Of a stretch of DNA of 64,000 nucleotides, positions 1-64,000 are shown one piece after another. Below the pieces are notes generated by a model. That model was given only the letters and a program-made list of their open reading frames with translations. It had not been told where the DNA came from and ran no database searches. Every line of letters starts with the position of its first letter. Within the stretch, counting starts at the first letter, position 1. The position numbers were made by a program, and so were the translations under genes. Source of the stretch: Bradyrhizobium sp. Y36 (GTDB taxonomy: Bacteria; Pseudomonadota; Alphaproteobacteria; Rhizobiales; Xanthobacteraceae); assembly GCF_002531575.1 (NCBI RefSeq), contig NZ_NWTI01000001.1, positions 455,501-519,500 of the forward strand, read 5' to 3'.

Positions 1-133
1 CGCCCGGTGCGTTCTGCCGCTTGTCCTGGGCTTTTGCGTCCCCGGCGAACGCGGCGAGGCCCGCGGCAAGGATCAGGGAAAGGGCCAGCGAGATCACGAG
101 GCGGGAGAACGAATGCAATCTGGAATGAAACAT
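1..133 (-). CDS. Exported protein, N-terminal fragment (cut by window edge)
   Basis: Only the first 44 codons of a minus-strand gene lie inside the window. They begin MFHSRLHSFSRLVISL, continue with a hydrophobic stretch and end near AFAGDAKAQDK, which is a classic Sec signal peptide with a likely signal-peptidase site after AKA. The protein is therefore probably periplasmic or secreted. The mature domain lies outside the window, so no family can be assigned. The next gene to the right is also on the minus strand, 120 bases away. Confidence 0.6.
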   Translation of the reverse strand, partial: MFHSRLHSFSRLVISLALSLILAAGLAAFAGDAKAQDKRQNAPG

Positions 134-253
134 GGCGACGCCCCTCAACTAGACTGTGCACGGAAGCCTAGCAGGCAGAAAGAACATTACAAGAACAAAA
201 TTGAGGCGGCAGTCGCCGGCCCGCCTGATAAACCCGAATCAGGGCTCTCTGAA

Positions 254-715
254 TCAGGGTTTGGCGGCGCGGCAGGCCGGATTATAGGCCCAGTTGCGGT
301 CGAGCCCGACCACGCACCATTCGACGCCGTTGCCGTAGCCGGCGAAGCCGCCATCCTCGATGAGCGAGAAGTGCACCTTGCGCACCTTGCCGTCATTGAG
401 CATGGCGTCAGCGCTGCAATAGCGGCGCGGAACGTTGTCGGACTGCCAGGGCCGGAATGCGGTCTCGCGCACGGCGGAGAAGCCGGTGATCTTCAACGAG
501 GAATTCCAGAACGTGCTTTCCTTCTCCCAGAACTGGGTGGCGATGGTCGGCAGTGCCCTGTCACAATCGGCGACGGCCCCGTCGTAGCGCGGCCCGCTCA
601 GCCAGAAGTTCAATTCCAGTGGGTTGGCGGCCCTGGCCTCACTGAGCGACATCGCTCCGAACAAAAGGCCGAGCACGGCGGCATAGCGGAGCGATTTCGG
701 GGAGGGGGCGCGCAT
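254..715 (-). CDS. Hypothetical exported protein with four cysteines
   Basis: A 153-residue protein starting MRAPSPKSLRYAAVLG. An in-frame TTG two codons upstream is an alternative start. Residues 8-29 form a signal peptide with likely cleavage after EARA. The mature part has four cysteines (VADCDR, RRYCSA, VEWCVV, NPACRA), enough for two disulfides in the periplasm, and several tryptophans. I do not recognise a named domain. It ends about 120 bases from the next minus-strand gene, so the two may be co-transcribed. Function is unknown. Confidence 0.6.
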   Translation of the reverse strand: MRAPSPKSLRYAAVLGLLFGAMSLSEARAANPLELNFWLSGPRYDGAVADCDRALPTIATQFWEKESTFWNSSLKITGFSAVRETAFRPWQSDNVPRRYCSADAMLNDGKVRKVHFSLIEDGGFAGYGNGVEWCVVGLDRNWAYNPACRAAKP

Positions 716-900
716 GTTCAATCCGGACGGCTAAAGTCTTGCAAGGGCTGGACGGTGCCGCGAAGGTCGGGGGAGGTCAAGTGCAGCGCGGCAACACTTC
801 GCCAGGAGTTGACCACAACGTCGCAGTCGGCAGGGCTTCGGTTCTTTTCACTTCGAGTCTGGCACCGTAAACTGGCAGCCAGCCAATTGGAGTGACGGGA

Positions 901-1200
901 ATGCGAATCATTGCGGCCGCGGGCCTTCTTGCCAGCCTGGTTGTCTCGGGTGTGATGGCGAGCCAGTCGGCGCGCGCCGACTACGTCCCGCCGTTCAAGG
1001 GCAATGACACCGGTGGCATCATCGCCTATTCGATGGCCACCCAGGTCGATGCCCGGCAGGTCGCGGTCGATCACTGCGCGCGCTACGGCAAGGTGGTCAA
1101 ATTCCTTGCCGTGCAGGCCTATGAGGGCGGCTACATCTCGTTCTCCTGCCGCTGGGTGCCCTATGGCGCCGCAGAGCAGCCGATCCGCACGCTCTACTGA
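901..1200 (+). CDS. Small exported hypothetical protein
   Basis: A 99-residue protein beginning MRIIAAAGLLASLVVSG with a signal peptide ending near QSARA. The ATG at 901 is preferred over the GTG at 892 because GGAG at 889-892 sits at normal ribosome-site distance from it. The mature part is short (about 70 residues), rich in aromatic residues, and holds two cysteines (DHCARYG and FSCRWV) that could form one disulfide. It lies 42 bases upstream of the DUF3617 gene on the same strand. No function can be assigned. Confidence 0.6.
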   Translation: MRIIAAAGLLASLVVSGVMASQSARADYVPPFKGNDTGGIIAYSMATQVDARQVAVDHCARYGKVVKFLAVQAYEGGYISFSCRWVPYGAAEQPIRTLY

Positions 1201-1242
1201 GGCGTTGTCGTAACGCCGCAATTTCAGCCGGGAGCTTCTCGC

Positions 1243-1773
1243 ATGACGCGCAAACTCGCTTTGCTCGGCTCGACGCTTTGCCTCGTGGTGTCGGCAGGCA
1301 GCGCCTGCGCCGACGATATGCCGGTGCGCAAGGCCGGTCTTTGGGAAATGAAGATGGTCAGGACCGGCACCTCCATGCCCGAAATGACCATGCAGCATTG
1401 CACCGACGAGACGGTCGACAAGGAGATGAGCAACAACGTCTCGCCGATGGCCAAGCAGATCTGCTCCAGGCAGGACATCAGGAAGACCGCGACCGGCTAT
1501 GTCAGCGATTCCGAGTGCAGCGTCGCCGGCATCAACACGACCTCGCACGCCGAGATCACCGGCGATTTCAACTCGGCCTACACGGTGAAGACCTCCTCGC
1601 ACGCGCAAGGGGGCGCTGCCGGCGCGGCAGGCCGCGACACCACGATGCAGCTCGAAGCGAAGTGGCTGGGGGCCTGCAAGCCCGACCAGAAGCCCGGCGA
1701 CATCGTCATGCCCGGCGGCTTCAAGATGAACGTGCGCGACATGGACAAGCTGAAGGCGCTGCTGCCGAAGTAG
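1243..1773 (+). CDS. DUF3617-family periplasmic protein
   Basis: A 176-residue exported protein: signal peptide MTRKLALLGSTLCLVV... to ACADD, then the pattern KAGLWEMKM ... MQHCTDETVDKEM ... ICSRQDIRK ... DSECSVAG. This is characteristic of the DUF3617 family, in which a PGLWE-like start and paired cysteines are conserved. The family is widespread in Proteobacteria and has no established biochemical role. The gene converges on the sensor kinase gene, with a palindromic repeat filling the gap between their 3' ends. Confidence 0.75.
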   Translation: MTRKLALLGSTLCLVVSAGSACADDMPVRKAGLWEMKMVRTGTSMPEMTMQHCTDETVDKEMSNNVSPMAKQICSRQDIRKTATGYVSDSECSVAGINTTSHAEITGDFNSAYTVKTSSHAQGGAAGAAGRDTTMQLEAKWLGACKPDQKPGDIVMPGGFKMNVRDMDKLKALLPK

Positions 1774-1788
1774 CTGGGATCGCAGGTC

Positions 1789-1873
1789 GTAGCCCGGATG
1801 GAGCGCCGCGAAATCCGGGGCTTCGCGCCGCGATAGGCTGATCCCGGATTGCACTGCGCTCCATCCAGGCTAC
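1789..1873. repeat. Palindromic intergenic repeat, family A
   Basis: Begins GTAGCCCGGATGGAGCG and ends with its near reverse complement CTCCATCCAGGCTAC, enclosing ATCCGGGG/ATCCCGGAT arms. A second copy lies at 60162-60244. This copy sits between two convergent gene ends and could act as a bidirectional terminator or mRNA-end hairpin (inference). Confidence 0.8.
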
Positions 1874-1881
1874 GGCATCAG

Positions 1882-3270
1882 CTACACCGGTATCCGCACG
1901 CTCGCCCTCAATCCCCCCATCGGGCTGTCGCCCAGCGTGATGTCGCCGCCGTGCGAGCGGGCGATGTCGCGGGCGATGGCAAGGCCGAGGCCGGTGCCGC
2001 CCTCGTCCTGGTTGCGGGCGTTGTCCAGCCGCAGGAACGGCTTGAACACTTCCTCGCGCAAATGCGTGGGAATGCCGGGGCCGTCGTCGTCGACCGTCAC
2101 GGTCAAATAACGGTGATCGCGCTGGCCGGTGATGGCGATGGCCTTGCCGTAGCGCGCCGCATTGGTGACGAGGTTGGCGAGGCAGCGCTTGAACGAGGCG
2201 GGCTTCACCGTCACCACGGGCAGTCCGTGGAACGCGACGGTCGCGGTATGGCCGTGGCGCTCGGCATCGCCACGCAGCTCCTCGAGCGCCTGCGCCATGT
2301 CGGTCGGCTGCGACTGCTCGCCGGAATCGCCGCGCGCGAAGGCGAGGTAATCCTCCAGCATCATCGACATCTCGTCGACGTCCTTGCGCATGCCCTCGAG
2401 CTCGGGGCTGTCGCCGATCAGCGCAAGCTCGAGCTTGAAGCGGGTCAGGATGGTGCGCAGGTCGTGGCTGACGCCGGCGAGCATCGCGGTGCGCTGCTCC
2501 ATCGTGCGTTCGATGCGCGACTTCATCTCGAGGAAGGCAATCGAGGCGCGCCGCACCTCGCGCGCGCCGCGCGGTCGGAAGTTCGGCGCCTCGCGGCCCT
2601 TGCCGAAACTCTCCGCGGCGTCCGCCAGCCGCAGGATCGGCTTGATCTGGTTGCGCAGGAACAGCACCGCGACGATCAAGAGGATCGACGAGGTGCCGAC
2701 CATCCAGAACAGGAAGATCTCCGAGTTCGAGGCGTAGGCGGCGCTGCGCTGCGCGAACACGCGCATCACGGCATCGTCGAGCTGGATGCGGATCTCGACG
2801 AGATTGGAGCGGCCGACCGTGTCGATCCAGAACGAGCGCCCGATCTGGCGGCCGAGCTGCACCGACAGCGTCTGGTCGAGCAGCGAGAAGAACGGCTTGG
2901 GTCCGGGCGGCGGCATGTCGCCGGCAGGCAGGAAGTCGACGACGAGGCCGAGGCGCTGCTGCGCGATGCGGCGGATCTGGTCGCGATCCTTGTCCTGCGG
3001 ATAGCCCTTGTAGACGTCGATCAGCGCCGCGATGTCCTGCACCACCGCGGCCGACAGGCGGCGCGTCACCGTGTTCCAGTGCCGCTCCATGAACACGAAG
3101 GCGACGACCGATTGCAGGATCACCATCGGCACGATCATGATGAGGAGCGCACGGGCATAGAGGCCGGTCGGCATCCAGCCCTTGAACGCATTGCCCATCC
3201 AGCCATTGGCGGCGGATACGCGGCCGGCGGCGCTCTTCAGAAGCGTCAGTCCGGTATCGATCGTGCTCAT
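1882..3270 (-). CDS. Sensor histidine kinase (EnvZ-like, HAMP)
   Basis: A 462-residue inner-membrane kinase starting MSTIDTGLTLL. Two transmembrane helices (about 40-60 and 184-206) bracket a periplasmic domain of about 120 residues, followed by HAMP (about 206-258) and the dimerisation/phosphoacceptor helix SHDLRTILTRFKLEL with His269. The ATP-binding domain has an N box (LANLVTNAARYG) and G boxes (DDDGPGIP, GGTGLGLAIA). It pairs with the OmpR-type regulator whose stop lies 19 bases upstream. The H-box has Ile where most HDLRTPLT kinases have Pro. The signal is unknown; organisation resembles EnvZ/OmpR. Confidence 0.88.
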   Translation of the reverse strand: MSTIDTGLTLLKSAAGRVSAANGWMGNAFKGWMPTGLYARALLIMIVPMVILQSVVAFVFMERHWNTVTRRLSAAVVQDIAALIDVYKGYPQDKDRDQIRRIAQQRLGLVVDFLPAGDMPPPGPKPFFSLLDQTLSVQLGRQIGRSFWIDTVGRSNLVEIRIQLDDAVMRVFAQRSAAYASNSEIFLFWMVGTSSILLIVAVLFLRNQIKPILRLADAAESFGKGREAPNFRPRGAREVRRASIAFLEMKSRIERTMEQRTAMLAGVSHDLRTILTRFKLELALIGDSPELEGMRKDVDEMSMMLEDYLAFARGDSGEQSQPTDMAQALEELRGDAERHGHTATVAFHGLPVVTVKPASFKRCLANLVTNAARYGKAIAITGQRDHRYLTVTVDDDGPGIPTHLREEVFKPFLRLDNARNQDEGGTGLGLAIARDIARSHGGDITLGDSPMGGLRASVRIPV

Positions 3271-3289
3271 CTGGCGCGCTTCACTTGCG

Positions 3290-4021
3290 TTATGGCGAGG
3301 CCACCAGCCGGTAGCCGATGCCGCGTACCGCCTGCAGGAATAGCGGATTGGCGGGGTCGGTCTCGATCTTGCGCCGGAGACGGTTGATCTGCACGTCGAC
3401 GGCGCGCTCGTTGACGCTGCCATTGCCGGTCAGCGCGCTGCGCGGCACGGTTTCGCCCGGCGTCTCCGAGAGAATGCGCAGCATCTCGCGCTCGCGGTCG
3501 GTGAGGTGAATGACCTCCTCGCCCTGGCGCAGCTCGCCGCGATCGAGGTGGTAGATGTAGGGACCGAAGGCGATCTTTTCGACCGTGGTGGCCTGCGGCG
3601 GCGGCGCGGCGCGCTTGAGGATGTTGTTGATGCGCAGCGCCAGCTCGCGCGGCTCGAACGGCTTTGCCACGTAATCGTCGGCGCCGATCTGCAGGCCCTC
3701 GATGCGGGCTTCCGCCTCGTGCCGCGCCGTCAGCATCACGATCGGCACCGAGGAGGACGTCCGGATGAAGCGGGCGAGATCGAAGCCGGTCTCGCCGGGC
3801 ATCATCACGTCGAGGATCAAGAGGTCGAAATGCAGACCCAGCAATTTCGATCGCGCATCGCCGGCGCTCGCGGCGGTGGTGACGCGGTAGCCTTCGGCCG
3901 CGAGGAAGCGCGACAGCAGATCGCGGATGCGGCGGTCGTCGTCGACCAGCAGCAGATGCGGCGCGTCATCGGCGGGGCGCGCCGGCGGGCGGGCGAGCGT
4001 GGCAGCGAGCGGCACGGTCAC
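3290..4021 (-). CDS. OmpR/PhoB-family response regulator
   Basis: A 243-residue two-domain regulator with a GTG start. The receiver domain (about 22-135) has the acidic cluster VDDD, phosphoacceptor Asp71 in LILDVMMPG, and Lys120 in YVAKPFEP. The C-terminal winged helix (about 148-240) carries HLTDREREMLRIL and VDVQINRLRRKIE...VRGIGYRL. Its start overlaps the stop of the upstream MarR-type gene (GTGA), so the two are translationally coupled, and the cognate kinase follows 19 bases downstream. The product binds DNA in the cytoplasm after phosphotransfer from that kinase. Targets are unknown. Confidence 0.92.
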   Translation of the reverse strand: MTVPLAATLARPPARPADDAPHLLLVDDDRRIRDLLSRFLAAEGYRVTTAASAGDARSKLLGLHFDLLILDVMMPGETGFDLARFIRTSSSVPIVMLTARHEAEARIEGLQIGADDYVAKPFEPRELALRINNILKRAAPPPQATTVEKIAFGPYIYHLDRGELRQGEEVIHLTDREREMLRILSETPGETVPRSALTGNGSVNERAVDVQINRLRRKIETDPANPLFLQAVRGIGYRLVASP

Positions 4022-4560
4022 TCCTTGGTGTCTTGATTGACGGAAGCGAAGATCGTCTCGAGCACCTTGTCCGGATCGTCCCGATCGATCATCGCGCGCA
4101 GGAAGCGCTTGACGGTCTCGGCATCCTGCGGGCTCATCTCGGCGAGCGCCTTGGTGATCCGCGTGGTCTGCAGCCCGGCGAGCTTCTGCACCAGCGCCTC
4201 GCCTTTCGGCGTTGCGTAGAGCAGCCGCTGGCGGCGGTCATTGTCGCCGGTCTTCTGCACGATGTAGCCCTCGTCCAGGAGCTGCTTGAGCACGCGGCCG
4301 AGCGACTGCTTGGTGATGCGCAGGACGTCGAGCAGGTCGGCGACCTTGAGGCCGGGATAGCGGTAGACGAAATGCATGACCCGGTGATGAGCCCGGCCGA
4401 AGCCGAAAGCCTCCAGCTCCTGGTCGGGATCACCGACGAAATCGCGGTAGGCGAAGAACAGCAGCTCGATGATATCCCAGCGCAAATTGCCTCCATCGCC
4501 TGCCGCCGGCCTGGCTCCGGCAGCTTCCTGAGAGGACGTCGCGAAATTTATGTCAGGCAT
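4018..4560 (-). CDS. MarR-family transcriptional regulator
   Basis: About 180 residues from MPDINFATSS. A GTG at 4605 would add 15 residues and cannot be excluded. The MarR winged helix is visible as HRVMHFVYRYPGLKVADLLDVL, then KQSLGRVLKQLLDEGYI and DNDRRQRLLYATPKGEAL, the typical recognition helix and wing. It is the first gene of the three-gene unit MarR-response regulator-histidine kinase and is transcribed divergently from ilvE. A MarR gene coupled to a two-component pair suggests autoregulation of the unit (inference). The ligand is unknown. Confidence 0.85.
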   Translation of the reverse strand: MPDINFATSSQEAAGARPAAGDGGNLRWDIIELLFFAYRDFVGDPDQELEAFGFGRAHHRVMHFVYRYPGLKVADLLDVLRITKQSLGRVLKQLLDEGYIVQKTGDNDRRQRLLYATPKGEALVQKLAGLQTTRITKALAEMSPQDAETVKRFLRAMIDRDDPDKVLETIFASVNQDTKE

Positions 4561-4897
4561 ATTGACGTATCTTGGGTTCAATGTTACAAAACGATCGACC
4601 CGCACGAAATTTTAGATCGTATCGCGTCGGGTGGCATCGAAGCAGGGCGGCCGGAGAAAGCCGGACAGGCGACGACGGCCGGATCAGATCTACCGTGCGA
4701 TTGTCGAGCGGCATTTCGGCAAAACATACTGGACTTCCGCCTTCCGCAAAAGCATGTCCTGCCCGACATGCTGGCCACGGAAACCGGCCGTAACAAGGCT
4801 GGCGGCGGTCCGGCCAGAAACCCAATCAAGCCAGCCGGGCCCGACAAGGGCAGGCCGGCGCCAGAACAGCGCCGCTACCGGCCAGCGGGAGAAGGAC
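4561..4897. promoter_or_regulatory. Divergent promoter region, MarR unit versus ilvE
   Basis: A 337-base gap between divergent starts. The segment next to the MarR start (about 4561-4625) is clearly AT-richer than its surroundings and should hold the MarR-side promoter. The ilvE ribosome site GGAGAAGGAC is at 4888-4897. An open frame upstream of ilvE runs through this gap but lacks coding character. I could not define exact -35/-10 boxes. Confidence 0.4.
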
Positions 4898-5980
4898 ATG
4901 AGCATGAAATTCGACATCCAGCCCGCATCTAACCCGACCCCCGAGAAGGACCGCGTGGCCAAGCTGGTCGATCCCGGCTTCGGGCGGGTTTTCACCGATC
5001 ACATGGCGATCGTCCGCTACAACCACGCCAAGGGCGGCTGGTACGAGGCGAAGATCGAGGCACGCGCCAATTTCCAGATGGATCCGGCCGGTGCGGTCCT
5101 GCACTACGCCCAGGAGATCTTCGAGGGCCTCAAGGCCTACAAGCGCGACGACGGCGGCGTGAACCTGTTCCGCCCCGATGCCAATGCGCGGCGCTTCAAG
5201 GACTCCGCGGACCGCATGGCGATGGCGCAGCTGCCCGAGGACGTCTTCATCGAGGCGGTCGAGCAGGTCGTGAAGATCGATCGCGCCTGGATGCCCGGCG
5301 GCGAGGGCAGCCTTTACCTGCGGCCCTTCATGATCGCGAGCGAAACCTTCCTCGGCGTCAAGCCGTCGTCCGAATACATCTTTGCCGTGATCGCTTCGCC
5401 GGTGGGGTCCTACTTCAAGGGCGGGCCTGCGCCGGTGTCGATCTGGGTGTCCGAGAATTACACGCGCGCGGCGGTCGGCGGCACCGGTGCGGTCAAATGC
5501 GGCGGCAATTATGCCGCGAGCCTGCGCGCTCAGGCGGAAGCGATCCAGCATGGCTGCGATCAGGTCGTGTTCCTCGACGCGATCGAGCGCCGCTATATCG
5601 AGGAGCTCGGCGGCATGAACGTGTTCTTCGTGTTCGACGACGGCTCGCTCTCGACGCCGCCGCTCGGCACCATCCTGCCCGGCATCACCCGCGACTCCAT
5701 CATCGCGTTGGCCAGGGATGCCGGCAAGACCGTGCGCGAGGAGCCGTACTCGCTCGATCAGTGGCGCAAGGATGCGGCGAGCGGCAAGCTCAAGGAAGCC
5801 TTCGCCTGCGGCACCGCCGCCGTGATCTCGCCGATCGGCAAGGTGCGTTCGGTGAGCGGCGACTTCGAGATCTCGGGCGGCGCCGCGGGTCCCGTCGCCA
5901 TGGGCCTGCGCAAGCAGCTCGTCGACATCCAGTACGGCCGCACCAACGATCCGCACAACTGGATCCGCAAGGTGTTTTGA
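4898..5980 (+). CDS. ilvE: Branched-chain amino acid aminotransferase
   Basis: A 360-residue fold-type IV PLP enzyme that transfers the amino group between glutamate and the keto acids of Leu, Ile and Val, in the cytoplasm. The start MSMKFDIQPA is chosen for its strong ribosome site GGAGAAGGAC; a longer upstream open frame is non-coding. Family features seen are YAQEIFEGLKAY, LYLRPFMIAS, the PLP-lysine region GGTGAVKCGGNYAAS (Lys200), EELGGMNVFF and LPGITRDSII. The length matches the type II (eukaryote-like) BCAT group common in rhizobia. It is monocistronic as far as the context shows. Confidence 0.95.
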   Translation: MSMKFDIQPASNPTPEKDRVAKLVDPGFGRVFTDHMAIVRYNHAKGGWYEAKIEARANFQMDPAGAVLHYAQEIFEGLKAYKRDDGGVNLFRPDANARRFKDSADRMAMAQLPEDVFIEAVEQVVKIDRAWMPGGEGSLYLRPFMIASETFLGVKPSSEYIFAVIASPVGSYFKGGPAPVSIWVSENYTRAAVGGTGAVKCGGNYAASLRAQAEAIQHGCDQVVFLDAIERRYIEELGGMNVFFVFDDGSLSTPPLGTILPGITRDSIIALARDAGKTVREEPYSLDQWRKDAASGKLKEAFACGTAAVISPIGKVRSVSGDFEISGGAAGPVAMGLRKQLVDIQYGRTNDPHNWIRKVF

Positions 5981-5990
5981 GAACTCTCGT

Positions 5991-6120
5991 GTCCTGGACG
6001 CGGCGCAGCGCCTCTAGCGATGCGCCGCAGAGCCGGGACCCATCTCGCCGCGGATGGCCCCCGGATCAGCAGCGGACCACGCCGCCAAGGGCGGCGCGCT
6101 GCGCAGCATCCGGGGAACGA
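5991..6120. repeat. Intergenic repeat-like palindromic block
   Basis: Starts GTCCTGGACGCGGCGCAGCG and ends GCATCCGGGGAACGAC, with complementary arms GCCGCGG and CGCCGCCAAGGGCGGCG inside. It resembles a degenerate composite of the GTCCCGG...CCGGGAC family (see 10248 and 56849). No coding capacity was recognised. Confidence 0.5.
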
Positions 6121-6154
6121 CAATCGATAGGTCGAGCGCCATGAACGCCTCGCC

Positions 6155-6730
6155 ATGAACCCGCGACAAAGCCAGGACACAACAAGCATCCCGGACCTCG
6201 CGATCATGCCACCAAGACTCTCCCAGCCCACGAAATGGATCGTTCTCGCCGTCATCACCGGCGTCTCTGTTTTCGGCATCCTGACCATCGGCCCGACGCA
6301 GGAAGTCGTGGCGCAAGACCGCTCGCCGATCGTGGACGTGCGCACCACCGATCCCGAGATGAATGCCGCCATCGCGCGCGCCCGCGGCACGCTGCCGACC
6401 TTCTGGGCCTCCTATGAAGCGCCAAAGCCTTCGGAGGAGGGCCATTCCCTGAAGGTGCGCTTCAATACCCGCAAAGGGGGCGAGCACATCTGGATCGCCG
6501 AGGTGAAGAAGCTGCCGAACGGAGGCTATTCAGGTTTCTTCGCCAACCAGCCGCGAGACCTGCCGGGCAAACGGGCAGGCGACAAGGTCGAGTTTGCCGA
6601 GGCCGACATCTCGGACTGGATGTTCATGCGCAACGGCAAGATCGTCGGCGGCGAGACCATCAAGCCGACGCTGAAATCGCTCCCCAAGGCGGATGCCGAT
6701 GCGCTCCGGGCGCGGATGGAGCAGCCGTAG
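6155..6730 (+). CDS. DUF2314-domain membrane-anchored protein
   Basis: Up to 191 residues; ATG at 6206 ([10 protein letters not shown]) is an equally possible start. A single hydrophobic helix ([16 protein letters not shown]) near the N-terminus should anchor it or act as a signal, placing the rest in the periplasm. The C-terminal 110 residues match DUF2314 in pattern: [36 protein letters not shown], then the hallmark [15 protein letters not shown]. The biochemical role of this family is not established. It is an isolated gene between ilvE and hisS. Confidence 0.7.
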
Positions 6731-6745
6731 AGGGCTCTCTCTTCC

Positions 6746-6770
6746 CTTCTCCCCGCGCTGCGGGGCGAGG
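6746..6770. repeat. Short hairpin of family E (CTCTCCCCGC type)
   Basis: CTTCTCCCCGC and GCGGGGCGAGG form an 11-base inverted repeat with a 3-base loop, the core of the family E repeat found complete at 42460 and 42883. It lies between the DUF2314 gene and hisS. Confidence 0.5.
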
Positions 6771-6824
6771 CGACGTGAAGAATACCCCGGTTGCCGCCTT
6801 GCGTCCCGGCTGGTAAACGCCCGC

Positions 6825-8345
6825 ATGGCCGAAAAACCCAAAAAACCCCAGAAACTGAAGGCGCGCCTGCCGCGCGGGCTCGAGGATCGCGATCCCGCCG
6901 CGATCCGGGCGACGCACGAGATGGTCGAGAAGATCCGCGCCGTCTACGAGCTCTACGGGTTCGAGCCCGTCGAGACGCCGGCGATGGAATACACGGACGC
7001 GCTCGGAAAATTCCTGCCCGACCAGGATCGTCCGAACGAGGGCGTGTTCTCGTTCCAGGACGACGACGAGCAGTGGATCAGTCTGCGCTACGACTTGACC
7101 GCGCCGCTGGCGCGCTATGTCGGCGAGCGCTATGGCACCGATGCGCTGGTCCTGCCTTACCGCAGCTATCGCGTCGGCTACGTCTTCCGCAACGAGAAGC
7201 CCGGCCCCGGCCGTTTCCGCCAGTTCATGCAGTTCGATGCCGACACGGTCGGCTCGGCGACGCCGGCGGCGGACGCCGAGATCTGCATGATGGCCGCGGA
7301 CACGATGGAGGCGCTCGGCATCGCGCGCGGTTCCTACGTCGTGAAGGTGAACAACCGCAAGGTGCTCGACGGCGTGCTGGAAGCCATCGGGCTCGGCGGC
7401 GAGGAGAACGCAGGCCGCAGGCTGATCGTGCTGCGCGCGATCGACAAGCTCGACAAATTTTCCGCCGACGAGGTGCGCAAGCTGCTCGGTCCCGGACGCT
7501 GGGATGGCGGCGAGGAAGGCAAGGGCGACTTCACCAAGGGCGCCAATCTGAGCGCCGCCGAAGCCGATGTCGTTCTCGCCATCACCAAGCCGCGCGACGA
7601 TTGGAAGGACGCAATTGCTGCCGCTGAAACGTACCTCGCCAAGAGCGAGATCGGTCAGGCCGGCGTAAGCGAACTGGAAGAAATCGCAAAACTGCTGACG
7701 GCGTCGGGCTACGGCGCGGACCGCATCAAGATCGATCCCTCCGTCGTGCGCGGGCTCGAATATTACACCGGCCCGGTCTACGAGGTCGAACTGCTGCTCG
7801 AGACCAAGGACGAGAAGGGGCGCCCGGTGCGCTTCGGCTCTGTCGGTGGTGGCGGACGTTATGACGGCCTCGTCTCGCGCTTCCGCGGCGAGCCGGTCCC
7901 GGCGACCGGTTTTTCGATCGGTGTTTCCCGCTTGCAGGCCGCGCTGACGCTGCTCGGCAAGCTCGACAGCGGATCCCAGTTCGGCCCCGTCGTCGTCACC
8001 GTGTTCGACCGCGACCGCGTCGCCGACTACCAGAAGATGGTGGCAAGCCTGCGTGCCGCCGGCATCCGCGCCGAGCTCTATCTCGGCAACCCCAAGAACA
8101 TGGGCAACCAGCTCAAATATGCCGACCGCCGCCACTCACCCTGCGTGATCATCCAGGGCTCGGATGAGAAGGCGCGCGGCGAGCTGCAGATCAAGGATCT
8201 GATCGAGGGCGCGAAGGCAGCGGCCGCAATCGCCTCCAACCAGGAATGGCGCGAGAGCCGGCCGGCACAGTTCTCGTGCAGCGAAGCCGATCTCGTCGCG
8301 AAGGTGCGCGAGGTCTTAGGCCGCCATGACGTGAGCTGGGGCTAG
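6825..8345 (+). CDS. hisS: Histidyl-tRNA synthetase
   Basis: A 506-residue class II synthetase that charges tRNA-His. The start [10 protein letters not shown] is chosen because the longer frame runs through a repeat. The N-terminal catalytic domain shows the motif [14 protein letters not shown] (about 86-99) and [14 protein letters not shown]. The histidine-specific segment [13 protein letters not shown] lies near residues 308-320 and the C-terminal anticodon-binding domain is at about 400-500. [12 protein letters not shown] is closer to eukaryotic HisRS than to the E. coli LRPEGTA form, as known for a divergent alphaproteobacterial group. It stands alone, with no operon partner on its strand. 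Confidence 0.95.
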
Positions 8346-8360
8346 CCATTCGCCTCGATC

Positions 8361-8430
8361 GTCATGCGCGGGCTTGACCCGCGCATCCATCTTCAAAATG
8401 ATGGATTGCCGGGTCAAGCCCGGCAATGAC
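8361..8430. repeat. Palindromic intergenic repeat, family D
   Basis: GTCATGCGCGGGCTTGACCC ... CGGGTCAAGCCCGGCAATGAC. The two ends are near reverse complements around an ATCCATC/GATGGAT inner stem. Close copies occur at 19606-19677 and 23052-23153, and a half copy at 10148-10172. Confidence 0.8.
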
Positions 8431-8463
8431 AATGGACGATCAACGACGAGCAGGGAGAGAAGA

Positions 8464-8667
8464 ATGCCTGAGATCACCGTCAGCATGGCCGAGGGCCGCA
8501 CCGACGAGCAGAAGGCCGGCATGATGCGCGACATCACGCAGGCACTGGTGAAGAATCTCGGCGTCGATGCCGATGCCGTCGTCATCCAGATCAACGAAGC
8601 CCCGCTCCGCCACAAGATGAAGGGCGGCAAGACGTTTGTGGAGCGCGCGGCGGCGGCGAAGAAGTGA
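8464..8667 (+). CDS. 4-oxalocrotonate tautomerase-family enzyme
   Basis: A 67-residue protein (MPEITVSMAEGRTDEQKAGM...). After removal of Met, Pro1 is the general base of the tautomerase superfamily, and the length equals the single beta-alpha-beta unit of the 60-70-residue 4-OT group. The segment VVIQINEAP fits the family's second strand. It is preceded by a good ribosome site (CAGGGAGAGAAG). Such small tautomerases are often orphan enzymes and the substrate cannot be inferred. The neighbouring thioesterase-like gene is separated by a repeat, so an operon is uncertain. Confidence 0.85.
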   Translation: MPEITVSMAEGRTDEQKAGMMRDITQALVKNLGVDADAVVIQINEAPLRHKMKGGKTFVERAAAAKK

Positions 8668-8676
8668 CGCGTCAGC

Positions 8677-8789
8677 GTCATTCCGGGGCAGCCCGTCAGG
8701 GCTGAGCCCGGAATCTCGATCGACAATCTCTGGATTCTCTGGTGCGCAACCGCGCACCATAGTTCGCGCTTCGCGCGCCCCGGAATGAC
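8677..8789. repeat. Palindromic intergenic repeat, family H
   Basis: GTCATTCCGGGGC at one end and GCGCCCCGGAATGAC at the other, enclosing GGTGCGCAACCGCGCACC as an inner hairpin. Related copies lie at 13988-14027 and 17966-18048. Confidence 0.75.
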
Positions 8790-8800
8790 GAGCAAGCACC

Positions 8801-9205
8801 ATGGACGCACGCGACTCCATCAAGGTTGGCATGAGCGCCGAGCGCACGCTGGTGGTCCCGGCGGAGCGCACGGTCGGGCATTTCGTGCCCGGCATGCCCA
8901 TGGTCTATGCGACGCCGATGATGATCCTGGAAATGGAGATGACCTCGGGCGATGCGATCCGCTCGGCGCTTCAGCCGGGTTGGGTCACTGTTGGCACCGA
9001 GGTCGACATCCGCCATCTCGCAGCCGCCCTCGTCGGCGCGACGGTGCGGACCACCGCGAAGGTCGTCGCGGTCGAACGCCGCGTCATCCGTTTCGAGGTC
9101 GAGGCGTTCGAGGGCGCGCGCAAGCTCGGCGAAGGCCGCCATGCGCGCGGGCTCGTCAATGTCGAGATGTTCAACAAGCGGCTGGGTGCAGGCTTGGAAT
9201 GGTAG
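8801..9205 (+). CDS. Thioesterase, fluoroacetyl-CoA thioesterase (FlK)-like hot-dog
   Basis: A 134-residue single hot-dog-fold protein. The segment MVYATPMMILEMEM contains the Thr and Glu positions of the FlK group, and GTEVDIRHLAAA supplies the His, so all three catalytic positions of that family look present. It probably hydrolyses a small or unusual acyl-CoA in the cytoplasm; fluoroacetate specificity should not be assumed. The stop codon TAG at 9203-9205 lies inside the first bases of a family B repeat. The gene is convergent with proC. Confidence 0.8.
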   Translation: MDARDSIKVGMSAERTLVVPAERTVGHFVPGMPMVYATPMMILEMEMTSGDAIRSALQPGWVTVGTEVDIRHLAAALVGATVRTTAKVVAVERRVIRFEVEAFEGARKLGEGRHARGLVNVEMFNKRLGAGLEW

Positions 9206-9289
9206 GGCGGGCAAAGGCGCGAAGCGCCGTGCCCACGTTCTTCGTGATGGAGACAGGTCGTGGGCACGCTCCGCTTTGCCCACCCTACG
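9202..9289. repeat. Palindromic intergenic repeat, family B
   Basis: GTAGGGCGGGCAAAGGCGCG at the left and CGCTTTGCCCACCCTAC at the right are near reverse complements, with GTGCCCAC/GTGGGCAC as the inner stem. Other copies are at 12037, 20840, 39264 and 60049. It separates the convergent thioesterase and proC genes and supplies the thioesterase stop codon. Confidence 0.85.
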
Positions 9290-9297
9290 GCACCTGC

Positions 9298-10125
9298 TTA
9301 CTTGGCTAGCTCTTTCGACCGTCTCGTCGCGGCGGCGATCGCGCGGATCATGAGGTCGCGCAGGCCTGGCTCGCCCATCAGCACGCCGAGCGCTGCGGCG
9401 GTGGTGCCGCCGGGCGAGGTGACGTTCTGGCGCAGCGTGGCGGAGGGCAGCTCCGATTGGTGCAGCAGTTCGCCGGAGCCCGCGACCGTTTCGCGCGCGA
9501 GGCGGGTTGCAAGTGCCTCGGGTAGTCCGGCCTCGACGCCGGCGCGGGCGAGTTCCTCGGCGAGCAGGAACACATAGGCCGGCCCCGAGCCGGAGACGGC
9601 CGTCACCGCGTCCATCAGGCTTTCATCCTCGACCCATTCGACCGAGCCGGTCGCGCGCAGCAGCGCATCGGCCACCGCGCGCTGCGCGGCGCTGACATTG
9701 TTCGCTGCGACGGCAACGGTGATGCCGCGACCGATCGCGGCCGGCGTGTTCGGCATCGCGCGTACCACGGCGCCGCCGCAGACCTCCTGGAGTGAGGCGA
9801 TGGTGGTTCCCGCCATGATGGACACCACCGAAGTCTCGTCCGAGACGAGCGATTTCAGCTTGGCGCCGGCCTCGCGGAACATCTGGGGCTTCACCGCGAC
9901 GACCAGCGTCTCGACCGTGCCGATCGTGGCTGCATCGGGATTGAGCGCGACACCCTTGGCGGCGAGCGCGGTGATCTCTGGCGAAATATGCGGATCGATC
10001 ACGGCAACGCGGCGCGGATCGAGTCCGCCTGCCAGCCATCCGGTCAGCATGGCGCCGCCCATCTTGCCGGCGCCGGCGAGCACGATGGTGCCGGTGATGT
10101 TTTGGAGAGTGTCGTTGTTCGCCAT
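9298..10125 (-). CDS. proC: Pyrroline-5-carboxylate reductase
   Basis: A 275-residue cytoplasmic enzyme for the last step of proline synthesis, reducing P5C with NAD(P)H. The Rossmann motif GTIVLAGAGKMGGAML is at the N-terminus and the family signature VTAVSGSGPAYVFLLAEEL precedes the C-terminal dimerisation helices (SPGGTTAAALGVL). The start MANNDTLQNI is preferred; an ATG at 10152 would add nine residues (MTPEFVAAA) but begins inside a repeat half copy. Immediately upstream on the same strand is the YbjN-like gene, a pairing that recurs in alphaproteobacteria. Confidence 0.95.
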   Translation of the reverse strand: MANNDTLQNITGTIVLAGAGKMGGAMLTGWLAGGLDPRRVAVIDPHISPEITALAAKGVALNPDAATIGTVETLVVAVKPQMFREAGAKLKSLVSDETSVVSIMAGTTIASLQEVCGGAVVRAMPNTPAAIGRGITVAVAANNVSAAQRAVADALLRATGSVEWVEDESLMDAVTAVSGSGPAYVFLLAEELARAGVEAGLPEALATRLARETVAGSGELLHQSELPSATLRQNVTSPGGTTAAALGVLMGEPGLRDLMIRAIAAATRRSKELAK

Positions 10126-10147
10126 CGCTGCTGCCACAAACTCAGGC

Positions 10148-10172
10148 GTCATCCCCGCGAAGGCGGGGATCC
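10148..10172. repeat. Half copy of family D repeat
   Basis: GTCATCCCCGCGAAGGCGGG followed by GATCC: a compact hairpin CCCCGC/GCGGGG next to a GTCAT end. It overlaps the longest possible proC reading frame. Confidence 0.5.
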
Positions 10173-10247
10173 ATAACCACAGGCGGTTCTAGTGGATCGA
10201 GGTGTTGGCAACAAGCCGCGTGCCACAAGAGAAATCACGCTGCATAG

Positions 10248-10281
10248 GTCCCGGATCTTCGCTTCGCTCGTCCGGGACGAC
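10248..10281. repeat. Short palindromic repeat, family F
   Basis: GTCCCGGATC ... GTCCGGGAC inverted repeat between ybjN and proC. A longer version lies at 56849-57014. Confidence 0.6.
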
Positions 10282-10301
10282 GGTGGAGGGCGGGGCGAGC
10301 C

Positions 10302-10802
10302 CTACGCCTCTCCGACCGTATCGAACATCGCCGCGTCCATGGCTTGCGCGGTGGTCTTGCCGGCCCACACCACGAACTGGAATGCGGGGAAATAGCGCTC
10401 GCAGGCGTGGATGGCGCCGGCCAGCATGGCCTCGCATTGCGCTGTCGAGGCGGTCAGTCCACCCGGCAGCACCAGCGCCTGGCGGTGCATGATCATGCCG
10501 GTGTTGGTCCACAGATCGAAATGGCCGACCCATAGCTGCTCGTTGACCGCGGCGACGAGCCGCTGCACCTCGCTACGGCGCGCGAGCGGAATCTTCATGT
10601 CGAAGGCGCAGGCCAGATGCAGCGCCTCGATCTCGCCCATCCAGGTGAAGGAGAGCTGGTAGTCGGTCCATTGTCCCTTCGAGACAATCGTGAGTTCGTC
10701 TTCGCCGGAGCGTTCGAACGGCCAGTTGTTGCTGGCGGCGATATCCTCGACCACCGCGAGCGGATGGCTTTTGGAATCGATAGTGCCTTCGAGCAGGGAC
10801 AT
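10302..10802 (-). CDS. YbjN-domain protein
   Basis: A 166-residue protein from MSLLEGTIDSKSHPL. An extended frame through MRIKDNKKARG has no better ribosome site. Features typical of YbjN-type (type III secretion chaperone-like fold) proteins are VEDIAASNNWPFERSGEDEL, YQLSFTWMGEIEALHLACAF and a long C-terminal helix pair. Proteins of this family are suggested to act as chaperone-like or stress regulators, but no mechanism is settled. It lies upstream of proC on the same strand, so co-transcription is likely despite a repeat in the 176-base gap. Confidence 0.75.
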   Translation of the reverse strand: MSLLEGTIDSKSHPLAVVEDIAASNNWPFERSGEDELTIVSKGQWTDYQLSFTWMGEIEALHLACAFDMKIPLARRSEVQRLVAAVNEQLWVGHFDLWTNTGMIMHRQALVLPGGLTASTAQCEAMLAGAIHACERYFPAFQFVVWAGKTTAQAMDAAMFDTVGEA

Positions 10803-11235
10803 GCCGTCTCGACCTCTTGCCTTTTTGTTGTCCTTGATACGCACACGGGTTGGGCCCGGCGCGCGCTCCCTAAACGTCGCTACGGCGTCCCCTCGGAGTT
10901 GCCTTTGCGATCTCCTCGGGGTCTTGCGATCCTCGGATCAGCGCGGGCCTGTCGCGGATCAAGTGATGTGATTTGCGGAATCTGCGCAACGGGGTCCCGA
11001 GTCCGTCCACAAGCCAGGACTCGTTCGTCCACAGCTCATCTCCGCCACAATTCTTAACGGGAAGAACAAATCAGAATCGAAAACGCCGGCCGGCGCCAAT
11101 CGTTAATTCCGCCGTGCGAGGGCCGAACCGCCGCCCGGGCATGGGACCATGCGATTTGCCCATGCGGAACGCGCTTGCCGCGCCGGCCCGCCGGCTGCAT
11201 ATTTCCTCTCAGGCCGTTCATTCCGGACGGCCGAT
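10803..11235. promoter_or_regulatory. Divergent intergenic region, ybjN versus riboswitch-ribH
   Basis: A 433-base region without a convincing gene. It must hold the ybjN promoter (left) and the promoter of the FMN-riboswitch leader (right). An AT-richer block around 11040-11110 (CACAATTCTTAACGGG...) is the most likely site of the rightward promoter. A segment near 10875-10965 with several CTCGG/CCGAG complementarities could fold, but I cannot assign it to a known RNA. Confidence 0.35.
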
Positions 11236-11386
11236 GTTCTCAGGGCGGGGTGAAAGTCCCCACCGGCGGTAAGGGCCGAAAGGCCCAAGCCCGCGAGCGC
11301 CTTCCCCAAGGTCTTTGCCGAAGGGAAGGGTCAGCAGATTCGGTGCAACTCCGAAGCCGACGGTTAAAGTCCGGATGAAAGAGAAC
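11236..11386 (+). ncRNA. FMN riboswitch (RFN element)
   Basis: The conserved core reads GTTCTCAGGGCGGGGTGAAA, GTCCCCACCGGCGGTAAG, then a variable stem, AGCCCGCGAGCG, a longer variable arm, then CAGATTCGGTGCAACTCCG, AAGCCGACGGTTAAAGTC and GGATGAAAGAGAAC. This is the full RFN consensus in order, closed by the P1 pair GTTCTC/GAGAAC. It lies 82 bases upstream of the lumazine synthase ATG, so flavin mononucleotide should control that gene in cis, by premature termination or by sequestering the ribosome site at about 11459-11466. Confidence 0.97.
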
Positions 11387-11468
11387 GGTCGGTGGCGGAC
11401 GCATCGTGAGGATGCGGCCGTTTGTCGTTCCGTGTGCCCTGATTCTGGTCCTTAAACCGAGGAAAGCC

Positions 11469-12026
11469 ATGAATCAGATGTTGCAAGATCCCCAGACCGA
11501 AACTGCAGTCTCCCCACCGCCGGTTCCGCAAGGACCCGCGACCGAACACCCGCGCTTCGCAAAGCCGCAGCGGGTGGCCTTCGTGCAGGCCTGCTGGCAC
11601 CGCGACGTGGTCGAGGAAGCCCGCATCGCTTTCATCAAGGAAGCCGAGGCGCGGCACCTCACCCATGTCGACGTGTTCGAGGTGCCGGGCTCGTTCGAGA
11701 TCCCGCTGCACGCGCAGGTCCTGGCCAAGACCCGGCGCTACACCGCCATCGTCGCCGCCGGCCTCGTCGTCGATGGCGGCATCTACCGCCACGAGTTCGT
11801 CGCCGACACCGTGATCAAGGCGCTGATGGACGTGCAGCTCCGCACCGAGGTGCCGGTGTTCTCGGCCGTGCTGACGCCGCAGCAATTCCACGAGACCGAG
11901 GTGCATTACGACTTCTTCCGCAGGCACTTTACGATCAAGGGCGTCGAGGTCGCGGCCGCCTGTGCCGAGACGCTGCATGGCCTGGAGCGCCTGCGCGGCC
12001 AGGTCGCGGCGGGGATCGTGGGGTAG
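11469..12026 (+). CDS. ribH: 6,7-dimethyl-8-ribityllumazine synthase, RibH2 type
   Basis: A 185-residue enzyme that condenses the pyrimidine and butanone-phosphate precursors to lumazine, the penultimate riboflavin step. Motifs are VAFVQACWHRDVVEEARIAF, VFEVPGSFEIPL and AAGLVVDGGIYRHEFVADTV; the VDGGIYRHEFV form, in place of the usual KGxTxHFE, marks the divergent RibH2 group of rhizobia and Brucella. The ATG at 11469 follows a good site (GAGGAAA). An ATG at 11415 in the same frame is ignored because it sits just after the aptamer. Sole visible target of the FMN riboswitch. Confidence 0.93.
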   Translation: MNQMLQDPQTETAVSPPPVPQGPATEHPRFAKPQRVAFVQACWHRDVVEEARIAFIKEAEARHLTHVDVFEVPGSFEIPLHAQVLAKTRRYTAIVAAGLVVDGGIYRHEFVADTVIKALMDVQLRTEVPVFSAVLTPQQFHETEVHYDFFRRHFTIKGVEVAAACAETLHGLERLRGQVAAGIVG

Positions 12027-12036
12027 GCAGGCTGCC

Positions 12037-12123
12037 GTAGGGTGGGCAAAGCGCAAGCGTGCCCACCTTCTCTCGCAAACAAAAAAAGGTGGGCACGGCG
12101 CGTCGCGCCTTTGCCCACCCTAC
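12037..12123. repeat. Palindromic intergenic repeat, family B
   Basis: GTAGGGTGGGCAAAGCGC ... GCCTTTGCCCACCCTAC with inner GTGCCCACC/GGTGGGCAC arms and a loop containing AAAAAAA. It sits between the convergent 3' ends of ribH and prs. Confidence 0.85.
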
Positions 12124-12144
12124 ATGACCTTCCGGGTTGACGGA

Positions 12145-13098
<954 letters not shown>

Positions 13099-13290
13099 GG
13101 ACGCTTCCTCCCGCGCTTTGCTGGATACGACGTTCAACATCTCAGATCCCACTGGAAGCACGGTTACGACGGGCGAGGAAATATCAGGCCGAGGGCTGCG
13201 ATGGCAACCCGGGATGCTACGTTTTCCCTTCGAAAATCCTGAGTCGGGCCAACGGCTTGGCCGCAACTTGAGGCCGTGGTTTAGCGGGGG

Positions 13291-13905
13291 TTATTGCTCG
13301 GCGTAGCCGAGCGCCGAGGCCGGCATCTCGGGCGCGGGCGCGATCGGAACGGAGCTCGCCACCGCGGGGCCGCGCAGGCTAGGCGCCGTGCTCGGCGCAT
13401 CCGGCGTTCCGTTGATCATGTTGGAAAGTCCGCTGAATCCGGCCTGGGCGATCTTCCGCAGCACGAGGTCGTCAGCCGCGTTCCAGGGATCGCGGCCGCC
13501 CTTGGCCGAGGTCGGTTCCTCGCCGGAGAGGCGCAGCGCGCGCTGCTGGTTGGCATCGTAGACGTCCCAGACCCAGGCGATCACGGTCTTGCCGCGCACG
13601 ACCTGGGCGGAGAGGTAGCTGCGCACGCGATAGGCAGCCGTTCCCTCGCGGGAGACCACGGACAGGCTGCGCAGCTTGGATTCGCTGTCGAGCACGCCGA
13701 CCATGCGGTCGAACACCTGCGGCGGCGGGCCGTCGATCGATTCGAAGGCGACCGTCGCTCCCGAGCCGGTGCTCGGCGCCATCGCGTAGGAATTGGCAGC
13801 GCCGCCACCGCCGGCGCAGCCGCCAAGCGCGGCCGAGGCCGCCAGCAGCATGGCCGCCAGCACGCGCGAACCCGCACGGCCCAGGATGAATGACGCGTCC
13901 CTCAT
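13291..13905 (-). CDS. Putative lipoprotein of unknown function
   Basis: A 204-residue protein with a type II signal peptide. The hydrophobic stretch VLAAMLLAASAALGG is followed by the lipobox cysteine in ALGGCAGGG, so Cys29 should be lipidated and the protein attached to a membrane facing the periplasm. The body (about 50-150) contains TVAFESIDGPPPQVFDRMV and VVRGKTVIAWVWDVYDANQQ, which I recognise only as a conserved alphaproteobacterial hypothetical. The tail is Pro/Ala-rich and low in complexity. It is about 190 bases from the prs start on the same strand. Confidence 0.75.
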   Translation of the reverse strand: MRDASFILGRAGSRVLAAMLLAASAALGGCAGGGGAANSYAMAPSTGSGATVAFESIDGPPPQVFDRMVGVLDSESKLRSLSVVSREGTAAYRVRSYLSAQVVRGKTVIAWVWDVYDANQQRALRLSGEEPTSAKGGRDPWNAADDLVLRKIAQAGFSGLSNMINGTPDAPSTAPSLRGPAVASSVPIAPAPEMPASALGYAEQ

Positions 13906-13987
13906 TATGGAGGGCAGCGATATCGTTAAAATCGATTAAGGTCTAGGGCGAGGGCGACACAGACCACTGTCATCGCGTCCAGGCACC

Positions 13988-14027
13988 GTCATTCCAGGTT
14001 CGGCTCTTCGAGCCGCCCCGGAATGAC
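13988..14027. repeat. Short palindromic repeat, family H
   Basis: GTCATTCCAGGTTCGGCTC ... GAGCCGCCCCGGAATGAC, a compact hairpin version of the family H repeat, between pgeF and the lipoprotein gene. Confidence 0.6.
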
Positions 14028-14045
14028 ACGAGGTTGCCCTTGTGT

Positions 14046-14813
14046 TCACGCTTCGAGCGCAATCGCGTGAACGTGGCGGCCGTAATCCGGCTCCTTGCGA
14101 TGCACCGAGCGGCGATAGCTGAAGAAGCGTTCGTCGGCGTAGGTGTCGAGACCGAGGTCGTCGATCATCAGGATGCCCGCGGCTTCCAGGCGCTTGCGGA
14201 TGAGGCCGGCGAGATCGAACATCGCGTGGCCGTCGCGCACCGACGGGACGAAGAACATCGCATTGTCCGCGTCCGCCTCGATGAAGCGCGCCACGAACTC
14301 TTTGCCGACCTCGTAGCTGTCCTGCCGGATCAAGGGCCCGATCGCGGCGATGATGCCGCCGCGCGTGGCGCCGAGCTGCTCCATCGCTGATATCGTTGCT
14401 TCCAGCACGCCGGTCAGCGCGCCTTTCCAGCCGGCATGCGCGCCGCCGATCACGCGCGCATGGGGATCGACGAACAGCACCGGTCCGCAATCGGCGGTGG
14501 AGACGCCGAGCGCAATGCCGGGCGTCTTCGTCACCAGTGCATCGCCCTTCGGCCGCGGCCCGCTCGGCCACGGCGTCTCGGCAACGAGCACGTCGGGCGA
14601 GTGGATCTGGTGCAGGCTGAGGAAACGCTCCGCGGCGACGCCGACATGCTCGGCCATGCGGCGGCGGTTCTCCGCGACGAGGCCCTGGTCGTCGCTGGAG
14701 CCGAGTCCGCCGTTCAGCGCGGAATAGATGCCGCTGGAGACGCCGCCTTCGCGCGTGAAGAAGGCGTGGCGCAGGCCGGGCACCGCTGCCAGCAGCGACG
14801 AGGTGAGGGTCAT
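14046..14813 (-). CDS. pgeF: Peptidoglycan editing factor / purine nucleoside phosphorylase YfiH family
   Basis: A 255-residue laccase-domain protein (MTLTSSLLAAVPGLRHAFF). The family's metal-binding positions are visible in LHQIHSPDV, VSTADCGPVLFVDP and GGAHAGWKGALTG, with RSVHRKEPDYGRH at the C-terminus. Members have been described both as purine nucleoside phosphorylases/adenosine deaminases and as peptidoglycan editing factors; which role applies here cannot be read from the sequence. The start overlaps the midA stop by one base (TGATG), so it is translationally coupled as the third gene of lgt-midA-pgeF. Confidence 0.9.
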   Translation of the reverse strand: MTLTSSLLAAVPGLRHAFFTREGGVSSGIYSALNGGLGSSDDQGLVAENRRRMAEHVGVAAERFLSLHQIHSPDVLVAETPWPSGPRPKGDALVTKTPGIALGVSTADCGPVLFVDPHARVIGGAHAGWKGALTGVLEATISAMEQLGATRGGIIAAIGPLIRQDSYEVGKEFVARFIEADADNAMFFVPSVRDGHAMFDLAGLIRKRLEAAGILMIDDLGLDTYADERFFSYRRSVHRKEPDYGRHVHAIALEA

Positions 14814-15928
14814 CAATTGCCTCCGGCCTGTTCGAGATCGCTGAGGCCGGCAATGCCCGTCAACCGCGGCTCGGAGATGCCGAGCACCTTGAACATCGAG
14901 CCCATGCCGCTGCGCCCGGTGTCCGTCAGGCGCTTGAGGGCGATCGAAATGTCGGTGCCGACCTCCGGCGTTGCCTTCTGCATCAGGGCGGCGGCCCTTG
15001 TGTCGATGCCGATGCGCTTGAGGAAGTCGCCTTGCGTCACCGGCCCGTGCACGCGCGCCCCGACATCCTCGGCCGCGCGCGCCAGCGCCTGGAAGTCGAC
15101 ATGGGCGGTGACGTCGGCCTGGCCCGGTGCCTTCAAGGGATCGGCGAAGGTGTGGCGCGCAATCGCCTGGAAGGTGTCCCCGGCATCGCTGCGCAAATGG
15201 CCGTAGTCGATGATCAGGGCCGCGCCGTCCTGGTCGCGCACGCGCGTGGCGAGCTTCATGATCTCGCCGTCGGGCCGCCATTCGAACACGGCGCCGATTG
15301 GCGCGGCGCGTACCAACGGCGGCAGCAGCACGTCGAAGCGCGGCGTCGGCTCCGGAGCCGCGCCGAACTGAAGCTTTCCGTTGCCGTCGATCTCGATCAC
15401 GCGCTCGTGCCAGCCGTTCTCGTGGCGGACCATCTGGTGGATCGGCAGCACGTCGAAATATTCGTTGGCAAGGATGATGCTGGGACCATCGGGCACGTCG
15501 TCGATGCTGTCGTGCCAGGTGATGTTGCGCACGGCCGACAGCGTCGCACCCTGCCGCTCGCGCAGCACGGGATTGACTTCGACCATGTGGATGTGGAGCG
15601 CCTGGTAGAGCGGCGGCAGCACGCGGAGCGCGCGCAGCGCATCCGCCATCATGGTGCCGCGGCCGGGGCCGAGCTCGATCAGCCGCAGGAATTGCGGCGA
15701 GCCCATCTGCTTCCACACCGAGGCGGTCCACAATCCCAGCAGCTCGCCGAACATCTGGCTGACCTCGGGCGCGGTGGTGAAGTCGCCCTCACGCCCGAGC
15801 GGATCGCGCGAGACGTAATAGCCATAGCGCGGATGCATCAGGCACAGTTCCATGTAGCGCCAGACCGGCATGGGGCCCGAGGCTCTGATCAGCGCCTTGA
15901 TCTCGTTCAGTAGCGGCTGGTCGGTCAC
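14813..15928 (-). CDS. SAM-dependent methyltransferase, MidA/NDUFAF7 family
   Basis: A 371-residue class I methyltransferase. The SAM-binding glycine-rich motif LRLIELGPGRGTMMADAL, the acidic VEVNPVLRERQ and ILANEYFDVLPIHQMV are typical of the MidA/NDUFAF7 group. The mitochondrial member methylates an arginine of complex I subunit NDUFS2, and the bacterial role is presumed related. The N-terminal MHPRYGYYVSRDPLGREGDFTT is also a family hallmark. It lies between lgt (21-base gap upstream) and pgeF (1-base overlap downstream), forming an operon that recurs in Rhizobiales. Confidence 0.9.
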   Translation of the reverse strand: MTDQPLLNEIKALIRASGPMPVWRYMELCLMHPRYGYYVSRDPLGREGDFTTAPEVSQMFGELLGLWTASVWKQMGSPQFLRLIELGPGRGTMMADALRALRVLPPLYQALHIHMVEVNPVLRERQGATLSAVRNITWHDSIDDVPDGPSIILANEYFDVLPIHQMVRHENGWHERVIEIDGNGKLQFGAAPEPTPRFDVLLPPLVRAAPIGAVFEWRPDGEIMKLATRVRDQDGAALIIDYGHLRSDAGDTFQAIARHTFADPLKAPGQADVTAHVDFQALARAAEDVGARVHGPVTQGDFLKRIGIDTRAAALMQKATPEVGTDISIALKRLTDTGRSGMGSMFKVLGISEPRLTGIAGLSDLEQAGGN

Positions 15929-15949
15929 GATCCGTCTTCTCGAAATGAA

Positions 15950-16795
15950 TTAACTGATAGCCCCGACGGGCTTCGGCGCACCGCGCCTGACTGCCAATAC
16001 AATAAGTATGAGGCCGACGATAAGCATCGGGATCGACAGCAGCATGCCCATGGTTAACCCGCCCCAGAGGTAGCCGAGCTGCACGTCCGGTTCGCGGAAA
16101 TGCTCGCCGATGATCCGCGTCAGGCCGTAGATCAGGATGAAGCTGCCGAGGATCATGCCCGGCCGCTTCAGCGCCCCGAAGCGGATCATGATCGCGAGCA
16201 CGGTGAACAGCAGGATGCCCTCCATGCCGGCTTCGTAAAGCTGGCTCGGATGGCGCGGCAACTGGGTCGGGTCGTCGGGGAAGATCATCGCCCAAGGCAG
16301 GCTGGGATCGGTGGCGCGGCCCCACAACTCGCCCTTGATGAAATTGGCGATGCGTCCGAGCAGCAGCCCGACCGGAGCGACCGCGGTGGTGATGTCGCCG
16401 AGCGACAGGATGGAGATGCCGTTGCGATAGGCGAAGCACATCACCGCGACGACGCAGCCGAGGAAACCGCCGTGGAACGACATGCCGCCCTCCCACAATT
16501 TGAAGATCGCGAGGGGATGCGCGACGAAGAAGGGCAGATTGTAGAACAGCACGTAGCCGGTGCGGCCGCCCAGGATGATGCCGAGCGTGACCCAGAGGAT
16601 GAAATCGTCGATCTGGAGCAGCGATATCGGCGCCGGCCCGCCCCACAGGCGCTCGTTCTTCAGGAGCGAACGCGCGTAGAGCCAGCCGAGCACGATGCCG
16701 CAGATATAGGCCAACGCGTACCAACGGATGGCGAACGGTCCGAGCGCGATGGCGACCGGATCGATGGACGGAAAATCGATGAGCAGGAAGGGCAT
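15950..16795 (-). CDS. lgt: Prolipoprotein diacylglyceryl transferase
   Basis: A 281-residue polytopic inner-membrane enzyme that transfers diacylglycerol from phosphatidylglycerol to the lipobox cysteine of prolipoproteins. Seven or so hydrophobic segments are present. Motifs are [40 protein letters not shown] (essential His) and the Lgt signature [17 protein letters not shown], where the usual Asn of NFIN is Lys here. The end motif [20 protein letters not shown] also fits. A GTG one codon upstream (16798) is an alternative start. First gene of the lgt-midA-pgeF operon. Confidence 0.96.
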
Positions 16796-16809
16796 CACGC
16801 CTTCTATAT

Positions 16810-17541
16810 CTAGACGAGATTGCGGCGATAGAGCGCCAGCAGGCGCTCCCAGTGCCGCTCGGCCGCGTCGCGGTCGTAGGCCGGGCGCTTGGGGAAGGCG
16901 AAGCCGTGATGGGTGCCGGGATAGATCTCGACCTCGGCGTTCGCGCCTGTCATGCCCGCCTTGACCTTCTCGATGATTTCCGGCGGCGCGTAGATGTCGG
17001 TCTCGGCGCAGGCGAAATAGAGTTCGGCCTTGGTCTTGCTTGCTGCGAGATGCGGGCTGTCGTCCTGATCGGTCGCGAGCTGCACGCCGTAGATCGAGGC
17101 GGCCGCCTTGACGCTGGCAGGGAAATGCGTGGCCGCGTTGATGGCGTAACGTCCGCTCATGCAGTAGCCGACGGTGCCGACGATTTTGGTGTTCGCGGCC
17201 GCCTGACCCTCGGCGTAGGTGAGCAGCGCCCTGGTGTCGTCCATGATCATGGGGATCGTGAGCGAGCCCATCAGCTGGAACATGCGCTTGCGCTCCGGTG
17301 CGTTCGGATCCGCCGGCAGAGCGCCGAGCTCCATCACGCCGGAGCGGTAATAGAGGTTCGGCAGCATCACGTAATAGCCTGATGTCGCGAGCCGGCGCGC
17401 CATGTCGCGCAACTCTTCGCGGATCGCCGGCGCATCCATGTAGAACAGGATGACCGGAAACGGCCCGCCGCGTTCGGGATGGCTGATGAAGGTTGCGGTG
17501 TGCCCGTCCCGGGTGGGGATCGCGATCTGCTGGTCGATCAT
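16810..17541 (-). CDS. Dienelactone hydrolase-family protein
   Basis: A 243-residue alpha/beta hydrolase (start [17 protein letters not shown]; a longer frame adds 17 residues without a better site). The nucleophile elbow is the cysteine type, [11 protein letters not shown], and the His is in [11 protein letters not shown] with an acidic residue near [11 protein letters not shown], the Cys-His-Asp triad of dienelactone hydrolases. It is probably cytoplasmic. No aromatic-degradation genes are nearby, so the substrate is unknown. It lies 14 bases upstream of lgt on the same strand and may be read through into it. Confidence 0.88.
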
Positions 17542-17707
17542 CTCGTGCGCCTTGTGATTCTTCTTATGCAGGGACGTCGAATACGATTGCAAGGAAACCG
17601 GTTCATGACAAGGATACCGCCGCTCCGCACTTGAACCGTTCGGCCCGGATTGCCATTGTCTTTCCGAGCGTTCGCGTGAAGTTTATCTGAGCTGCCAGGA
17701 GACCGAC

Positions 17708-17959
17708 ATGACCCAGACCAACAACCGGTTTTTCGACGAGATCGGCCGCCTGATGAACGACGCCGCCGGTGCCGCCCAGGGCGTCAAGCGCGAGTTCGAC
17801 ACTGTCATGCGCACCCAGGCCGAGAAATTCCTGCGCGACATGGATCTGGTCAAGCGCGAGGAGTTCGAGGCGGTCAAGGACATGGCGCGCCTGGCGCGCG
17901 AGGAGAACGAGGCCCTGAAAGCGCGCATTGCGGCGCTGGAGGCCAAGCTCGGCGGGTAG
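17708..17959 (+). CDS. UbiK-family accessory factor (BMFP domain)
   Basis: An 83-residue, mostly helical protein (MTQTNNRFFDEIGRLMND...). The second half, VKREEFEAVKDMARLAREEN followed by EALKARIAALEAKL, is the amphipathic coiled-coil of the BMFP/YqiC family, which forms trimers and assists aerobic ubiquinone synthesis in enterobacteria (UbiK). The first half has the membrane-fusogenic, Asp/Ala-rich helix seen in the family. The role here is inferred from family membership. It lies upstream of rplY, separated by a repeat. Confidence 0.85.
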   Translation: MTQTNNRFFDEIGRLMNDAAGAAQGVKREFDTVMRTQAEKFLRDMDLVKREEFEAVKDMARLAREENEALKARIAALEAKLGG

Positions 17960-17965
17960 GCTTTC

Positions 17966-18048
17966 GTCGTTCCGGGGCGATGCGCAGCATCGAACCCGGA
18001 ACCTCGAGATTCCGGGTTCGGTCGCCGTCGCGACCGCCCCGGAATGAC
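17966..18048. repeat. Palindromic intergenic repeat, family H
   Basis: GTCGTTCCGGGGCGATGCG ... CGACCGCCCCGGAATGAC with an inner GAACCCGGAA/TTCCGGGTTC stem. It separates the ubiK-like gene from rplY. Confidence 0.75.
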
Positions 18049-18216
18049 GGTTCGTCCGACACTCCCTCGGCCGCCCCATTCTCCTTGTCATTTCCGCGGC
18101 TTCCGGCTAAAAGCCCGCCAAGTTCGTGGCCCCCGCACCCCTGGAGGCTTGCTGCGAGCTATGCCATGGGCCGCGCTGCGGCCCATTAACTTTTGCAAAA
18201 ACAAGGACTTAACGAC

Positions 18217-18933
18217 ATGGCGACGACCGTCAAGGAATTGAAGGCGACCGCACGTCCGAAGAGCGGCAAGGGGGCCGCCCGGGCTGAGCGTCGCGCCGGG
18301 CGAGTGCCCGGAGTGATCTATGGCAACAACCAGCCCCCCGTCACGATCTCGATCGAAGATCGCGAACTGCGCCAGCGCATCCTTGCTGGCCGGTTCCTGA
18401 CCACGCTGGTGGACATCGATCTCGAGGGCAAGAAGCACCGCGTGATTCCGCGCGACTATCACCTCGATCCGGTCAAGGACTTCCCGATCCATGTCGACTT
18501 CATGCGGCTCGGCGAAGGCGCCACCATCCGCATCAGCGTGCCCCTGCACGTCGTGAAGGCGGAAACCTCCCCGGGCGTGAAGCGTGGCGGCACGGTCAAC
18601 ATCGTCGCCCACGCGATCGAGCTCGAATGCGGTGTCGAGAGCATTCCGCAGTACATCGAGGCCGACGTCGGTTCGCTCGAAATCGGTCACTCCTTGCATC
18701 TGTCGGACGTCAAGCTGCCGAACGGCGTGAAGGCGCTGACCCGCGAGGACGCGACCCTCGTCACCATCGTGCCGCCGTCCGGCTACGCCGAAGAGCAGAA
18801 GGCCGCCGCTGCGGCTGCCGCTCCGGGCGCTGCTGCGGCCGCTCCGGCGGCTGGCGCTGCGGCTCCGGCTGCGGGCGCTGCTGCACCTGCCGCTGCTGCC
18901 AAGGCTCCCGCCGGCGGCGACAAGAAGAAGTAA
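18217..18933 (+). CDS. rplY: Ribosomal protein L25 / general stress protein Ctc
   Basis: A 238-residue 5S-rRNA-binding ribosomal protein of the long CTC type. The N-terminal domain (MATTVKELKATARPKSGKGA, then RAERRAGRVPGVIYGNNQPP) matches L25, followed by the C-terminal beta domain (about 95-185: VPLHVVKAETSPGVKRGG, LPNGVKALTREDATLVTIV). The tail from about residue 195 is a low-complexity Ala/Pro/Gly tract ending GGDKKK. The ATG at 18217 follows AAGGACTT. It is transcribed with pth 61 bases downstream, the common rplY-pth-ychF order. Confidence 0.95.
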   Translation: MATTVKELKATARPKSGKGAARAERRAGRVPGVIYGNNQPPVTISIEDRELRQRILAGRFLTTLVDIDLEGKKHRVIPRDYHLDPVKDFPIHVDFMRLGEGATIRISVPLHVVKAETSPGVKRGGTVNIVAHAIELECGVESIPQYIEADVGSLEIGHSLHLSDVKLPNGVKALTREDATLVTIVPPSGYAEEQKAAAAAAAPGAAAAAPAAGAAAPAAGAAAPAAAAKAPAGGDKKK

Positions 18934-18994
18934 TCTCTCGAAAGAGCTGGCGCGTGGTCCCTGACCGCGCGCTAGCTGAGGGGCGCGCCGCGTC

Positions 18995-19600
18995 ATGCGA
19001 CTCTTTGTTGGGCTCGGCAATCCCGGCGCGAAATACGCACGTAACCGGCACAATATCGGCTTCATGGCCGTCGACGAGATCGCGCGGCGTCATGGTTTCG
19101 CACCATGGCGCCGTCGCTTTCAGGGCGAGACCTCGGAAGGCACGCTCGGCACTGAGCGCGTGATCCTGCTCAAGCCGACGACCTACATGAACGATTCCGG
19201 CCGCGCAGTGCAGGAAGCCGCTGGCTTCTTCAAGATCGCGCCGGGCGACGTCACCGTGTTCCATGACGAACTCGAGCTGCCGCCGGGCAAGGTGCGCGTG
19301 AAGATCGGCGGCGGCATCGCCGGCCACAACGGCCTGCGCTCGATCTCGGCGCATATCGGCAACGACTACCGCCGCGTGCGCCTCGGCATCGGTCATCCCG
19401 GCGTCAAGGAGCTGGTGCATGGCCACGTGCTGTCGGACTTCGCGAAGGCGGACAGAGACTGGGTGGCGACGCTCTGCGAGGCGGTGGCCGAGCATGCAGG
19501 CCTGGTCGCCAAAGGCACGGACGCGACCTTCGCCAACAGGGTGCATCTCGCCATGCAGGCGAAGGGATTTTTGACCAAGGACGAGAACGGCAAGGAATAA
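18995..19600 (+). CDS. pth: Peptidyl-tRNA hydrolase
   Basis: A 201-residue enzyme that releases peptides from tRNAs dropped by stalled ribosomes. It shows [20 protein letters not shown] with the catalytic His19, the substrate-gate [34 protein letters not shown] (conserved Asp) and [20 protein letters not shown]. The length is close to the usual 190-200. It follows rplY and precedes ychF on the same strand, the latter after a family D repeat. Confidence 0.97.
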
Positions 19601-19605
19601 CACCT

Positions 19606-19677
19606 GTCATCGCCGGGCTTGATCCGGCGATCCATCCTTCGAAGACGATGGATGCGCGGGTCAAGCCCGCGCATGAC
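19606..19677. repeat. Palindromic intergenic repeat, family D
   Basis: GTCATCGCCGGGCTTGATCC ... GGGTCAAGCCCGCGCATGAC with inner GATCCATCCTTC/GATGGATGC arms. It lies between pth and ychF, and the same family separates hisS from the tautomerase gene. Confidence 0.8.
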
Positions 19678-19723
19678 GAGTTCGGAAGACATTTACGCGC
19701 GGAGCGCGGAGGCCAGGACCACC

Positions 19724-20821
19724 ATGGGATTCAAATGCGGGATTGTCGGCTTGCCCAATGTCGGCAAGTCGACCTTGTTCAATGCGCTGACCGAGACGGC
19801 CGCGGCGCAGGCGGCGAACTATCCGTTCTGCACCATCGAGCCGAATGTCGGCGAGGTCGCCGTGCCCGATCCGCGGCTGGACAAGCTCGCGGCCATCGCC
19901 AAGTCCGGCCAGATCATTCCGACCCGGCTGACCTTCGTCGACATCGCCGGCCTCGTGCGCGGCGCTTCCAAGGGTGAAGGCCTCGGCAATCAGTTCCTTG
20001 CCAATATCCGCGAGGTCGACGCCATCGCGCACGTCGTGCGCTGCTTCGAGGATTCCGACATCACCCATGTCGAGGGCAAGATCGCCCCGCTCGCCGACAT
20101 CGAGACCATCGAGACCGAGCTGATGCTCGCCGATCTCGACAGCCTCGAGAAGCGCGTCGACAACCTCACCAAGAAGGCCAAGGGCAACGACAAGGACGCC
20201 AAGGAGCAGCTCGACCTCGTCAACCGCACCCTGGTGCTGCTGCGCGAGGGCAAGCCTGCGCGCCTCGTCGAGCGCAAGGCGGAAGAAGAACGTGCCTTCG
20301 GCATGCTCGGCCTGTTGTCGTCCAAGCCCGTGCTCTATGTCTGCAACGTCGAGGAAGGCTCGGCCGCGACCGGCAATGCGTTCTCCAAGGCGGTGCAGGA
20401 CCAGGCCGCCAAGGAAGGTGCCGTCGCCGTCGTCATCTCCGCCAAGATCGAATCCGAGATCGCCACCATTTCGCGCGAAGAGCGCGCCGACTTCCTGGAG
20501 ACGCTTGGTCTCGAAGAAGCCGGCCTAGATCGCCTGATCCGCGCCGGCTACCAGCTTCTCGACCTCATCACCTATTTCACCGTCGGCCCGAAGGAGGCCC
20601 GCGCCTGGACCATCCACCGCGGCACCAAGGCTCCCGCCGCGGCTGGCGTGATCCACACCGATTTCGAGAAGGGCTTCATCCGCGCCGAGACGATTGCTTA
20701 TGAGGATTACGTGGCGCTCGGCGGCGAAGCCGGCGCGCGCGATGCCGGCAAGCTCCGCCTCGAAGGCAAGGAATACGTCGTCGCCGACGGTGACGTGATG
20801 CATTTCCGGTTCAATAACTGA
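19724..20821 (+). CDS. ychF: Redox-regulated ribosome-associated ATPase/GTPase YchF
   Basis: A 365-residue Obg-family P-loop protein (human OLA1 orthologue). The start [19 protein letters not shown] gives the G1 motif at once, followed by [19 protein letters not shown] (G3 and the Obg-type switch), and CNVEEG in place of the NKxD guanine-specificity motif, which explains the family's ATP preference. The C-terminal TGS-like region has [19 protein letters not shown] and [11 protein letters not shown]. The upstream in-frame extension lies in a repeat and is rejected. It is the third gene of the rplY-pth-ychF cluster. Confidence 0.97.
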
Positions 20822-20839
20822 GCCGCAAAGAGTGCTCTC

Positions 20840-20928
20840 GTAGGGTGGGCAAAGGCGCATCGCGCCGTGCCCACCACCTGCTGCCATTGTGAAAGATCGT
20901 GGGCACGCTTCGCTTTGCCCACCCTACG
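20840..20928. repeat. Palindromic intergenic repeat, family B
   Basis: GTAGGGTGGGCAAAGGCGC ... CGCTTTGCCCACCCTACG with inner GTGCCCACC/CGTGGGCACG arms. It fills the gap between the convergent ychF and DUF4282 genes. Confidence 0.85.
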
Positions 20929-20937
20929 AAACCGTCC

Positions 20938-21234
20938 TCACCGCATCCCGCCGCCCTGGTCCCGGATCGCGCCGAGATGCTCGTTGATGCGGAACACGAT
21001 CAGGATCAGCTCGGCGACGATGCGCGAGAACACGATTCCGACGACGACGCTGGCAATCGAGGACAGCAGCACCAGGAAGCCGCCGAACGGGCTGATGGCC
21101 ATCGCAGCGAGCCCTGAAAAGATGCCGGAGAGGCCGAACAGGCAGATCAGCGCGATCACCAGCCAATAGAAGGTCTTGATGATCGTCGGCGTGATGAAGC
21201 GGTCCCATTGAAACAGGTCGCTGAATGAAAACAT
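20938..21234 (-). CDS. DUF4282-family small membrane protein
   Basis: A 98-residue protein from MFSFSDLFQWDRFITPTII. Two long hydrophobic helices (FYWLVIALICLFGLSGIF, then about LLSSIASVVVGIVFSRI) are followed by a conserved ELILIVFRINEHL end, the layout of DUF4282 proteins. It is expected in the inner membrane; the family's function is not known. An in-frame extension upstream runs through a 12-base tandem repeat and is not taken as coding. It is convergent with ychF. Confidence 0.8.
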   Translation of the reverse strand: MFSFSDLFQWDRFITPTIIKTFYWLVIALICLFGLSGIFSGLAAMAISPFGGFLVLLSSIASVVVGIVFSRIVAELILIVFRINEHLGAIRDQGGGMR

Positions 21235-21242
21235 TGCTCTCC

Positions 21243-21278
21243 CCAAGGCAAATTCCAAGGCAAATTCCGAGGCAAGTC
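21243..21278. repeat. Tandem 12-base repeat, three units
   Basis: Two exact units CCAAGGCAAATT (21243-21254 and 21255-21266) and a diverged third CCGAGGCAAGTC (21267-21278), just upstream of the DUF4282 start codon in its promoter or leader region. Confidence 0.85.
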
Positions 21279-21433
21279 GGGACGTCAGGTCGGGCCCCGG
21301 CACGTGGCCTGCGGCTGATCCGACTCAAGACCAAAGCCACCGCGTGATATGTAGCACGAGCCATGCGGGCCGGCGGGTTGAGATTGCCGCAAAGTGCGGC
21401 CACAATCTGTCATTCCCGCAAAGCATTCCCAAG

Positions 21434-21886
21434 ATGACCCTGACCTTCGAAGATTTTCCGCCCGGCCGGTTCGGAACGTTCGGCCCGCGCCATGTCACCC
21501 GCGACGAGATTCTGGCCTTTGCCGCCGAGTTCGATCCGCAGCCCATGCATCTGGACGAGGAGGCCGCGGCCAAGAGCATGCTGCGCGGCCTGTCCGGCTC
21601 AGGCTGGCATCTCTGCTCGCTGATGATGCGGATGATGGCCGACGGTTTCATTACCCGTGCGGCTTCACTGGGATCTCCAGGCGTCGACGAGGTGCGCTGG
21701 CTGTCGCCGCTGCGGCCGGGCGACGACCTCACGCTCGAGGTCGACGTGCTGGAGGCGCGCACCTCGAAGAGCAGGCCCGAGCTCGGCATCGTCAAGTTCA
21801 AATGCACCGCGCGCAACGCCAAGGGTGAGGCGCTTGGCGAGATGACCTCGCCGATCCTGATCAAGCGGCGCGAGGGAGCGGTCTGA
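21434..21886 (+). CDS. MaoC-like hot-dog dehydratase, first of a coupled pair
   Basis: A 150-residue hot-dog protein beginning MTLTFEDFPPGRFGTFGP. The hydratase-2 motif appears as FAAEFDPQPMHLDEEAAAKS, with the Asp and His positions used by R-specific enoyl-CoA hydratases. Later segments (VRWLSPLRPGDDLTLEVDV, KFKCTARNAKGEALGEM) complete the fold. Its stop overlaps the start of the next gene (TGATG), so the two products may form a heteromeric enzyme. The natural acyl substrate is unknown. Confidence 0.85.
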   Translation: MTLTFEDFPPGRFGTFGPRHVTRDEILAFAAEFDPQPMHLDEEAAAKSMLRGLSGSGWHLCSLMMRMMADGFITRAASLGSPGVDEVRWLSPLRPGDDLTLEVDVLEARTSKSRPELGIVKFKCTARNAKGEALGEMTSPILIKRREGAV

Positions 21887-22368
21887 TGCGGTTCTTCGAC
21901 GACATCGAGATCGGCCAGCGCCGCGAGATCGGCAGCTACACGTTCACGGCGGAGGCCATCAAGACGTTCGCCGCCAAGTTCGATCCGCAGCGCTTTCATC
22001 TCGACGAGGAGGAGGGCAAGAACTCGCTGTTCGGCGGGCTCGCCGCGTCGGGCTGGCATGTCGGTTCGGCCTGCATGAGCCTGCTTGTCGCCGACGGCCA
22101 GCGCCTGGCGCGGGAAGCCGCGGCGCGCGGCGAGGAGGTTGCGGTGTGGGGCCCGTCGCCGGGCTTTCGCGACCTGCGCTGGATCAGGCCGGTGCTCGCA
22201 GGCGACACCATCGCTTACGTCAACGTCGTCACCGACAAGCGCAGCTCCGCTTCGCGCCCCGGCTGGGGCATTCTGACGGCTCGCACCACCGGTACCAACC
22301 AGCGCGGCGAGGAGGTCTATTCCATCACCGCCAGCGCCTTCGTGCCGATGCGCGCGAAGGCCGGTTAG
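21886..22368 (+). CDS. MaoC-like hot-dog dehydratase, second of a coupled pair
   Basis: A 160-residue homologue of the upstream gene, starting MRFFDDIEIGQRREIGSYTF. The catalytic segment is FAAKFDPQRFHLDEEEGKNS, and the substrate-loop GPSPGFRDLRWIRPVLAGDT is longer than in the first copy. One-base overlap with the upstream stop implies translational coupling. Both genes keep the Asp/His pair, so neither looks like a degenerate non-catalytic partner. Confidence 0.87.
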   Translation: MRFFDDIEIGQRREIGSYTFTAEAIKTFAAKFDPQRFHLDEEEGKNSLFGGLAASGWHVGSACMSLLVADGQRLAREAAARGEEVAVWGPSPGFRDLRWIRPVLAGDTIAYVNVVTDKRSSASRPGWGILTARTTGTNQRGEEVYSITASAFVPMRAKAG

Positions 22369-22565
22369 ATCTGTTCCAGGATGAACGGCCAGATGAGTGC
22401 GCGAGTGTTGCCCGCGCGCTATGGACGCGGTTCCGCGCGGCTGCCATAAGCCTGCGCAAGATGGTTACCGCGAAGCAGTTTGGCGGAACCAGTGAGTTGC
22501 TAACTAATTATGAACCTGTCGCTGTCTATTTGAAACGAATTGGCAGACGACAGGGGACGAGGACC

Positions 22566-22712
22566 ATGGCTGATCGCGGCGCACTGAAATTTGTTGGATT
22601 TATCTTCGCGACCGCGACGCTGGCCGTGATGCTGGTCGCCGGCATGGTGGTGAAGGGCTATGCCGATGGTGCCTACACCCTGGAAGCCTCGGCCGTCGAC
22701 GCGAGCCGGTAA
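22566..22712 (+). CDS. Small single-helix membrane protein (48 aa)
   Basis: MADRGALKFVGFIFATATLA then VMLVAGMVVKGYADGAYTL and a short polar tail. One transmembrane helix spans about residues 8-30. The ribosome site AGGGGACGAGGACC lies directly upstream. It converges with another small membrane-protein gene across a 19-base GC-rich hairpin. I know of no functional assignment. Confidence 0.65.
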   Translation: MADRGALKFVGFIFATATLAVMLVAGMVVKGYADGAYTLEASAVDASR

Positions 22713-22728
22713 CAGTTCGTTAATTCTC

Positions 22729-22747
22729 GCGGCCGGCATCCGGCCGC
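22729..22747. terminator. GC-rich hairpin between convergent small genes
   Basis: GCGGCCGG-CAT-CCGGCCGC, an 8-base perfect stem between the stops at 22712 and 22751. There is no T-tract on either side, so intrinsic termination would be weak. It may instead stabilise both 3' ends. Confidence 0.4.
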
Positions 22748-22750
22748 ATC

Positions 22751-22888
22751 TCAGCGGCTATAGACGAACGCCAGGACGGCGATCGCGACTGCCAGCAGCC
22801 CGACAAAGCGCAGCATGATCGTGCCGAATTGATTCGGCGCGGGCCGCAACGGTATCGGGTCCGTGGTGTCGGGCCGAATGCTTTCCAT
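22751..22888 (-). CDS. Small single-helix membrane protein (45 aa)
   Basis: Read directly on the minus strand: starts MESIRPDTTDPIPLRPAPNQ, continues FGTIMLRFVGLLAVAIAVLA and ends FVYSR with TGA at 22751. A proline-rich cytoplasmic-type N-terminus of about 22 residues is followed by one C-terminal transmembrane helix, a tail-anchored layout. CTTGGGGACAG upstream is a good ribosome site. Function unknown. Confidence 0.6.
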   Translation of the reverse strand: MESIRPDTTDPIPLRPAPNQFGTIMLRFVGLLAVAIAVLAFVYSR

Positions 22889-23051
22889 CTGAACTGTCCC
22901 CAAGGCCCGGCCGTGGCGGCACGGGCGCCTGGCATTGGTCGCCGGGGACAGGCGACGGGTTCAATGGTGAACCTTGCCAGCCACGTTGGCGGTGTGAATG
23001 CGTGTCCATCGCCCTAGTGTCGCACTTTTCGCAGCCACACACTCCGCCGCT

Positions 23052-23153
23052 GTCATGCCCCGGCTTGACCGGGGCATCGAGTACGCCGCGGCCTCTCGGC
23101 TCTTGCCTCGCTGTCCCTGGAATACTGGATCGCCCGCCTTCGCGGGCGATGAC
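23052..23153. repeat. Palindromic intergenic repeat, family D variant
   Basis: GTCATGCCCCGGCTTGACC ... CGCCCGCCTTCGCGGGCGATGAC. The GTCAT/ATGAC ends are shared with other family D copies while the interior (TCGAGTACGCCGCGGCC...) differs. It lies within a 366-base stretch (22889-23254) in which I see no gene. Confidence 0.65.
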
Positions 23154-23254
23154 ACCTTCCTTGGATAGGCAGTCCGCCCTTATCACATCCCTCTGAATCA
23201 AAACCGCCGCGCCCCTTGCGGAACGCGGCGGCCGGTGATGCTTGGCGCCAGTGC

Positions 23255-23677
23255 TCAGCTGTTGCGCAGGCCGTCGGCGGCGCGCTTCCACTGCGCGACG
23301 TTGTCGGCGATCATGCGGGTCGACTTCATCGCGGCCTGGCTGAGCTGGGCGTAGCCGGAGATCTCGCGCTGGACGCGCTGGCCTTCGGCGTGGAGCAGGT
23401 CCCGCAGGCTCTCGAGCTCGGAGATCAGGTTCTCGATCTCGGCGAGCGAGGTGCCCGCGACGCGCTGGATCAGCGAGTTGACGTTGTTCACGGTGGCTTC
23501 CGCGCTCGGGTCGAGCGGCGGCGCATCGGTGGTGGTCGACGCCGGACGGCGCAGATAGGCGATGTCGTTGCGGACGAAGTCACGGATGCCGGCCTCGACC
23601 TCCGTCACGGCGGCGAGGTTGGTGTCGACCGTCTCGGTCTCGGTGGCTTCGATCTTTTCCGGACGCATGGCGTTCAT
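23255..23677 (-). CDS. Hypothetical protein, predicted helical/coiled-coil
   Basis: A 140-residue acidic protein starting MNAMRPEKIEATETETVDTN, with ribosome site CAGGGGAATAACG. A longer frame upstream lacks support. The first 55 residues are polar and probably disordered (PASTTTDAPPLDPSAEATVN); the rest is strongly helical with heptad-like leucines (LAEIENLISELESLRDLLHA), then QREISGYAQLSQAAMKSTRM. No signal peptide or membrane segment. It resembles short rhizobial proteins of unknown function. Confidence 0.65.
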   Translation of the reverse strand: MNAMRPEKIEATETETVDTNLAAVTEVEAGIRDFVRNDIAYLRRPASTTTDAPPLDPSAEATVNNVNSLIQRVAGTSLAEIENLISELESLRDLLHAEGQRVQREISGYAQLSQAAMKSTRMIADNVAQWKRAADGLRNS

Positions 23678-23923
23678 CGTTATTCCCCTGTTCGCGTTGA
23701 GCGCAGCGCGAGTGTCCCCCGCACGACGACGTCTGTGAGGCTTCCCTATCAGGGCGTCCGATTTTGACCGCAAATGGGCCGAGATGCGGCAAGGGCGGAC
23801 CATTCGGGGGTTTTGCCGTGGCGTATGGTTACGAGAGTCTGAACGGCGGACGCGGCGAGGTGAATGCGCGGCGTGGCCGGTGCTCGTCTGCCTCGCGCTG
23901 CCTGCGGGGAGAGGTGAAAGACC

Positions 23924-24850
23924 TCACCAGCTCTTCTTGAAGCCGGCAGTGACGCTCTTGTTGACCGTGCCTTGCGAGGTCTCGCCGACCGAGCCGGATA
24001 CGGTGACGTTGTCGAACAGCTTTTGCTCGGCGCCGACCTTGCGCAGCCATTTGTCGTCGGTGGTCGACAGCGTCTGGCCGGCGGAGATGCTGGTGCCGGT
24101 GTCGGTGAGGGTGACCTTGGCGGACTGGTCGGTCTCGTAATTGCGGGTGGTGATGTGGCCGCCGATGCCCGGGACCGCACTCGTGCCCTGTTGGTTGACG
24201 CTGTAGCCGTTCTGCAGCGTCAGCGAGGTGTCGCCGGACAGCGGTACGGATTTGGTCAGCGAGGCCCCGAGCTTGCTCTGCTCCGAACCGGGATCGACAC
24301 GGGCTTCCACCGCGGTCTTGTCCCAGATCACGCCCGCGCCGGGCGCGGTTGCCGTCGCCCAGGCGCTGCCGGAGGATTGCGGCAGGTTGCCGCCATTGGT
24401 GGCCTTCTGCGCCAAGAGCTCGGACATCGTCCTGGGCTCGCTCGCCACCGTCATGTCGGCGCCGATCCGCGTATCCCAGAACGAGAACACCGACTGCTTC
24501 ACGGTCACGGCCGAGGAGCCGTTGGCATTGGCGTTCGACGACCAGTCCAGCCCGTCCTTGGCGGCGGCCTGGGCGCGCTTCTTGGCGGCCATGGGGTCAA
24601 TGCCGGTGCCGGCATCGACCGCGAGCTGACTCCAGTCGAGCTTGTCGACGTCGATGCCCTTCATCACGTCGGGGTCGTTGACGTCGGGGGCCTCCGCCAC
24701 GGCCTCTGTCTCGGCCTCGTCGTCAGGCGCGGCCGCTGGGGCGGAGAAGGGCGGAATGATCTGCGCCGAAACCGTCAGCACCGAGCCCAGAATGAATGCG
24801 GCCGCCAGCACCGGCAGCCTGGCCCAGCCAAAACCTGTCGAGAATTCCAT
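23924..24850 (-). CDS. Exported protein, probable outer-membrane beta-barrel-like
   Basis: A 308-residue protein with signal peptide MEFSTGFGWARLPVLAAAFI...TVSAQ. A proline/alanine/acid-rich linker (about 35-70) precedes LDWSQLAVDAGTGIDPMAAK and then a C-terminal half of alternating polar and hydrophobic strands with many Thr/Ser/Gly (SLTLQNGYSVNQQGTS, SAKVTLTDTGTSISAGQTL, FDNVTVSGSVGETSQGT), ending in aromatic Trp (KKSW). A terminal aromatic residue on amphipathic strands suggests beta-barrel assembly in the outer membrane. I recognise no named family. Confidence 0.6.
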   Translation of the reverse strand: MEFSTGFGWARLPVLAAAFILGSVLTVSAQIIPPFSAPAAAPDDEAETEAVAEAPDVNDPDVMKGIDVDKLDWSQLAVDAGTGIDPMAAKKRAQAAAKDGLDWSSNANANGSSAVTVKQSVFSFWDTRIGADMTVASEPRTMSELLAQKATNGGNLPQSSGSAWATATAPGAGVIWDKTAVEARVDPGSEQSKLGASLTKSVPLSGDTSLTLQNGYSVNQQGTSAVPGIGGHITTRNYETDQSAKVTLTDTGTSISAGQTLSTTDDKWLRKVGAEQKLFDNVTVSGSVGETSQGTVNKSVTAGFKKSW

Positions 24851-25122
24851 CGTCCTGCCCGCCAACCCCAGCGCATGTTGCCCGCCAATATAGGGCGAGC
24901 CCTGGTGATGACCATGCGCCATTCGGTCAGCCTGGATCAATGCGGATCTATCGTTGCGAAATTGTGGCAATTCGCGTGAGGGACGCGAACCAACGGGCCG
25001 CGCGAAAGGCGCGCGCCCGACGACGAGCTTCTCGGTGCGACGGCATCCGGCGGGGCTGGAGGCCAGGACGTCGCAGCCGGCATCGTCATCGGTCCCGGAC
25101 ATCGGGGCCCGTTGGTGTCCCT

Positions 25123-25153
25123 CTCAAGCGCGATGATCATCATCGCGCTTGAG
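25123..25153. repeat. 31-base palindrome
   Basis: CTCAAGCGCGATGAT, one central C, then ATCATCGCGCTTGAG: a perfect 15-base inverted repeat. It would form a cruciform or a strong RNA hairpin in either direction. There is no T-tract next to it. Confidence 0.8.
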
Positions 25154-25165
25154 GTTGTTGGTCGG

Positions 25166-25224
25166 GCATGATCTTTCCGGAAAACCGCTTAGCGCTCACG
25201 CGGCCGTTCGGGTCCGGATCATGC
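25166..25224. repeat. Palindromic repeat, family G
   Basis: GCATGATCTTTCCGGAAAAC at the left and GGTCCGGATCATGC at the right. The same left end, with a shorter interior, recurs at 43471-43517. Located just after the 3' end of the SnoaL-like gene at 25226. Confidence 0.75.
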
Positions 25225-25225
25225 G

Positions 25226-25666
25226 TCAGCCGACGCTGGTCATCTTCGGCAGATGAATGGCGCGGCCGAGTGCCTGCTCGACCAGGTCGAACGTGTCGAT
25301 CAGGACGCGCATGCTGACGAGCTTGCCCGCCCTGAACTGGGCGAACTGCGCGACCCGCAAGGAGATCGGCTTGTTGGAATCCAGCGCCGTCAGCGAATAG
25401 CGCACCATCGAGGCGGCGGAATCGACGCCCAGCATGATGCTCTCGCGCTCGAAACGGCGAACCCTGAAATTGTCGGCGAGCTGGCGGATGACGTCGAGCA
25501 CGGCGTCCTTGCCCTGGCGCGCGCCGAGGAACGGAAACATGTCGATCGGGCCGTAGAGCGCCCACTCGACGTCCTCGTCGATCAGGGCCTCGATGTCCTC
25601 GAAATGCCGGTCGTTGATCGCGCGGTGCAACGCGCGCGAGAAACGCCAGAGGCTGTGCTCTGTCAT
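25226..25666 (-). CDS. SnoaL-like (NTF2-fold) protein
   Basis: A 146-residue protein starting MTEHSLWRFSRALHRAINDR. An ATG at 25717 would add a 17-residue N-terminus without a visible ribosome site. The NTF2/SnoaL pattern is seen as RHFEDIEALIDEDVEWALYG, GARQGKDAVLDVIRQLADNF, VARYSLTALDSN-like strand and VSMRVLIDTFDLVEQALGR. It is homologous in layout to the next gene upstream. The pocket fold serves many enzymes and binding proteins, so no activity is claimed. Confidence 0.75.
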   Translation of the reverse strand: MTEHSLWRFSRALHRAINDRHFEDIEALIDEDVEWALYGPIDMFPFLGARQGKDAVLDVIRQLADNFRVRRFERESIMLGVDSAASMVRYSLTALDSNKPISLRVAQFAQFRAGKLVSMRVLIDTFDLVEQALGRAIHLPKMTSVG

Positions 25667-25901
25667 TTTGGGCAGTCCTGAAGCTGGCTTTGCGGAAAAA
25701 ACGGAAAACAACCCCATGCGCCGTCAGGCGCCGGGGCTCAACTCATTTGTATACGAACAAAATACCCGATTTCGGCCAAAACGCAATTCACGTTTTCGCA
25801 ATGCACAATTGACGGCGATATGTGGGATTTGCAATAGAACCCCGTAATCTCCCGGGTTCCAGTGTGCCCGCGCGCGACGGGTTCCGGCAGAGGGACGGGG
25901 C

Positions 25902-26348
25902 TCAGTCCACCTGCGCACCGGTGATCAACGGCCCGATCTCGCGCTCCAGCACCTGCTGCACCAGATCGTAGGAATCGATGATCTCGCGGATCTGCGCCAC
26001 CAGCCCGCCGCGAAACGTATAGAACACGGCCATGTCGAACTGCACGATGCGGTCGTTGCTGCGCTTCCTGAAATAGGCCTGCATGTAGGTCGCGACCTCG
26101 TCGCCCTCTGCAATGACGTGCGGCGCCTTGTAACGGATCTCCGAATAGCGCGCCCAGACCGTCTGCCACAGCGTGCGCAATTCGGCCTTGCCGTGGCGCG
26201 GCACCATGTGCGGCAGCACGTCGATCGGGGCATGGGTGAGGAAGTCGACGTCGTCGGTGCAGCAGGACAGCGCGGTCTCGAGATCGCCCCGCGCAAAAGC
26301 GTCGAGCAGATGCAGCACGCGTTGCCTGTTCAGCTTCTCAACCGTCAT
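25902..26348 (-). CDS. SnoaL-like (NTF2-fold) protein
   Basis: A 148-residue protein from MTVEKLNRQRVLHLLDAFAR, with ribosome site GGGAGCAGC. Segments ETALSCCTDDVDFLTHAPID, PRHGKAELRTLWQTVWARY and LVAQIREIIDSYDLVQQVLE correspond position by position to the downstream SnoaL-like gene, so the pair arose by duplication. A 235-base AT-richer gap separates the two, so each may have its own promoter. Confidence 0.75.
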   Translation of the reverse strand: MTVEKLNRQRVLHLLDAFARGDLETALSCCTDDVDFLTHAPIDVLPHMVPRHGKAELRTLWQTVWARYSEIRYKAPHVIAEGDEVATYMQAYFRKRSNDRIVQFDMAVFYTFRGGLVAQIREIIDSYDLVQQVLEREIGPLITGAQVD

Positions 26349-26627
26349 GCTGCTCCCGCCCCCATTGGCCGTGGATTGCAAACGCTACCGCGCCCCTCGC
26401 GGATCCATCAATCCGCAAAAACACAGGGTGCATGCCAACTATGACGCGCCGGCGCCATGCCGCGTTCATGGGGTGCAATTGCGGGTTGCGCAAATGTTCG
26501 CGCGCAGACTTTTGCACCTGGCGATGACGCCGCGCGCCTATCGGCGGGCGCGCCTCGCTCAGGTGATGGAACCCGGACCCGTCCCCGCCCGTTGACGGTT
26601 CAAAGCCGCATCCGGAGACATCGACCC

Positions 26628-26867
26628 ATGAAATCTCTCATAGCCGTCACCGCCACCGCCGCGCTGCTCGTGCTCGGCGCGAGCTCCGCCGCCAACGCCA
26701 AGGGCTGCATCAAGGGCGCTGTCGTGGGCGGCGTTGCCGGCCATTATGCCGGCCACCACGGCGTGCTGGGCGCTGCCGCCGGCTGCCTCTACGGCCGGCA
26801 CCACGCCAAGGAGCAGGAGAAGCAGCGGCAGCAGCAGAGCCAGATGAACGGGCAGGGGAAGCTGTAA
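26628..26867 (+). CDS. Small exported glycine-zipper-type protein
   Basis: A 79-residue protein with a signal peptide (MKSLIAVTATAALLVLGASS to ANAKG) and a mature part containing GAVVGGVAGHYAGHHGVLGA, a glycine-zipper-like GxxxG pattern with several histidines. The tail is Gln/Lys-rich. Similar proteins occur widely in Bradyrhizobium and are unassigned. The start at 26628 is preferred over the long upstream frame because the signal peptide begins there. Confidence 0.65.
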   Translation: MKSLIAVTATAALLVLGASSAANAKGCIKGAVVGGVAGHYAGHHGVLGAAAGCLYGRHHAKEQEKQRQQQSQMNGQGKL

Positions 26868-26963
26868 GGCCGCGGAGAACCTCGCCCGTTCTCGCTTTGA
26901 CGCGGCATGCTCCGATGGTAAATTCCTGTCGCTAGCGCTGGAGTTGAGCCAGGCGAGGGGACG

Positions 26964-27143
26964 ATGGACGTCGGGAAGCTCTCGTGGGGTGTCGTCCTCG
27001 CAATCCTGTTCCTGTGCTTTTTCAGCGCTTTCATCAGAAATGCGTCCCACGCGCAGGGCGTCAAATACAATTGGCTCGGCGTCCTGCTGTCGTTCTCGAC
27101 GATCGGCCTTGCCATCTACCTCGTGTTCTTCCGCCAGCTCTGA
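26964..27143 (+). CDS. Small two-helix membrane protein (59 aa)
   Basis: Starts MDVGKLSWGVVLAILFLCFF, then a polar loop RNASHAQGVKYNW and a second helix LGVLLSFSTIGLAIYLVFF. GCGAGGGGACG upstream is a strong ribosome site at correct spacing. Two transmembrane segments with a short loop suggest an inner-membrane hairpin. Function unknown. Confidence 0.65.
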   Translation: MDVGKLSWGVVLAILFLCFFSAFIRNASHAQGVKYNWLGVLLSFSTIGLAIYLVFFRQL

Positions 27144-27201
27144 CGCAGCCCGCCGGCTGCAGGGATATCGCATTTGTCGCTTTGCGCGAGCTGAGCGCGC
27201 G

Positions 27202-27334
27202 CCTCGTCCTTCGAGACGACCGCTTCGCGGTCCCTCAGGATGAGGCTGAGCGGCATTATCGCCCGTTGAAACTCGCGCAACGCACTCGGTCCTCATCCTG
27301 AGGGCCCGCCAAAGGCGGGCGTCTCGAAGGATGG
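27202..27334. repeat. Palindromic intergenic repeat, family I
   Basis: CCTCGTCCTTCGAGACGACC, then GGTCCCTCAGGATGAGG on one side and CCTCATCCTGAGGGCCCGCC, then GGCGGGCGTCTCGAAGGATG on the other: two nested inverted arms around a divergent centre. Only one copy lies in the window. Confidence 0.75.
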
Positions 27335-27464
27335 CCACAGGCGGTATCATTTCTATATGCAATAGTCCTGCCCCCGGCTGGGAGGGGCCGATGCGTGAGG
27401 CAACTCACATCCCGGGCCTCACCCTGCGGCTAACGTCATCCCAATGTCATCAGGGAGACGTGCC

Positions 27465-27851
27465 ATGGCTGCCATCGCAACCGCCAGAAAGTCCCGCCTG
27501 CACAACGCGATCGAAGGCCTCGCGCTGACCACGATCCTGCAGAGTTTCCCGACCTTCGCCGCCGCCGCCTTCCTGCTCAAGCTGGCGGGCAATCACGACC
27601 TCTCCGGCGACCCCGGCGTCGCCATCTTCGTCGCCATCGCCTCGCTCGCCCACGCGATGCTGGCGGTCACGTTCGGCCCGAGCTTCCCGCATTTGTTCAA
27701 GACCATCTACGAGCCGAAATTCTTCGAGGCCCATCTGTCGCTCGCCGACAAGATCGCGGCCTGGCGCACCCAGCCCGTCGCCTCGCTCCAGCTCGTCACC
27801 ATCGTGCTGTTGCTGTCGGTGATGGCGGTGGTGACGGCGAGCGTGGGGTGA
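27465..27851 (+). CDS. Four-helix-type small membrane protein, tandem paralogue 1
   Basis: A 128-residue protein from MAAIATARKSRLHNAIEGLA with ribosome site CAGGGAGACG. Hydrophobic segments are about LTTILQSFPTFAAAAFLLKL, VAIFVAIASLAHAMLAVTFG and LQLVTIVLLLSVMAVVTASV. The middle part LSLADKIAAWRTQPVASLQL is shared with the next gene, seven bases downstream. I do not recognise the family; an inner-membrane location is likely. Confidence 0.65.
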   Translation: MAAIATARKSRLHNAIEGLALTTILQSFPTFAAAAFLLKLAGNHDLSGDPGVAIFVAIASLAHAMLAVTFGPSFPHLFKTIYEPKFFEAHLSLADKIAAWRTQPVASLQLVTIVLLLSVMAVVTASVG

Positions 27852-27858
27852 GGGAGCC

Positions 27859-28221
27859 ATGCCGTTCATCACAGCGCGGAAACCTGCACCCTTCAACTGG
27901 CTCGAAGGTTTTGTGCTCACCACGGTCCTGCAGGGCTTCCCGATCTTCGCGGCGGCGTCCTTGATGGTGAAGCTGCTGGGCGCCTCGCACGGAGGCAGCC
28001 ACGTGGTCACCATCACGCTGGCGTCGATCTTCTACAGCGTCTTCGTCATCGCGGCCGCCTCGGCATTCCCGAAGGTGAGGAGCGGCTACGAAGCCGGGTT
28101 CTTCGACGCGGGCCTGTCCTTCTCCGAAAAGATCGCTTATTGGCGCGCCAAGCCCGCGACGTCGATGCAGCTCATGGCCTCGGTGCTGCTGCTGTCGCTG
28201 CTGGCGACGATCGTGGGGTGA
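27859..28221 (+). CDS. Four-helix-type small membrane protein, tandem paralogue 2
   Basis: A 120-residue protein (MPFITARKPAPFNWLEGFVL...). It aligns along its length with the preceding gene: LEGFVLTTVLQGFPIFAAAS against IEGLALTTILQSFPTFAAAA, LSFSEKIAYWRAKPATSMQL against LSLADKIAAWRTQPVASLQL. The two genes are seven bases apart, so they are co-translated and may form a heteromeric membrane complex. Function unknown. Confidence 0.65.
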   Translation: MPFITARKPAPFNWLEGFVLTTVLQGFPIFAAASLMVKLLGASHGGSHVVTITLASIFYSVFVIAAASAFPKVRSGYEAGFFDAGLSFSEKIAYWRAKPATSMQLMASVLLLSLLATIVG

Positions 28222-28910
28222 GGGTGTGTTCGTCGATTCCACGCTCGCAACGATCGGGCAGGTGGTATCCGCATCACTTTGCTGGCTTCCATTGCTCATT
28301 GCACACACCTCCGCATTCCCGCGGCGCGTTTCGCCCGGGCTTTGCCTGGTTGCGCGCCCCCGATTGGAAGAGAGGGCGCAGGGAAGGCCGGGAGCCGATT
28401 GGCTCCCGTGGCCGCCTGTGCAGAAGGTAGTCTGCGTGTGCAGGCACAGGCGGAAGACCACAGGGCAACCGGGACATCCCGGCCTTCCCTGCGCGATGGT
28501 TGGAACGGCTTATGGCGCGCTCTCCCCGGGGAGCGTTGCACTATTGCCCCCGTCACCTCAGGGATGACCGACACGCCGGCCCGGTTGGGCCGCTCGTGTC
28601 ACCCCAAGACTTGGCGCCAGACCCCCGGGCGCCAGGACCACACGATTTTGCCGTACACGCATCCCATTTGTCGAAAGCGCGCCGTCCTGCTCACGGTTGC
28701 CCGCCCTGCAAAACCTCTCGCGCCAATGAGACCCGTGTCCACCGCCGCCCGGCCCCATGTCGTGACGATCGCGATACGCCCTCTCCGTCGGGCCGGAGTG
28801 AGTGAGGCATACGATAATTCCGAATTTCGGTAAAGTGGAATATTTTTGTGAGGAAGTGTTGACGCGTCGGGCAAAACAGTGCGCGAGGTGGGCCCGGATC
28901 ACGCCGCGCC
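28222..28910. other. Long gene-free stretch of repeat character
   Basis: About 690 bases with overlapping long open frames on both strands, none with start, codon bias or domain support. It contains inverted motifs such as GGGAGCCGATTGGCTCCC, CGGGACATCCCGG and GGCGCCAGACCCCCGGGCGCC. The right end (about 28800-28860) turns AT-rich. My reading is an old interspersed repeat or degenerated sequence leading into the island; no second copy exists in the window to prove it. Confidence 0.35.
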
Positions 28911-28980
28911 GTCATTGCGAGGAGCCCTTGCGACGAAGCAATTCAGACTGCGTCTGGGGAAGGATTCCGGATTGCTGCGG
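28911..28980. repeat. Truncated family C repeat
   Basis: GTCATTGCGAGGAGCCCTTG, then CGACGAAGCAATTCAGACTG and GGATTGCT match the first three quarters of family C (complete at 38470 and 52266), but the closing CGCAATGAC arm is missing. The sequence changes at about 28980 where the AT-richer island begins. Confidence 0.65.
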
Positions 28981-29001
28981 AGTCGCCGACGTATCTAGCG
29001 G

Positions 29002-29283
29002 TCAGTCCAGTGGATACGAACGTAGAAATTCTTTGGCAGCGTCGCGCGTCGAAAAGCGGCCAAGCTCCTTGTAGTCGGGATCGTCCTCCGCCTGATCGGA
29101 CGACCGCAGCACGCGAACTTGCCGCCGTCCTCCACGATCAATTCCGTCAAGTTTCTCGCTGTTGAGAGGCGACATGTCGCGGAAGCCGCAGTGCGGACAT
29201 TCGTGGTCGTAGGTGCACGACCATTCGCCGGTCCATGTCTTCTGGCAGCGGTCGCAGCGATAGATGTTGAGGAACCAGACCAT
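29002..29283 (-). CDS. Small zinc-ribbon protein in the island
   Basis: A 93-residue protein starting MVWFLNIYRCDRCQKTWTGE. Cys pairs CDRC and CPHC, 18 residues apart, form a zinc ribbon. The C-terminal half (DPDYKELGRFSTRDAAKEFL) is a short helical segment. It begins eight bases after the stop of a remnant resembling a restriction-enzyme C-terminus, and lies downstream of the NACHT gene on the same strand. Possible nucleic-acid contact or a rubredoxin-like role cannot be decided. Confidence 0.65.
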   Translation of the reverse strand: MVWFLNIYRCDRCQKTWTGEWSCTYDHECPHCGFRDMSPLNSEKLDGIDRGGRRQVRVLRSSDQAEDDPDYKELGRFSTRDAAKEFLRSYPLD

Positions 29284-29291
29284 GGCGAACC

Positions 29292-29363
29292 CTACGATTT
29301 CAGACGGTAGTTGCCGCGAGACAAGAACTCGAGGAAGCCACGATCACGCAAATACTGAAGCTG
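29292..29363 (-). pseudogene. Remnant resembling the C-terminal winged helix of a Dam-replacing/DpnI-type restriction enzyme
   Basis: A 23-codon open stretch between in-frame TAG codons reads QLQYLRDRGFLEFLSRGNYR then LKS and stop. The pattern LQxLRDxGxxxFLxRGxYRL is, from memory, that of the last helix and wing of DpnI-like/Dam-replacing and some other type II restriction proteins. Nothing of the catalytic part remains between here and the NACHT stop at 29400. It suggests that a restriction gene once preceded the zinc-ribbon gene and was lost. Confidence 0.35.
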
Positions 29364-29399
29364 CTATTCGAGGGCTAAGCGTGGGCTGACGAAGCTGCG

Positions 29400-31391
29400 T
29401 TAGTGTCTAGTCGCATCGGCTTGTGGAATGCTATCCGGGTCCATTCCGTTCGGCAGTTCAGGAAGAGTAGGTTCTAAACTTGCAACAAATCTATTCGATG
29501 CACCTTCTTCCTCATGACTAATCTGGAATTCCCCATCCATAGTCAGCATCACTGATAGTGATTGAGTCTCCTTGCTGGGTGACTCGTCAAAAGCTTTACA
29601 CAGTGCCTGACTTGCGGAACCGTCGCGTACCTTGTGAATCGCTTCTAGTAGCTCCGAGAGGGAGTGGATCCACTCTGCGCTATTCACATCTGGTGCAGTG
29701 ACGATGAGGCGCCAAACAGAACTGCTCTCTGTCTGTACTTCCACGGATTTTGCTTCAGCGAATATATTTTCGATCAATAGCCTGCAATAGAATGCAAACC
29801 CATCGACAACGTTAGGATCGATTGTGAGGCGCTGACTGAGGGATTCACATAATCCAATTGCTAAGCCGGCGCGATAAGGCGGTGCGGCATTCAGCGCGTC
29901 TGCTACGATATCGGATGCATCGCTCGATAAGCCCGTCATAAATCGAAGCATTCGCGATGACTTCTTGTCCAAAGAGTCCGAAATTCTTCCTATCGATTCA
30001 GAAAACTTTGAACCAAGCCGGTCGATCCAGTGTAGGCACGTATAGAATTCTTGAATTAATTTGTGTCGGAACGACCAGGTGCCGTCATCTCTCCGCAGGA
30101 TCATACTTGTGTGCTGTTCCAAGAGGGCGAGCACTGTAGCCGGCGCTTCGTCTGGATAAACGCGCCTAAGCTTATCTGCGACTTCCTGTGTCGAGAAGTG
30201 TCCAGAAGAAGAATCGACGTGATGAGCTAGGATCCTAAGTAAATTCGTCTTGCGAGCCGGCGATAGCTCCGCATTTTTTGATCGGACTATTCCCCTTACC
30301 GAATCCCATTCGTCGACCAGAGCTTCCATCATTGCAGCGATAGACTCAGTAATGAAATGAGGGCTCAGTTCCTTGCGTACATAGCGAGCGAGTAACAGTG
30401 TTAACAGGAGTGGGTTGCCAACCAAATCAAGGAGATAGGATTCAGAGGCCAAGCGAGTCCAAAATGGCTTCCAGGGCCTTTGACCGTGGAGTTTGTGAAA
30501 GATGATTTCGCGAACTTGCGCCTCATTAAAGGGACGAAGCTCGAAATCTGTAAACTCTGCGAACGGACGCGTCTCGACTCCCGTTCTGGTTGATAGAAAA
30601 AACGAGCAGTTCGCATACTGTTTTGCAAATAGCCGCAAGTCACGTGTCGCGGTATCTCGAAGGTCATTGGAGATTTCGTCGATTCCGTCTAGCGCGAACG
30701 TTAGTTCTCCTCGCTCGGCGAAATAACTGAAATTGTCTGCAAGCCAATCCCCCTTTAGGTCAACCAAAGCTCTCTTTGCGCATAACTCAAAGCTGTCAGT
30801 CTTACGCCAGTCTCTAAGCGCGATGTAGACCGGGATGTTCGTTTGCTGAGCGGTGCTATTGGACGTGCGGGCGATCTGCAGCATGAGATGTCTGAGCAGA
30901 GTAGTCTTGCCTGCGCCAGCTGAGCCGGAAATGATTACTCGGCGCGCATTCTTTGCGTGCATTAATGGGACGAGTTTTTTTAGGCTTCTGTTGTAAAGGG
31001 TCGGCTCAACAAAAGTCGCAGGCAGGTAGCAACGTTGCTCGGGTAAAATCGCCTCAGAAAAAGAATATGCTGAGTAGAACAAGGCTAGATAGTGCTCGGT
31101 GGCGCCGAACGGGCGCGGAGCGAATTCAATATGACTTTCCTTAGGCTCATGAAGTATGGCGTACGAACAATGGTCCGTTTCATTGGAGACAAATATTAGG
31201 GCGGGCATCTCCCTGCCGCCAAATACGACTTGTCCGTTTATCTGCTTGTGACGTCCCGTTAGGGCCGCCCCCAATTCGTCCGGATCAGGCAGAGGAAGGT
31301 CGCACCGCAGCCAATCTTGGTCGACCACAAAGATCGAGCCCTGTTGTTCGACAGGCAAGCATTTAGGTTTCGACGATGGAGGATTGTTCAT
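29400..31391 (-). CDS. NACHT-family NTPase (STAND-type), candidate immune sensor
   Basis: A 663-residue protein from MNNPPSSKPKCLPVEQQ; a TTG at 31406 would add five residues. Residues about 1-130 are an N-terminal domain I cannot assign. The NACHT core follows: Walker A GSAGAGKTTLLRHL (156-169), a strand PVYIALRDW, Walker B TFALDGIDEIS (231-241), FFLSTRTG (sensor), LRPFNEAQVREIIFHKL and VGNPLLLTLLL, the usual NACHT winged-helix entry. The C-terminal 300 residues are helical without recognisable TPR, LRR or WD repeats. The start overlaps the 3' end of the nucleotidyltransferase gene by 29 bases. AT-rich composition marks it as acquired. No nuclease motif is visible. Confidence 0.88.
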   Translation of the reverse strand: MNNPPSSKPKCLPVEQQGSIFVVDQDWLRCDLPLPDPDELGAALTGRHKQINGQVVFGGREMPALIFVSNETDHCSYAILHEPKESHIEFAPRPFGATEHYLALFYSAYSFSEAILPEQRCYLPATFVEPTLYNRSLKKLVPLMHAKNARRVIISGSAGAGKTTLLRHLMLQIARTSNSTAQQTNIPVYIALRDWRKTDSFELCAKRALVDLKGDWLADNFSYFAERGELTFALDGIDEISNDLRDTATRDLRLFAKQYANCSFFLSTRTGVETRPFAEFTDFELRPFNEAQVREIIFHKLHGQRPWKPFWTRLASESYLLDLVGNPLLLTLLLARYVRKELSPHFITESIAAMMEALVDEWDSVRGIVRSKNAELSPARKTNLLRILAHHVDSSSGHFSTQEVADKLRRVYPDEAPATVLALLEQHTSMILRRDDGTWSFRHKLIQEFYTCLHWIDRLGSKFSESIGRISDSLDKKSSRMLRFMTGLSSDASDIVADALNAAPPYRAGLAIGLCESLSQRLTIDPNVVDGFAFYCRLLIENIFAEAKSVEVQTESSSVWRLIVTAPDVNSAEWIHSLSELLEAIHKVRDGSASQALCKAFDESPSKETQSLSVMLTMDGEFQISHEEEGASNRFVASLEPTLPELPNGMDPDSIPQADATRH

Positions 31392-32523
31392 TGAGTAAAC
31401 CGCCAACTAGGGGTTCAAAGTAGGTGTCCCAAACATACGCGAGGCCAAGCTCTTCCATGCACTCTCGGTAAGTCTGCATGACCGTTGGATATTGTGCAGG
31501 GGATGAGCAGTTTCCGAGCACCTGCGCCTTTATGTAGTGAGATCTTATTTGGAGCCGCATACTGGGCAATGCGCCGACTAGATCTGTCGTAAGGCAGGTC
31601 TTGGTCTCGGGAGTTAACTGATAGCCGCGGGCAACGAACTTAATCGTTCTGATGAATATTTGTGCATATTGATGATGGTTTGCGCTGCCGCATATGAAAG
31701 AAAGGAGCTTTTGCTGAGCGTCTGAAATTCCTCTACCGGTAGGATCAATAATTACGTCGTTGATTGGTTCGTAGTAAACTGCATTACAAGAGAAGTCTCG
31801 ATGTCGGACATCCCGTTCAAATCCCACCCCGAAGATCGCGTCTTTGGTGCCTGGCAAGCTATCAGAGAAAAGCTTTAGATCGATATGTGGGTCGCCGCTG
31901 CGCTTGGATCCTCCGATGCTGATATATCCGCGCTCCTTCGAGAGGGAAGGGTCATATCGAAACATGCTCGGTAGAAACTTCTTCGCCTGGACTAGCGGCA
32001 TCGTAGTTACGACATCAATGTCATTGGCCGTGCCTCCATTAAGAGTGTCGCGCACGGTGCCGCCAACGACGTAGGCCTCAAATCCTCGGGACCATATTTC
32101 TTCAATTAAGTTTCGGTAGGTCGGACCCGGTGGTATTCGCCTCGCTAAGAGTTGGGCAAACCGTTGTGACGTGGCGCTGTCCGGTCGAATAATTTTTCCT
32201 CCGTTAGGCAAGGTCATCCAATTTGGGCCAACTCGGTTGAATGGGTCACAAAGACGGATCTCTTCAAACGATTTGGTAGTCCCGTTACCAAAATCGTTGA
32301 GGATCACGGCGTTCCCTTCGATGTCATGCCCAGTCATAACTCCACTAACCTGATGAGCTTCTGCGAACCAGCAAACCCGGTCGCCTGGTCTTGGCAGTGG
32401 GCAAATAGGCAATTTGAGGGAGCTTGGATCGATGAGCTGAATCACATCAAACAATGCCTCAAGGATAAAACTGCAACATTCTAGATTATCAATTGAATTG
32501 CAATGGAGAATTCGGCTACCCAA
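31363..32523 (-). CDS. CCA-adding/poly(A)-polymerase-type nucleotidyltransferase
   Basis: A 386-residue protein with a TTG start (in-frame stop four codons upstream). Residues about 45-95 (RPGDRVCWFAEAHQVSGVMT...) look like a small SH3/KOW-type barrel. The class II nucleotidyltransferase head domain follows: AYVVGGTVRDTLNGGTANDI with GG154-155 and catalytic DID168-170, a third carboxylate in HIDLKLF (213-219), RHRDFSCNAVYYEP (240-253, compare RRDFTINA), IIDPTGRGISDAQQKLL and IRTIKFVARGYQLT (compare RAIRFAARxGF). The C-terminal tRNA-binding body of true CCA enzymes is short or absent. It overlaps the NACHT gene and is AT-rich like it, so it is unlikely to be the housekeeping cca. Confidence 0.85.
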   Translation of the reverse strand: MGSRILHCNSIDNLECCSFILEALFDVIQLIDPSSLKLPICPLPRPGDRVCWFAEAHQVSGVMTGHDIEGNAVILNDFGNGTTKSFEEIRLCDPFNRVGPNWMTLPNGGKIIRPDSATSQRFAQLLARRIPPGPTYRNLIEEIWSRGFEAYVVGGTVRDTLNGGTANDIDVVTTMPLVQAKKFLPSMFRYDPSLSKERGYISIGGSKRSGDPHIDLKLFSDSLPGTKDAIFGVGFERDVRHRDFSCNAVYYEPINDVIIDPTGRGISDAQQKLLSFICGSANHHQYAQIFIRTIKFVARGYQLTPETKTCLTTDLVGALPSMRLQIRSHYIKAQVLGNCSSPAQYPTVMQTYRECMEELGLAYVWDTYFEPLVGGLLNEQSSIVET

Positions 32524-32544
32524 GGTTATATCTTAGGTGTCATT

Positions 32545-35541
<2,997 letters not shown>

Positions 35542-35634
35542 GAGGCGAATATGGGACGAGTCTGCCCCGCAATAAAGGGCGAATGGCCGCCGCCATGCAG
35601 CCTGCTGACAGCAGGTTGGCAGCAGGCACGTGCC

Positions 35635-35865
35635 TCACGCCGCCGGCGACGGACCCTCGCCGTCATCACTCGCCTGATAGGGCTTCAGGATGTCGAGATG
35701 GATCCCGCCGCAATCGGTGCAGCGCATGGTCCAGTATTCGCATCCGGCGCGGCCGCCGATGACGCGGAGCACCGTCAGGTCGCCGTCGCATTCCGGGCAG
35801 TTCGACAGCACGTTGCGGGTGTAGATCCTCGGCCGCGACGTGTCCTCGAATTCGATGACTGACAT
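35635..35865 (-). CDS. Small zinc-ribbon hypothetical protein
   Basis: A 76-residue protein from MSVIEFEDTSRPRIYTRNVL. Cysteines in NCPECDG and MRCTDCGG give a CxxC...CxxC zinc ribbon. The start has AAGGGGGCAACC upstream. It is followed by uvrB 93 bases downstream on the same strand. Comparable proteins are annotated only as hypothetical; nucleic-acid or protein binding is possible. Confidence 0.65.
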   Translation of the reverse strand: MSVIEFEDTSRPRIYTRNVLSNCPECDGDLTVLRVIGGRAGCEYWTMRCTDCGGIHLDILKPYQASDDGEGPSPAA

Positions 35866-35923
35866 GACCGGTTGCCCCCTTCTTACGCTGCGCTGTCCCT
35901 GGTTCGCGGGCCGTCCTGCTGGC

Positions 35924-36148
35924 TTATTCGTCGTCGTTGTCGGCCCGCCGGCGGAAGCGGTCGATGTGGTGCTTGGCGTCGGCGATCGCGGCGTTCTGAT
36001 CGGGCCAGGCGAAACCGACCTCCATGGCCGGAAACAGCACGCCGTCGATGGCGACGGGGCTGAGATCGGCGCGGCGGATTCGGGCGTGCCAGAGGCCTTT
36101 GCCGGCCTCGAAAGATTCGATGTCAAAGCCGTCGTAAAGGGTCGTCAT
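35924..36148 (-). CDS. Small hypothetical protein
   Basis: A 74-residue soluble protein, MTTLYDGFDIESFEAGKGLW, then HARIRRADLSPVAIDGVLFP and a C-terminal acidic end RADNDDE. The longer frame upstream is a shadow of the LysR gene and is rejected. The pattern of a compact beta unit followed by a helix (DAKHHIDRFRRRAD) is seen in other short rhizobial proteins without known role. It is the upstream neighbour of the zinc-ribbon gene (58-base gap). Confidence 0.55.
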   Translation of the reverse strand: MTTLYDGFDIESFEAGKGLWHARIRRADLSPVAIDGVLFPAMEVGFAWPDQNAAIADAKHHIDRFRRRADNDDE

Positions 36149-36252
36149 TCTTGTCGGTCCCACGTTTCTTTTCGGAGGGTCAGGGGACCACGTTTGCGGA
36201 TTTTGGGATGTGAAGCCGTTCACAAGTGGCCGGCTTTTTTGGCCTCCTGACG

Positions 36253-37173
36253 TCAGTTCCGTGCTGCAGTGCGGCCGATCCGCCGCGGCCTGGCCGCGGG
36301 TTCCGCCGCGGCGCGCATGATCCAGCGGCGGAACGCGGCGAAGTCGCGCTGCTCGGTCTGGAAGCTGCGATAGAGCAGATACCAGCGCATGCCCTTGGGC
36401 ACCGAGAGGTCGAACGGGGCCACCAGCCGGCCGGCGGCGAGGTCGTCGTCGATATAGGGGCGGATGCCCATGGCGATGCCGAGCCCGTCGGCGGCGGCCT
36501 GAAGGGCCTGTCCGTAGAACTGGAACTCCGGCCCACGCGGATTGATGCGGGGGAGGTTCGCGGCCTTCAGCCAGATCGGCCAGTCCTCCGGCGAATGTTC
36601 GACGCGGATCAGGCTGGGGCCCTTGAGGTCCGCCGGGCGCTTCAGGCCGCTGGCGAGGCGGGGCACGCAGACCGGCGTGAGGTCGCCGGCGAACAGCGGC
36701 TCGGCGACGAGGCCGGGCCAATCGCCGGTGCCGAGCTTGATGCCGCAGCTCCAGTCCTCGCCGAACGGCACCGATGCGCCGCCGGTGGTGAAGCGCACCT
36801 CGATGTCGGGCTCCTCGCTGCGAAACTCCGACAGGCGCGGGATCAGCCAGCGCATCGCAAAGGTGTGGCCGACGCCGATGGTGAGCACGCGGACGCTCGC
36901 CGGCGCCGTCACCTGCGCGGTGAGGCTGGCCAGTGCATCGAAGATCGGGGTCAGCCCGCTTTGATAGGCCCGGCCGGCCTGTGTCAGCACCAGGCGATTG
37001 GCCTTGCGCTCGAACAGCGCGACGCCGAGCCGCTCTTCGAGCAGATGCACCATGCGGCTGACGGCGGCCGCCGACACGCTCAGCTCGAGCCCGGCCGCGG
37101 CAAAGCTGCCGGTCCGCGCCGCCGCCTCGAATGCCTTGATGCCGTTGAGAAACAGCAGCCGCCGCAAATGCAA
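36253..37173 (-). CDS. LysR-family transcriptional regulator (GcvA-like)
   Basis: A 306-residue regulator. The N-terminal helix-turn-helix reads KAFEAAARTGSFAAAGLELS, then VSAAAVSRMVHLLEERLGVA and LFERKANRLVLTQAGRAY; the effector-binding domain follows (VLTIGVGHTFAMRWLIPRL, GIKLGTGDWPGL). SVSAAAVSR and the W-rich effector domain recall the GcvA/AmpR branch. The apparent start is TTG at 37173, preceded by CAGGGG. It is transcribed divergently from the TauE/SafE permease, its likeliest target (inference), but a repeat block occupies much of the gap. Confidence 0.9.
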   Translation of the reverse strand: MHLRRLLFLNGIKAFEAAARTGSFAAAGLELSVSAAAVSRMVHLLEERLGVALFERKANRLVLTQAGRAYQSGLTPIFDALASLTAQVTAPASVRVLTIGVGHTFAMRWLIPRLSEFRSEEPDIEVRFTTGGASVPFGEDWSCGIKLGTGDWPGLVAEPLFAGDLTPVCVPRLASGLKRPADLKGPSLIRVEHSPEDWPIWLKAANLPRINPRGPEFQFYGQALQAAADGLGIAMGIRPYIDDDLAAGRLVAPFDLSVPKGMRWYLLYRSFQTEQRDFAAFRRWIMRAAAEPAARPRRIGRTAARN

Positions 37174-37257
37174 GACCCCTGCGCAATACCCTCAGGAAAG
37201 CTGAGGCCAGGGCAAGATAACTCAGTTTGCGCGAGCGGGGCAAGCAAGGCACGTTCC

Positions 37258-37400
37258 CCTTCGCCTCTCCCCGCGGCGGGGAGAGGCCGACACGCGCAGC
37301 GTGGCGGTGAGGGAGAGTCTCCGCGAGTCCAACTGCTACCGTCTCCGCCGAGGCTCCCCCTTATCCCAACCCTCTCCCCGCAAGCGCGGCGAGGGGGAAT
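37258..37400. repeat. Family E repeat, two arms
   Basis: CTTCGCCTCTCCCCGCGGCG, GGGAGAGGC at the left and CCCTCTCCCCGCAAGCGCGG, CGAGGG at the right, with a divergent 60-base centre. It relates to the complete copies at 42460 and 42883. It lies in the LysR/permease promoter gap. Confidence 0.65.
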
Positions 37401-37433
37401 GAGCAGTCTTCGTCCCTCACGTGCTTTCAGGAG

Positions 37434-38222
37434 ATGCACTCCGTGACGCCCATCATGATCGCTGCCCTCGGATTGCTGATGGTCGCCACCGCCTTCCTGT
37501 CGGGGCTGTTCGGCATGGCGGGCGGGCTGATCCTGATCGGCGTGCTGCTTGCCCTGATGCCGCTGCCGACGGCGATGGTGCTGCACGCGATCACGCAGAT
37601 GGCCTCGAACGGCTGGCGCGCGTTCTTGTGGCGGGCGCATATCCGCTGGCGGCCGGTCGCGAATTACATGGTCGGCGCTGCCGTCGCGCTGGCGGCCTGG
37701 TCGCTCACCCGCTACGTGCCGGACAAGCCGACGGCGCTGCTCTTGCTCGGCGTCACCCCGTTCATGGCGCGGCTCCTGCCCGCGAACATCAAGCCGGATC
37801 CCGATCGGCTCTGGCAGGGCACGGTCTACGGCACGATCTGCATGGGCCTGATGCTGATGACCGGCGTCTCCGGTCCGCTGCTCGACACCTTCTTCCTCGG
37901 CGGCGATTTCGGCCGCCGCGAGAAGGTGGCGACGAAAGCGATGTGCCAGCTCGTCAGCCATTTCACCAAGCTGATCTATTTCGGCGGCATCATCGACCAG
38001 GCCGCGAGCCTCGATCCCGTGCTCGCCGGCGTCGCGATCGCCGCCTCGATGCTCGGCACCACGCTGGCGCGGCGCATCCTGGAAGCGATGACCGACCAGC
38101 AATTCATCGCCTGGTCCAACAAGCTGATCACCACCATCGCCTGCTATTACATCGCCTATGGCGGCTGGCTGATGCTTCGTGCGCCGGTTCTGGCCGCCTC
38201 CGACAAGGGAGGTTTGCAATGA
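37434..38222 (+). CDS. TauE/SafE (TSUP) family membrane permease
   Basis: About 262 residues and eight hydrophobic helices. MHSVTPIMIAALGLLMVATA, then FLSGLFGMAGGLILIGVLLA gives the TSUP N-terminal GxGGG-like repeat, and TGVSGPLLDTFFLGGDFGRR is the matching C-terminal repeat. The family exports sulfite, sulfonate-related or other organic anions across the inner membrane. The ribosome site AGGAG at 37429-37433 is too close to ATG 37434 and fits the GTG at 37443 better, so the true start may be three codons later. It overlaps the next gene by four bases (ATGA). Confidence 0.88.
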   Translation: MHSVTPIMIAALGLLMVATAFLSGLFGMAGGLILIGVLLALMPLPTAMVLHAITQMASNGWRAFLWRAHIRWRPVANYMVGAAVALAAWSLTRYVPDKPTALLLLGVTPFMARLLPANIKPDPDRLWQGTVYGTICMGLMLMTGVSGPLLDTFFLGGDFGRREKVATKAMCQLVSHFTKLIYFGGIIDQAASLDPVLAGVAIAASMLGTTLARRILEAMTDQQFIAWSNKLITTIACYYIAYGGWLMLRAPVLAASDKGGLQ

Positions 38223-38446
38223 GCAACGCCGATCCGCTGGTGCTGGACTTCGTCGAATGGATCGCGCGCGAGCCGCGCGCCTATGCAGAGGTCATTGCGA
38301 CCTGGAAGACCTCGTGCCCGCGCCTCACCATCTGGGAAGACGCCGCGGACCGCGGCTACGTCGCGCGCGAGACGATCGCAGGCCTCGGCCTGGTCATCGC
38401 GGTGACGGAAGGCGGCGAGAAATTGCTGCGCGCGAACGGGCGGTGA
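38219..38446 (+). CDS. Small hypothetical protein coupled to the permease
   Basis: A 75-residue protein, MSNADPLVLDFVEWIAREPR, then AYAEVIATWKTSCPRLTIWE and a C-terminal wing-like VTEGGEKLLRANGR. The last 40 residues resemble a winged helix (…DAADRGYV...GLGLVIAVTEGGEKLL). The start overlaps the permease stop by four bases, so translation is coupled. A small DNA-binding or accessory protein of the transporter is possible but unproven. Confidence 0.65.
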   Translation: MSNADPLVLDFVEWIAREPRAYAEVIATWKTSCPRLTIWEDAADRGYVARETIAGLGLVIAVTEGGEKLLRANGR

Positions 38447-38469
38447 CGCCTCACGTCGATCTCCACATC

Positions 38470-38549
38470 GTCATTGCGAGCGCGAGCGAAGCAATCCAGA
38501 ATGTCTTTCGCGGCGGCAGACCGGATTGCTTCGCTGCGCTCGCAATGAC
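38470..38549. repeat. Palindromic intergenic repeat, family C
   Basis: GTCATTGCGAGCGCGAGCGA, AGCAATCCAGA at the left; CCGGATTGCTTCGCTGCGCT, CGCAATGAC at the right. A complete stem-loop; other copies at 52266-52350 and, truncated, 28911-28980. Confidence 0.85.
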
Positions 38550-38560
38550 GGAACACCACC

Positions 38561-39259
38561 ATGTCACTCAAGCTCTACGAACTCGTCGGCACCGACCCCT
38601 CGCGCCCGTTCAGCCCGTATTGCTGGCGCACGCGGATGGCGCTGGCGCATAAAGGCCTTGCCGCGGAGTCGTTGCCCTGGCGCTTCACCGAGAAGAGCAC
38701 GCTTGCGCCGCACGGCTCGGAGAAGGTCCCGGTGTTGTTGCATGACGATAAGCCGGTGGTCGATTCCTGGACGATCGCGAATTATCTGGAAGATACTTTC
38801 CCGGACCGTCCGTCGCTGTTCGGCGGCGAGGGCGGCCGGGCCATGGCGCGCATGATCAACGCCTTCGGCGACATCGCCATCGTCGGCGGCATCTTCCCAC
38901 TCATCGTTGCCGACATCCCGAAGAATCTGGCCGAGATCGACGCGGCCTATTTCCGCCAATCGCGCGAGGCGCGTTTCGGCGGCAGGAGCCTCGAAGAGGT
39001 CATGGCGGGTCGCGATACCGGCGTGGTCGCCTTCCGCAAGTCGCTCGAGGTGATGCGCCAGACCTTGAAGAAGCAGCCTTATCTCGGCGGCGACGGGCCG
39101 AACTACGCCGACTACATCGTGTTCGGCGGTTTCCAGTGGGCGCGCGTGGTGAGCCCGTTCAAGCTGCTGGAAGCCGATGACCCCGTTTATGCCTGGCGCG
39201 AAAAACTGCTCGACGCGTTCGACGGCATGGCGCGGACCTCGCCGGGACACGCAGTCTAG
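38561..39259 (+). CDS. Glutathione S-transferase-family protein
   Basis: A 232-residue two-domain protein. The N-terminal thioredoxin-like domain starts MSLKLYELVGTDPSRPFSPY, with the candidate catalytic Ser/Cys region PFSPYCWRTRMALAHKGL, cis-Pro KVPVLLHDD and glutathione gamma-Glu contact VVDSWTIANYLEDTF. The C-terminal helical domain includes YLGGDGPNYADYIVFGGFQW. The organisation recalls the fungal Ure2/beta-etherase-type GSTs. Cytoplasmic; substrate unknown. A family B repeat follows. Confidence 0.87.
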   Translation: MSLKLYELVGTDPSRPFSPYCWRTRMALAHKGLAAESLPWRFTEKSTLAPHGSEKVPVLLHDDKPVVDSWTIANYLEDTFPDRPSLFGGEGGRAMARMINAFGDIAIVGGIFPLIVADIPKNLAEIDAAYFRQSREARFGGRSLEEVMAGRDTGVVAFRKSLEVMRQTLKKQPYLGGDGPNYADYIVFGGFQWARVVSPFKLLEADDPVYAWREKLLDAFDGMARTSPGHAV

Positions 39260-39263
39260 TTTC

Positions 39264-39386
39264 GTAGGGTGGGCAAAGGCGCAAAGCGCCGTGCCCACCA
39301 TCTCTCGCGATCGCCGAAAATGCGTGGGCACGCTTCCGCCGTCGCTCTTCGAGCTATGGCGAACAAGTCGCTTTGCCCACCCTACG
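39264..39386. repeat. Palindromic intergenic repeat, family B, enlarged loop
   Basis: GTAGGGTGGGCAAAGGCGC ... GTCGCTTTGCCCACCCTAC with inner GTGCCCACC/GTGGGCACG arms; this copy carries about 30 extra bases near its centre. Convergent genes end on both sides, and the minus-strand stop codon (39382-39384) is inside the repeat. Confidence 0.85.
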
Positions 39387-39582
39387 ATACTGCCGCCGCC
39401 TCCGCCGCCTTCCTCAGACACTCCCGGCACAAACAATCCTCGCCCTCGACCGGCATCGGCAGCTTCGCTGTCTCCTCCGCGCACCAGCAGGAGCCCGAGA
39501 GGTCGCAGCCGAACTCGGTGCCGCAGCGCGCGCAGGCGAGGCGGCGCGGTTCCGGCGGCGGCATTTCTTTCGGATTTGTCAT
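39382..39582 (-). CDS. Cysteine-rich CWC-family small protein
   Basis: A 66-residue protein, MTNPKEMPPPEPRRLACARC, then GTEFGCDLSGSCWCAEE, a loop, and CLCRECLRKAAEAAA. The CARCG...C...CWC...CLCRECL pattern is that of the cysteine-rich CWC family, presumably metal-binding. Cytoplasmic; role unknown. Its TAG stop lies in the end of a family B repeat. Confidence 0.75.
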   Translation of the reverse strand: MTNPKEMPPPEPRRLACARCGTEFGCDLSGSCWCAEETAKLPMPVEGEDCLCRECLRKAAEAAAVS

Positions 39583-39696
39583 GATTTGCGTCGAAGCTTC
39601 GCCGTGATTTTCATGTCGGGTTCATCGGTCGTTACAGTATATTATGCGTTGCGCACGTATCAGGAAAGCGGTTGGCAACGCGCGAAGGACAGATCG

Positions 39697-41244
39697 ATGG
39701 CCCGCGATTCGCAAGCCGCGCTCGTTGCGCTCAACCGTTTTGGCTTCGGTGCCCGCGGCGGCGCATCCGGCGATCTCATCAACGCGGCCTCCGATCCGCG
39801 CGGCTTTGTGAAGGCGGAACTGGCCCGTCCCAATGGCGTGCTGCTGGAGGCGCCGGGCCTGCAATCGACGCCGCAACTCGGGCAGGCCGTGTTCGCCTAT
39901 CAGGATCAGGTCAAGCAGGCGCGTGAAGCGGCGAAGGCGGCTGTGCCCCCTGAGGCACCCGCGCCGGCCGAACAGAAACCTGCCCTGCGCCGCAATCTCT
40001 CGCTGAACACGGCCGCAACGGAGATCGCCGGTCAGATGGCCGAGGCCAAGCCGGCCGACAGCGCGGTGAAGCCCGAGACCATGCAGCCGGGCCCGGCTGC
40101 GCCTGCCGCAAAGCCCGCGCCGCAGCCGCTCAACGTGATTCAAAAGACCTTCCGCGCCGAGGCGCTGGCACGCCTGCAGCGCGCGACGTTGGCGAGCTGC
40201 GGTTACACCGAGCGGCTCGTGGCGTTCTGGTCCAATCATTTCTGCATCTCCGCGAGCAAGGGTGAGCTGGCGCGGATCTGGGCCGGCGCGTTCGAGCGCG
40301 AGGCGATCAGGCCGCACGTGCTCGGCCGCTTCGCCGACATGCTGAAAGCGGTGGAGCAGCATCCCGCCATGCTGTTCTTCCTCGACAACCAGCAATCGCT
40401 CGGCCCGGACTCTCGCGCAGGGCAAAACCGCAAGCGCGGCCTCAACGAAAATCTCGCGCGCGAGATCATGGAGCTGCATACGCTCGGCGTCGGCGGCGGC
40501 TACACGCAGGACGACGTCACCTCGCTCGCGCGGATCATCACGGGCTGGACCTTCGCCGGAAGGCAGGGACAGCTCGGCCCACCCGGCTCGTTCGTGTTCA
40601 ACACCAATGCGCACCAACCGGGACCGCAGATGCTGCTCGGCAAGACCTACGAGCCGGCGGGGCTCGCGCAGGGCGAGGCCGCGCTCGCCGACATCGCGCG
40701 GCATCCGTCCACTGCGAATTTCATCGCCACGAAATTCGTCCGGCACTTCGTTGCCGACGATCCGCCGCCGGCGCTGGTTGCGCGGTTGCGCGATGTCTTC
40801 GTCAAGACGGATGGCGACCTCAAGGCGCTTGCGACGGCCTTGGTCGATGCGGACGAAGCGTGGAAGGCGCCGCTGACCAAGATGCGCAGCCCTTATGATT
40901 TCCTCGTCGCGAGCGGCCGGCTGCTCGCCCGCGTGCCGGAGGATCCCGGCGCGTATCTCAACAATCTCAACATGCTGGGCCAGCCGCTGTGGTCGCCGGC
41001 GGGGCCGAACGGTTTCCCGGATACCAGCGCTGCCTGGGCCGCGCCCGAGGGGATCAAGCTCAGGCTCGATATCGCCGCGCAGATGGGCGCGCGGCTCGGC
41101 AACAACATCGATCCGCTCGACCTCTTGGAATTCGCGGCGGCCGACGCGGCCTCCATCGAAACGCGCCGAACCGTCGAGCGCGCGGAGTCGCGGCAGCAGG
41201 CGCTGGCGCTGCTCCTGATGTCGCCGGAAATGCAGAGGAGATGA
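39697..41244 (+). CDS. DUF1800-domain protein
   Basis: A 515-residue protein starting MARDSQAALVALNRFGFGAR with ribosome site GAAGGACAG; the long upstream frame runs through a repeat and is rejected. DUF1800 hallmarks are LNRFGFGARG near the start, ERLVAFWSNHFCIS, NENLAREIMELHTLGVGGGY, ARIITGWTFAG and PGPQMLLGKTY. A Pro/Ala-rich insert lies around residues 80-150. DUF1800 genes are almost always followed by DUF1501 genes, as here (four-base overlap). The biochemical role of the pair is not known. Confidence 0.92.
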   Translation: MARDSQAALVALNRFGFGARGGASGDLINAASDPRGFVKAELARPNGVLLEAPGLQSTPQLGQAVFAYQDQVKQAREAAKAAVPPEAPAPAEQKPALRRNLSLNTAATEIAGQMAEAKPADSAVKPETMQPGPAAPAAKPAPQPLNVIQKTFRAEALARLQRATLASCGYTERLVAFWSNHFCISASKGELARIWAGAFEREAIRPHVLGRFADMLKAVEQHPAMLFFLDNQQSLGPDSRAGQNRKRGLNENLAREIMELHTLGVGGGYTQDDVTSLARIITGWTFAGRQGQLGPPGSFVFNTNAHQPGPQMLLGKTYEPAGLAQGEAALADIARHPSTANFIATKFVRHFVADDPPPALVARLRDVFVKTDGDLKALATALVDADEAWKAPLTKMRSPYDFLVASGRLLARVPEDPGAYLNNLNMLGQPLWSPAGPNGFPDTSAAWAAPEGIKLRLDIAAQMGARLGNNIDPLDLLEFAAADAASIETRRTVERAESRQQALALLLMSPEMQRR

Positions 41245-42464
41245 CCATGATCGACTGCGTCGAGAACCGGCTCCTCACCTCGCGCCGCGGCTTCCTGCTC
41301 GGCGGTGCCTCCTTCGCGGCCTGGGCTTACCTGCCGAAATTCGCGCGCGCCGCCGATGGGCGCGATCCCCGGTTGGTCGTGGTCATCCTGCGCGGTGCGC
41401 TGGACGGGCTTGCGACCGTCGCCCCGATCGGTGATCCCGACTATGCCGGCCTGCACGGCTCGATCGCGCTCGCCGCGGATGGCGTCCATCCCGCGATCAT
41501 GCTCGATTCCTTTTTCGCGCTGCATCCCGCCATGCCCGAGTTTTCGCGCATGTACCGCGACAAGCACGCCGCGGTGATCCACGCGGTGGCAACGCCCTAT
41601 CGCGACCGCTCGCATTTCGACGGCCAGGATGTGCTCGAAAGCGGCTATGCCGGCCCGGGCCGCGTGCAGTCCGGCTGGCTCAACCGCGCGCTGGAGGCGC
41701 TGCCGCGCGGCGAACGCGTGTCGAGCGGTCTTGCGGTCGGGCCCACCACCCCGCTGGTGCTGCGCGGCAACGCGCCGACCGTCGGCTGGGCGCCGGTCGC
41801 GTTGCCGCAGGCGGATGACGACACTGCGATGCGCCTCGTCGATCTCTATCGTCATCGCGATCCCGCGCTGGCCTCGGCGTTGTCGCAAGGCCTCCGGTTA
41901 GAGAAGGCCGCGAGCGGCGACGACATGAAGCCGAAGCCCGGCAATCAGGTCGCGCAGATGCGCCAGGTCGCGCGCGGCGCCGCCAAGCTGATGGCGGCGG
42001 ACGACGGCCCGCGCATCGCCGCGCTCGCTTTCGACGGTTGGGACACGCATGCCAATGAAGGCGGCCCGGTCGGGCGTCTCGCTTTCCTGCTCGGCGGGCT
42101 CGATGGCGCGCTCGCCGAATTCGAAACCGGTTTGGGCGATCGCTGGCGCGACACCGTCATCGTCGTCGCCACCGAATTCGGGCGCACCGCGCGCATCAAC
42201 GGCACCGACGGCACCGATCATGGTACGGGCACGATCGCGCTGCTCGCCGGCGGCGCGGTGAAGGGTGGTCGCGTCATCGCCGACTGGCCCGGCCTGAAGC
42301 CCGCCAACCTCTATGAGGCCCGCGACCTCAAGCCGACCACCGATCTCCGCGCCGTGATCAAGGGCGTGCTGCAGGGCCAATTCGGCCTGTCCGATCGCGT
42401 GCTGGCGGAAACGGTATTCCCGGACAGTGCAGCGGCACGGCCGATGCAGGGACTGGTAGCTTAA
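41241..42464 (+). CDS. DUF1501-domain protein with Tat signal
   Basis: A 407-residue protein. The N-terminus has a twin-arginine signal, TSRRGFLLGGASFAAWAYLP, ending near KFARAADG, so it is exported folded, probably with a cofactor or metal. The mature part has the alkaline-phosphatase-like DUF1501 fold: LVVVILRGALDGLATVAPIG, VATPYRDRSHFDGQDVLESG, TVIVVATEFGRTARINGT and TDHGTGTIALLAGG. The ATG overlaps the DUF1800 stop and has GAGGAG upstream. Its TAA stop is the first part of a 68-base repeat that recurs after the next gene. Confidence 0.93.
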   Translation: MTMIDCVENRLLTSRRGFLLGGASFAAWAYLPKFARAADGRDPRLVVVILRGALDGLATVAPIGDPDYAGLHGSIALAADGVHPAIMLDSFFALHPAMPEFSRMYRDKHAAVIHAVATPYRDRSHFDGQDVLESGYAGPGRVQSGWLNRALEALPRGERVSSGLAVGPTTPLVLRGNAPTVGWAPVALPQADDDTAMRLVDLYRHRDPALASALSQGLRLEKAASGDDMKPKPGNQVAQMRQVARGAAKLMAADDGPRIAALAFDGWDTHANEGGPVGRLAFLLGGLDGALAEFETGLGDRWRDTVIVVATEFGRTARINGTDGTDHGTGTIALLAGGAVKGGRVIADWPGLKPANLYEARDLKPTTDLRAVIKGVLQGQFGLSDRVLAETVFPDSAAARPMQGLVA

Positions 42465-42527
42465 CCTCTCCCCGCTCTTTGCGGGGAGAGGTCGGATGGC
42501 GCAGCCATCCGGGTGAGGGGCAGGGCA
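42460..42527. repeat. Family E repeat, copy R1 of an exact 68-base direct pair
   Basis: Starts CTTAACCTCTCCCCGCTCTT and ends GTGAGGGGCAGGGCA. It is identical to 42883-42950. It contains the stop codon of the DUF1501 gene at its left end and abuts the ATG of the DUF559 gene at its right end. Inner hairpins CTCTCCCCGC/GCGGGGAGAG and GGATGGC/GCCATCC. Confidence 0.92.
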
Positions 42528-42887
42528 ATGCGTGGCAACAACGAAAAACCCATCCGACTCGCGCGACGCTTGCGTGCCGATCAAACGGATGCAGAGACAC
42601 TCCTGTGGAATCGTATCCGCAATCGGCGGATCGATGGCCACAAGTTCGTCAGGCAGGAGCCGATTATCGGTTACATCTGCGACTTCGTCTGCCGTGAGAA
42701 GCGGCTCATCGTCGAAGTTGACGGCGGTCAGCACAATGAATCCGCAACAGATGCTGTTCGTGATAAGCGGCTAGCAGAGAAGGAGTACAAGGTACTGCGT
42801 TTCTGGAACAATGACATCCTTGGAAATATCGAAGGTGTTCTCACCGCCATTCAGACCGAGCTCGCGGAAGCAGCAGACGTACCTTAA
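42528..42887 (+). CDS. DUF559 (Vsr-like PD-(D/E)XK) endonuclease-domain protein
   Basis: A 119-residue protein from MRGNNEKPIRLARRLRADQT. The DUF559 fold is clear: TDAETLLWNRIRNRRIDGHK, FVRQEPIIGYICDFVCREKR, LIVEVDGGQHNESATDAVRD and YKVLRFWNNDILGNIEGVLT. The catalytic acidic residues correspond to Asp in YICDFVC and Glu in IVEVDGGQH, as in Vsr mismatch endonucleases. The gene is flanked by exact 68-base repeats, its start touching the first and its stop lying inside the second. A possible role in movement of the repeat is discussed in the findings. Confidence 0.9.
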   Translation: MRGNNEKPIRLARRLRADQTDAETLLWNRIRNRRIDGHKFVRQEPIIGYICDFVCREKRLIVEVDGGQHNESATDAVRDKRLAEKEYKVLRFWNNDILGNIEGVLTAIQTELAEAADVP

Positions 42888-42950
42888 CCTCTCCCCGCTC
42901 TTTGCGGGGAGAGGTCGGATGGCGCAGCCATCCGGGTGAGGGGCAGGGCA
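42883..42950. repeat. Family E repeat, copy R2 of an exact 68-base direct pair
   Basis: Identical to 42460-42527. The left end holds the TAA stop of the DUF559 gene, exactly as copy R1 holds the stop of the DUF1501 gene. Confidence 0.92.
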
Positions 42951-43043
42951 CACTATTGCCCAAATGGTAGTGCGCCCGACTCGCACAACGACAGTGCGCG
43001 GACCGCAACCTTCGCCTACAATTGAGACCGAACTCGTGGAGAC
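42951..43043 (+). pseudogene. Internally deleted relic of a DUF559 gene
   Basis: Follows R2 at the position that the DUF559 gene holds after R1. Its first half (CCCGACTCGCACAACGAC) resembles the 5' end of the intact gene (CCGACTCGCGCGACG), and its second half (CAATTGAGACCGAACTCGTG) resembles the 3' end (CATTCAGACCGAGCTCGCGG). The nuclease core of roughly 270 bases between them is missing. It is followed by a third, diverged family E repeat. Confidence 0.5.
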
Positions 43044-43104
43044 AGCCCCTCACCCCACCCTCTCCCCGTTAGAACGGGGCGAGGGAGTGAAGGAGCGGCG
43101 CCTC
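43044..43104. repeat. Family E repeat, diverged copy R3
   Basis: CCCCTCACCCCACCCTCTCC, CCGTTAGAACGGGGCGAGGG then AGTGAAGG...CCTCCCTCAC. It shares the CCTCTCCCCG/CGGGG-GAGG hairpin with R1 and R2 but not their exact sequence. Confidence 0.65.
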
Positions 43105-43132
43105 CCTCACTGCCCATTTACAGGAGACCCCC

Positions 43133-43447
43133 ATGTACATCGCCATGAACCGCTTCCGTGTCGTCAAGGGCTCTGAGGCCGCCTTCGAGCAGGTCTGGCT
43201 CGGCCGCGACACGCATCTGGACAAGGTGCCGGGCTTCGTCGAATTCCATCTGCTGCGCGGACCGGAAGCCGAGGATCACACGCTCTATGCCTCGCACACG
43301 GTGTGGGCGAACCACGCCGCGTTCGAGGCATGGACCAAGTCGGAGGCGTTTCGCGCGGCGCATGCGCGGGCCGGCGACACCAAGCCGGCTTATCTCGGCC
43401 ATCCACAGTTCGAAGGCTTCGAGGTGATACAGACCGTGGCGAAGTAG
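43133..43447 (+). CDS. Antibiotic-biosynthesis-monooxygenase-fold protein, probable IsdG-type heme-degrading enzyme
   Basis: A 104-residue ferredoxin-like protein. In IsdG/IsdI the heme-degrading residues are Asn7, Trp67 and His77; here Asn6 (MYIAMNRFRV), Trp67 (FEAWTKSEAF) and His77 (FRAAHARAG) fall at matching positions, so heme ring cleavage is likely. Bradyrhizobium is known to have heme oxygenases of this fold (HmuQ, HmuD), but this copy is not near hmu transport genes, so the specific name is not used. Cytoplasmic, probably iron-related. Confidence 0.8.
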   Translation: MYIAMNRFRVVKGSEAAFEQVWLGRDTHLDKVPGFVEFHLLRGPEAEDHTLYASHTVWANHAAFEAWTKSEAFRAAHARAGDTKPAYLGHPQFEGFEVIQTVAK

Positions 43448-43470
43448 CGCCGCGCCGGCTTGTTTGTTTG

Positions 43471-43517
43471 AGCATGATCTTTCCGGAAAACCGCTGCACA
43501 CTTTTCCGGATCATGCT
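43471..43517. repeat. Palindromic repeat, family G
   Basis: AGCATGATCTTTCCGGAAAA then CTTTTCCGGATCATGCT, a clean inverted repeat, between convergent genes and directly abutting the aldo/keto reductase stop (43518-43520). Confidence 0.85.
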
Positions 43518-44459
43518 CTAGCCCAGCGTAATCCTGTCGATCTCCGCCATCTCCTCGGCGCTGAGCTTCCAGGCGATCGCCTTCACGTTCTGCTCGATCT
43601 GCTCGACGCGGGTGGCGCCAGCGATGACGCTCGACACTTGCGGGCGGGCGGCGAGCCAGGAGAAGGCGAGCTCGAGCATGCTGTGGCCGCGCGCCTTTGC
43701 AAAGGCCTGGAGCTTCTCGACGATGTCTTCGTTGCGCGGCGTGACGTAGCGGTCGCGCAGCCGTTCCACCTTGCCGAAGCGGGTGTCGCCGGGCGCGGCC
43801 TCGCCCTTCCGGTACTTGCCGGTGAGGAGTCCGCTCGCGAGCGGGAAGAACGGCAGCAGGCCAAGCTTGTATTCCCGCGCCGCCGGCAGCAAATCCTTTT
43901 CGATGTCGCGCACGACGAGCGAGTATTCGTCCTGGCACGACACGAAGCGGGCGACGTTCATCGCGCGCGCGACGTACTCGGCTTCGGCGACGCGCCAGGC
44001 CGGAAAGTTGGAATTGCCGATGTAGCGGACCTTGCCCTGGCGGACGAGATCGTCGAGCGCGCGCAGGCTCTCCTCGATCGGCGTCAGCGGGTCGTAATCG
44101 TGCTGCTGGTAGAGATCGATATAATCGGTCTTGAGCCGCTTCAGGCTCGCTTCCACGGCCGCCATGATGTAGCGGCGCGAGGCGCCCTGCTTGGTACCGT
44201 CCTCGGCCATGGGCTTGGAATATTTCGTTGCCAGCACGATGTCCTTGCGGCGATCGCCGAGGACTGCGCCGAGCACGTTCTCCGAGCCGCCCATGTCGGC
44301 ATAGATGTCGGCGGTGTCGAACAGCGTGATGCCGAGGTCGAGGGCGCGATGGATCACCTTGCGCGAGGTCTCCAGATCCGTGCGCTGGCCGAAATTGTTG
44401 CAGCCGAGCCCGACCGCAGACACGCGAAGGCCGGAGGCGCCGAGATTGCGAATTTCCAT
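43518..44459 (-). CDS. Aldo/keto reductase
   Basis: A 313-residue NAD(P)H-dependent (beta/alpha)8-barrel oxidoreductase. It opens MEIRNLGASGLRVSAVGLGC, with the catalytic tetrad Asp/Tyr in FDTADIYADMGGSENVLG, Lys in DIVLATKYSKPM and His in IDLYQQHDYDP. The cofactor end has VSSVIAGATRVEQIEQN. It belongs to the AKR group with the GLGxNNFG start found in many Bradyrhizobium paralogues. Substrate unknown. Convergent with the heme-monooxygenase-like gene. Confidence 0.93.
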   Translation of the reverse strand: MEIRNLGASGLRVSAVGLGCNNFGQRTDLETSRKVIHRALDLGITLFDTADIYADMGGSENVLGAVLGDRRKDIVLATKYSKPMAEDGTKQGASRRYIMAAVEASLKRLKTDYIDLYQQHDYDPLTPIEESLRALDDLVRQGKVRYIGNSNFPAWRVAEAEYVARAMNVARFVSCQDEYSLVVRDIEKDLLPAAREYKLGLLPFFPLASGLLTGKYRKGEAAPGDTRFGKVERLRDRYVTPRNEDIVEKLQAFAKARGHSMLELAFSWLAARPQVSSVIAGATRVEQIEQNVKAIAWKLSAEEMAEIDRITLG

Positions 44460-44555
44460 GGAGAGATTCTGTCGGATGAGCGGCGGGCATTGTAACCACC
44501 ACGCTCGCTAGCTGCAAGCCGCTCGCCGCGCTGCTGCCATGCCGGCAGCGCGGAC

Positions 44556-44596
44556 AAAAAAATGCGGCCCCTGTCAGACGCGGCGACTGACGGGGA
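44556..44596 (-). terminator. Probable intrinsic terminator (minus strand)
   Basis: Read on the minus strand: CCCCGTCAG, loop TCGCCGCGT, CTGACAGGGG (one wobble pair), CGCA, then seven T. It lies downstream of the GNAT gene (stop at 44715), whose transcription it would end, although about 110 bases away. Confidence 0.5.
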
Positions 44597-44714
44597 CCGC
44601 TTGGGGCGCTTGATCGGTGACGGGGGGCCAGACCAGACGCAAGCGGGAGCCTAGCCCCGCTATGTTACGCGCGGGTGACAGGTGCCGCTTATCCACAGGG
44701 TCCGCCTGCAAGGA

Positions 44715-45170
44715 TCAGAAGATCTTGCGATAGACAATGAAGCCGGAACGCTCCGCGACCTTGTCGTAGAGGCGCTGGGCCGTGAGGTTGGTCTCGTGCG
44801 TCTGCCAGTAGACCCGCGGCGATCCCGCCAGTTTCGCCCGCTCATACACCCCATGGATCAGCGCCGAGCCGACGCCCTTGCCGCGGGCGCTCTCGGACGT
44901 GAACAGGTCCTGCAGATAGCAGGACGGCTCGATCGCGGTCGTGCTGCGATGAAACAGATAGTTCGTCATGCCGAGCAGCTTGCCGTCGCTCTCGGCGACC
45001 AGCCCATGCACCGGCTCGTAGCCGTCGAAGAAGCGCTGCCATGTCACCTTCGTGATCTCGGGTGCAAGCGCGGTCGGGCCGGAGCGGCCGTAGAAGGCGT
45101 TGTAGCCGTCCCACAGCGGCAGCCATTGATCGTAGTCCTGCCTGGTGACGGAGCGAATGGTGAGCGACAT
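44715..45170 (-). CDS. GNAT-family N-acetyltransferase
   Basis: A 151-residue acetyl-CoA-dependent transferase starting MSLTIRSVTRQDYDQWLPLW. The GNAT core is visible: LLGMTNYLFHRSTTAIEPSC, YLQDLFTSESARGKGVGSAL with the acetyl-CoA pyrophosphate loop RGKGVG, and VYWQTHETNLTAQRLYDKVA, the usual C-terminal motif B. The acceptor substrate is unknown. A minus-strand hairpin with T-tract lies downstream. Confidence 0.9.
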   Translation of the reverse strand: MSLTIRSVTRQDYDQWLPLWDGYNAFYGRSGPTALAPEITKVTWQRFFDGYEPVHGLVAESDGKLLGMTNYLFHRSTTAIEPSCYLQDLFTSESARGKGVGSALIHGVYERAKLAGSPRVYWQTHETNLTAQRLYDKVAERSGFIVYRKIF

Positions 45171-45242
45171 CTGGAATTCCCGCGATCGATGAAGCGTCCT
45201 TCATACGTGATGAGGGCCGCGCCGATCAATCGCGCCGTCGCA

Positions 45243-46052
45243 TCACTCCGCGACGCGAAGATACCGGATCAGCTTGCGGCCTGTGGGATCGCGCAGCGAG
45301 CGGTAGTAGTCGGCGCGGGCCGGGGCGTCGGTGTGGCGCACGAGGTCGGTCACCGGCGTGTAGCTCAGCATGCGCCCGCCGTCGGGCAGTGCCGTGCAGA
45401 CGAAACGCAGCACCTCGCCGGTGCGCAAGGCGATGGTGATCGGCGTGGCATCGCCGGTCCGCACCATCTCCATGCGCTGGGCGATGAAGATGCCGAGCTC
45501 GTCCTCGGGCAGCTCGAACGCGCCGGTGTCGCGGCAGTGATACATCAGCGCGATGAAGGGCGGCTTGCCGTCGGCGATTTCGTCCGGCACCGCGAAGTAA
45601 TCGCGGAACGCGCGGTTGATGAATTCGGCGCGTGTCTCGGCGTCGAGCAGCACGATGCCGATGTCGACCTGGTCGAGCGCCGCCGAGAGCCGCGCGGCGA
45701 GGGTGTGGCTGCGGCGCTCGGCCGCGAACGTGCCGAGCAACCGTTCGCGCATCAGGCCTGTGATGCCCGCGGTGAGCGCCGCAGTCACGGCCAGGAGGCC
45801 GAGCCGGATCAGATCCGCTGCGGCATAGGACACGCCGTGCCGGTTAAGGGACAGCAGCGCAGCGCCGGTCACGGCGGCAGCCGCGGTGATCATGGCCGAG
45901 CCGACACCCGACAGCGTGCCGGCGAGCGCCACGATGCAGATGAACAGCGGGGCAGGCGAGGGAAGGGCAATCACGCGTTCGAGCAGCATCGCCAGCAGCA
46001 GGGCCGCTGCCGTCAGCGCCGGACCGGAGATCGCACGCCATCCGAACCGCAT
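45243..46052 (-). CDS. Membrane-anchored PAS-domain protein
   Basis: A 269-residue protein from MRFGWRAISGPALTAAALLL, with ribosome site GGGAGGAGCGAGG; a longer upstream frame is not supported. Three or four N-terminal transmembrane helices (about 5-105) form a DUF4118-like sensor segment. A PAS domain follows (about 125-235): LDQVDIGIVLLDAETRAEFI, NRAFRDYFAVPDEI, RTGEVLRFVCTALPDGGRML. There is no kinase, GGDEF or methyltransferase domain after it, so this is a stand-alone sensor or a truncated kinase. The signal is unknown. Confidence 0.8.
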   Translation of the reverse strand: MRFGWRAISGPALTAAALLLAMLLERVIALPSPAPLFICIVALAGTLSGVGSAMITAAAAVTGAALLSLNRHGVSYAAADLIRLGLLAVTAALTAGITGLMRERLLGTFAAERRSHTLAARLSAALDQVDIGIVLLDAETRAEFINRAFRDYFAVPDEIADGKPPFIALMYHCRDTGAFELPEDELGIFIAQRMEMVRTGDATPITIALRTGEVLRFVCTALPDGGRMLSYTPVTDLVRHTDAPARADYYRSLRDPTGRKLIRYLRVAE

Positions 46053-46180
46053 GGGCCAGCCTCGCTCCTCCCGAACGAGATAAGGCCGCAACACTGGCCG
46101 ATCGTTGCGCAACTCCAATGCGTTTTCGCGCGCCGTGCTTAAGGCGCACTTGCGCACAAGCGTAAGGCTTTCGGATGATT

Positions 46181-46339
46181 TTAGCCCAGGTGCGCGTGCT
46201 TGAAGGACTGTTGCAGCGCAGGCGCATTCAGCGTCGACGTTCCCGGGCCCTTGCGGGTGCCGACGAGGATCAACAGTGACGCCGCGACCAGGATGGCCGC
46301 AGTCAGTGTGATTGCAACGACTACCACAGGTGATTTCAT
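46181..46339 (-). CDS. Small single-helix membrane protein (52 aa)
   Basis: Read on the minus strand: MKSPVVVVAITLTAAILVAA, then SLLILVGTRKGPGTSTLN and a short amphipathic tail ending HAHLG. The ribosome site GACAGGATG lies six bases upstream of the chosen ATG; an ATG two codons earlier is possible. One N-terminal transmembrane helix. Function unknown. Confidence 0.6.
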   Translation of the reverse strand: MKSPVVVVAITLTAAILVAASLLILVGTRKGPGTSTLNAPALQQSFKHAHLG

Positions 46340-46411
46340 CGACATCCTGTCGCGATCCGGCGGGCACGGGTCATGCGGCGCCTTGAAGGTCGGACCAGGA
46401 TGAAACGGGAA

Positions 46412-46588
46412 TCAGGCCGGCAGACCCATCGCCATGGTGGCCTTGGTCGACAACACCGTCAGGGTGACGATCAGGCAGAGCGAGAGCGCGGCGATCGCCA
46501 GTGAGGCCGCGACGGCGTTGGTGAGCCGGGAAGACGCGACGGTAGCGGGATGGCCCTGAAAGCCTGCCGTGCCGGACGCCCGTATCAT
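46412..46588 (-). CDS. Small single-helix membrane protein (58 aa)
   Basis: Read on the minus strand: MIRASGTAGFQGHPATVASS, then RLTNAVAASLAIAALSLCLI and VTLTVLSTKATMAMGLPA. One transmembrane helix at about residues 24-46. GAGGGATTTAGACC upstream is a good ribosome site. It lies 72 bases from the other small membrane-protein gene on the same strand, so the two may be one transcript. Confidence 0.6.
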   Translation of the reverse strand: MIRASGTAGFQGHPATVASSRLTNAVAASLAIAALSLCLIVTLTVLSTKATMAMGLPA

Positions 46589-46746
46589 GGTCTAAATCCC
46601 TCAACGCGCGAGCGAATCACCCGCGACTTTCCACAATTTCCCAGCTTCAACCGGCAACATTGCGGCGGCTATCGCGTTGAAGATGGCCGGATTGCGGCAA
46701 ATATTACCGTTATGCCCGCTATTCGCCCGAGCGGCGGGGTATGCCG

Positions 46747-47397
46747 TCAGGCGCCGGCGGCAATGCTGGCGGGGTCGTGGATGTCGGCCGGCCGCCAATC
46801 CATCGGCACGAAACCGGGCGCGGCTTCGACCCGCTTCAGCCAGTCGCGGATCGCCGGGAAGGTCTGCAGGTCGAAGTCGCAGCGGTCCGCCAGATGGGTG
46901 TAGCCGTACAGCGCGATGTCGGCGACCGTGAGCTGGCGCGCGGCGAAATAGGAATTGGTCTTGAGGTGGTTTTCCATCACCTGCAACGCGCCATAGCCGC
47001 GCTCCATCCAATCCTCCAGCGAATGGGTCTGCAGGTCGCGGCCGCCCTTGACCAGCGACAGCCAGAAATAGGCGGCGCCGATATTCGGCTCGAGCGCGTG
47101 CTGCTCGAAGAACATCCACTGCAGCGCCTCGGCGCGGTCGATGCGGTTCTCCGGCGCAAGCGGCGTGCCGACGGCGACGTACCAGAGGATGGCGTTGGAC
47201 TCGGCGAGATAACGGTCCTCGCCGACCTCGAGCAGCGGCACCTGTCCCGAAGGGTTCTTGGTCAGAAAATCCGGCGTGCGGCTCTCGCCGCGCAGAATGT
47301 CCACCTCCACCGCTTCGTAGGGCACGTTGAGCAGCGCCAGCGCAAGGCGAACCTTGTAGCTGTTGCCCGAGCGTTGCATCGAATAGAGCTTGTACAT
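46747..47397 (-). CDS. Glutathione S-transferase-family protein
   Basis: A 216-residue GST. The N-terminal domain opens MYKLYSMQRSGNSYKVRLAL, with the catalytic region SGNSYKVRLAL, cis-Pro in SGQVPLLEVGE and the glutathione contact YLAESNAILWYVAVGTPL. The helical C-terminal domain contains SYFAARQLTVADIALYGYTH with the N-capping box S/T-x-x-D. The sequence is of the beta/theta bacterial type. Cytoplasmic; substrate unknown. Confidence 0.92.
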   Translation of the reverse strand: MYKLYSMQRSGNSYKVRLALALLNVPYEAVEVDILRGESRTPDFLTKNPSGQVPLLEVGEDRYLAESNAILWYVAVGTPLAPENRIDRAEALQWMFFEQHALEPNIGAAYFWLSLVKGGRDLQTHSLEDWMERGYGALQVMENHLKTNSYFAARQLTVADIALYGYTHLADRCDFDLQTFPAIRDWLKRVEAAPGFVPMDWRPADIHDPASIAAGA

Positions 47398-49239
<1,842 letters not shown>

Positions 49240-49262
49240 GCGCGCAGCAACGATGTGACGTG

Positions 49263-49291
49263 AAAGGGCCCGCGAAACGCGGGCCCTTTTT
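49263..49291 (+). terminator. Intrinsic terminator after aspartate aminotransferase
   Basis: AAAGGGCCCGCG-AAA-CGCGGGCCCTTT followed by TTCTTT: a perfect 12-base stem and T-run, 24 bases after the stop codon. Confidence 0.95.
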
Positions 49292-49400
49292 CTTTCGCGT
49301 CTGCGCGATCTGGCGCGACCGGAGCGGTTGTGGCATAGACCATCGCGCAGCTTGCAGTGCGCGCTCTCTGCTCGCATCACATCATTGCCGGAGATAATTC

Positions 49401-49880
49401 ATGCGTCGTTCGTTCATCTTCGCCGGGCTCGCCGTCGCCAGCCTCGTTGCCTCCAGCGTCAGCGGCAGTGCGCAGCAGCGGATGGCGCGGGTCGGCGTGC
49501 TCGAATGCCGCGGCGGCGCCAGCGTCGGCTTCATCGTGGGATCGGTGACCCATCTCGGCTGCGTGCTGCGCGCCGACGGCCTGCCCGACGACCGCTACGT
49601 CGCGACGATCCGCAAAGTCGGCCTCGACATCGGCATCACCCAGGAGACGGCGCTGGCGTGGGGCGTGTTCGCGCCGGTCGATCGGCTCGGCCCGGGTGAC
49701 CTCTCCGGCAATTATGCCGGTGCGCAGGGCAGCGCCTCGGTCGGTATCGGCTTGGGCGGCAATGTGCTGGTCGGCGGCTCCAACAATTCGATCGCGCTCC
49801 AGCCGCTCAGCGTGCAGGGGCAGGTCGGCCTCAACGTCGCCGCCGGCCTCGAAAGCCTGGAACTCCGTCCGGGCCGTTGA
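49401..49880 (+). CDS. DUF992-family exported protein
   Basis: A 159-residue protein with signal peptide (MRRSFIFAGLAVASLVASSV to GSAQQ). The mature protein matches the DUF992 pattern: ARVGVLECRGGASVGFIVGS, LGCVLRADGLPDDRYVATIR, KVGLDIGITQETALAWGVFA and a glycine-rich end ASVGIGLGGNVLVGGSNNSI. Two cysteines may pair. Found widely in Rhizobiales in the periplasm; no function known. Confidence 0.85.
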   Translation: MRRSFIFAGLAVASLVASSVSGSAQQRMARVGVLECRGGASVGFIVGSVTHLGCVLRADGLPDDRYVATIRKVGLDIGITQETALAWGVFAPVDRLGPGDLSGNYAGAQGSASVGIGLGGNVLVGGSNNSIALQPLSVQGQVGLNVAAGLESLELRPGR

Positions 49881-50088
49881 GTGCCAGGGCGTGCTTTCAC
49901 CTCGCCCCGCTGGGGAGAGGTGAAACACGGCCGACGGACCGATCTGATCTCATCACGCATTATAAAACTTGATCGAAGTGACGACGCACCGCAGCGACGT
50001 TTGATGCTTGCCAAATCTCGGGGACGGGCAGACCATCCGCGTTTGCCGACCCAATCATGGGCCGAGCTCCACACCAAGGAGGCGGCGA

Positions 50089-52137
50089 ATGGGACAAGAC
50101 GTCAGAAGTCCCCGAGGTCCACGGTGCATCGCGCTGGTGGGCCCTTTCCAAAGCGGTAAAACCACACTTCTCGAAGCAATATTGGCACGAACGGGCGCAA
50201 TCCCGCGTGCCGGCAGCGTCGATGCCGGAACTTCCGTCGGCGACGCCACCCCCGAGGCCCGTCATCACAAGATGACCGTCGGGCTGACGGCCGCCACCAC
50301 GAGTTTCATGGGCGACAGCTACACCTTCCTCGATTGTCCCGGTTCCGTCGAATTCGCCCACGACATGCGCGCCGCGCTGCCCGCAGTCGATGCGGCGATC
50401 GTGGTCTGCGAGGCCGACGAGAAGAAGCTGCCGCAGTTGCAGATCATCCTGCGCGAGTTGGAGGAGCTGAAGATCCCGCGCTTCCTGTTTCTCAACAAGA
50501 TCGACCGCGCGAGCCAGCGCATCCGCGAGACGCTCGCGATGCTCCAGCCCGCCTCCCGCGTGCCGCTGGTCCTGCGCCAGATCCCGATCTGGAAGGACGA
50601 GCTGATCGAGGGCTTCGTCGATCTCGCGCTGGAACGCGCCTTCATCTATCGCGAGCACAAGGCCTCCGAGGTGGTCGCGCTCGAAGGCGGCGATCTCGAT
50701 CGCGAGAAGGAAGCCCGTTTCTCGATGCTGGAGAAGCTCGCCGATCACGACGATGCGCTGATGGAGCAATTGCTCGAGGACATTCAGCCGCCGCGCGATG
50801 CCGTGTTCGACGACCTCGCCCGCGAATTGCGCGAAGGGCTGATCTGCCCCGTTCTTCTCGGGGCGGCCGCGCGCGAAAACGGCGTGCTGCGTCTGATGAA
50901 GGCGCTGCGCCACGAGGCGCCGGGCATTGCCGAGACCGCAAAACGGCTCGGCGTGCCCGAGAGCAAGGACGCGCTCGGCTTCGTGTTCAAGACGCTGCAT
51001 TCGCAGCATGGCGGAAAGCTGTCGCTGACGCGTCTGCTCGCCGGCCATCTCGATGACGGTGCGACGTTGCAATCCGCCTCCGGCGGGGCAGGGCGTATCT
51101 CCGGCATCCTCGCCGTCAACGGGGCCTACGACACCAAGCGTGCCTCGGCCGAAGCCGGTGACACGGTGGCGCTCGCCAAGCTCGACGCCATCAAGACCGG
51201 TGACACGGTCTCGAACGGCAAGACCCCACCGGCCGCGCTCGCGGCGGCAGAACCCATGCCCCCGGTGCTCGCGATTTCCGTTGCGGCGACTGATCGCAAG
51301 GATGACGTGAAGCTCGGCCAGGCACTGACGCGGCTGCACGAGGAGGATCCCTCGCTCGTCATCGTGATGAACGCCCAGACCCACGACACCGTGCTGTGGG
51401 GGCAGGGCGAGATGCACTTGCGCGTCGCGAGCGAGCGGCTCCGCGACCGCTTCGGCGTCAAGATCACCTCGCATCCTCCCGCGATCGGCTACCAGGAGAC
51501 CGTCCGCAAGCCGATCGTTCAGCGTGGCCGCCACAAGAAGCAGTCGGGTGGGCATGGCCAGTTCGGCGACGTCGTGCTCGACATCAAGCCGCTGCCGCGC
51601 GGCGAGGGGTTCAAGTTCGCGGAGAAAGTCGTCGGTGGTGCTGTGCCGCGCAACTACATCGGAGCGGTGGAGGAAGGCGTCGTCGACGGGCTGGCGCGCG
51701 GTCCGCTGGGCTTCCCCGTCACCGATGTGCAGGTCACGCTGACCGACGGCTCCTATCACAGCGTCGATAGCTCCGATCTCGCCTTCCGTACCGCGGCGCG
51801 GATCGGGCTCAACGAAGGCCTGCCGCAATGCCAGCCGGTGCTGCTGGAGCCGATCCACGTGGTCGAGATCGTCTGCCCGACCGACGCGACCGCCAAGATC
51901 AACGCGATCCTGTCGGCGCGGCGTGGCCAGATCCTCGGCTTCGACACCCGCGAGGGCTGGAACGGCTGGGATTGCGTCCGCGCCATGATGCCGGAGGCCG
52001 AAATCGGCGAATTGATCGTCGAGCTGCGCTCGGCCACCGCCGGCGCCGGTAGCTTCACCCGAACGTTCGACCACATGGCCGAAGTCACGGGACGTGCCGC
52101 CGACCAGATCATCGCCGCACATCAGCACGCGGCGTGA
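50089..52137 (+). CDS. Elongation factor G-like GTPase (FusA paralogue)
   Basis: A 682-residue EF-G homologue with all domains in order: GTPase (about 12-290), domain II, III (RLHEEDPSLVIVMNAQTHDT), IV (PIVQRGRHKKQSGGHGQFGD) and V (LLEPIHVVEIVCPTDATAKI). It starts MGQDVRSPRGPRC with AAGGAGGCGG upstream. The G motifs are altered: G1 is GPFQSGKTT, G3 is DCPGSVEF (residues 82-89) where EF-G has DTPGHVDF, and the RGITI switch I is absent. G4 NKID is normal. It resembles the FusA2-like paralogues; a role in stress or ribosome rescue rather than bulk translocation is inferred. Confidence 0.9.
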   Translation: MGQDVRSPRGPRCIALVGPFQSGKTTLLEAILARTGAIPRAGSVDAGTSVGDATPEARHHKMTVGLTAATTSFMGDSYTFLDCPGSVEFAHDMRAALPAVDAAIVVCEADEKKLPQLQIILRELEELKIPRFLFLNKIDRASQRIRETLAMLQPASRVPLVLRQIPIWKDELIEGFVDLALERAFIYREHKASEVVALEGGDLDREKEARFSMLEKLADHDDALMEQLLEDIQPPRDAVFDDLARELREGLICPVLLGAAARENGVLRLMKALRHEAPGIAETAKRLGVPESKDALGFVFKTLHSQHGGKLSLTRLLAGHLDDGATLQSASGGAGRISGILAVNGAYDTKRASAEAGDTVALAKLDAIKTGDTVSNGKTPPAALAAAEPMPPVLAISVAATDRKDDVKLGQALTRLHEEDPSLVIVMNAQTHDTVLWGQGEMHLRVASERLRDRFGVKITSHPPAIGYQETVRKPIVQRGRHKKQSGGHGQFGDVVLDIKPLPRGEGFKFAEKVVGGAVPRNYIGAVEEGVVDGLARGPLGFPVTDVQVTLTDGSYHSVDSSDLAFRTAARIGLNEGLPQCQPVLLEPIHVVEIVCPTDATAKINAILSARRGQILGFDTREGWNGWDCVRAMMPEAEIGELIVELRSATAGAGSFTRTFDHMAEVTGRAADQIIAAHQHAA

Positions 52138-52165
52138 TCTGCTTCGCGCGGTAAGCGACTCACAA

Positions 52166-52215
52166 ACCCTCTCTCACCCTCTCCCCGCTCTTTGCGGGGG
52201 GAGGCAGTGGGAGAA
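52166..52215. repeat. Family E repeat, partial
   Basis: CCTCTCTCACCCTCTCCCCG, CTCTTTGCGGGGGGAGGCAG, TGGGAGAAGG. Shares the core CTCTCCCCGCTCTTTGCGGGG with R1 and R2 at 42460 and 42883. Confidence 0.7.
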
Positions 52216-52265
52216 GGCTGTCGCGTCGCGCGCGGCGCTCCGTTTAGGCCGAACTCTCTCCACCC

Positions 52266-52350
52266 GTCATTGCGAGCGCAGCGAAGCAATCCAGACTGTC
52301 TCTGCGGGGACAGCCTGGATTGCTTCGTCGCAAGAGCTCCTCGCAATGAC
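52266..52350. repeat. Palindromic intergenic repeat, family C
   Basis: GTCATTGCGAGCGCAGCGAA, GCAATCCAGACTGTC at the left; GACAGCCTGGATTGCTTCGT, CCTCGCAATGAC at the right. Complete copy between the EF-G-like and XRE genes. Confidence 0.88.
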
Positions 52351-52390
52351 GGAGGAGAAGGAGGGGCAGCTCCTTGCATTTGCCGCGCAG

Positions 52391-52438
52391 TGATGTATTT
52401 TACATCATTGTATATGTTCCAGATATCACTTATAAGTG
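52391..52438. promoter_or_regulatory. Two operator-like dyads upstream of the XRE regulator
   Basis: TGATGTA-TTT-TACATCA (52391-52407) and CACTTATAAGTG (52427-52438, a perfect 12-base palindrome) lie in the only AT-rich patch of this gap, 20 bases apart, just before the GTG start of the XRE gene. They are the natural candidates for autoregulatory operators and overlap the likely promoter. Confidence 0.6.
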
Positions 52439-52456
52439 CTGGTAAGTGAGGCTAAG

Positions 52457-52729
52457 GTGATCACGTCATTCCAGATGCGGGCGGCCCGCGCGCTGCTCGG
52501 CATTGACCAGAAAACCCTGGCCGAGCTCGCCGGCGTGTCATTGCCGACCATCCAGCGGATGGAGGCCTCGACCGGTAACGTGCGTGGTGTGGTCGAGACC
52601 CTGATCAAGGTGGTCGAGGCCTTCGACCGGGCCGGCGTCGAGCTGATCGGCGAGCAGGTCCGCAGCGACAGCGGCGGGCGTGGCGTTCGCTTGAAGGAGC
52701 CCGGGTCGCCACGCCGCGTCGGAGCATGA
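52457..52729 (+). CDS. XRE-family transcriptional regulator
   Basis: A 90-residue (GTG start at 52457, GAGG upstream) helix-turn-helix protein; an internal ATG at 52475 gives 84 residues. The XRE domain reads MRAARALLGIDQKTLAELAG, then VSLPTIQRMEASTGNVRGVV, with the recognition helix in LPTIQRME. The C-terminal 25 residues are polar and probably flexible. It sits 112 bases upstream of the SulP transporter on the same strand and next to two dyads, so it probably controls itself and perhaps the transporter. Confidence 0.85.
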   Translation: MITSFQMRAARALLGIDQKTLAELAGVSLPTIQRMEASTGNVRGVVETLIKVVEAFDRAGVELIGEQVRSDSGGRGVRLKEPGSPRRVGA

Positions 52730-52841
52730 TCGGACGTTGATCTTGCTCGGGATCAAGATGGGCTAGCGCATCGTCGCACCTCGGCAACACGGGACGCACG
52801 ATGCTTCGGAGCATCGTGAGGCAGGGGAGCACTTTGCTGAG

Positions 52842-54584
52842 ATGAGCATCACAACCGATCAGGCAAGCCGGCTGCACCGGCCGCGCCAGCCGACTTTTGC
52901 CGAACTGTATCTGCCAAAGCTCGTCACCGTCTGGCGTGAAGGGTATGGCGTCGCGGATTTCCGCGCCGACGTCTTCGCGGGCCTGACGGTTGCGATCGTG
53001 GCGCTGCCGCTATCGATGGCAATCGCGATCGCCTCGGGCGTCACGCCGGACCGCGGCCTGTACACCGCCGTCGTCGGCGGCTTCATCGCCTCCCTGCTCG
53101 GCGGCAGCCGGTTCCAGATCGGCGGGCCGGCCGGCGCATTCATCGTATTGGTCGCCGCGACGGCGGAGCGTCACGGCGTCGATGGCGTCATCCTCGCCAC
53201 CTTGATGGCGGGCCTGTTCCTGATCGCCGCGGGCCTGCTGCGGGTCGGCACCTACATCAAGTTCATTCCCTATCCGGTGACGGTCGGCTTCACCGCCGGC
53301 ATCGCCGTGATCATCTTCGCCAGCCAGCTCCGTGATCTCTCGGGCATCACGCTCTCCGGGAAAGAGCCCAGCGAGTTCGTGCCGAAGCTGCTCGCGCTCG
53401 CCGGCGGTCTGCACAGCATCAATCCATCCGCCGTCGCGGTCGCCATCGTCAGCGTCGCCATCATCGCGGCCTTGCGGATCTGGCGGCCCTCCTGGCCCGG
53501 GATCCTAATCGCGGTCGTGTTCGCGGCCATCGTCTGTGCGGTGTTCTCGCTGCCGGTCGAGACCATCGGCTCGCGCTTCGGCGGCATTCCGCGCGAGCTG
53601 CCTTCACCGGCGTTGCCGGCATTCTCGATCGCGAAGGCGACCGCCGTGCTGCCGGATGCGATCGCGTTCGCGCTGCTGGCCGCGATCGAATCGCTGCTGT
53701 CCGCAGTGGTCGCCGACGGCATGACCGGGCGCCGTCACCGTTCCAATTGCGAGCTGGTGGCGCAGGGCGCCGCCAATATCGGCTCGGCGCTGTTCGGCGG
53801 CATCTGCGTCACCGGCCTGATCGCGCGCACCGCGACCAACATCCGCGCCGGCGCCCGCGGGCCGCTGGCGGGCATGCTGCATTCGGTGTTCCTGTTGCTG
53901 TTCATGCTGATCGCGGCGCCGCTGGCAAGCTACATCCCGCTCGCCGCGCTCGCCTCGGTGCTGGTCGTGGTGGCCTGGACCATGGCGGAGAAGCACGAAT
54001 TCGCCACCCTGCTGCGCTCGTCCTGGGGCGATGCCGTCGTGCTGCTTGCGACCTTCCTGCTGACGATCTTCCGCGACCTGACCGAGGGCATCCTGGTCGG
54101 CTTCGCGCTCGGCGCGGTGCTGTTCATCCATCGCATGGCGGAGATGACGGGCATCGAGGAACGCTCGCCGCTGGTCGCGGCCGACCGTCCTGATGACGGC
54201 AATGGCGATCGCGTGCGCTACGATCCTGCCCTTGCGGTCGATCGCGACGTGCTGGTCTATCGCATCACCGGTGCATTCTTCTTCGGTGCCGCCTCCGCCA
54301 TCGGCAGTGTGCTCGACGAAGTCGCCGACAAGCGCAAGGCCTTCGTGGTCGATTTCGCCGCGGTGCCGTTCCTGGATTCGACGGCCGCCAACGTGCTCGG
54401 CCGCGTCGCCGCCAAGGCGCACCGCCAGGGCATCCGCCTGTTCATCACCGGAGCCTCGCCCGCGGTCCGCCGCGCGCTGCTCACCCATGGCGTAACGCCG
54501 CCGCGCGCGCGGTATCGCCAGAGCCTCGAGCGTGCCATTGCCGACATCAAGGGCGGCGTGGCCGAGGAAGTGGTCCCGAGCTGA
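52842..54584 (+). CDS. SulP-family anion transporter with STAS domain
   Basis: A 580-residue inner-membrane transporter. A 12-14-helix membrane domain (about 40-430) begins with VWREGYGVADFRADVFAGLT, VAIVALPLSMAIAIASGV, and contains GSRFQIGGPAGAFIVLV and IRAGARGPLAGMLHSVFLLL. The C-terminal STAS domain (about 460-565) has RDVLVYRITGAFFFGAASAI and FVVDFAAVPFLDSTAANVLG with the conserved Asp/Ser loop. Substrates of the family include sulfate, bicarbonate and other anions; none can be chosen from sequence. Confidence 0.93.
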   Translation: MSITTDQASRLHRPRQPTFAELYLPKLVTVWREGYGVADFRADVFAGLTVAIVALPLSMAIAIASGVTPDRGLYTAVVGGFIASLLGGSRFQIGGPAGAFIVLVAATAERHGVDGVILATLMAGLFLIAAGLLRVGTYIKFIPYPVTVGFTAGIAVIIFASQLRDLSGITLSGKEPSEFVPKLLALAGGLHSINPSAVAVAIVSVAIIAALRIWRPSWPGILIAVVFAAIVCAVFSLPVETIGSRFGGIPRELPSPALPAFSIAKATAVLPDAIAFALLAAIESLLSAVVADGMTGRRHRSNCELVAQGAANIGSALFGGICVTGLIARTATNIRAGARGPLAGMLHSVFLLLFMLIAAPLASYIPLAALASVLVVVAWTMAEKHEFATLLRSSWGDAVVLLATFLLTIFRDLTEGILVGFALGAVLFIHRMAEMTGIEERSPLVAADRPDDGNGDRVRYDPALAVDRDVLVYRITGAFFFGAASAIGSVLDEVADKRKAFVVDFAAVPFLDSTAANVLGRVAAKAHRQGIRLFITGASPAVRRALLTHGVTPPRARYRQSLERAIADIKGGVAEEVVPS

Positions 54585-54662
54585 CGCTGCGGCGCCCGCG
54601 CGCTTGACAGAGCGGGCGCGACGCGAAATGGATCGCCTCGGGAATACGCCCCCGAGGACAAG

Positions 54663-55502
54663 ATGACCGCGCCCAAAGCTCCTGCAGCCTGCCTGATCGG
54701 ATGGCCGGCCGCGCATTCGCGCTCGCCGCTGATCCATCATTACTGGTTGCGCACGCTCGGCATTGAAGGCGGCTACCTCATCGAGGCGGTGCCGCCCGAG
54801 GACTTGCGGGATTTCGTGCTGCGGCTGTCCTTGCGCGGCTTCGTCGGCGCCAACGTCACCATCCCGCACAAGGAAGGCGTGCTGGCGCTGTCAGCGCCCG
54901 ATGCCCGCGCCAGGGCCGTCGGTGCGGCCAACACGCTGTGGTTTGCCGACGGCGAGCTGTGCTCGACCAACACCGATGTCGAAGGTTTCATCAATAATCT
55001 CGATGCCAGCGCGCCTGGCTGGGACGCGGCCGACGAGGCGCTGGTGCTGGGCGCCGGCGGTTCCTCGCGTGCGGTCGTGTTCGGGCTGCTCGAACGCGGC
55101 ATCAAGCGCGTGCATCTCGCCAATCGCACCGTCGCGCGGGCCGAGACGCTGGCGAAGCAGTTCGGGCCGAACGTGCATCCCGTGACATGGGACGCGATCG
55201 ACGGTGTCCTGCCGCGCGCCAAGCTTCTCGTCAACACGACCTCGCTCGGCATGCACGGCCAGCCGTCGCTGGATGTCGACGTCGCGCGCCTGCCGCAGGC
55301 CGCGGTCGTTGCCGATCTCGTCTATGTTCCCCTGGTGACGCCGCTGCTCGCCTCCGCAAAGGCGCGCGGCCTCAAAACCGCCGACGGGCTCGGCATGCTG
55401 CTGCATCAGGCGGTGCGCGGCTTCGAGCTGTGGTTCGGACGGCGGCCGGAAGTCACGGCCGAGCTGCGCGCCCTGGTCGAGGCCGATCTCACAAAGACTT
55501 GA
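54663..55502 (+). CDS. aroE: Shikimate dehydrogenase
   Basis: A 279-residue NADP-dependent enzyme of the aromatic amino acid pathway, reducing 3-dehydroshikimate. Motifs: LIGWPAAHSRSPLIHHYWLR (substrate-site Ser residues), GANVTIPHKEGVLALS with catalytic Lys in IPHK, GAANTLWFADGELCSTNTDV, the Rossmann loop LVLGAGGSSRAVVFGL with NRT, and LGMLLHQAVRGFELWFG with conserved Gln. The length equals the usual 270-290. It is preceded by the SulP gene and followed by two exported paralogues of unknown function. Confidence 0.96.
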   Translation: MTAPKAPAACLIGWPAAHSRSPLIHHYWLRTLGIEGGYLIEAVPPEDLRDFVLRLSLRGFVGANVTIPHKEGVLALSAPDARARAVGAANTLWFADGELCSTNTDVEGFINNLDASAPGWDAADEALVLGAGGSSRAVVFGLLERGIKRVHLANRTVARAETLAKQFGPNVHPVTWDAIDGVLPRAKLLVNTTSLGMHGQPSLDVDVARLPQAAVVADLVYVPLVTPLLASAKARGLKTADGLGMLLHQAVRGFELWFGRRPEVTAELRALVEADLTKT

Positions 55503-55558
55503 GAGAATACCGCAGGTCTTCCGGAGTTCTCCATCCAAGGGGACAATCGGAGACCGTC

Positions 55559-56185
55559 ATGTCTGTTCAACGTGCAACATTCACACGTCCGCTGATCGCC
55601 GTCGCGATGGTGGCCGTCTCAACCTACTGCGCCCTCGCCCAGAAAGCGCCGGTGCCGACGCGGGTGCGCGGCACCATCGAAGGCGTCAACGGCGACACGA
55701 TGCAGGTCAAGTCGCGCAGCGGCGAGGACGTCAAGCTGCGCATCGCCCCCGACATTCGTGTGTCCGGCATTACCAGGATCTCGCTCGCCGACATCAAGGT
55801 CGGATCCTTTGTCGGCGCGACCACGGTGCCGGGACCGGACGGCGGCCAGAACGCCGTCGAGGTGCATGTGTTTCCGGAAGATATGCGCGGCACTGGCGAA
55901 GGCTCGCGGCCCTACGACCTGAAGCCGAATTCCAGCATGACCAATGCCACGGTGGCGGACAGCGTCGTCGGCAATGACGGCCATACGCTGCTGGTCAAGT
56001 ACAAGGACGGCGAGAAGAAGGTGTTCGTTGCCGACAACACGCCGGTGGTGACCTTCGTGCCCGGCGACAAATCCGACCTGAAGGCCGGCGCCAAGGTCAT
56101 CGCCTTCATGAAGCAATTGCCGGACGGCTCGTTCGAGACCAACCGCGTCAGCGTCGGCCGCGACGGCCTGACGCCGCCGATGTGA
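55559..56185 (+). CDS. Exported hypothetical protein, tandem paralogue 1
   Basis: A 208-residue protein. Signal peptide MSVQRATFTRPLIAVAMVAV to ALAQK. The mature part has two beta repeats: RVRGTIEGVNGDTMQVKSRS, GEDVKLRIAPDIRVSGITRI, then SMTNATVADSVVGNDGHTLL, VKYKDGEKKVFVADNTPVVT. This alternating beta pattern resembles the small beta-barrel (OB/DUF5666-like) type. It is followed 14 bases later by a clear paralogue. Function unknown, periplasmic. Confidence 0.7.
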   Translation: MSVQRATFTRPLIAVAMVAVSTYCALAQKAPVPTRVRGTIEGVNGDTMQVKSRSGEDVKLRIAPDIRVSGITRISLADIKVGSFVGATTVPGPDGGQNAVEVHVFPEDMRGTGEGSRPYDLKPNSSMTNATVADSVVGNDGHTLLVKYKDGEKKVFVADNTPVVTFVPGDKSDLKAGAKVIAFMKQLPDGSFETNRVSVGRDGLTPPM

Positions 56186-56199
56186 GGGAGGATCGGACC

Positions 56200-56820
56200 A
56201 TGCCGGCATTGAGCTGGATTTCCCGCCTGCTGGTGGTCGCGTTGAGCGCCACCTTCATGCTTTCGGCTTCGGCGCAGCAGGCGCCGACGGTGCGTATCCG
56301 CGGCACCATCGAGAGCGTCGACGGCAACACGCTCGGCATCAAGACGCGCGAAGGCAGCGACGTGAAGGTGCGCATGACCGACAATGTCGCCGTCTTCGCC
56401 GTGGTCAAGACCTCGCTGTCGGAGATCAAGGAGGGCTCTTACATCGGCGTCACGGGTATGCCCGAGCCCGACGGGACCCAGAAGGCAATCGCCGTGCACA
56501 TCTTCCCGGAGAACCAGCGCGGGGCCGCCGAAGGCTTCCGCCCCTGGGATGCCCGCGCCAACTCGACCATGACCAATGCGACCGTGGCGCAGACGGTGAA
56601 GGGCACCGACGGCCAGAACATCACGGTGAAATACAAGGACGGTGAGAAGAAGGTGGTGGTGCCGCCGGACACCCCGATCGTCACCTTCGTCGCAACCGAC
56701 AAATCGGAAGTGAAGCCGGGCGCCAAGCTGATCATCTTCGGCGCGGCGAAGAAGGACGACGGGATGCTGGAGGCGAACCGGGTGAATGTGGGCCGGGACG
56801 GAATTACGCCGCCGATGTGA
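56200..56820 (+). CDS. Exported hypothetical protein, tandem paralogue 2
   Basis: A 206-residue protein starting MPALSWISRLLVVALSATFM with signal peptide to ASAQQ. It parallels the preceding gene throughout: RIRGTIESVDGNTLGIKTRE against RVRGTIEGVNGDTMQVKSRS, VKYKDGEKKVVVPPDTPIVT against VKYKDGEKKVFVADNTPVVT, both ending VGRDGxTPPM. Only 14 bases separate the genes, so they are one transcript. A duplicated periplasmic pair of unknown role. Confidence 0.7.
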   Translation: MPALSWISRLLVVALSATFMLSASAQQAPTVRIRGTIESVDGNTLGIKTREGSDVKVRMTDNVAVFAVVKTSLSEIKEGSYIGVTGMPEPDGTQKAIAVHIFPENQRGAAEGFRPWDARANSTMTNATVAQTVKGTDGQNITVKYKDGEKKVVVPPDTPIVTFVATDKSEVKPGAKLIIFGAAKKDDGMLEANRVNVGRDGITPPM

Positions 56821-56848
56821 GGTGGTGCAAGCCGCCGCAACTCTCGGC

Positions 56849-57014
56849 GTCGTCCCGGACAAGCGCGCCCCTAGGCGCGTGCAGATCCGGGACCCATACC
56901 CCCGGGGGGAGGTTGTTGCGCGAAGCAGGTTACTCCGAGTCCCCGTAACCACGCCTGCCGGTGGTTATGGGTCCCGGATCGGCGCGCGCTTGTGGTGCGC
57001 TTGTCCGGGACGAC
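56849..57014. repeat. Palindromic repeat, family F, composite
   Basis: CGTCCCGGACAAGCGCG, GATCCGGGACCCATA at the left; TATGGGTCCCGGATC, CGCTTGTCCGGGACGAC at the right, with CCATA/TATGG inner arms. It lies between convergent genes. Confidence 0.75.
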
Positions 57015-57045
57015 GGCTGTTGTTGCAGCGGCATCCCGGCATGCA

Positions 57046-58182
57046 TCACATCGCAATGACATGATCGTCGATCTCGTCGATCCGGTTGACGCCGCACAGG
57101 CCCATCGTCGTCAACAGCTCCTTCTGGATGATGTCGATCGCCTTGGCGACGCCGGCCTGGCCGCCGGCGCCGAGGCCATAGGCGTAGGCGCGGCCGATCA
57201 TGCAGGATTTTGCGCCGAGCGCGAGCGCGCGCATCACGTCCTGGCCGGAGCGGATGCCGCCGTCGAACATGATCTCCATCTTCTCGCCGACCGCATCCGC
57301 GATCTCCGGCAGCACCTCGATCGAGGACGGCGCACCGTCGAGCTGACGGCCGCCATGGTTGGAGACGACCAGCGCCTGCGCGCCGGTCTTGGCGGCTTCC
57401 TCGGCGTCCTCGACGTCGAGGATGCCCTTGATGACGAGCTTGCCCGGCCAGATGCTGCGGACCCACTCGACGTCCTTCCAGTTCAGCGAGGTGTCGAACT
57501 GCGACGCGGTCCATTCGGCGAGGCGGTTGAGATCCTCGGTGTTCTTCACATGGCCGGCGATGTTGCCGAAGGTGCGGCGCTTGCCCTGCAGCACGCCGGA
57601 AACCCAGGTCGGCTTGCTGGCGAAATCCAGCAGCTTCGACAGCGACCATTCCGGCGGCACCGTCATGCCGTTCTTGATGTCGGCGTGGCGCTGGCCGATC
57701 ACCTGCAGGTCGACCGTCAGCACCAGCGCGCTGCACTTGGCCGCCATCGCGCGCTGGATCAATTCCTTGATGAAGCCGCGGTCCTTCATCACGTAGAGCT
57801 GGAACCAGAACGGCTTCTCGACATTGGCCGCGATGTCCTCGATCGAGCAGATCGACATGGTCGATTGCGTGAACGGGATGCCCGCCGCTTGCGCGGCGCG
57901 GCAGGCGTGGATCTCGCCGTCGCCATGCTGCATGCCGAGCAGGCCGACGGGTGCGAGCATCAGCGGCATGGTCGAGGGCTCGCCGAGGATCGTGGTCGAG
58001 GTGTCGCGCTTGGAGACGTCGACCAGGATGCGCTGGCGGAACTTGATCGCCTGCATGTCCTCGCGGTTGGCGCGCAGCGTCTCCTCGGCATAGGAGCCGC
58101 GGTCGCAATAGTCGAAGAAGGCCTTCGGCACGCGGCGCTTATGCAGCGCGCGAAGATCGTCGATACAGGTGATATGTTTCAT
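57046..58182 (-). CDS. lldD: FMN-dependent alpha-hydroxy acid dehydrogenase (L-lactate dehydrogenase type)
   Basis: A 378-residue TIM-barrel flavoprotein starting MKHITCIDDLRALHKRRVPK (the longer frame runs through an upstream gap). Family features: FDYCDRGSYAEETLRANRED, MPLMLAPVGLLGMQHGDGEI, WFQLYVMKDRGFIKELIQRA, LVLTVDLQVIGQRHADIKNG, and the FMN/active-site signature ALVVSNHGGRQLDGAPSSIE with the base His. It oxidises L-lactate or a related 2-hydroxy acid and passes electrons to the respiratory chain at the membrane. The specific substrate is not provable from sequence. Confidence 0.93.
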   Translation of the reverse strand: MKHITCIDDLRALHKRRVPKAFFDYCDRGSYAEETLRANREDMQAIKFRQRILVDVSKRDTSTTILGEPSTMPLMLAPVGLLGMQHGDGEIHACRAAQAAGIPFTQSTMSICSIEDIAANVEKPFWFQLYVMKDRGFIKELIQRAMAAKCSALVLTVDLQVIGQRHADIKNGMTVPPEWSLSKLLDFASKPTWVSGVLQGKRRTFGNIAGHVKNTEDLNRLAEWTASQFDTSLNWKDVEWVRSIWPGKLVIKGILDVEDAEEAAKTGAQALVVSNHGGRQLDGAPSSIEVLPEIADAVGEKMEIMFDGGIRSGQDVMRALALGAKSCMIGRAYAYGLGAGGQAGVAKAIDIIQKELLTTMGLCGVNRIDEIDDHVIAM

Positions 58183-58184
58183 GA

Positions 58185-58466
<282 letters not shown>

Positions 58467-58688
58467 GGGCCGGTTCCGCCCGATTCCGGCGTGATCGCAG
58501 GAAATACAATGTTAACAATGCGTTATCGGGACAGCGGCGTCCCGGGTTCCGTAATGATTCATCATATTTTTTGAAGCCAAGTTAGCCGCGCAAGGCTTAT
58601 AAGACCCCAGCAAATCAGGGATGCGGGGCCCGTTCGGGCATCCCGTGGTTGTCGAGGGGATCCCCTGGTTGTTGCGTTGGGGGACGAT

Positions 58689-60032
58689 ATGAGTCGCAAA
58701 TATTTCGGGACGGACGGGATTCGGGGCCGCGCCAACGGACTGATCACGCCGGAGCTCGCGCTCAAGGTCGGCCAGGCCGCAGGCCTTGCGTTCCAGCGCG
58801 GCGACCACCGCCACCGGGTCGTGATCGGCAAGGACACCCGTCTGTCCGGTTACATGATCGAATACGCCATGGTCGCGGGCTTCACCTCGGTCGGCATGGA
58901 CGTGCTGCTGGTCGGCCCGATGCCGACGCCGGCCGTTGCGATGCTGACCAAGTCGATGCGCGCCGACCTTGGCGTGATGATCTCGGCCTCGCACAATCTG
59001 TTCGAGGACAACGGCATCAAGCTGTTCGGCCCGCAGGGCTTCAAGCTTTCCGACGATGTCGAGAGGCAGATCGAGCAACTGCTCGACGAGCCCATCGACA
59101 AGCGTCTCGCGCAGAGCGCAAGCCTGGGGCGCGCCCGCCGTATCGACGGCGTGCATGACCGCTACATCGAATTCGCCAAGCGTACGCTGCCGCGCGACCT
59201 GTCGCTCGACGGCCTGCGCGTCGTGATCGATTGCGCCAACGGCGCCGCCTACAAGGTGGTGCCGGAAGCGCTGTGGGAATTGGGCGCCGACGTGGTGCCG
59301 ATCGGCGTCGAGCCCGACGGCTTCAACATCAACAAGGATTGCGGCTCGACCTCGCCGGAAGCGCTGTCGAAGAAGGTGCGCGAGATGCGCGCCGACATCG
59401 GCATTGCGCTCGACGGCGACGCCGATCGCGTCATCCTGGTCGACGAGCGCGGACATGTCGTCGACGGCGACCAGCTGCTCGCGGTGATCGCGCAGAGCTG
59501 GAAGGAAGACGGCCGGCTGTCGCGTCCCGGCATCGTCGCCACCGTGATGTCCAATCTCGGGCTGGAGCGCTTCCTGAAAGGGCAGGGGCTCGATCTCGTG
59601 CGCACGCCGGTCGGCGACCGCTACGTGCTCGAGCAGATGCTGAACGGCGGCTACAATCTCGGCGGCGAGCAGTCCGGTCACATCATCCTGTCCGACTACG
59701 CCACCACCGGCGACGGCTTTGTGGCTGCATTGCAGGTGCTGGCCGTGGTGCAGAAATCTCGCCGGCCCGTCTCGGAAGTCTGCCACCGCTTCGATCCGCT
59801 GCCGCAGATCCTCAAGAACGTTCGCCACAAGGGCGGCAAGCCGCTCGATAATTCCGACGTCAAGTCGGCCATCTCCGACGGCGAGAAGCGCCTCAACGGC
59901 CACGGCCGCCTCCTGATCCGCTCCTCCGGCACCGAGCCCGTGATCCGCGTGATGGGCGAGGGCGAGGACCGCATCCTTGTCGAGGACGTCGTCGACACCA
60001 TCGTCTCGGCGCTGGGCCAGGCGGCGGCGTAG
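58689..60032 (+). CDS. glmM: Phosphoglucosamine mutase
   Basis: A 447-residue enzyme converting glucosamine-6-phosphate to glucosamine-1-phosphate on the way to UDP-GlcNAc for peptidoglycan and [23 protein letters not shown] is the family start; phosphoserine 101 in [12 protein letters not shown], the Mg site [21 protein letters not shown] and the phosphate-binding end [15 protein letters not shown] follow in order. The length equals the usual 445-450. A family B repeat follows its stop. Confidence 0.97.
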
Positions 60033-60048
60033 CGGCAACCACAGTATC

Positions 60049-60141
60049 GTAGGGTGCGCAAAGCGAAGCGTGCGCACGGCGTCCGTTGCCGTATCAGACA
60101 GAGCGTGGGCGCGGCGCTTTGCGCCTTTGCCCACCCTGCGA
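60049..60141. repeat. Palindromic intergenic repeat, family B
   Basis: GTAGGGTGCGCAAAGCGAAG ... GCCTTTGCCCACCCTGCGAC with inner TGCGCACGG/GTGGGCGCG arms. This is the most diverged copy and the only family B copy between two genes in the same direction. Confidence 0.75.
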
Positions 60142-60161
60142 CACCTGAGCGAAGCGCGATC

Positions 60162-60244
60162 GTAGCCCGGATGGAGCGCAGCGAAATCCGGGGTTCGCCC
60201 TGCATCAGGGATTCCCGGATTACGCTGCGCTCCATCCGGGCTAC
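60162..60244. repeat. Palindromic intergenic repeat, family A
   Basis: GTAGCCCGGATGGAGCGCAG, CGAAATCCGGGG at the left; CCCGGATTACGCTGCGCTCC, ATCCGGGCTAC at the right. Nearly perfect inverted repeat; partner of 1789-1873. Confidence 0.9.
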
Positions 60245-60330
60245 CCGCTTCGTCGTGAAACCGGGCGAGTGCATCCCAGCCATTTGCGATTGGCGGTGGT
60301 TCCACCGCGGCGAGCATCGTAGGTAAGCAG

Positions 60331-61620
60331 ATGCGGCGGTTCGCCGCGCCGTCCCGGGATGCTGCAGTGAACAAGCCAGTCGTCGTCTCCGATGAAACGC
60401 TGACCGAGCCCGTCGTCGTCAGCGACGTGACGCCCGCTGCGGCCAACAAGGCCGCCGGCCCGGCCTATGTCGTGCTCGCCGGCATCAGCGTCTCGCACTT
60501 CCTCAACGACACCATGCAGTCGCTGATCGCCTCGGTGTACCCGATCCTGAAGGACACCTACGCGCTCGACTTCGCGCAGATCGGCATGATCACGCTGGCC
60601 TTCCAGTTCACGGCCTCGCTGCTGCAGCCGGTGGTCGGGCACTACACCGACAAGAAGGCGCAGCCTTATTCGCTGGCGATCGGCATGGCCTCGACCTTCT
60701 TCGGCCTGCTGCTGCTCAGCGTCGCGCAGCAATACCTCGTCATCCTCGTCGCGGCCGCCTTCGTCGGCCTCGGCTCCGCGGTATTTCATCCGGAATCGGC
60801 GCGCATCGCGCGGCTCGCCTCCGGCGGCCGTTACGGTTTCGCGCAGTCGGTGTTTCAGCTCGGCGGCAGTTTCGGGACCTCGATGGGGCCGGTGCTGGCG
60901 GCGCTGATCGTGGTGCCGTTCGGGCAGGGCAGCATCGCCTGGTTTTCCTCGATCGCGTTCCTGGCCATTCTCATCCTCTGGCGCATCGGCCGCTGGTATG
61001 CGCCGCAGATCAAGGCCAAGAAGACGGCGGCGGTCCAGGCCCATCCCGACGCGCCGAGCTCGCGCCGCGTTGTGCTCGCGCTGCTCGTGTTGGTGGCGCT
61101 GCTGTTCTCCAAGCAGCTCTACGTCTCGAGCCTGTCGAGCTACTACATCTTCTATCTGATCGACCGTTTCGGCGTGTCGACGCAGGCCGCCCAGATCTAT
61201 CTCTTCATCTTCCTTGCGGCGAATGCGGTCGGGGCGTTCTTCGGCGGTCCTCTTGGTGATCGCTTCGGCCGCAAGATCGTGATCTGGATCTCGATCCTGG
61301 GCGCGCTGCCGTTCACGCTGGCGCTGCCCTATGCCGGGCTCGTCGCGAGCGCCGTGCTCAGCGTCGTCATCGGCCTCATCATCTCCTCGACGACGTCGTC
61401 GATCATCGTGTTCGCACAGGAACTGGTGCCGCATCGCTTCGGCATGATCTCGGGCGTGTTCTTCGGCGTCGCCTTCGGCATCGGAGGGCTGGGCGCCGCC
61501 GTGCTCGGCAAGCTCGCCGACCACACCTCGATCGAGTTCGTCTACCAGGTCTGTGCCTATCTGCCGGCGATCGGCCTGCTTGCGGTGTTCCTGCCCAAGC
61601 TGCCGCGGAACGTGCGTTAA
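60331..61620 (+). CDS. fsr: Fosmidomycin-resistance-type MFS transporter
   Basis: Up to 429 residues; the GTG at 60367 (VNKPVVVSDETL) is an alternative start. Twelve hydrophobic helices of the MFS. The N-terminal GISVSHFLNDTMQSLIASVY, PILKDTYALDFAQIGMITLA and VGHYTDKKAQPYSLAIGM match the Fsr branch, as does FHPESARIARLASGGRYGFA; the C-terminal half has the linker-like GPLGDRFGRKIVIW. Fsr proteins export fosmidomycin and perhaps other small phosphonate-like molecules across the inner membrane; the natural substrate here is unknown. Confidence 0.9.
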   Translation: MRRFAAPSRDAAVNKPVVVSDETLTEPVVVSDVTPAAANKAAGPAYVVLAGISVSHFLNDTMQSLIASVYPILKDTYALDFAQIGMITLAFQFTASLLQPVVGHYTDKKAQPYSLAIGMASTFFGLLLLSVAQQYLVILVAAAFVGLGSAVFHPESARIARLASGGRYGFAQSVFQLGGSFGTSMGPVLAALIVVPFGQGSIAWFSSIAFLAILILWRIGRWYAPQIKAKKTAAVQAHPDAPSSRRVVLALLVLVALLFSKQLYVSSLSSYYIFYLIDRFGVSTQAAQIYLFIFLAANAVGAFFGGPLGDRFGRKIVIWISILGALPFTLALPYAGLVASAVLSVVIGLIISSTTSSIIVFAQELVPHRFGMISGVFFGVAFGIGGLGAAVLGKLADHTSIEFVYQVCAYLPAIGLLAVFLPKLPRNVR

Positions 61621-61848
61621 CGTTTCCTCTTTCGTTGCAGCGCACCTTCACACATCGTTAGCAATTGCTGGCGCGCGGCGATGCGTTTTTGCAACGCTTT
61701 CCGTCCGTCCGCGCGAGCAGTCAGAAAAAATCAACCTTAAAAATTAGGGTTAAGTGGCGCTTAAACATTTGGTGCCATCGTCCTCCCCGTGAGTTTCCAG
61801 AACGTGAGGCGCTCGTATTGAGCCTCACCGGCCATAAGGACGAAGCCA

Positions 61849-62667
61849 ATGCGTAGCGTTAAGTCTCTCCTTGCCGCGGGTGCGGCAACCCTGATCTCGT
61901 CGATGGCGTTCGCCGCCGATATGCCGATCGCCCCGCCCCCTCCCATGTACGCGCCGCCCGCTCCGCCCGCCGATTTCGGTGGCTGGTATCTGCGCGGCGA
62001 CATCGGCATCAGCAACCAGAAGGTCAAGCAGCTCAATCCGAGCTTCCTCGATCCCGGCATCAGCATCGCCTCCACGCAGGGCCTCGGCTTCGACTCGGCC
62101 GGCATCTTCGGCCTCGGCGCCGGTTACAAGTTCAACAACTGGTTCCGTGCGGACGTGACCGGTGAATACCGCAGCAACGCCAATCTGCATGGTCTGCAGA
62201 TCATCAATTTCAACGGCGCTCCGGCCTTCACCGACGAGTATCACGGCAGCAAGTCCGAGTGGCTGTTGCTCGCCAACGCCTATGTCGATCTCGGCACCTG
62301 GTGGTGCGTGACGCCGTTCATCGGCGCCGGCGTCGGTACCTCGCGCAACACGATTTCGAACTTCCAGGACATCAACACGCCGAACGGCGGTGTTGCCTAC
62401 GCACCCAGCGCCTCGAAGTGGAACTTCGCCTGGGCCGCGCATGCCGGTCTGGCCTACAAAGTCAATCCGAGCCTCACGCTCGAACTGGCCTATCGCTACG
62501 TGGATCTCGGCGACGGCGTCACCGGCACTCTCACCGACTTCACCGGCGTCAACCGTGGCCGCACCATGCAGTTCAAGGACATCACTTCGCACGACCTGAA
62601 GTTCGGCGTGCGCTGGGATCTCAGCAGCCCGCCGGTCTACGCGCCGCCGCTCGTCACCAAGGGCTGA
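61849..62667 (+). CDS. Outer-membrane beta-barrel protein (Omp25/RopB-like)
   Basis: A 272-residue protein: signal peptide MRSVKSLLAAGAATLISSMA to FAADM, a proline-rich MPIAPPPPMYAPPAPPAD linker, then eight or so amphipathic strands beginning FGGWYLRGDIGISNQ and including AGIFGLGAGYKFNNWFRADV, TPFIGAGVGTS and LTLELAYRYVDLGDG. The end repeats the Pro-rich motif and closes with a lysine-glycine. It belongs to the porin-like OmpA-beta-barrel group abundant in Rhizobiales. A strong terminator follows; AAGGACGAAGCC is the ribosome site. Confidence 0.85.
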   Translation: MRSVKSLLAAGAATLISSMAFAADMPIAPPPPMYAPPAPPADFGGWYLRGDIGISNQKVKQLNPSFLDPGISIASTQGLGFDSAGIFGLGAGYKFNNWFRADVTGEYRSNANLHGLQIINFNGAPAFTDEYHGSKSEWLLLANAYVDLGTWWCVTPFIGAGVGTSRNTISNFQDINTPNGGVAYAPSASKWNFAWAAHAGLAYKVNPSLTLELAYRYVDLGDGVTGTLTDFTGVNRGRTMQFKDITSHDLKFGVRWDLSSPPVYAPPLVTKG

Positions 62668-62695
62668 TCGGCAAGCTGATCGGTTAGGACTTCTT

Positions 62696-62724
62696 AACGG
62701 CGCGGGATCATCCCGCGCCGTTTT
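62696..62724 (+). terminator. Intrinsic terminator after outer-membrane protein gene
   Basis: AACGGCGCGGGA-TCA-TCCCGCGCCGTT followed by TT: a perfect 12-base stem with a short T-run, about 30 bases after the stop. Confidence 0.93.
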
Positions 62725-62835
62725 GCTTTGCGTATTTTTCATGGCGAGCAGCGACGAAGGCGTCTGACGCAACCATTGGTTAAGGTTAACGAGCCATGAT
62801 CACCAGCGAAAGTTCGAGTTCGATGGAGCGTTGCG

Positions 62836-63696
62836 ATGCGTGGGCTTTTGTTGGCGGCGGTGATGTTGGGGACGGTGTCTGCCGCGCACGCGGCTGACAT
62901 GCCGGATCTGCCGATCCTGCGCGGCGGCTTCACCGACGGTCTGTCGAAGTCCTCCGTCAATTGGGATGGCTTCTACGTCGGTGGTCAGTTTGGTTATGCC
63001 ACGACCGAGATGGATTTCAGCCGCGCGCCGAAATCGATGACGGATTTCATGCTGCGCGACAGTATCCTGCAGGCTCCGGTTGGAGGATGGTCGCTGCTGC
63101 CGAAGAACCACGTCCAGACCACGGGGTTCGGTGCCTATGTCGGCCGCAACTGGCAGTTCTATGACGCCGTGATGGGCGTCGAAGCCAACTACAGCTACAT
63201 GAACAACCTCGCGAGCAGCGCGAGCGACTCCATGACGCGAGTGATCCCCGGTGAGACCGCGCCCACGAATCACGTCTATTCCTACACGACGACCCTCGGC
63301 GGAGGCGCCGCGCTGCAGCTCAAGGACTACGCGACCTTCCGCGGCCGAATTGGATGGTCCGGCGGAGACTTCATGCCGTACGCGTTCGGCGGCCTTGCGA
63401 TCGGACGCGCCGATGTGTCGAGGTTCGCGACGGTGTCGTATCTGAAGAACGACGACTTTACGGATCCGAACACCGGTGTCACGAGCCGCACGACCGCTGG
63501 CCCGTTTTCGATGGATCAGACCGAGCGTCGCGTGAACAGCTTCATCTACGGATGGACGGGCGGCATCGGCATCGAATACGCACTGCTCGACTGCGTGATC
63601 CTGCGCGGCGAATGGGAGCACGTCGGCTTCTCGAACGCCAAGAACATCTCCGTCAACCTGAACAATTTCCGCGTCGGCGCCGGCTACAAGTTCTAG
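62836..63696 (+). CDS. Outer-membrane beta-barrel protein
   Basis: A 286-residue protein with signal peptide MRGLLLAAVMLGTVSAAHA followed by ADMPDLPILRG. The strands begin VNWDGFYVGGQFGYATTEMD and include TGFGAYVGRNWQFYDAVMGV, EANYSYMNNLASS, FRGRIGWSGGDFMPYAFGGL and the closing FRVGAGYKF with terminal Phe, the signature that directs barrel assembly. It resembles the upstream outer-membrane protein in architecture but not in the Pro-rich linker. Function unknown, outer membrane. Confidence 0.85.
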   Translation: MRGLLLAAVMLGTVSAAHAADMPDLPILRGGFTDGLSKSSVNWDGFYVGGQFGYATTEMDFSRAPKSMTDFMLRDSILQAPVGGWSLLPKNHVQTTGFGAYVGRNWQFYDAVMGVEANYSYMNNLASSASDSMTRVIPGETAPTNHVYSYTTTLGGGAALQLKDYATFRGRIGWSGGDFMPYAFGGLAIGRADVSRFATVSYLKNDDFTDPNTGVTSRTTAGPFSMDQTERRVNSFIYGWTGGIGIEYALLDCVILRGEWEHVGFSNAKNISVNLNNFRVGAGYKF

Positions 63697-63768
63697 CGCC
63701 GCGTCTGCAGCCGGTTGACACCGCTGCGTCGTCCTGATGCTCTGTCGCTCCACAGCGGGGCGGCAGCG

Positions 63769-64000
63769 ATGAAGATCTACGGCGACGGCAATTCCGGAAA
63801 TTGTCTGAAGGTGAAGTGGGTCTGCGATCATCTCGCATTGCCCTACCAGTGGATCGAGGTCGACACGAGCAAGGGCGAGACGCGCACACCGCAATTCCTC
63901 GCCATGAACGGTGCCGGCCAGGTGCCCACCGTCGCCTTCGACGACGGCCGCACGCTGGCGCAGTCCAATGCCATCATCCGTTATCTCGCCCGCGACAGTG
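63769..64000 (+). CDS. Glutathione S-transferase-family protein, N-terminal part (cut by window edge)
   Basis: The first 77 codons of a GST: MKIYGDGNSGNCLKVKWVCD, then HLALPYQWIEVDTSKGETRT, with cis-Pro in GAGQVPTVAFDDG and the glutathione contact QSNAIIRYLARDS. The N-terminal SGNCLKVKW supplies the candidate catalytic residue. The helical domain lies outside the window. It is the third GST-family gene here. Confidence 0.85.
   Translation, partial: MKIYGDGNSGNCLKVKWVCDHLALPYQWIEVDTSKGETRTPQFLAMNGAGQVPTVAFDDGRTLAQSNAIIRYLARDS

Follow-up and report, generated by a model that had tools for sequence, protein, structure and literature searches.

The closest described parallel to the locus studied here is that of the REP and REPIN sequences with their RAYTs (PMC3116915, PMC3733652, PMC8266576), in which a resident gene is flanked by palindromic repeats, pairs of inverted repeats are spread between genes in variable number, the gene is distinctive, occurs once per type and agrees in its tree with the species, and the repeat variant pairs with the enzyme clade. 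In fact, RAYTs have been characterized as distinctive, single-copy genes with a phylogeny that is largely that of the species (PMC3116915). All of these traits are also found for the DUF559 genes and their repeats, the pairing of variant and clade being judged by eye on the DUF559 side. However, RAYT is a Y1 (HUH) transposase and DUF559 a PD-(D/E)XK nuclease, REP repeats are tagged by GTAG whereas by eye the DUF559 repeats have no GTAG or CGTC tag at their end, and the ends of the latter are formed, unlike REP, by two palindromes and a GGGTGAGGGG-like tail; the partnership is, in the case of DUF559, a predicted one. Bradyrhizobium also contains other abundant intergenic palindromes that resemble the DUF559 ends in this respect, the CGTC repeats (PMC3733652) and Br-REP1/Br-REP2 (PMC5082802), although their sequences differ from those ends. 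For the CGTC palindromes of Alphaproteobacteria, Di Nocera et al. 2013 (PMC3733652) indicate no dedicated transposase and leave the mobiliser open.

The window (the whole stretch of DNA analysed, 64,000 nucleotides of Bradyrhizobium sp. Y36) contains a DUF559 gene (PF04480, E 9.5e-38) preceded by a DUF1501 gene (PF07394, E 8.1e-47) and followed by a right-hand neighbour with an ABM domain, according to the Pfam search. The initial annotation had reported identical 68-base copies around the DUF559 gene, and direct comparison of both copies confirmed identity at 68/68 bases with a start-to-start spacing of 423; extension to 72 bases (42456-42527 / 42879-42950) adds a single mismatch, and an exact repeat of 68 bases is not a product of chance. 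The position of the codons was also as annotated, with the TAA stops of DUF1501 (42462-42464) and DUF559 (42885-42887) each lying two bases into its repeat copy and the DUF559 ATG (42528) directly after copy 1. Copy 1 is predicted to fold on the + strand into two hairpins and a G-rich tail (-40.9 kcal/mol, z -4.2). Six matches to the repeat were listed by a BLAST-type search of the same genome, among them one additional, nearly full-length copy (C11:631496, 93%). The parts of the locus, with their left (LE) and right (RE) ends, are collected in Table 1; as read by eye, LE begins with CTTAACC or CTTACCC and ends with GGGTGAGGGG or a similar sequence. Two parts had escaped the initial annotation, the gene remnants at 42951-43045 and the inverted right end from 43046 to ~43111, a border placed from the part in common with the tex site.

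Table 1. Parts of the DUF559 locus in the window.
Feature	Position	Strand	Remarks
Left end (LE) of gene unit	42460..42527	+	Same layout 5' of DUF559 in relatives
Palindrome 1 of LE	42464-42492	+	
Palindrome 2 of LE	42493-42511	+	
LE tail GGTGAGGGGCAGGGCA	42512-42527	+	Abuts DUF559 ATG
DUF559 nuclease gene of 119 codons; fold as in Vsr / I-Bth0305I	42528..42887	+	Catalytic-type residues E23 Q43 D52 E63 D65 H69
Second LE, left end of adjoining gene-less element	42883..42950	+	68 bases identical to first LE; overlaps DUF559 stop codon
95-base spacer of gene-less element	42951..43045	+	In-register match to DUF559 start and end; p 0.0002 (permutation floor) at both ends
Right end (RE), roughly inverse of LE	43046..43111	+	CCCCTCACCC, hairpin 43058-43085, outer stretch to ~43111

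The DUF1501-ABM stretch was taken from 105 loci (some, including that of the window, are present twice), and 36 of them were read. The 80 named loci, with relatives of the DUF1501 gene, were the best of 452; 65 of the 80 have both the DUF1501 and the ABM neighbours in the stretch and 15 are without the ABM neighbour. Among those 65 we have found a CGTC-type repeat only in 38, LE-spacer-RE without a gene in three and a DUF559 gene, whole or part, in 12, the other 12 being classed as 'other', although several look like the CGTC-type repeat by eye; DUF559 is also present in at least four of the 15 loci without the ABM neighbour. Both filled and empty sites at the DUF1501 end, a comparison that the initial annotation had suggested, therefore exist among the relatives. 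In the loci read, an interval of ~500 bases is LE - DUF559 - RE, one of 249-276 bases is LE - spacer - RE, and longer intervals are composites in which a gene unit is joined by one gene-less doublet or by two. In L030 and L091 the RE hairpin loop contains the stop codon of DUF559, which in L047 is found further out. The real unit is thus LE (two palindromes and GGGTGAGGGG), DUF559 and RE, the latter being roughly LE inverted. The 672-base interval of the window is LE - DUF559 followed directly by LE - spacer - RE, so that both exact direct copies are left ends, each belonging to one of two adjacent units, with an LE-DUF559 unit that lacks its own RE directly before a gene-less doublet. It had been proposed initially that the gene and one direct repeat, 423 bases in all, form a mobile unit that moves together, a proposal in favour of which stands the exact direct repeat of the window. 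However, the relatives carry LE - gene - inverted RE, the extra LE of the composites belongs to the adjoining gene-less element, and the gene copies track their sites (see below). The LE-gene-RE units and the composites at this same site rule out the 423-base cassette, and we give hardly any credence to such a joint movement.

The gene-less elements were studied by an anchored test: a consensus was built from seven LE-gene-RE copies of the DUF1501 site, and the bases adjoining LE and RE were matched against it in register. The permutation floor (p 0.0002) was reached at one end or both by 14/16 elements, and 10/16 had p <0.005 at both ends, while ten elements read on the wrong strand gave a lowest p of 0.039 in 20 tests. 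The 5' ends of L137 and of one L332 copy had p 0.06-0.09 only, and in L121, L333, and L421 the 3' match was probably lost to a length difference of one base. This test superseded an earlier free local alignment with a shortened gene end, in which the results were mixed and the tex-site elements mostly not significant. The elements tested are located at five places (the DUF1501 site, the tex site, G027:1633150, G002:7903948, and G028:C119), and the last three have no neighbours in common with each other or with the DUF1501 and tex sites. The tex-site doublets are found in five genomes (G000, G002, G014, G017, and G042, where the site is G042:C66), and in other species the tex site has a near-empty gap (L431) or different repeats. 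Gene-less LE-spacer-RE doublets of the window type are therefore dispersed, non-autonomous partners present at five unrelated places. They combine a REPIN-like trait, dispersed inverted palindromic ends with a short spacer, and, for the window type only, a MITE-like trait, the make-up of a coding element that has an internal deletion but keeps its ends. At the tex site and in 20 stretches of another repeat type (M6, see below), the borders looked old by eye and no clear target-site duplication was visible. A further sequence, G022:C7:95422, matches the whole element and has neighbours that differ from those of the other places; the count of five rests on the spacer-tested elements.

In contrast to the dispersed repeats, the nuclease occupies fixed chromosomal sites and is under purifying selection. 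The first batch of DUF559 genes fell into 16 syntenic sites, and on the protein tree the 'site' label changes 15 times for the 16 sites, which is the minimum possible. The initial annotation had treated the gene as possibly mobile, and these copies that track their sites speak against that view. Two sites do not form single clades on the tree, namely site 6 and site 0; the latter encloses site 2 and, in the synteny clustering, may join two places. The clade that we call M6 comprises sites 6, 9, 12, and 13 with a support of 0.31, and site 11 is adjacent to it. Median dN/dS was 0.08-0.25 at eight sites, with dS medians of 0.9-1.5 that are near saturation. With its copies staying at their sites, the DUF559 gene seems immobile over the time span of the genus, and the dispersed partner is the repeat. 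We also considered a recent movement of the gene within genome G011, but its loci L111 and L112 are identical over >3 kb around the gene, which indicates a large duplication or an assembly duplicate and not the transposition of a unit. A single scan of viral contigs with one protein, sensitive to close relatives only, gave no relative that would point to carriage by phages, and a search for known RNA families returned two matches only, far below gathering scores.

The association with repeats was analysed for the free-standing DUF559 matches of 60 Bradyrhizobium genomes, in batches of 113 and 25 genes; fused copies are represented by L003 only, and L004, the second half of the broken L002, was left out. 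A gene was considered bracketed when a direct or inverted repeat was found within 300 bases (E <= 1e-6), and 3/113 and 1/25 genes were dropped because of too short flanks. The excess of DUF559 near palindromic repeats in Bradyrhizobium, which the initial annotation had named as a check for its 68-base repeat, was clearly observed: 78/134 DUF559 genes were bracketed (60/110 and 18/24) versus 8/565 control genes, which were taken from forty 20-kb stretches of two genomes with a home-made gene finder and not from the annotation. One of the eight bracketed controls serves as a positive control, since NCBIfam identifies it as a REP-associated tyrosine transposase (E 1.7e-53) and Pfam as Y1_Tnp. Furthermore, a hairpin with a pyrimidine-rich 5' arm within 160 bases upstream was present in 117/138 DUF559 genes (102/113 and 15/25) versus 18/565 controls. 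Because genes at the same site are related, neither the bracketing nor the hairpin counts are independent; by site, bracketed genes occur at 12/16 and one or more genes with the hairpin upstream at 14/16, and the largest site (27 genes) has 0/27 bracketed and 26/27 with the hairpin. The same pattern was found further away, where a DUF559 match is present in 86/249 genomes of the phylum. The hairpin was present at 26/29 loci, and bracketing at 13/29, in a set that represents 29 other alphaproteobacterial families, and at 19/26 and 9/26, respectively, in a phylum set of 26 loci (one from Bradyrhizobium), the loci of both sets being the best-scoring of their searches and not random ones. Random windows of the same loci gave the hairpin in 15/452, 2/290, and 15/260, so that its background across the controls is 1-6%, and the detector undercounts, since L405 and L409 fail its rule with a hairpin visible by eye. 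The association of DUF559 with palindromic repeats is therefore general, and the control genes, with a ~40-fold excess over them, rule out chance or generic intergenic repeats as its explanation.

For one nuclease clade, the number of repeats also follows the nuclease. We searched the 60 genomes for the left end of the M6 type (28 bases, <=3 mismatches) and found 0-81 copies per genome, the reversed pattern giving 0 matches in the same genomes. In the 18 genomes where an M6 nuclease gene is present, intact or broken, 8-81 copies were found (median 18), and in the 42 genomes without it a median of 1, with exceptions at 48, 30, 19, 13, and 13 (Mann-Whitney p 2.7e-8; p 0.17 to 1 for eight other clades). 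After correction with a tex gene tree, which covered 30/60 genomes and 12 with M6, the effect remained at p 1.7e-6 with the best-fitting lambda (0) and p 2.4e-6 with lambda 1. Genomes with the M6 clade thus carry many more copies of the cognate repeat. For the repeat type of the window and its own clade, the raw p of 2.6e-5 became 0.11 when two copies per gene unit were subtracted, and clade s8 (four genomes) also gave p 0.029 for this repeat type. As judged by eye on the printed sites, LE variants differ between nuclease clades. In G008, the 52 M6-type copies, 27 of them in reverse, are arranged in 18 head-to-head pairs with distances of 131-174 bases, and in 0 tail-to-tail pairs; in the 20 M6-type stretches read the spacers have ~35-40 bases, and by eye 19 are not gene-derived and L514 is partly so. 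On the other hand, G002 has a doublet and no free-standing DUF559, which together with the five M6-less genomes with 13-48 copies indicates that the repeats outlive the gene or do without it. This dispersal bears on another idea, that the upstream hairpin and tail are a leader controlling nuclease expression, with the downstream copy as a terminator and nothing mobile. Although the hairpin lies just upstream in 117/138 genes, and the start codon comes directly after the tail, such a leader does not account for gene-less doublets at five unrelated places or for an M6-type left end with up to 81 copies per genome, and we find it very unlikely as a full explanation. As the tail abuts the start codon, LE may nevertheless also control translation of the nuclease, in which the hairpin and tail could act.

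Regarding the protein, the window gene gave only DUF559-type matches and MTES_1575 in Pfam and NCBIfam and no Y1 (HUH) transposase, whereas the same profile library detects the RAYT of the control set (E 1.7e-53). An AlphaFold2 model from 14 sequences (mean pLDDT 81) has as its nearest solved structure NGO0050 (Z 14.8), which is endonuclease-like and of no known function. The nearest named fold is the homing endonuclease I-Bth0305I (PDB 3r3p; Z 12.7, 93 residues, 2.2 A), and Vsr structures come next (Z 9.5 and 9.0), a mitoribosome protein tying at 9.5. In an alignment of 185 sequences, residues E23, Q43, D52, E63, D65, and H69 are each shared by 183-185, and the pairing of these, Q43 apart, with the own residues of Vsr was made by eye. 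Vsr and Vsr-like proteins, including VsrA of Caulobacter (PMC12907096), have the same nuclease fold and in VsrA the same domain, and therefore DUF559 could be a Vsr-like mismatch endonuclease working in repair, as proposed for VsrA, with repeats moved by something else gathering beside the gene. The Vsr similarity (Z 9.5 and 9.0) and the link of the DUF559-containing VsrA to a methyltransferase phenotype (PMC12907096) agree with this possibility, and the text of that article available to us does not mention a repeat association. However, chance build-up fails to explain the 40-fold excess, the in-register gene ends, and the clade-specific copy number, which makes a repair role with bystander repeats quite unlikely.

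A second family of nucleases presents the same arrangement. In our data, repeats that look like CGTC or Br-REP go with GIY-YIG genes, of which 23/50 were bracketed (10/30 best-scoring ones and 13/20 further ones, these from four genomes and leaving out UvrC-sized frames and genes already sampled). Furthermore, in the dnaN-recF gap, studied in 45 loci (some genomes twice; 21 read; classes assigned by length), ten loci have no gene, ten a GIY-YIG gene, and 25 a DUF559 gene. In the loci read, the gene-less gaps contain CGTC-type or GTAGGGTGGGC repeats, the GIY-YIG gene is flanked by CGTC-type repeats in inverted orientation and DUF559 by repeats of its own, 'CGTC-type' being a label assigned by eye. 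GIY-YIG nucleases therefore show the same pattern with CGTC-type repeats. The GIY-YIG family is known for homing, and this sharing of the dnaN-recF site with DUF559, the fold of I-Bth0305I as the closest named one (Z 12.7), and the presence or absence of the gene at the same site across species would all suit a homing-type nuclease, one that cuts its own intergenic site in alleles that are unoccupied, where recombination then copies it in, with the palindromes as part of the recognition site that spread as a by-product. Homing, however, leaves unexplained the doublets at unrelated places and the copy numbers in the cognate clade, and the gene is intergenic, and not within a conserved target, at DUF1501-ABM and dnaN-recF, the sites that were read completely. 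Although the fold is alike, the DUF559 genes are intergenic among palindromes, with no intron or intein seen, and we regard homing as unlikely.

With moderate confidence, we favour the reading that the window holds a resident copy of a nuclease-repeat partnership, similar to REP/RAYT but with a protein of the Vsr/homing-endonuclease fold replacing the Y1 transposase; the comparison with REP/RAYT, with a Vsr-like nuclease in place of the transposase, had been drawn in the initial annotation and holds well. The nuclease would then mobilise the repeats. It may bind the palindromic ends, probably when extruded or single-stranded in replication, and could nick or cut close to the G-rich tail, after which host repair would excise the doublets or copy them to new intergenic places. 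Such an action would be like that of RAYT (TnpA-REP), but carried out by a PD-(D/E)XK nuclease without strand transfer of the transposase type. Against this partnership count the largest site, which is unbracketed, the link between the window repeat type and its clade, which was lost when the copies of the unit itself were subtracted, the genomes with repeats and no cognate gene, and the M6 spacers, which by eye do not look gene-derived except in part in L514; moreover, no insertion was caught in the act and target-site duplications were not made out. More broadly, stand-alone nucleases with two unrelated folds, DUF559 and GIY-YIG, might be the missing partners of the RAYT-less palindromic repeats in Pseudomonadota, each clade cutting and spreading its own hairpin as a selfish class of repeat by nicking or cutting and host repair and not by transposition, an extension that we consider possible but somewhat doubtful. 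Among the matches listed in our literature search, which had most subscription papers and preprints outside its scope, we found no report of an association of DUF559 or GIY-YIG genes with palindromic repeats.

The presence of DUF559 beside repeats across many bacteria suggests that an enzyme different from the known transposases helps these hairpins to persist and spread. This work provides a candidate enzyme family for a large class of hairpins, those with pyrimidine arms and a GGGTGAGGGG-like tail, and, as a side result, indicates GIY-YIG nucleases as candidates for the CGTC class. If this is true, DUF559, a domain of unknown function, would acquire a role, and lasting partnerships between enzymes and repeats would be possible on nucleases other than Y1 transposases.

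Small GIY-YIG nuclease genes with repeats on both sides were found in Bradyrhizobium (loci L246, L289, L445-L448, L450, L451, L453, L454, L457-L459, L462 and L463, and L273-L288 in part), and many of these repeats belong to the palindromic CGTC type, assigned by eye (for example CGTCATTCCGGGG and TGTCGTCCCTGCGAACGCAGGGACCCATA). Of 50 GIY-YIG genes, 23 were bracketed by repeats versus 8 of 565 control genes from forty 20-kb stretches of two genomes. PMC3733652 describes CGTC repeats as being without a transposase, and the GIY-YIG nuclease is a candidate partner for them. At the tex site, remains of a DUF559-type element seem to contain a CGTC-type repeat (L420 and L427), which appears to be a nested insertion.

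Further elements of the Y36 genome are listed below. The pyrimidine-arm hairpin pair resembles gene-less doublets but would be of a different type. The second DUF559 gene is broken by a frameshift and surrounded by ends of the M6 type (named after one nuclease clade), of which this genome holds 48 copies; here the repeats are many and the nuclease is decaying. An apparent RNA methyltransferase gene carries the third DUF559 domain fused to its end; no repeats were found around this domain, which is probably a domesticated copy, and similar long frames occur in many of 60 Bradyrhizobium genomes.

Hairpins and additional DUF559 copies in Y36 (G000, own genome)
Feature	Sequence	Positions	Hairpin sequences
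Pyrimidine-arm hairpin pair	window	37263-37395	GCCTCTCCCCG... and CCCTCTCCCCG...
Single hairpin	window	49895-49925	
Single hairpin	window	52178-52204	
Second DUF559 gene (L002)	G000:C52	274019-274338	
Third DUF559 domain (L003)	G000:C22	85864-86157	

Two records call for comment. JAUEPE010000011.1 (L153) is titled 'Frankia sp. RB7', yet the locus is Bradyrhizobium-like, its protein being 94% identical to the end of the window's DUF1501; the record is probably mislabelled or contaminated. Furthermore, one contig (G011:C16) carries two identical stretches of >3 kb around dnaN-DUF559-recF (L111 and L112), either a large duplication or an assembly duplicate.

The content of the dnaN-recF gap, beside the replication gene dnaN, differs by species (L230-L259 and the DUF559 loci there). 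Some species have only CGTC-type repeats there and some a different repeat; others have a GIY-YIG gene or DUF559, each set between its own repeats. Different nuclease-repeat units thus replace one another at a single place.
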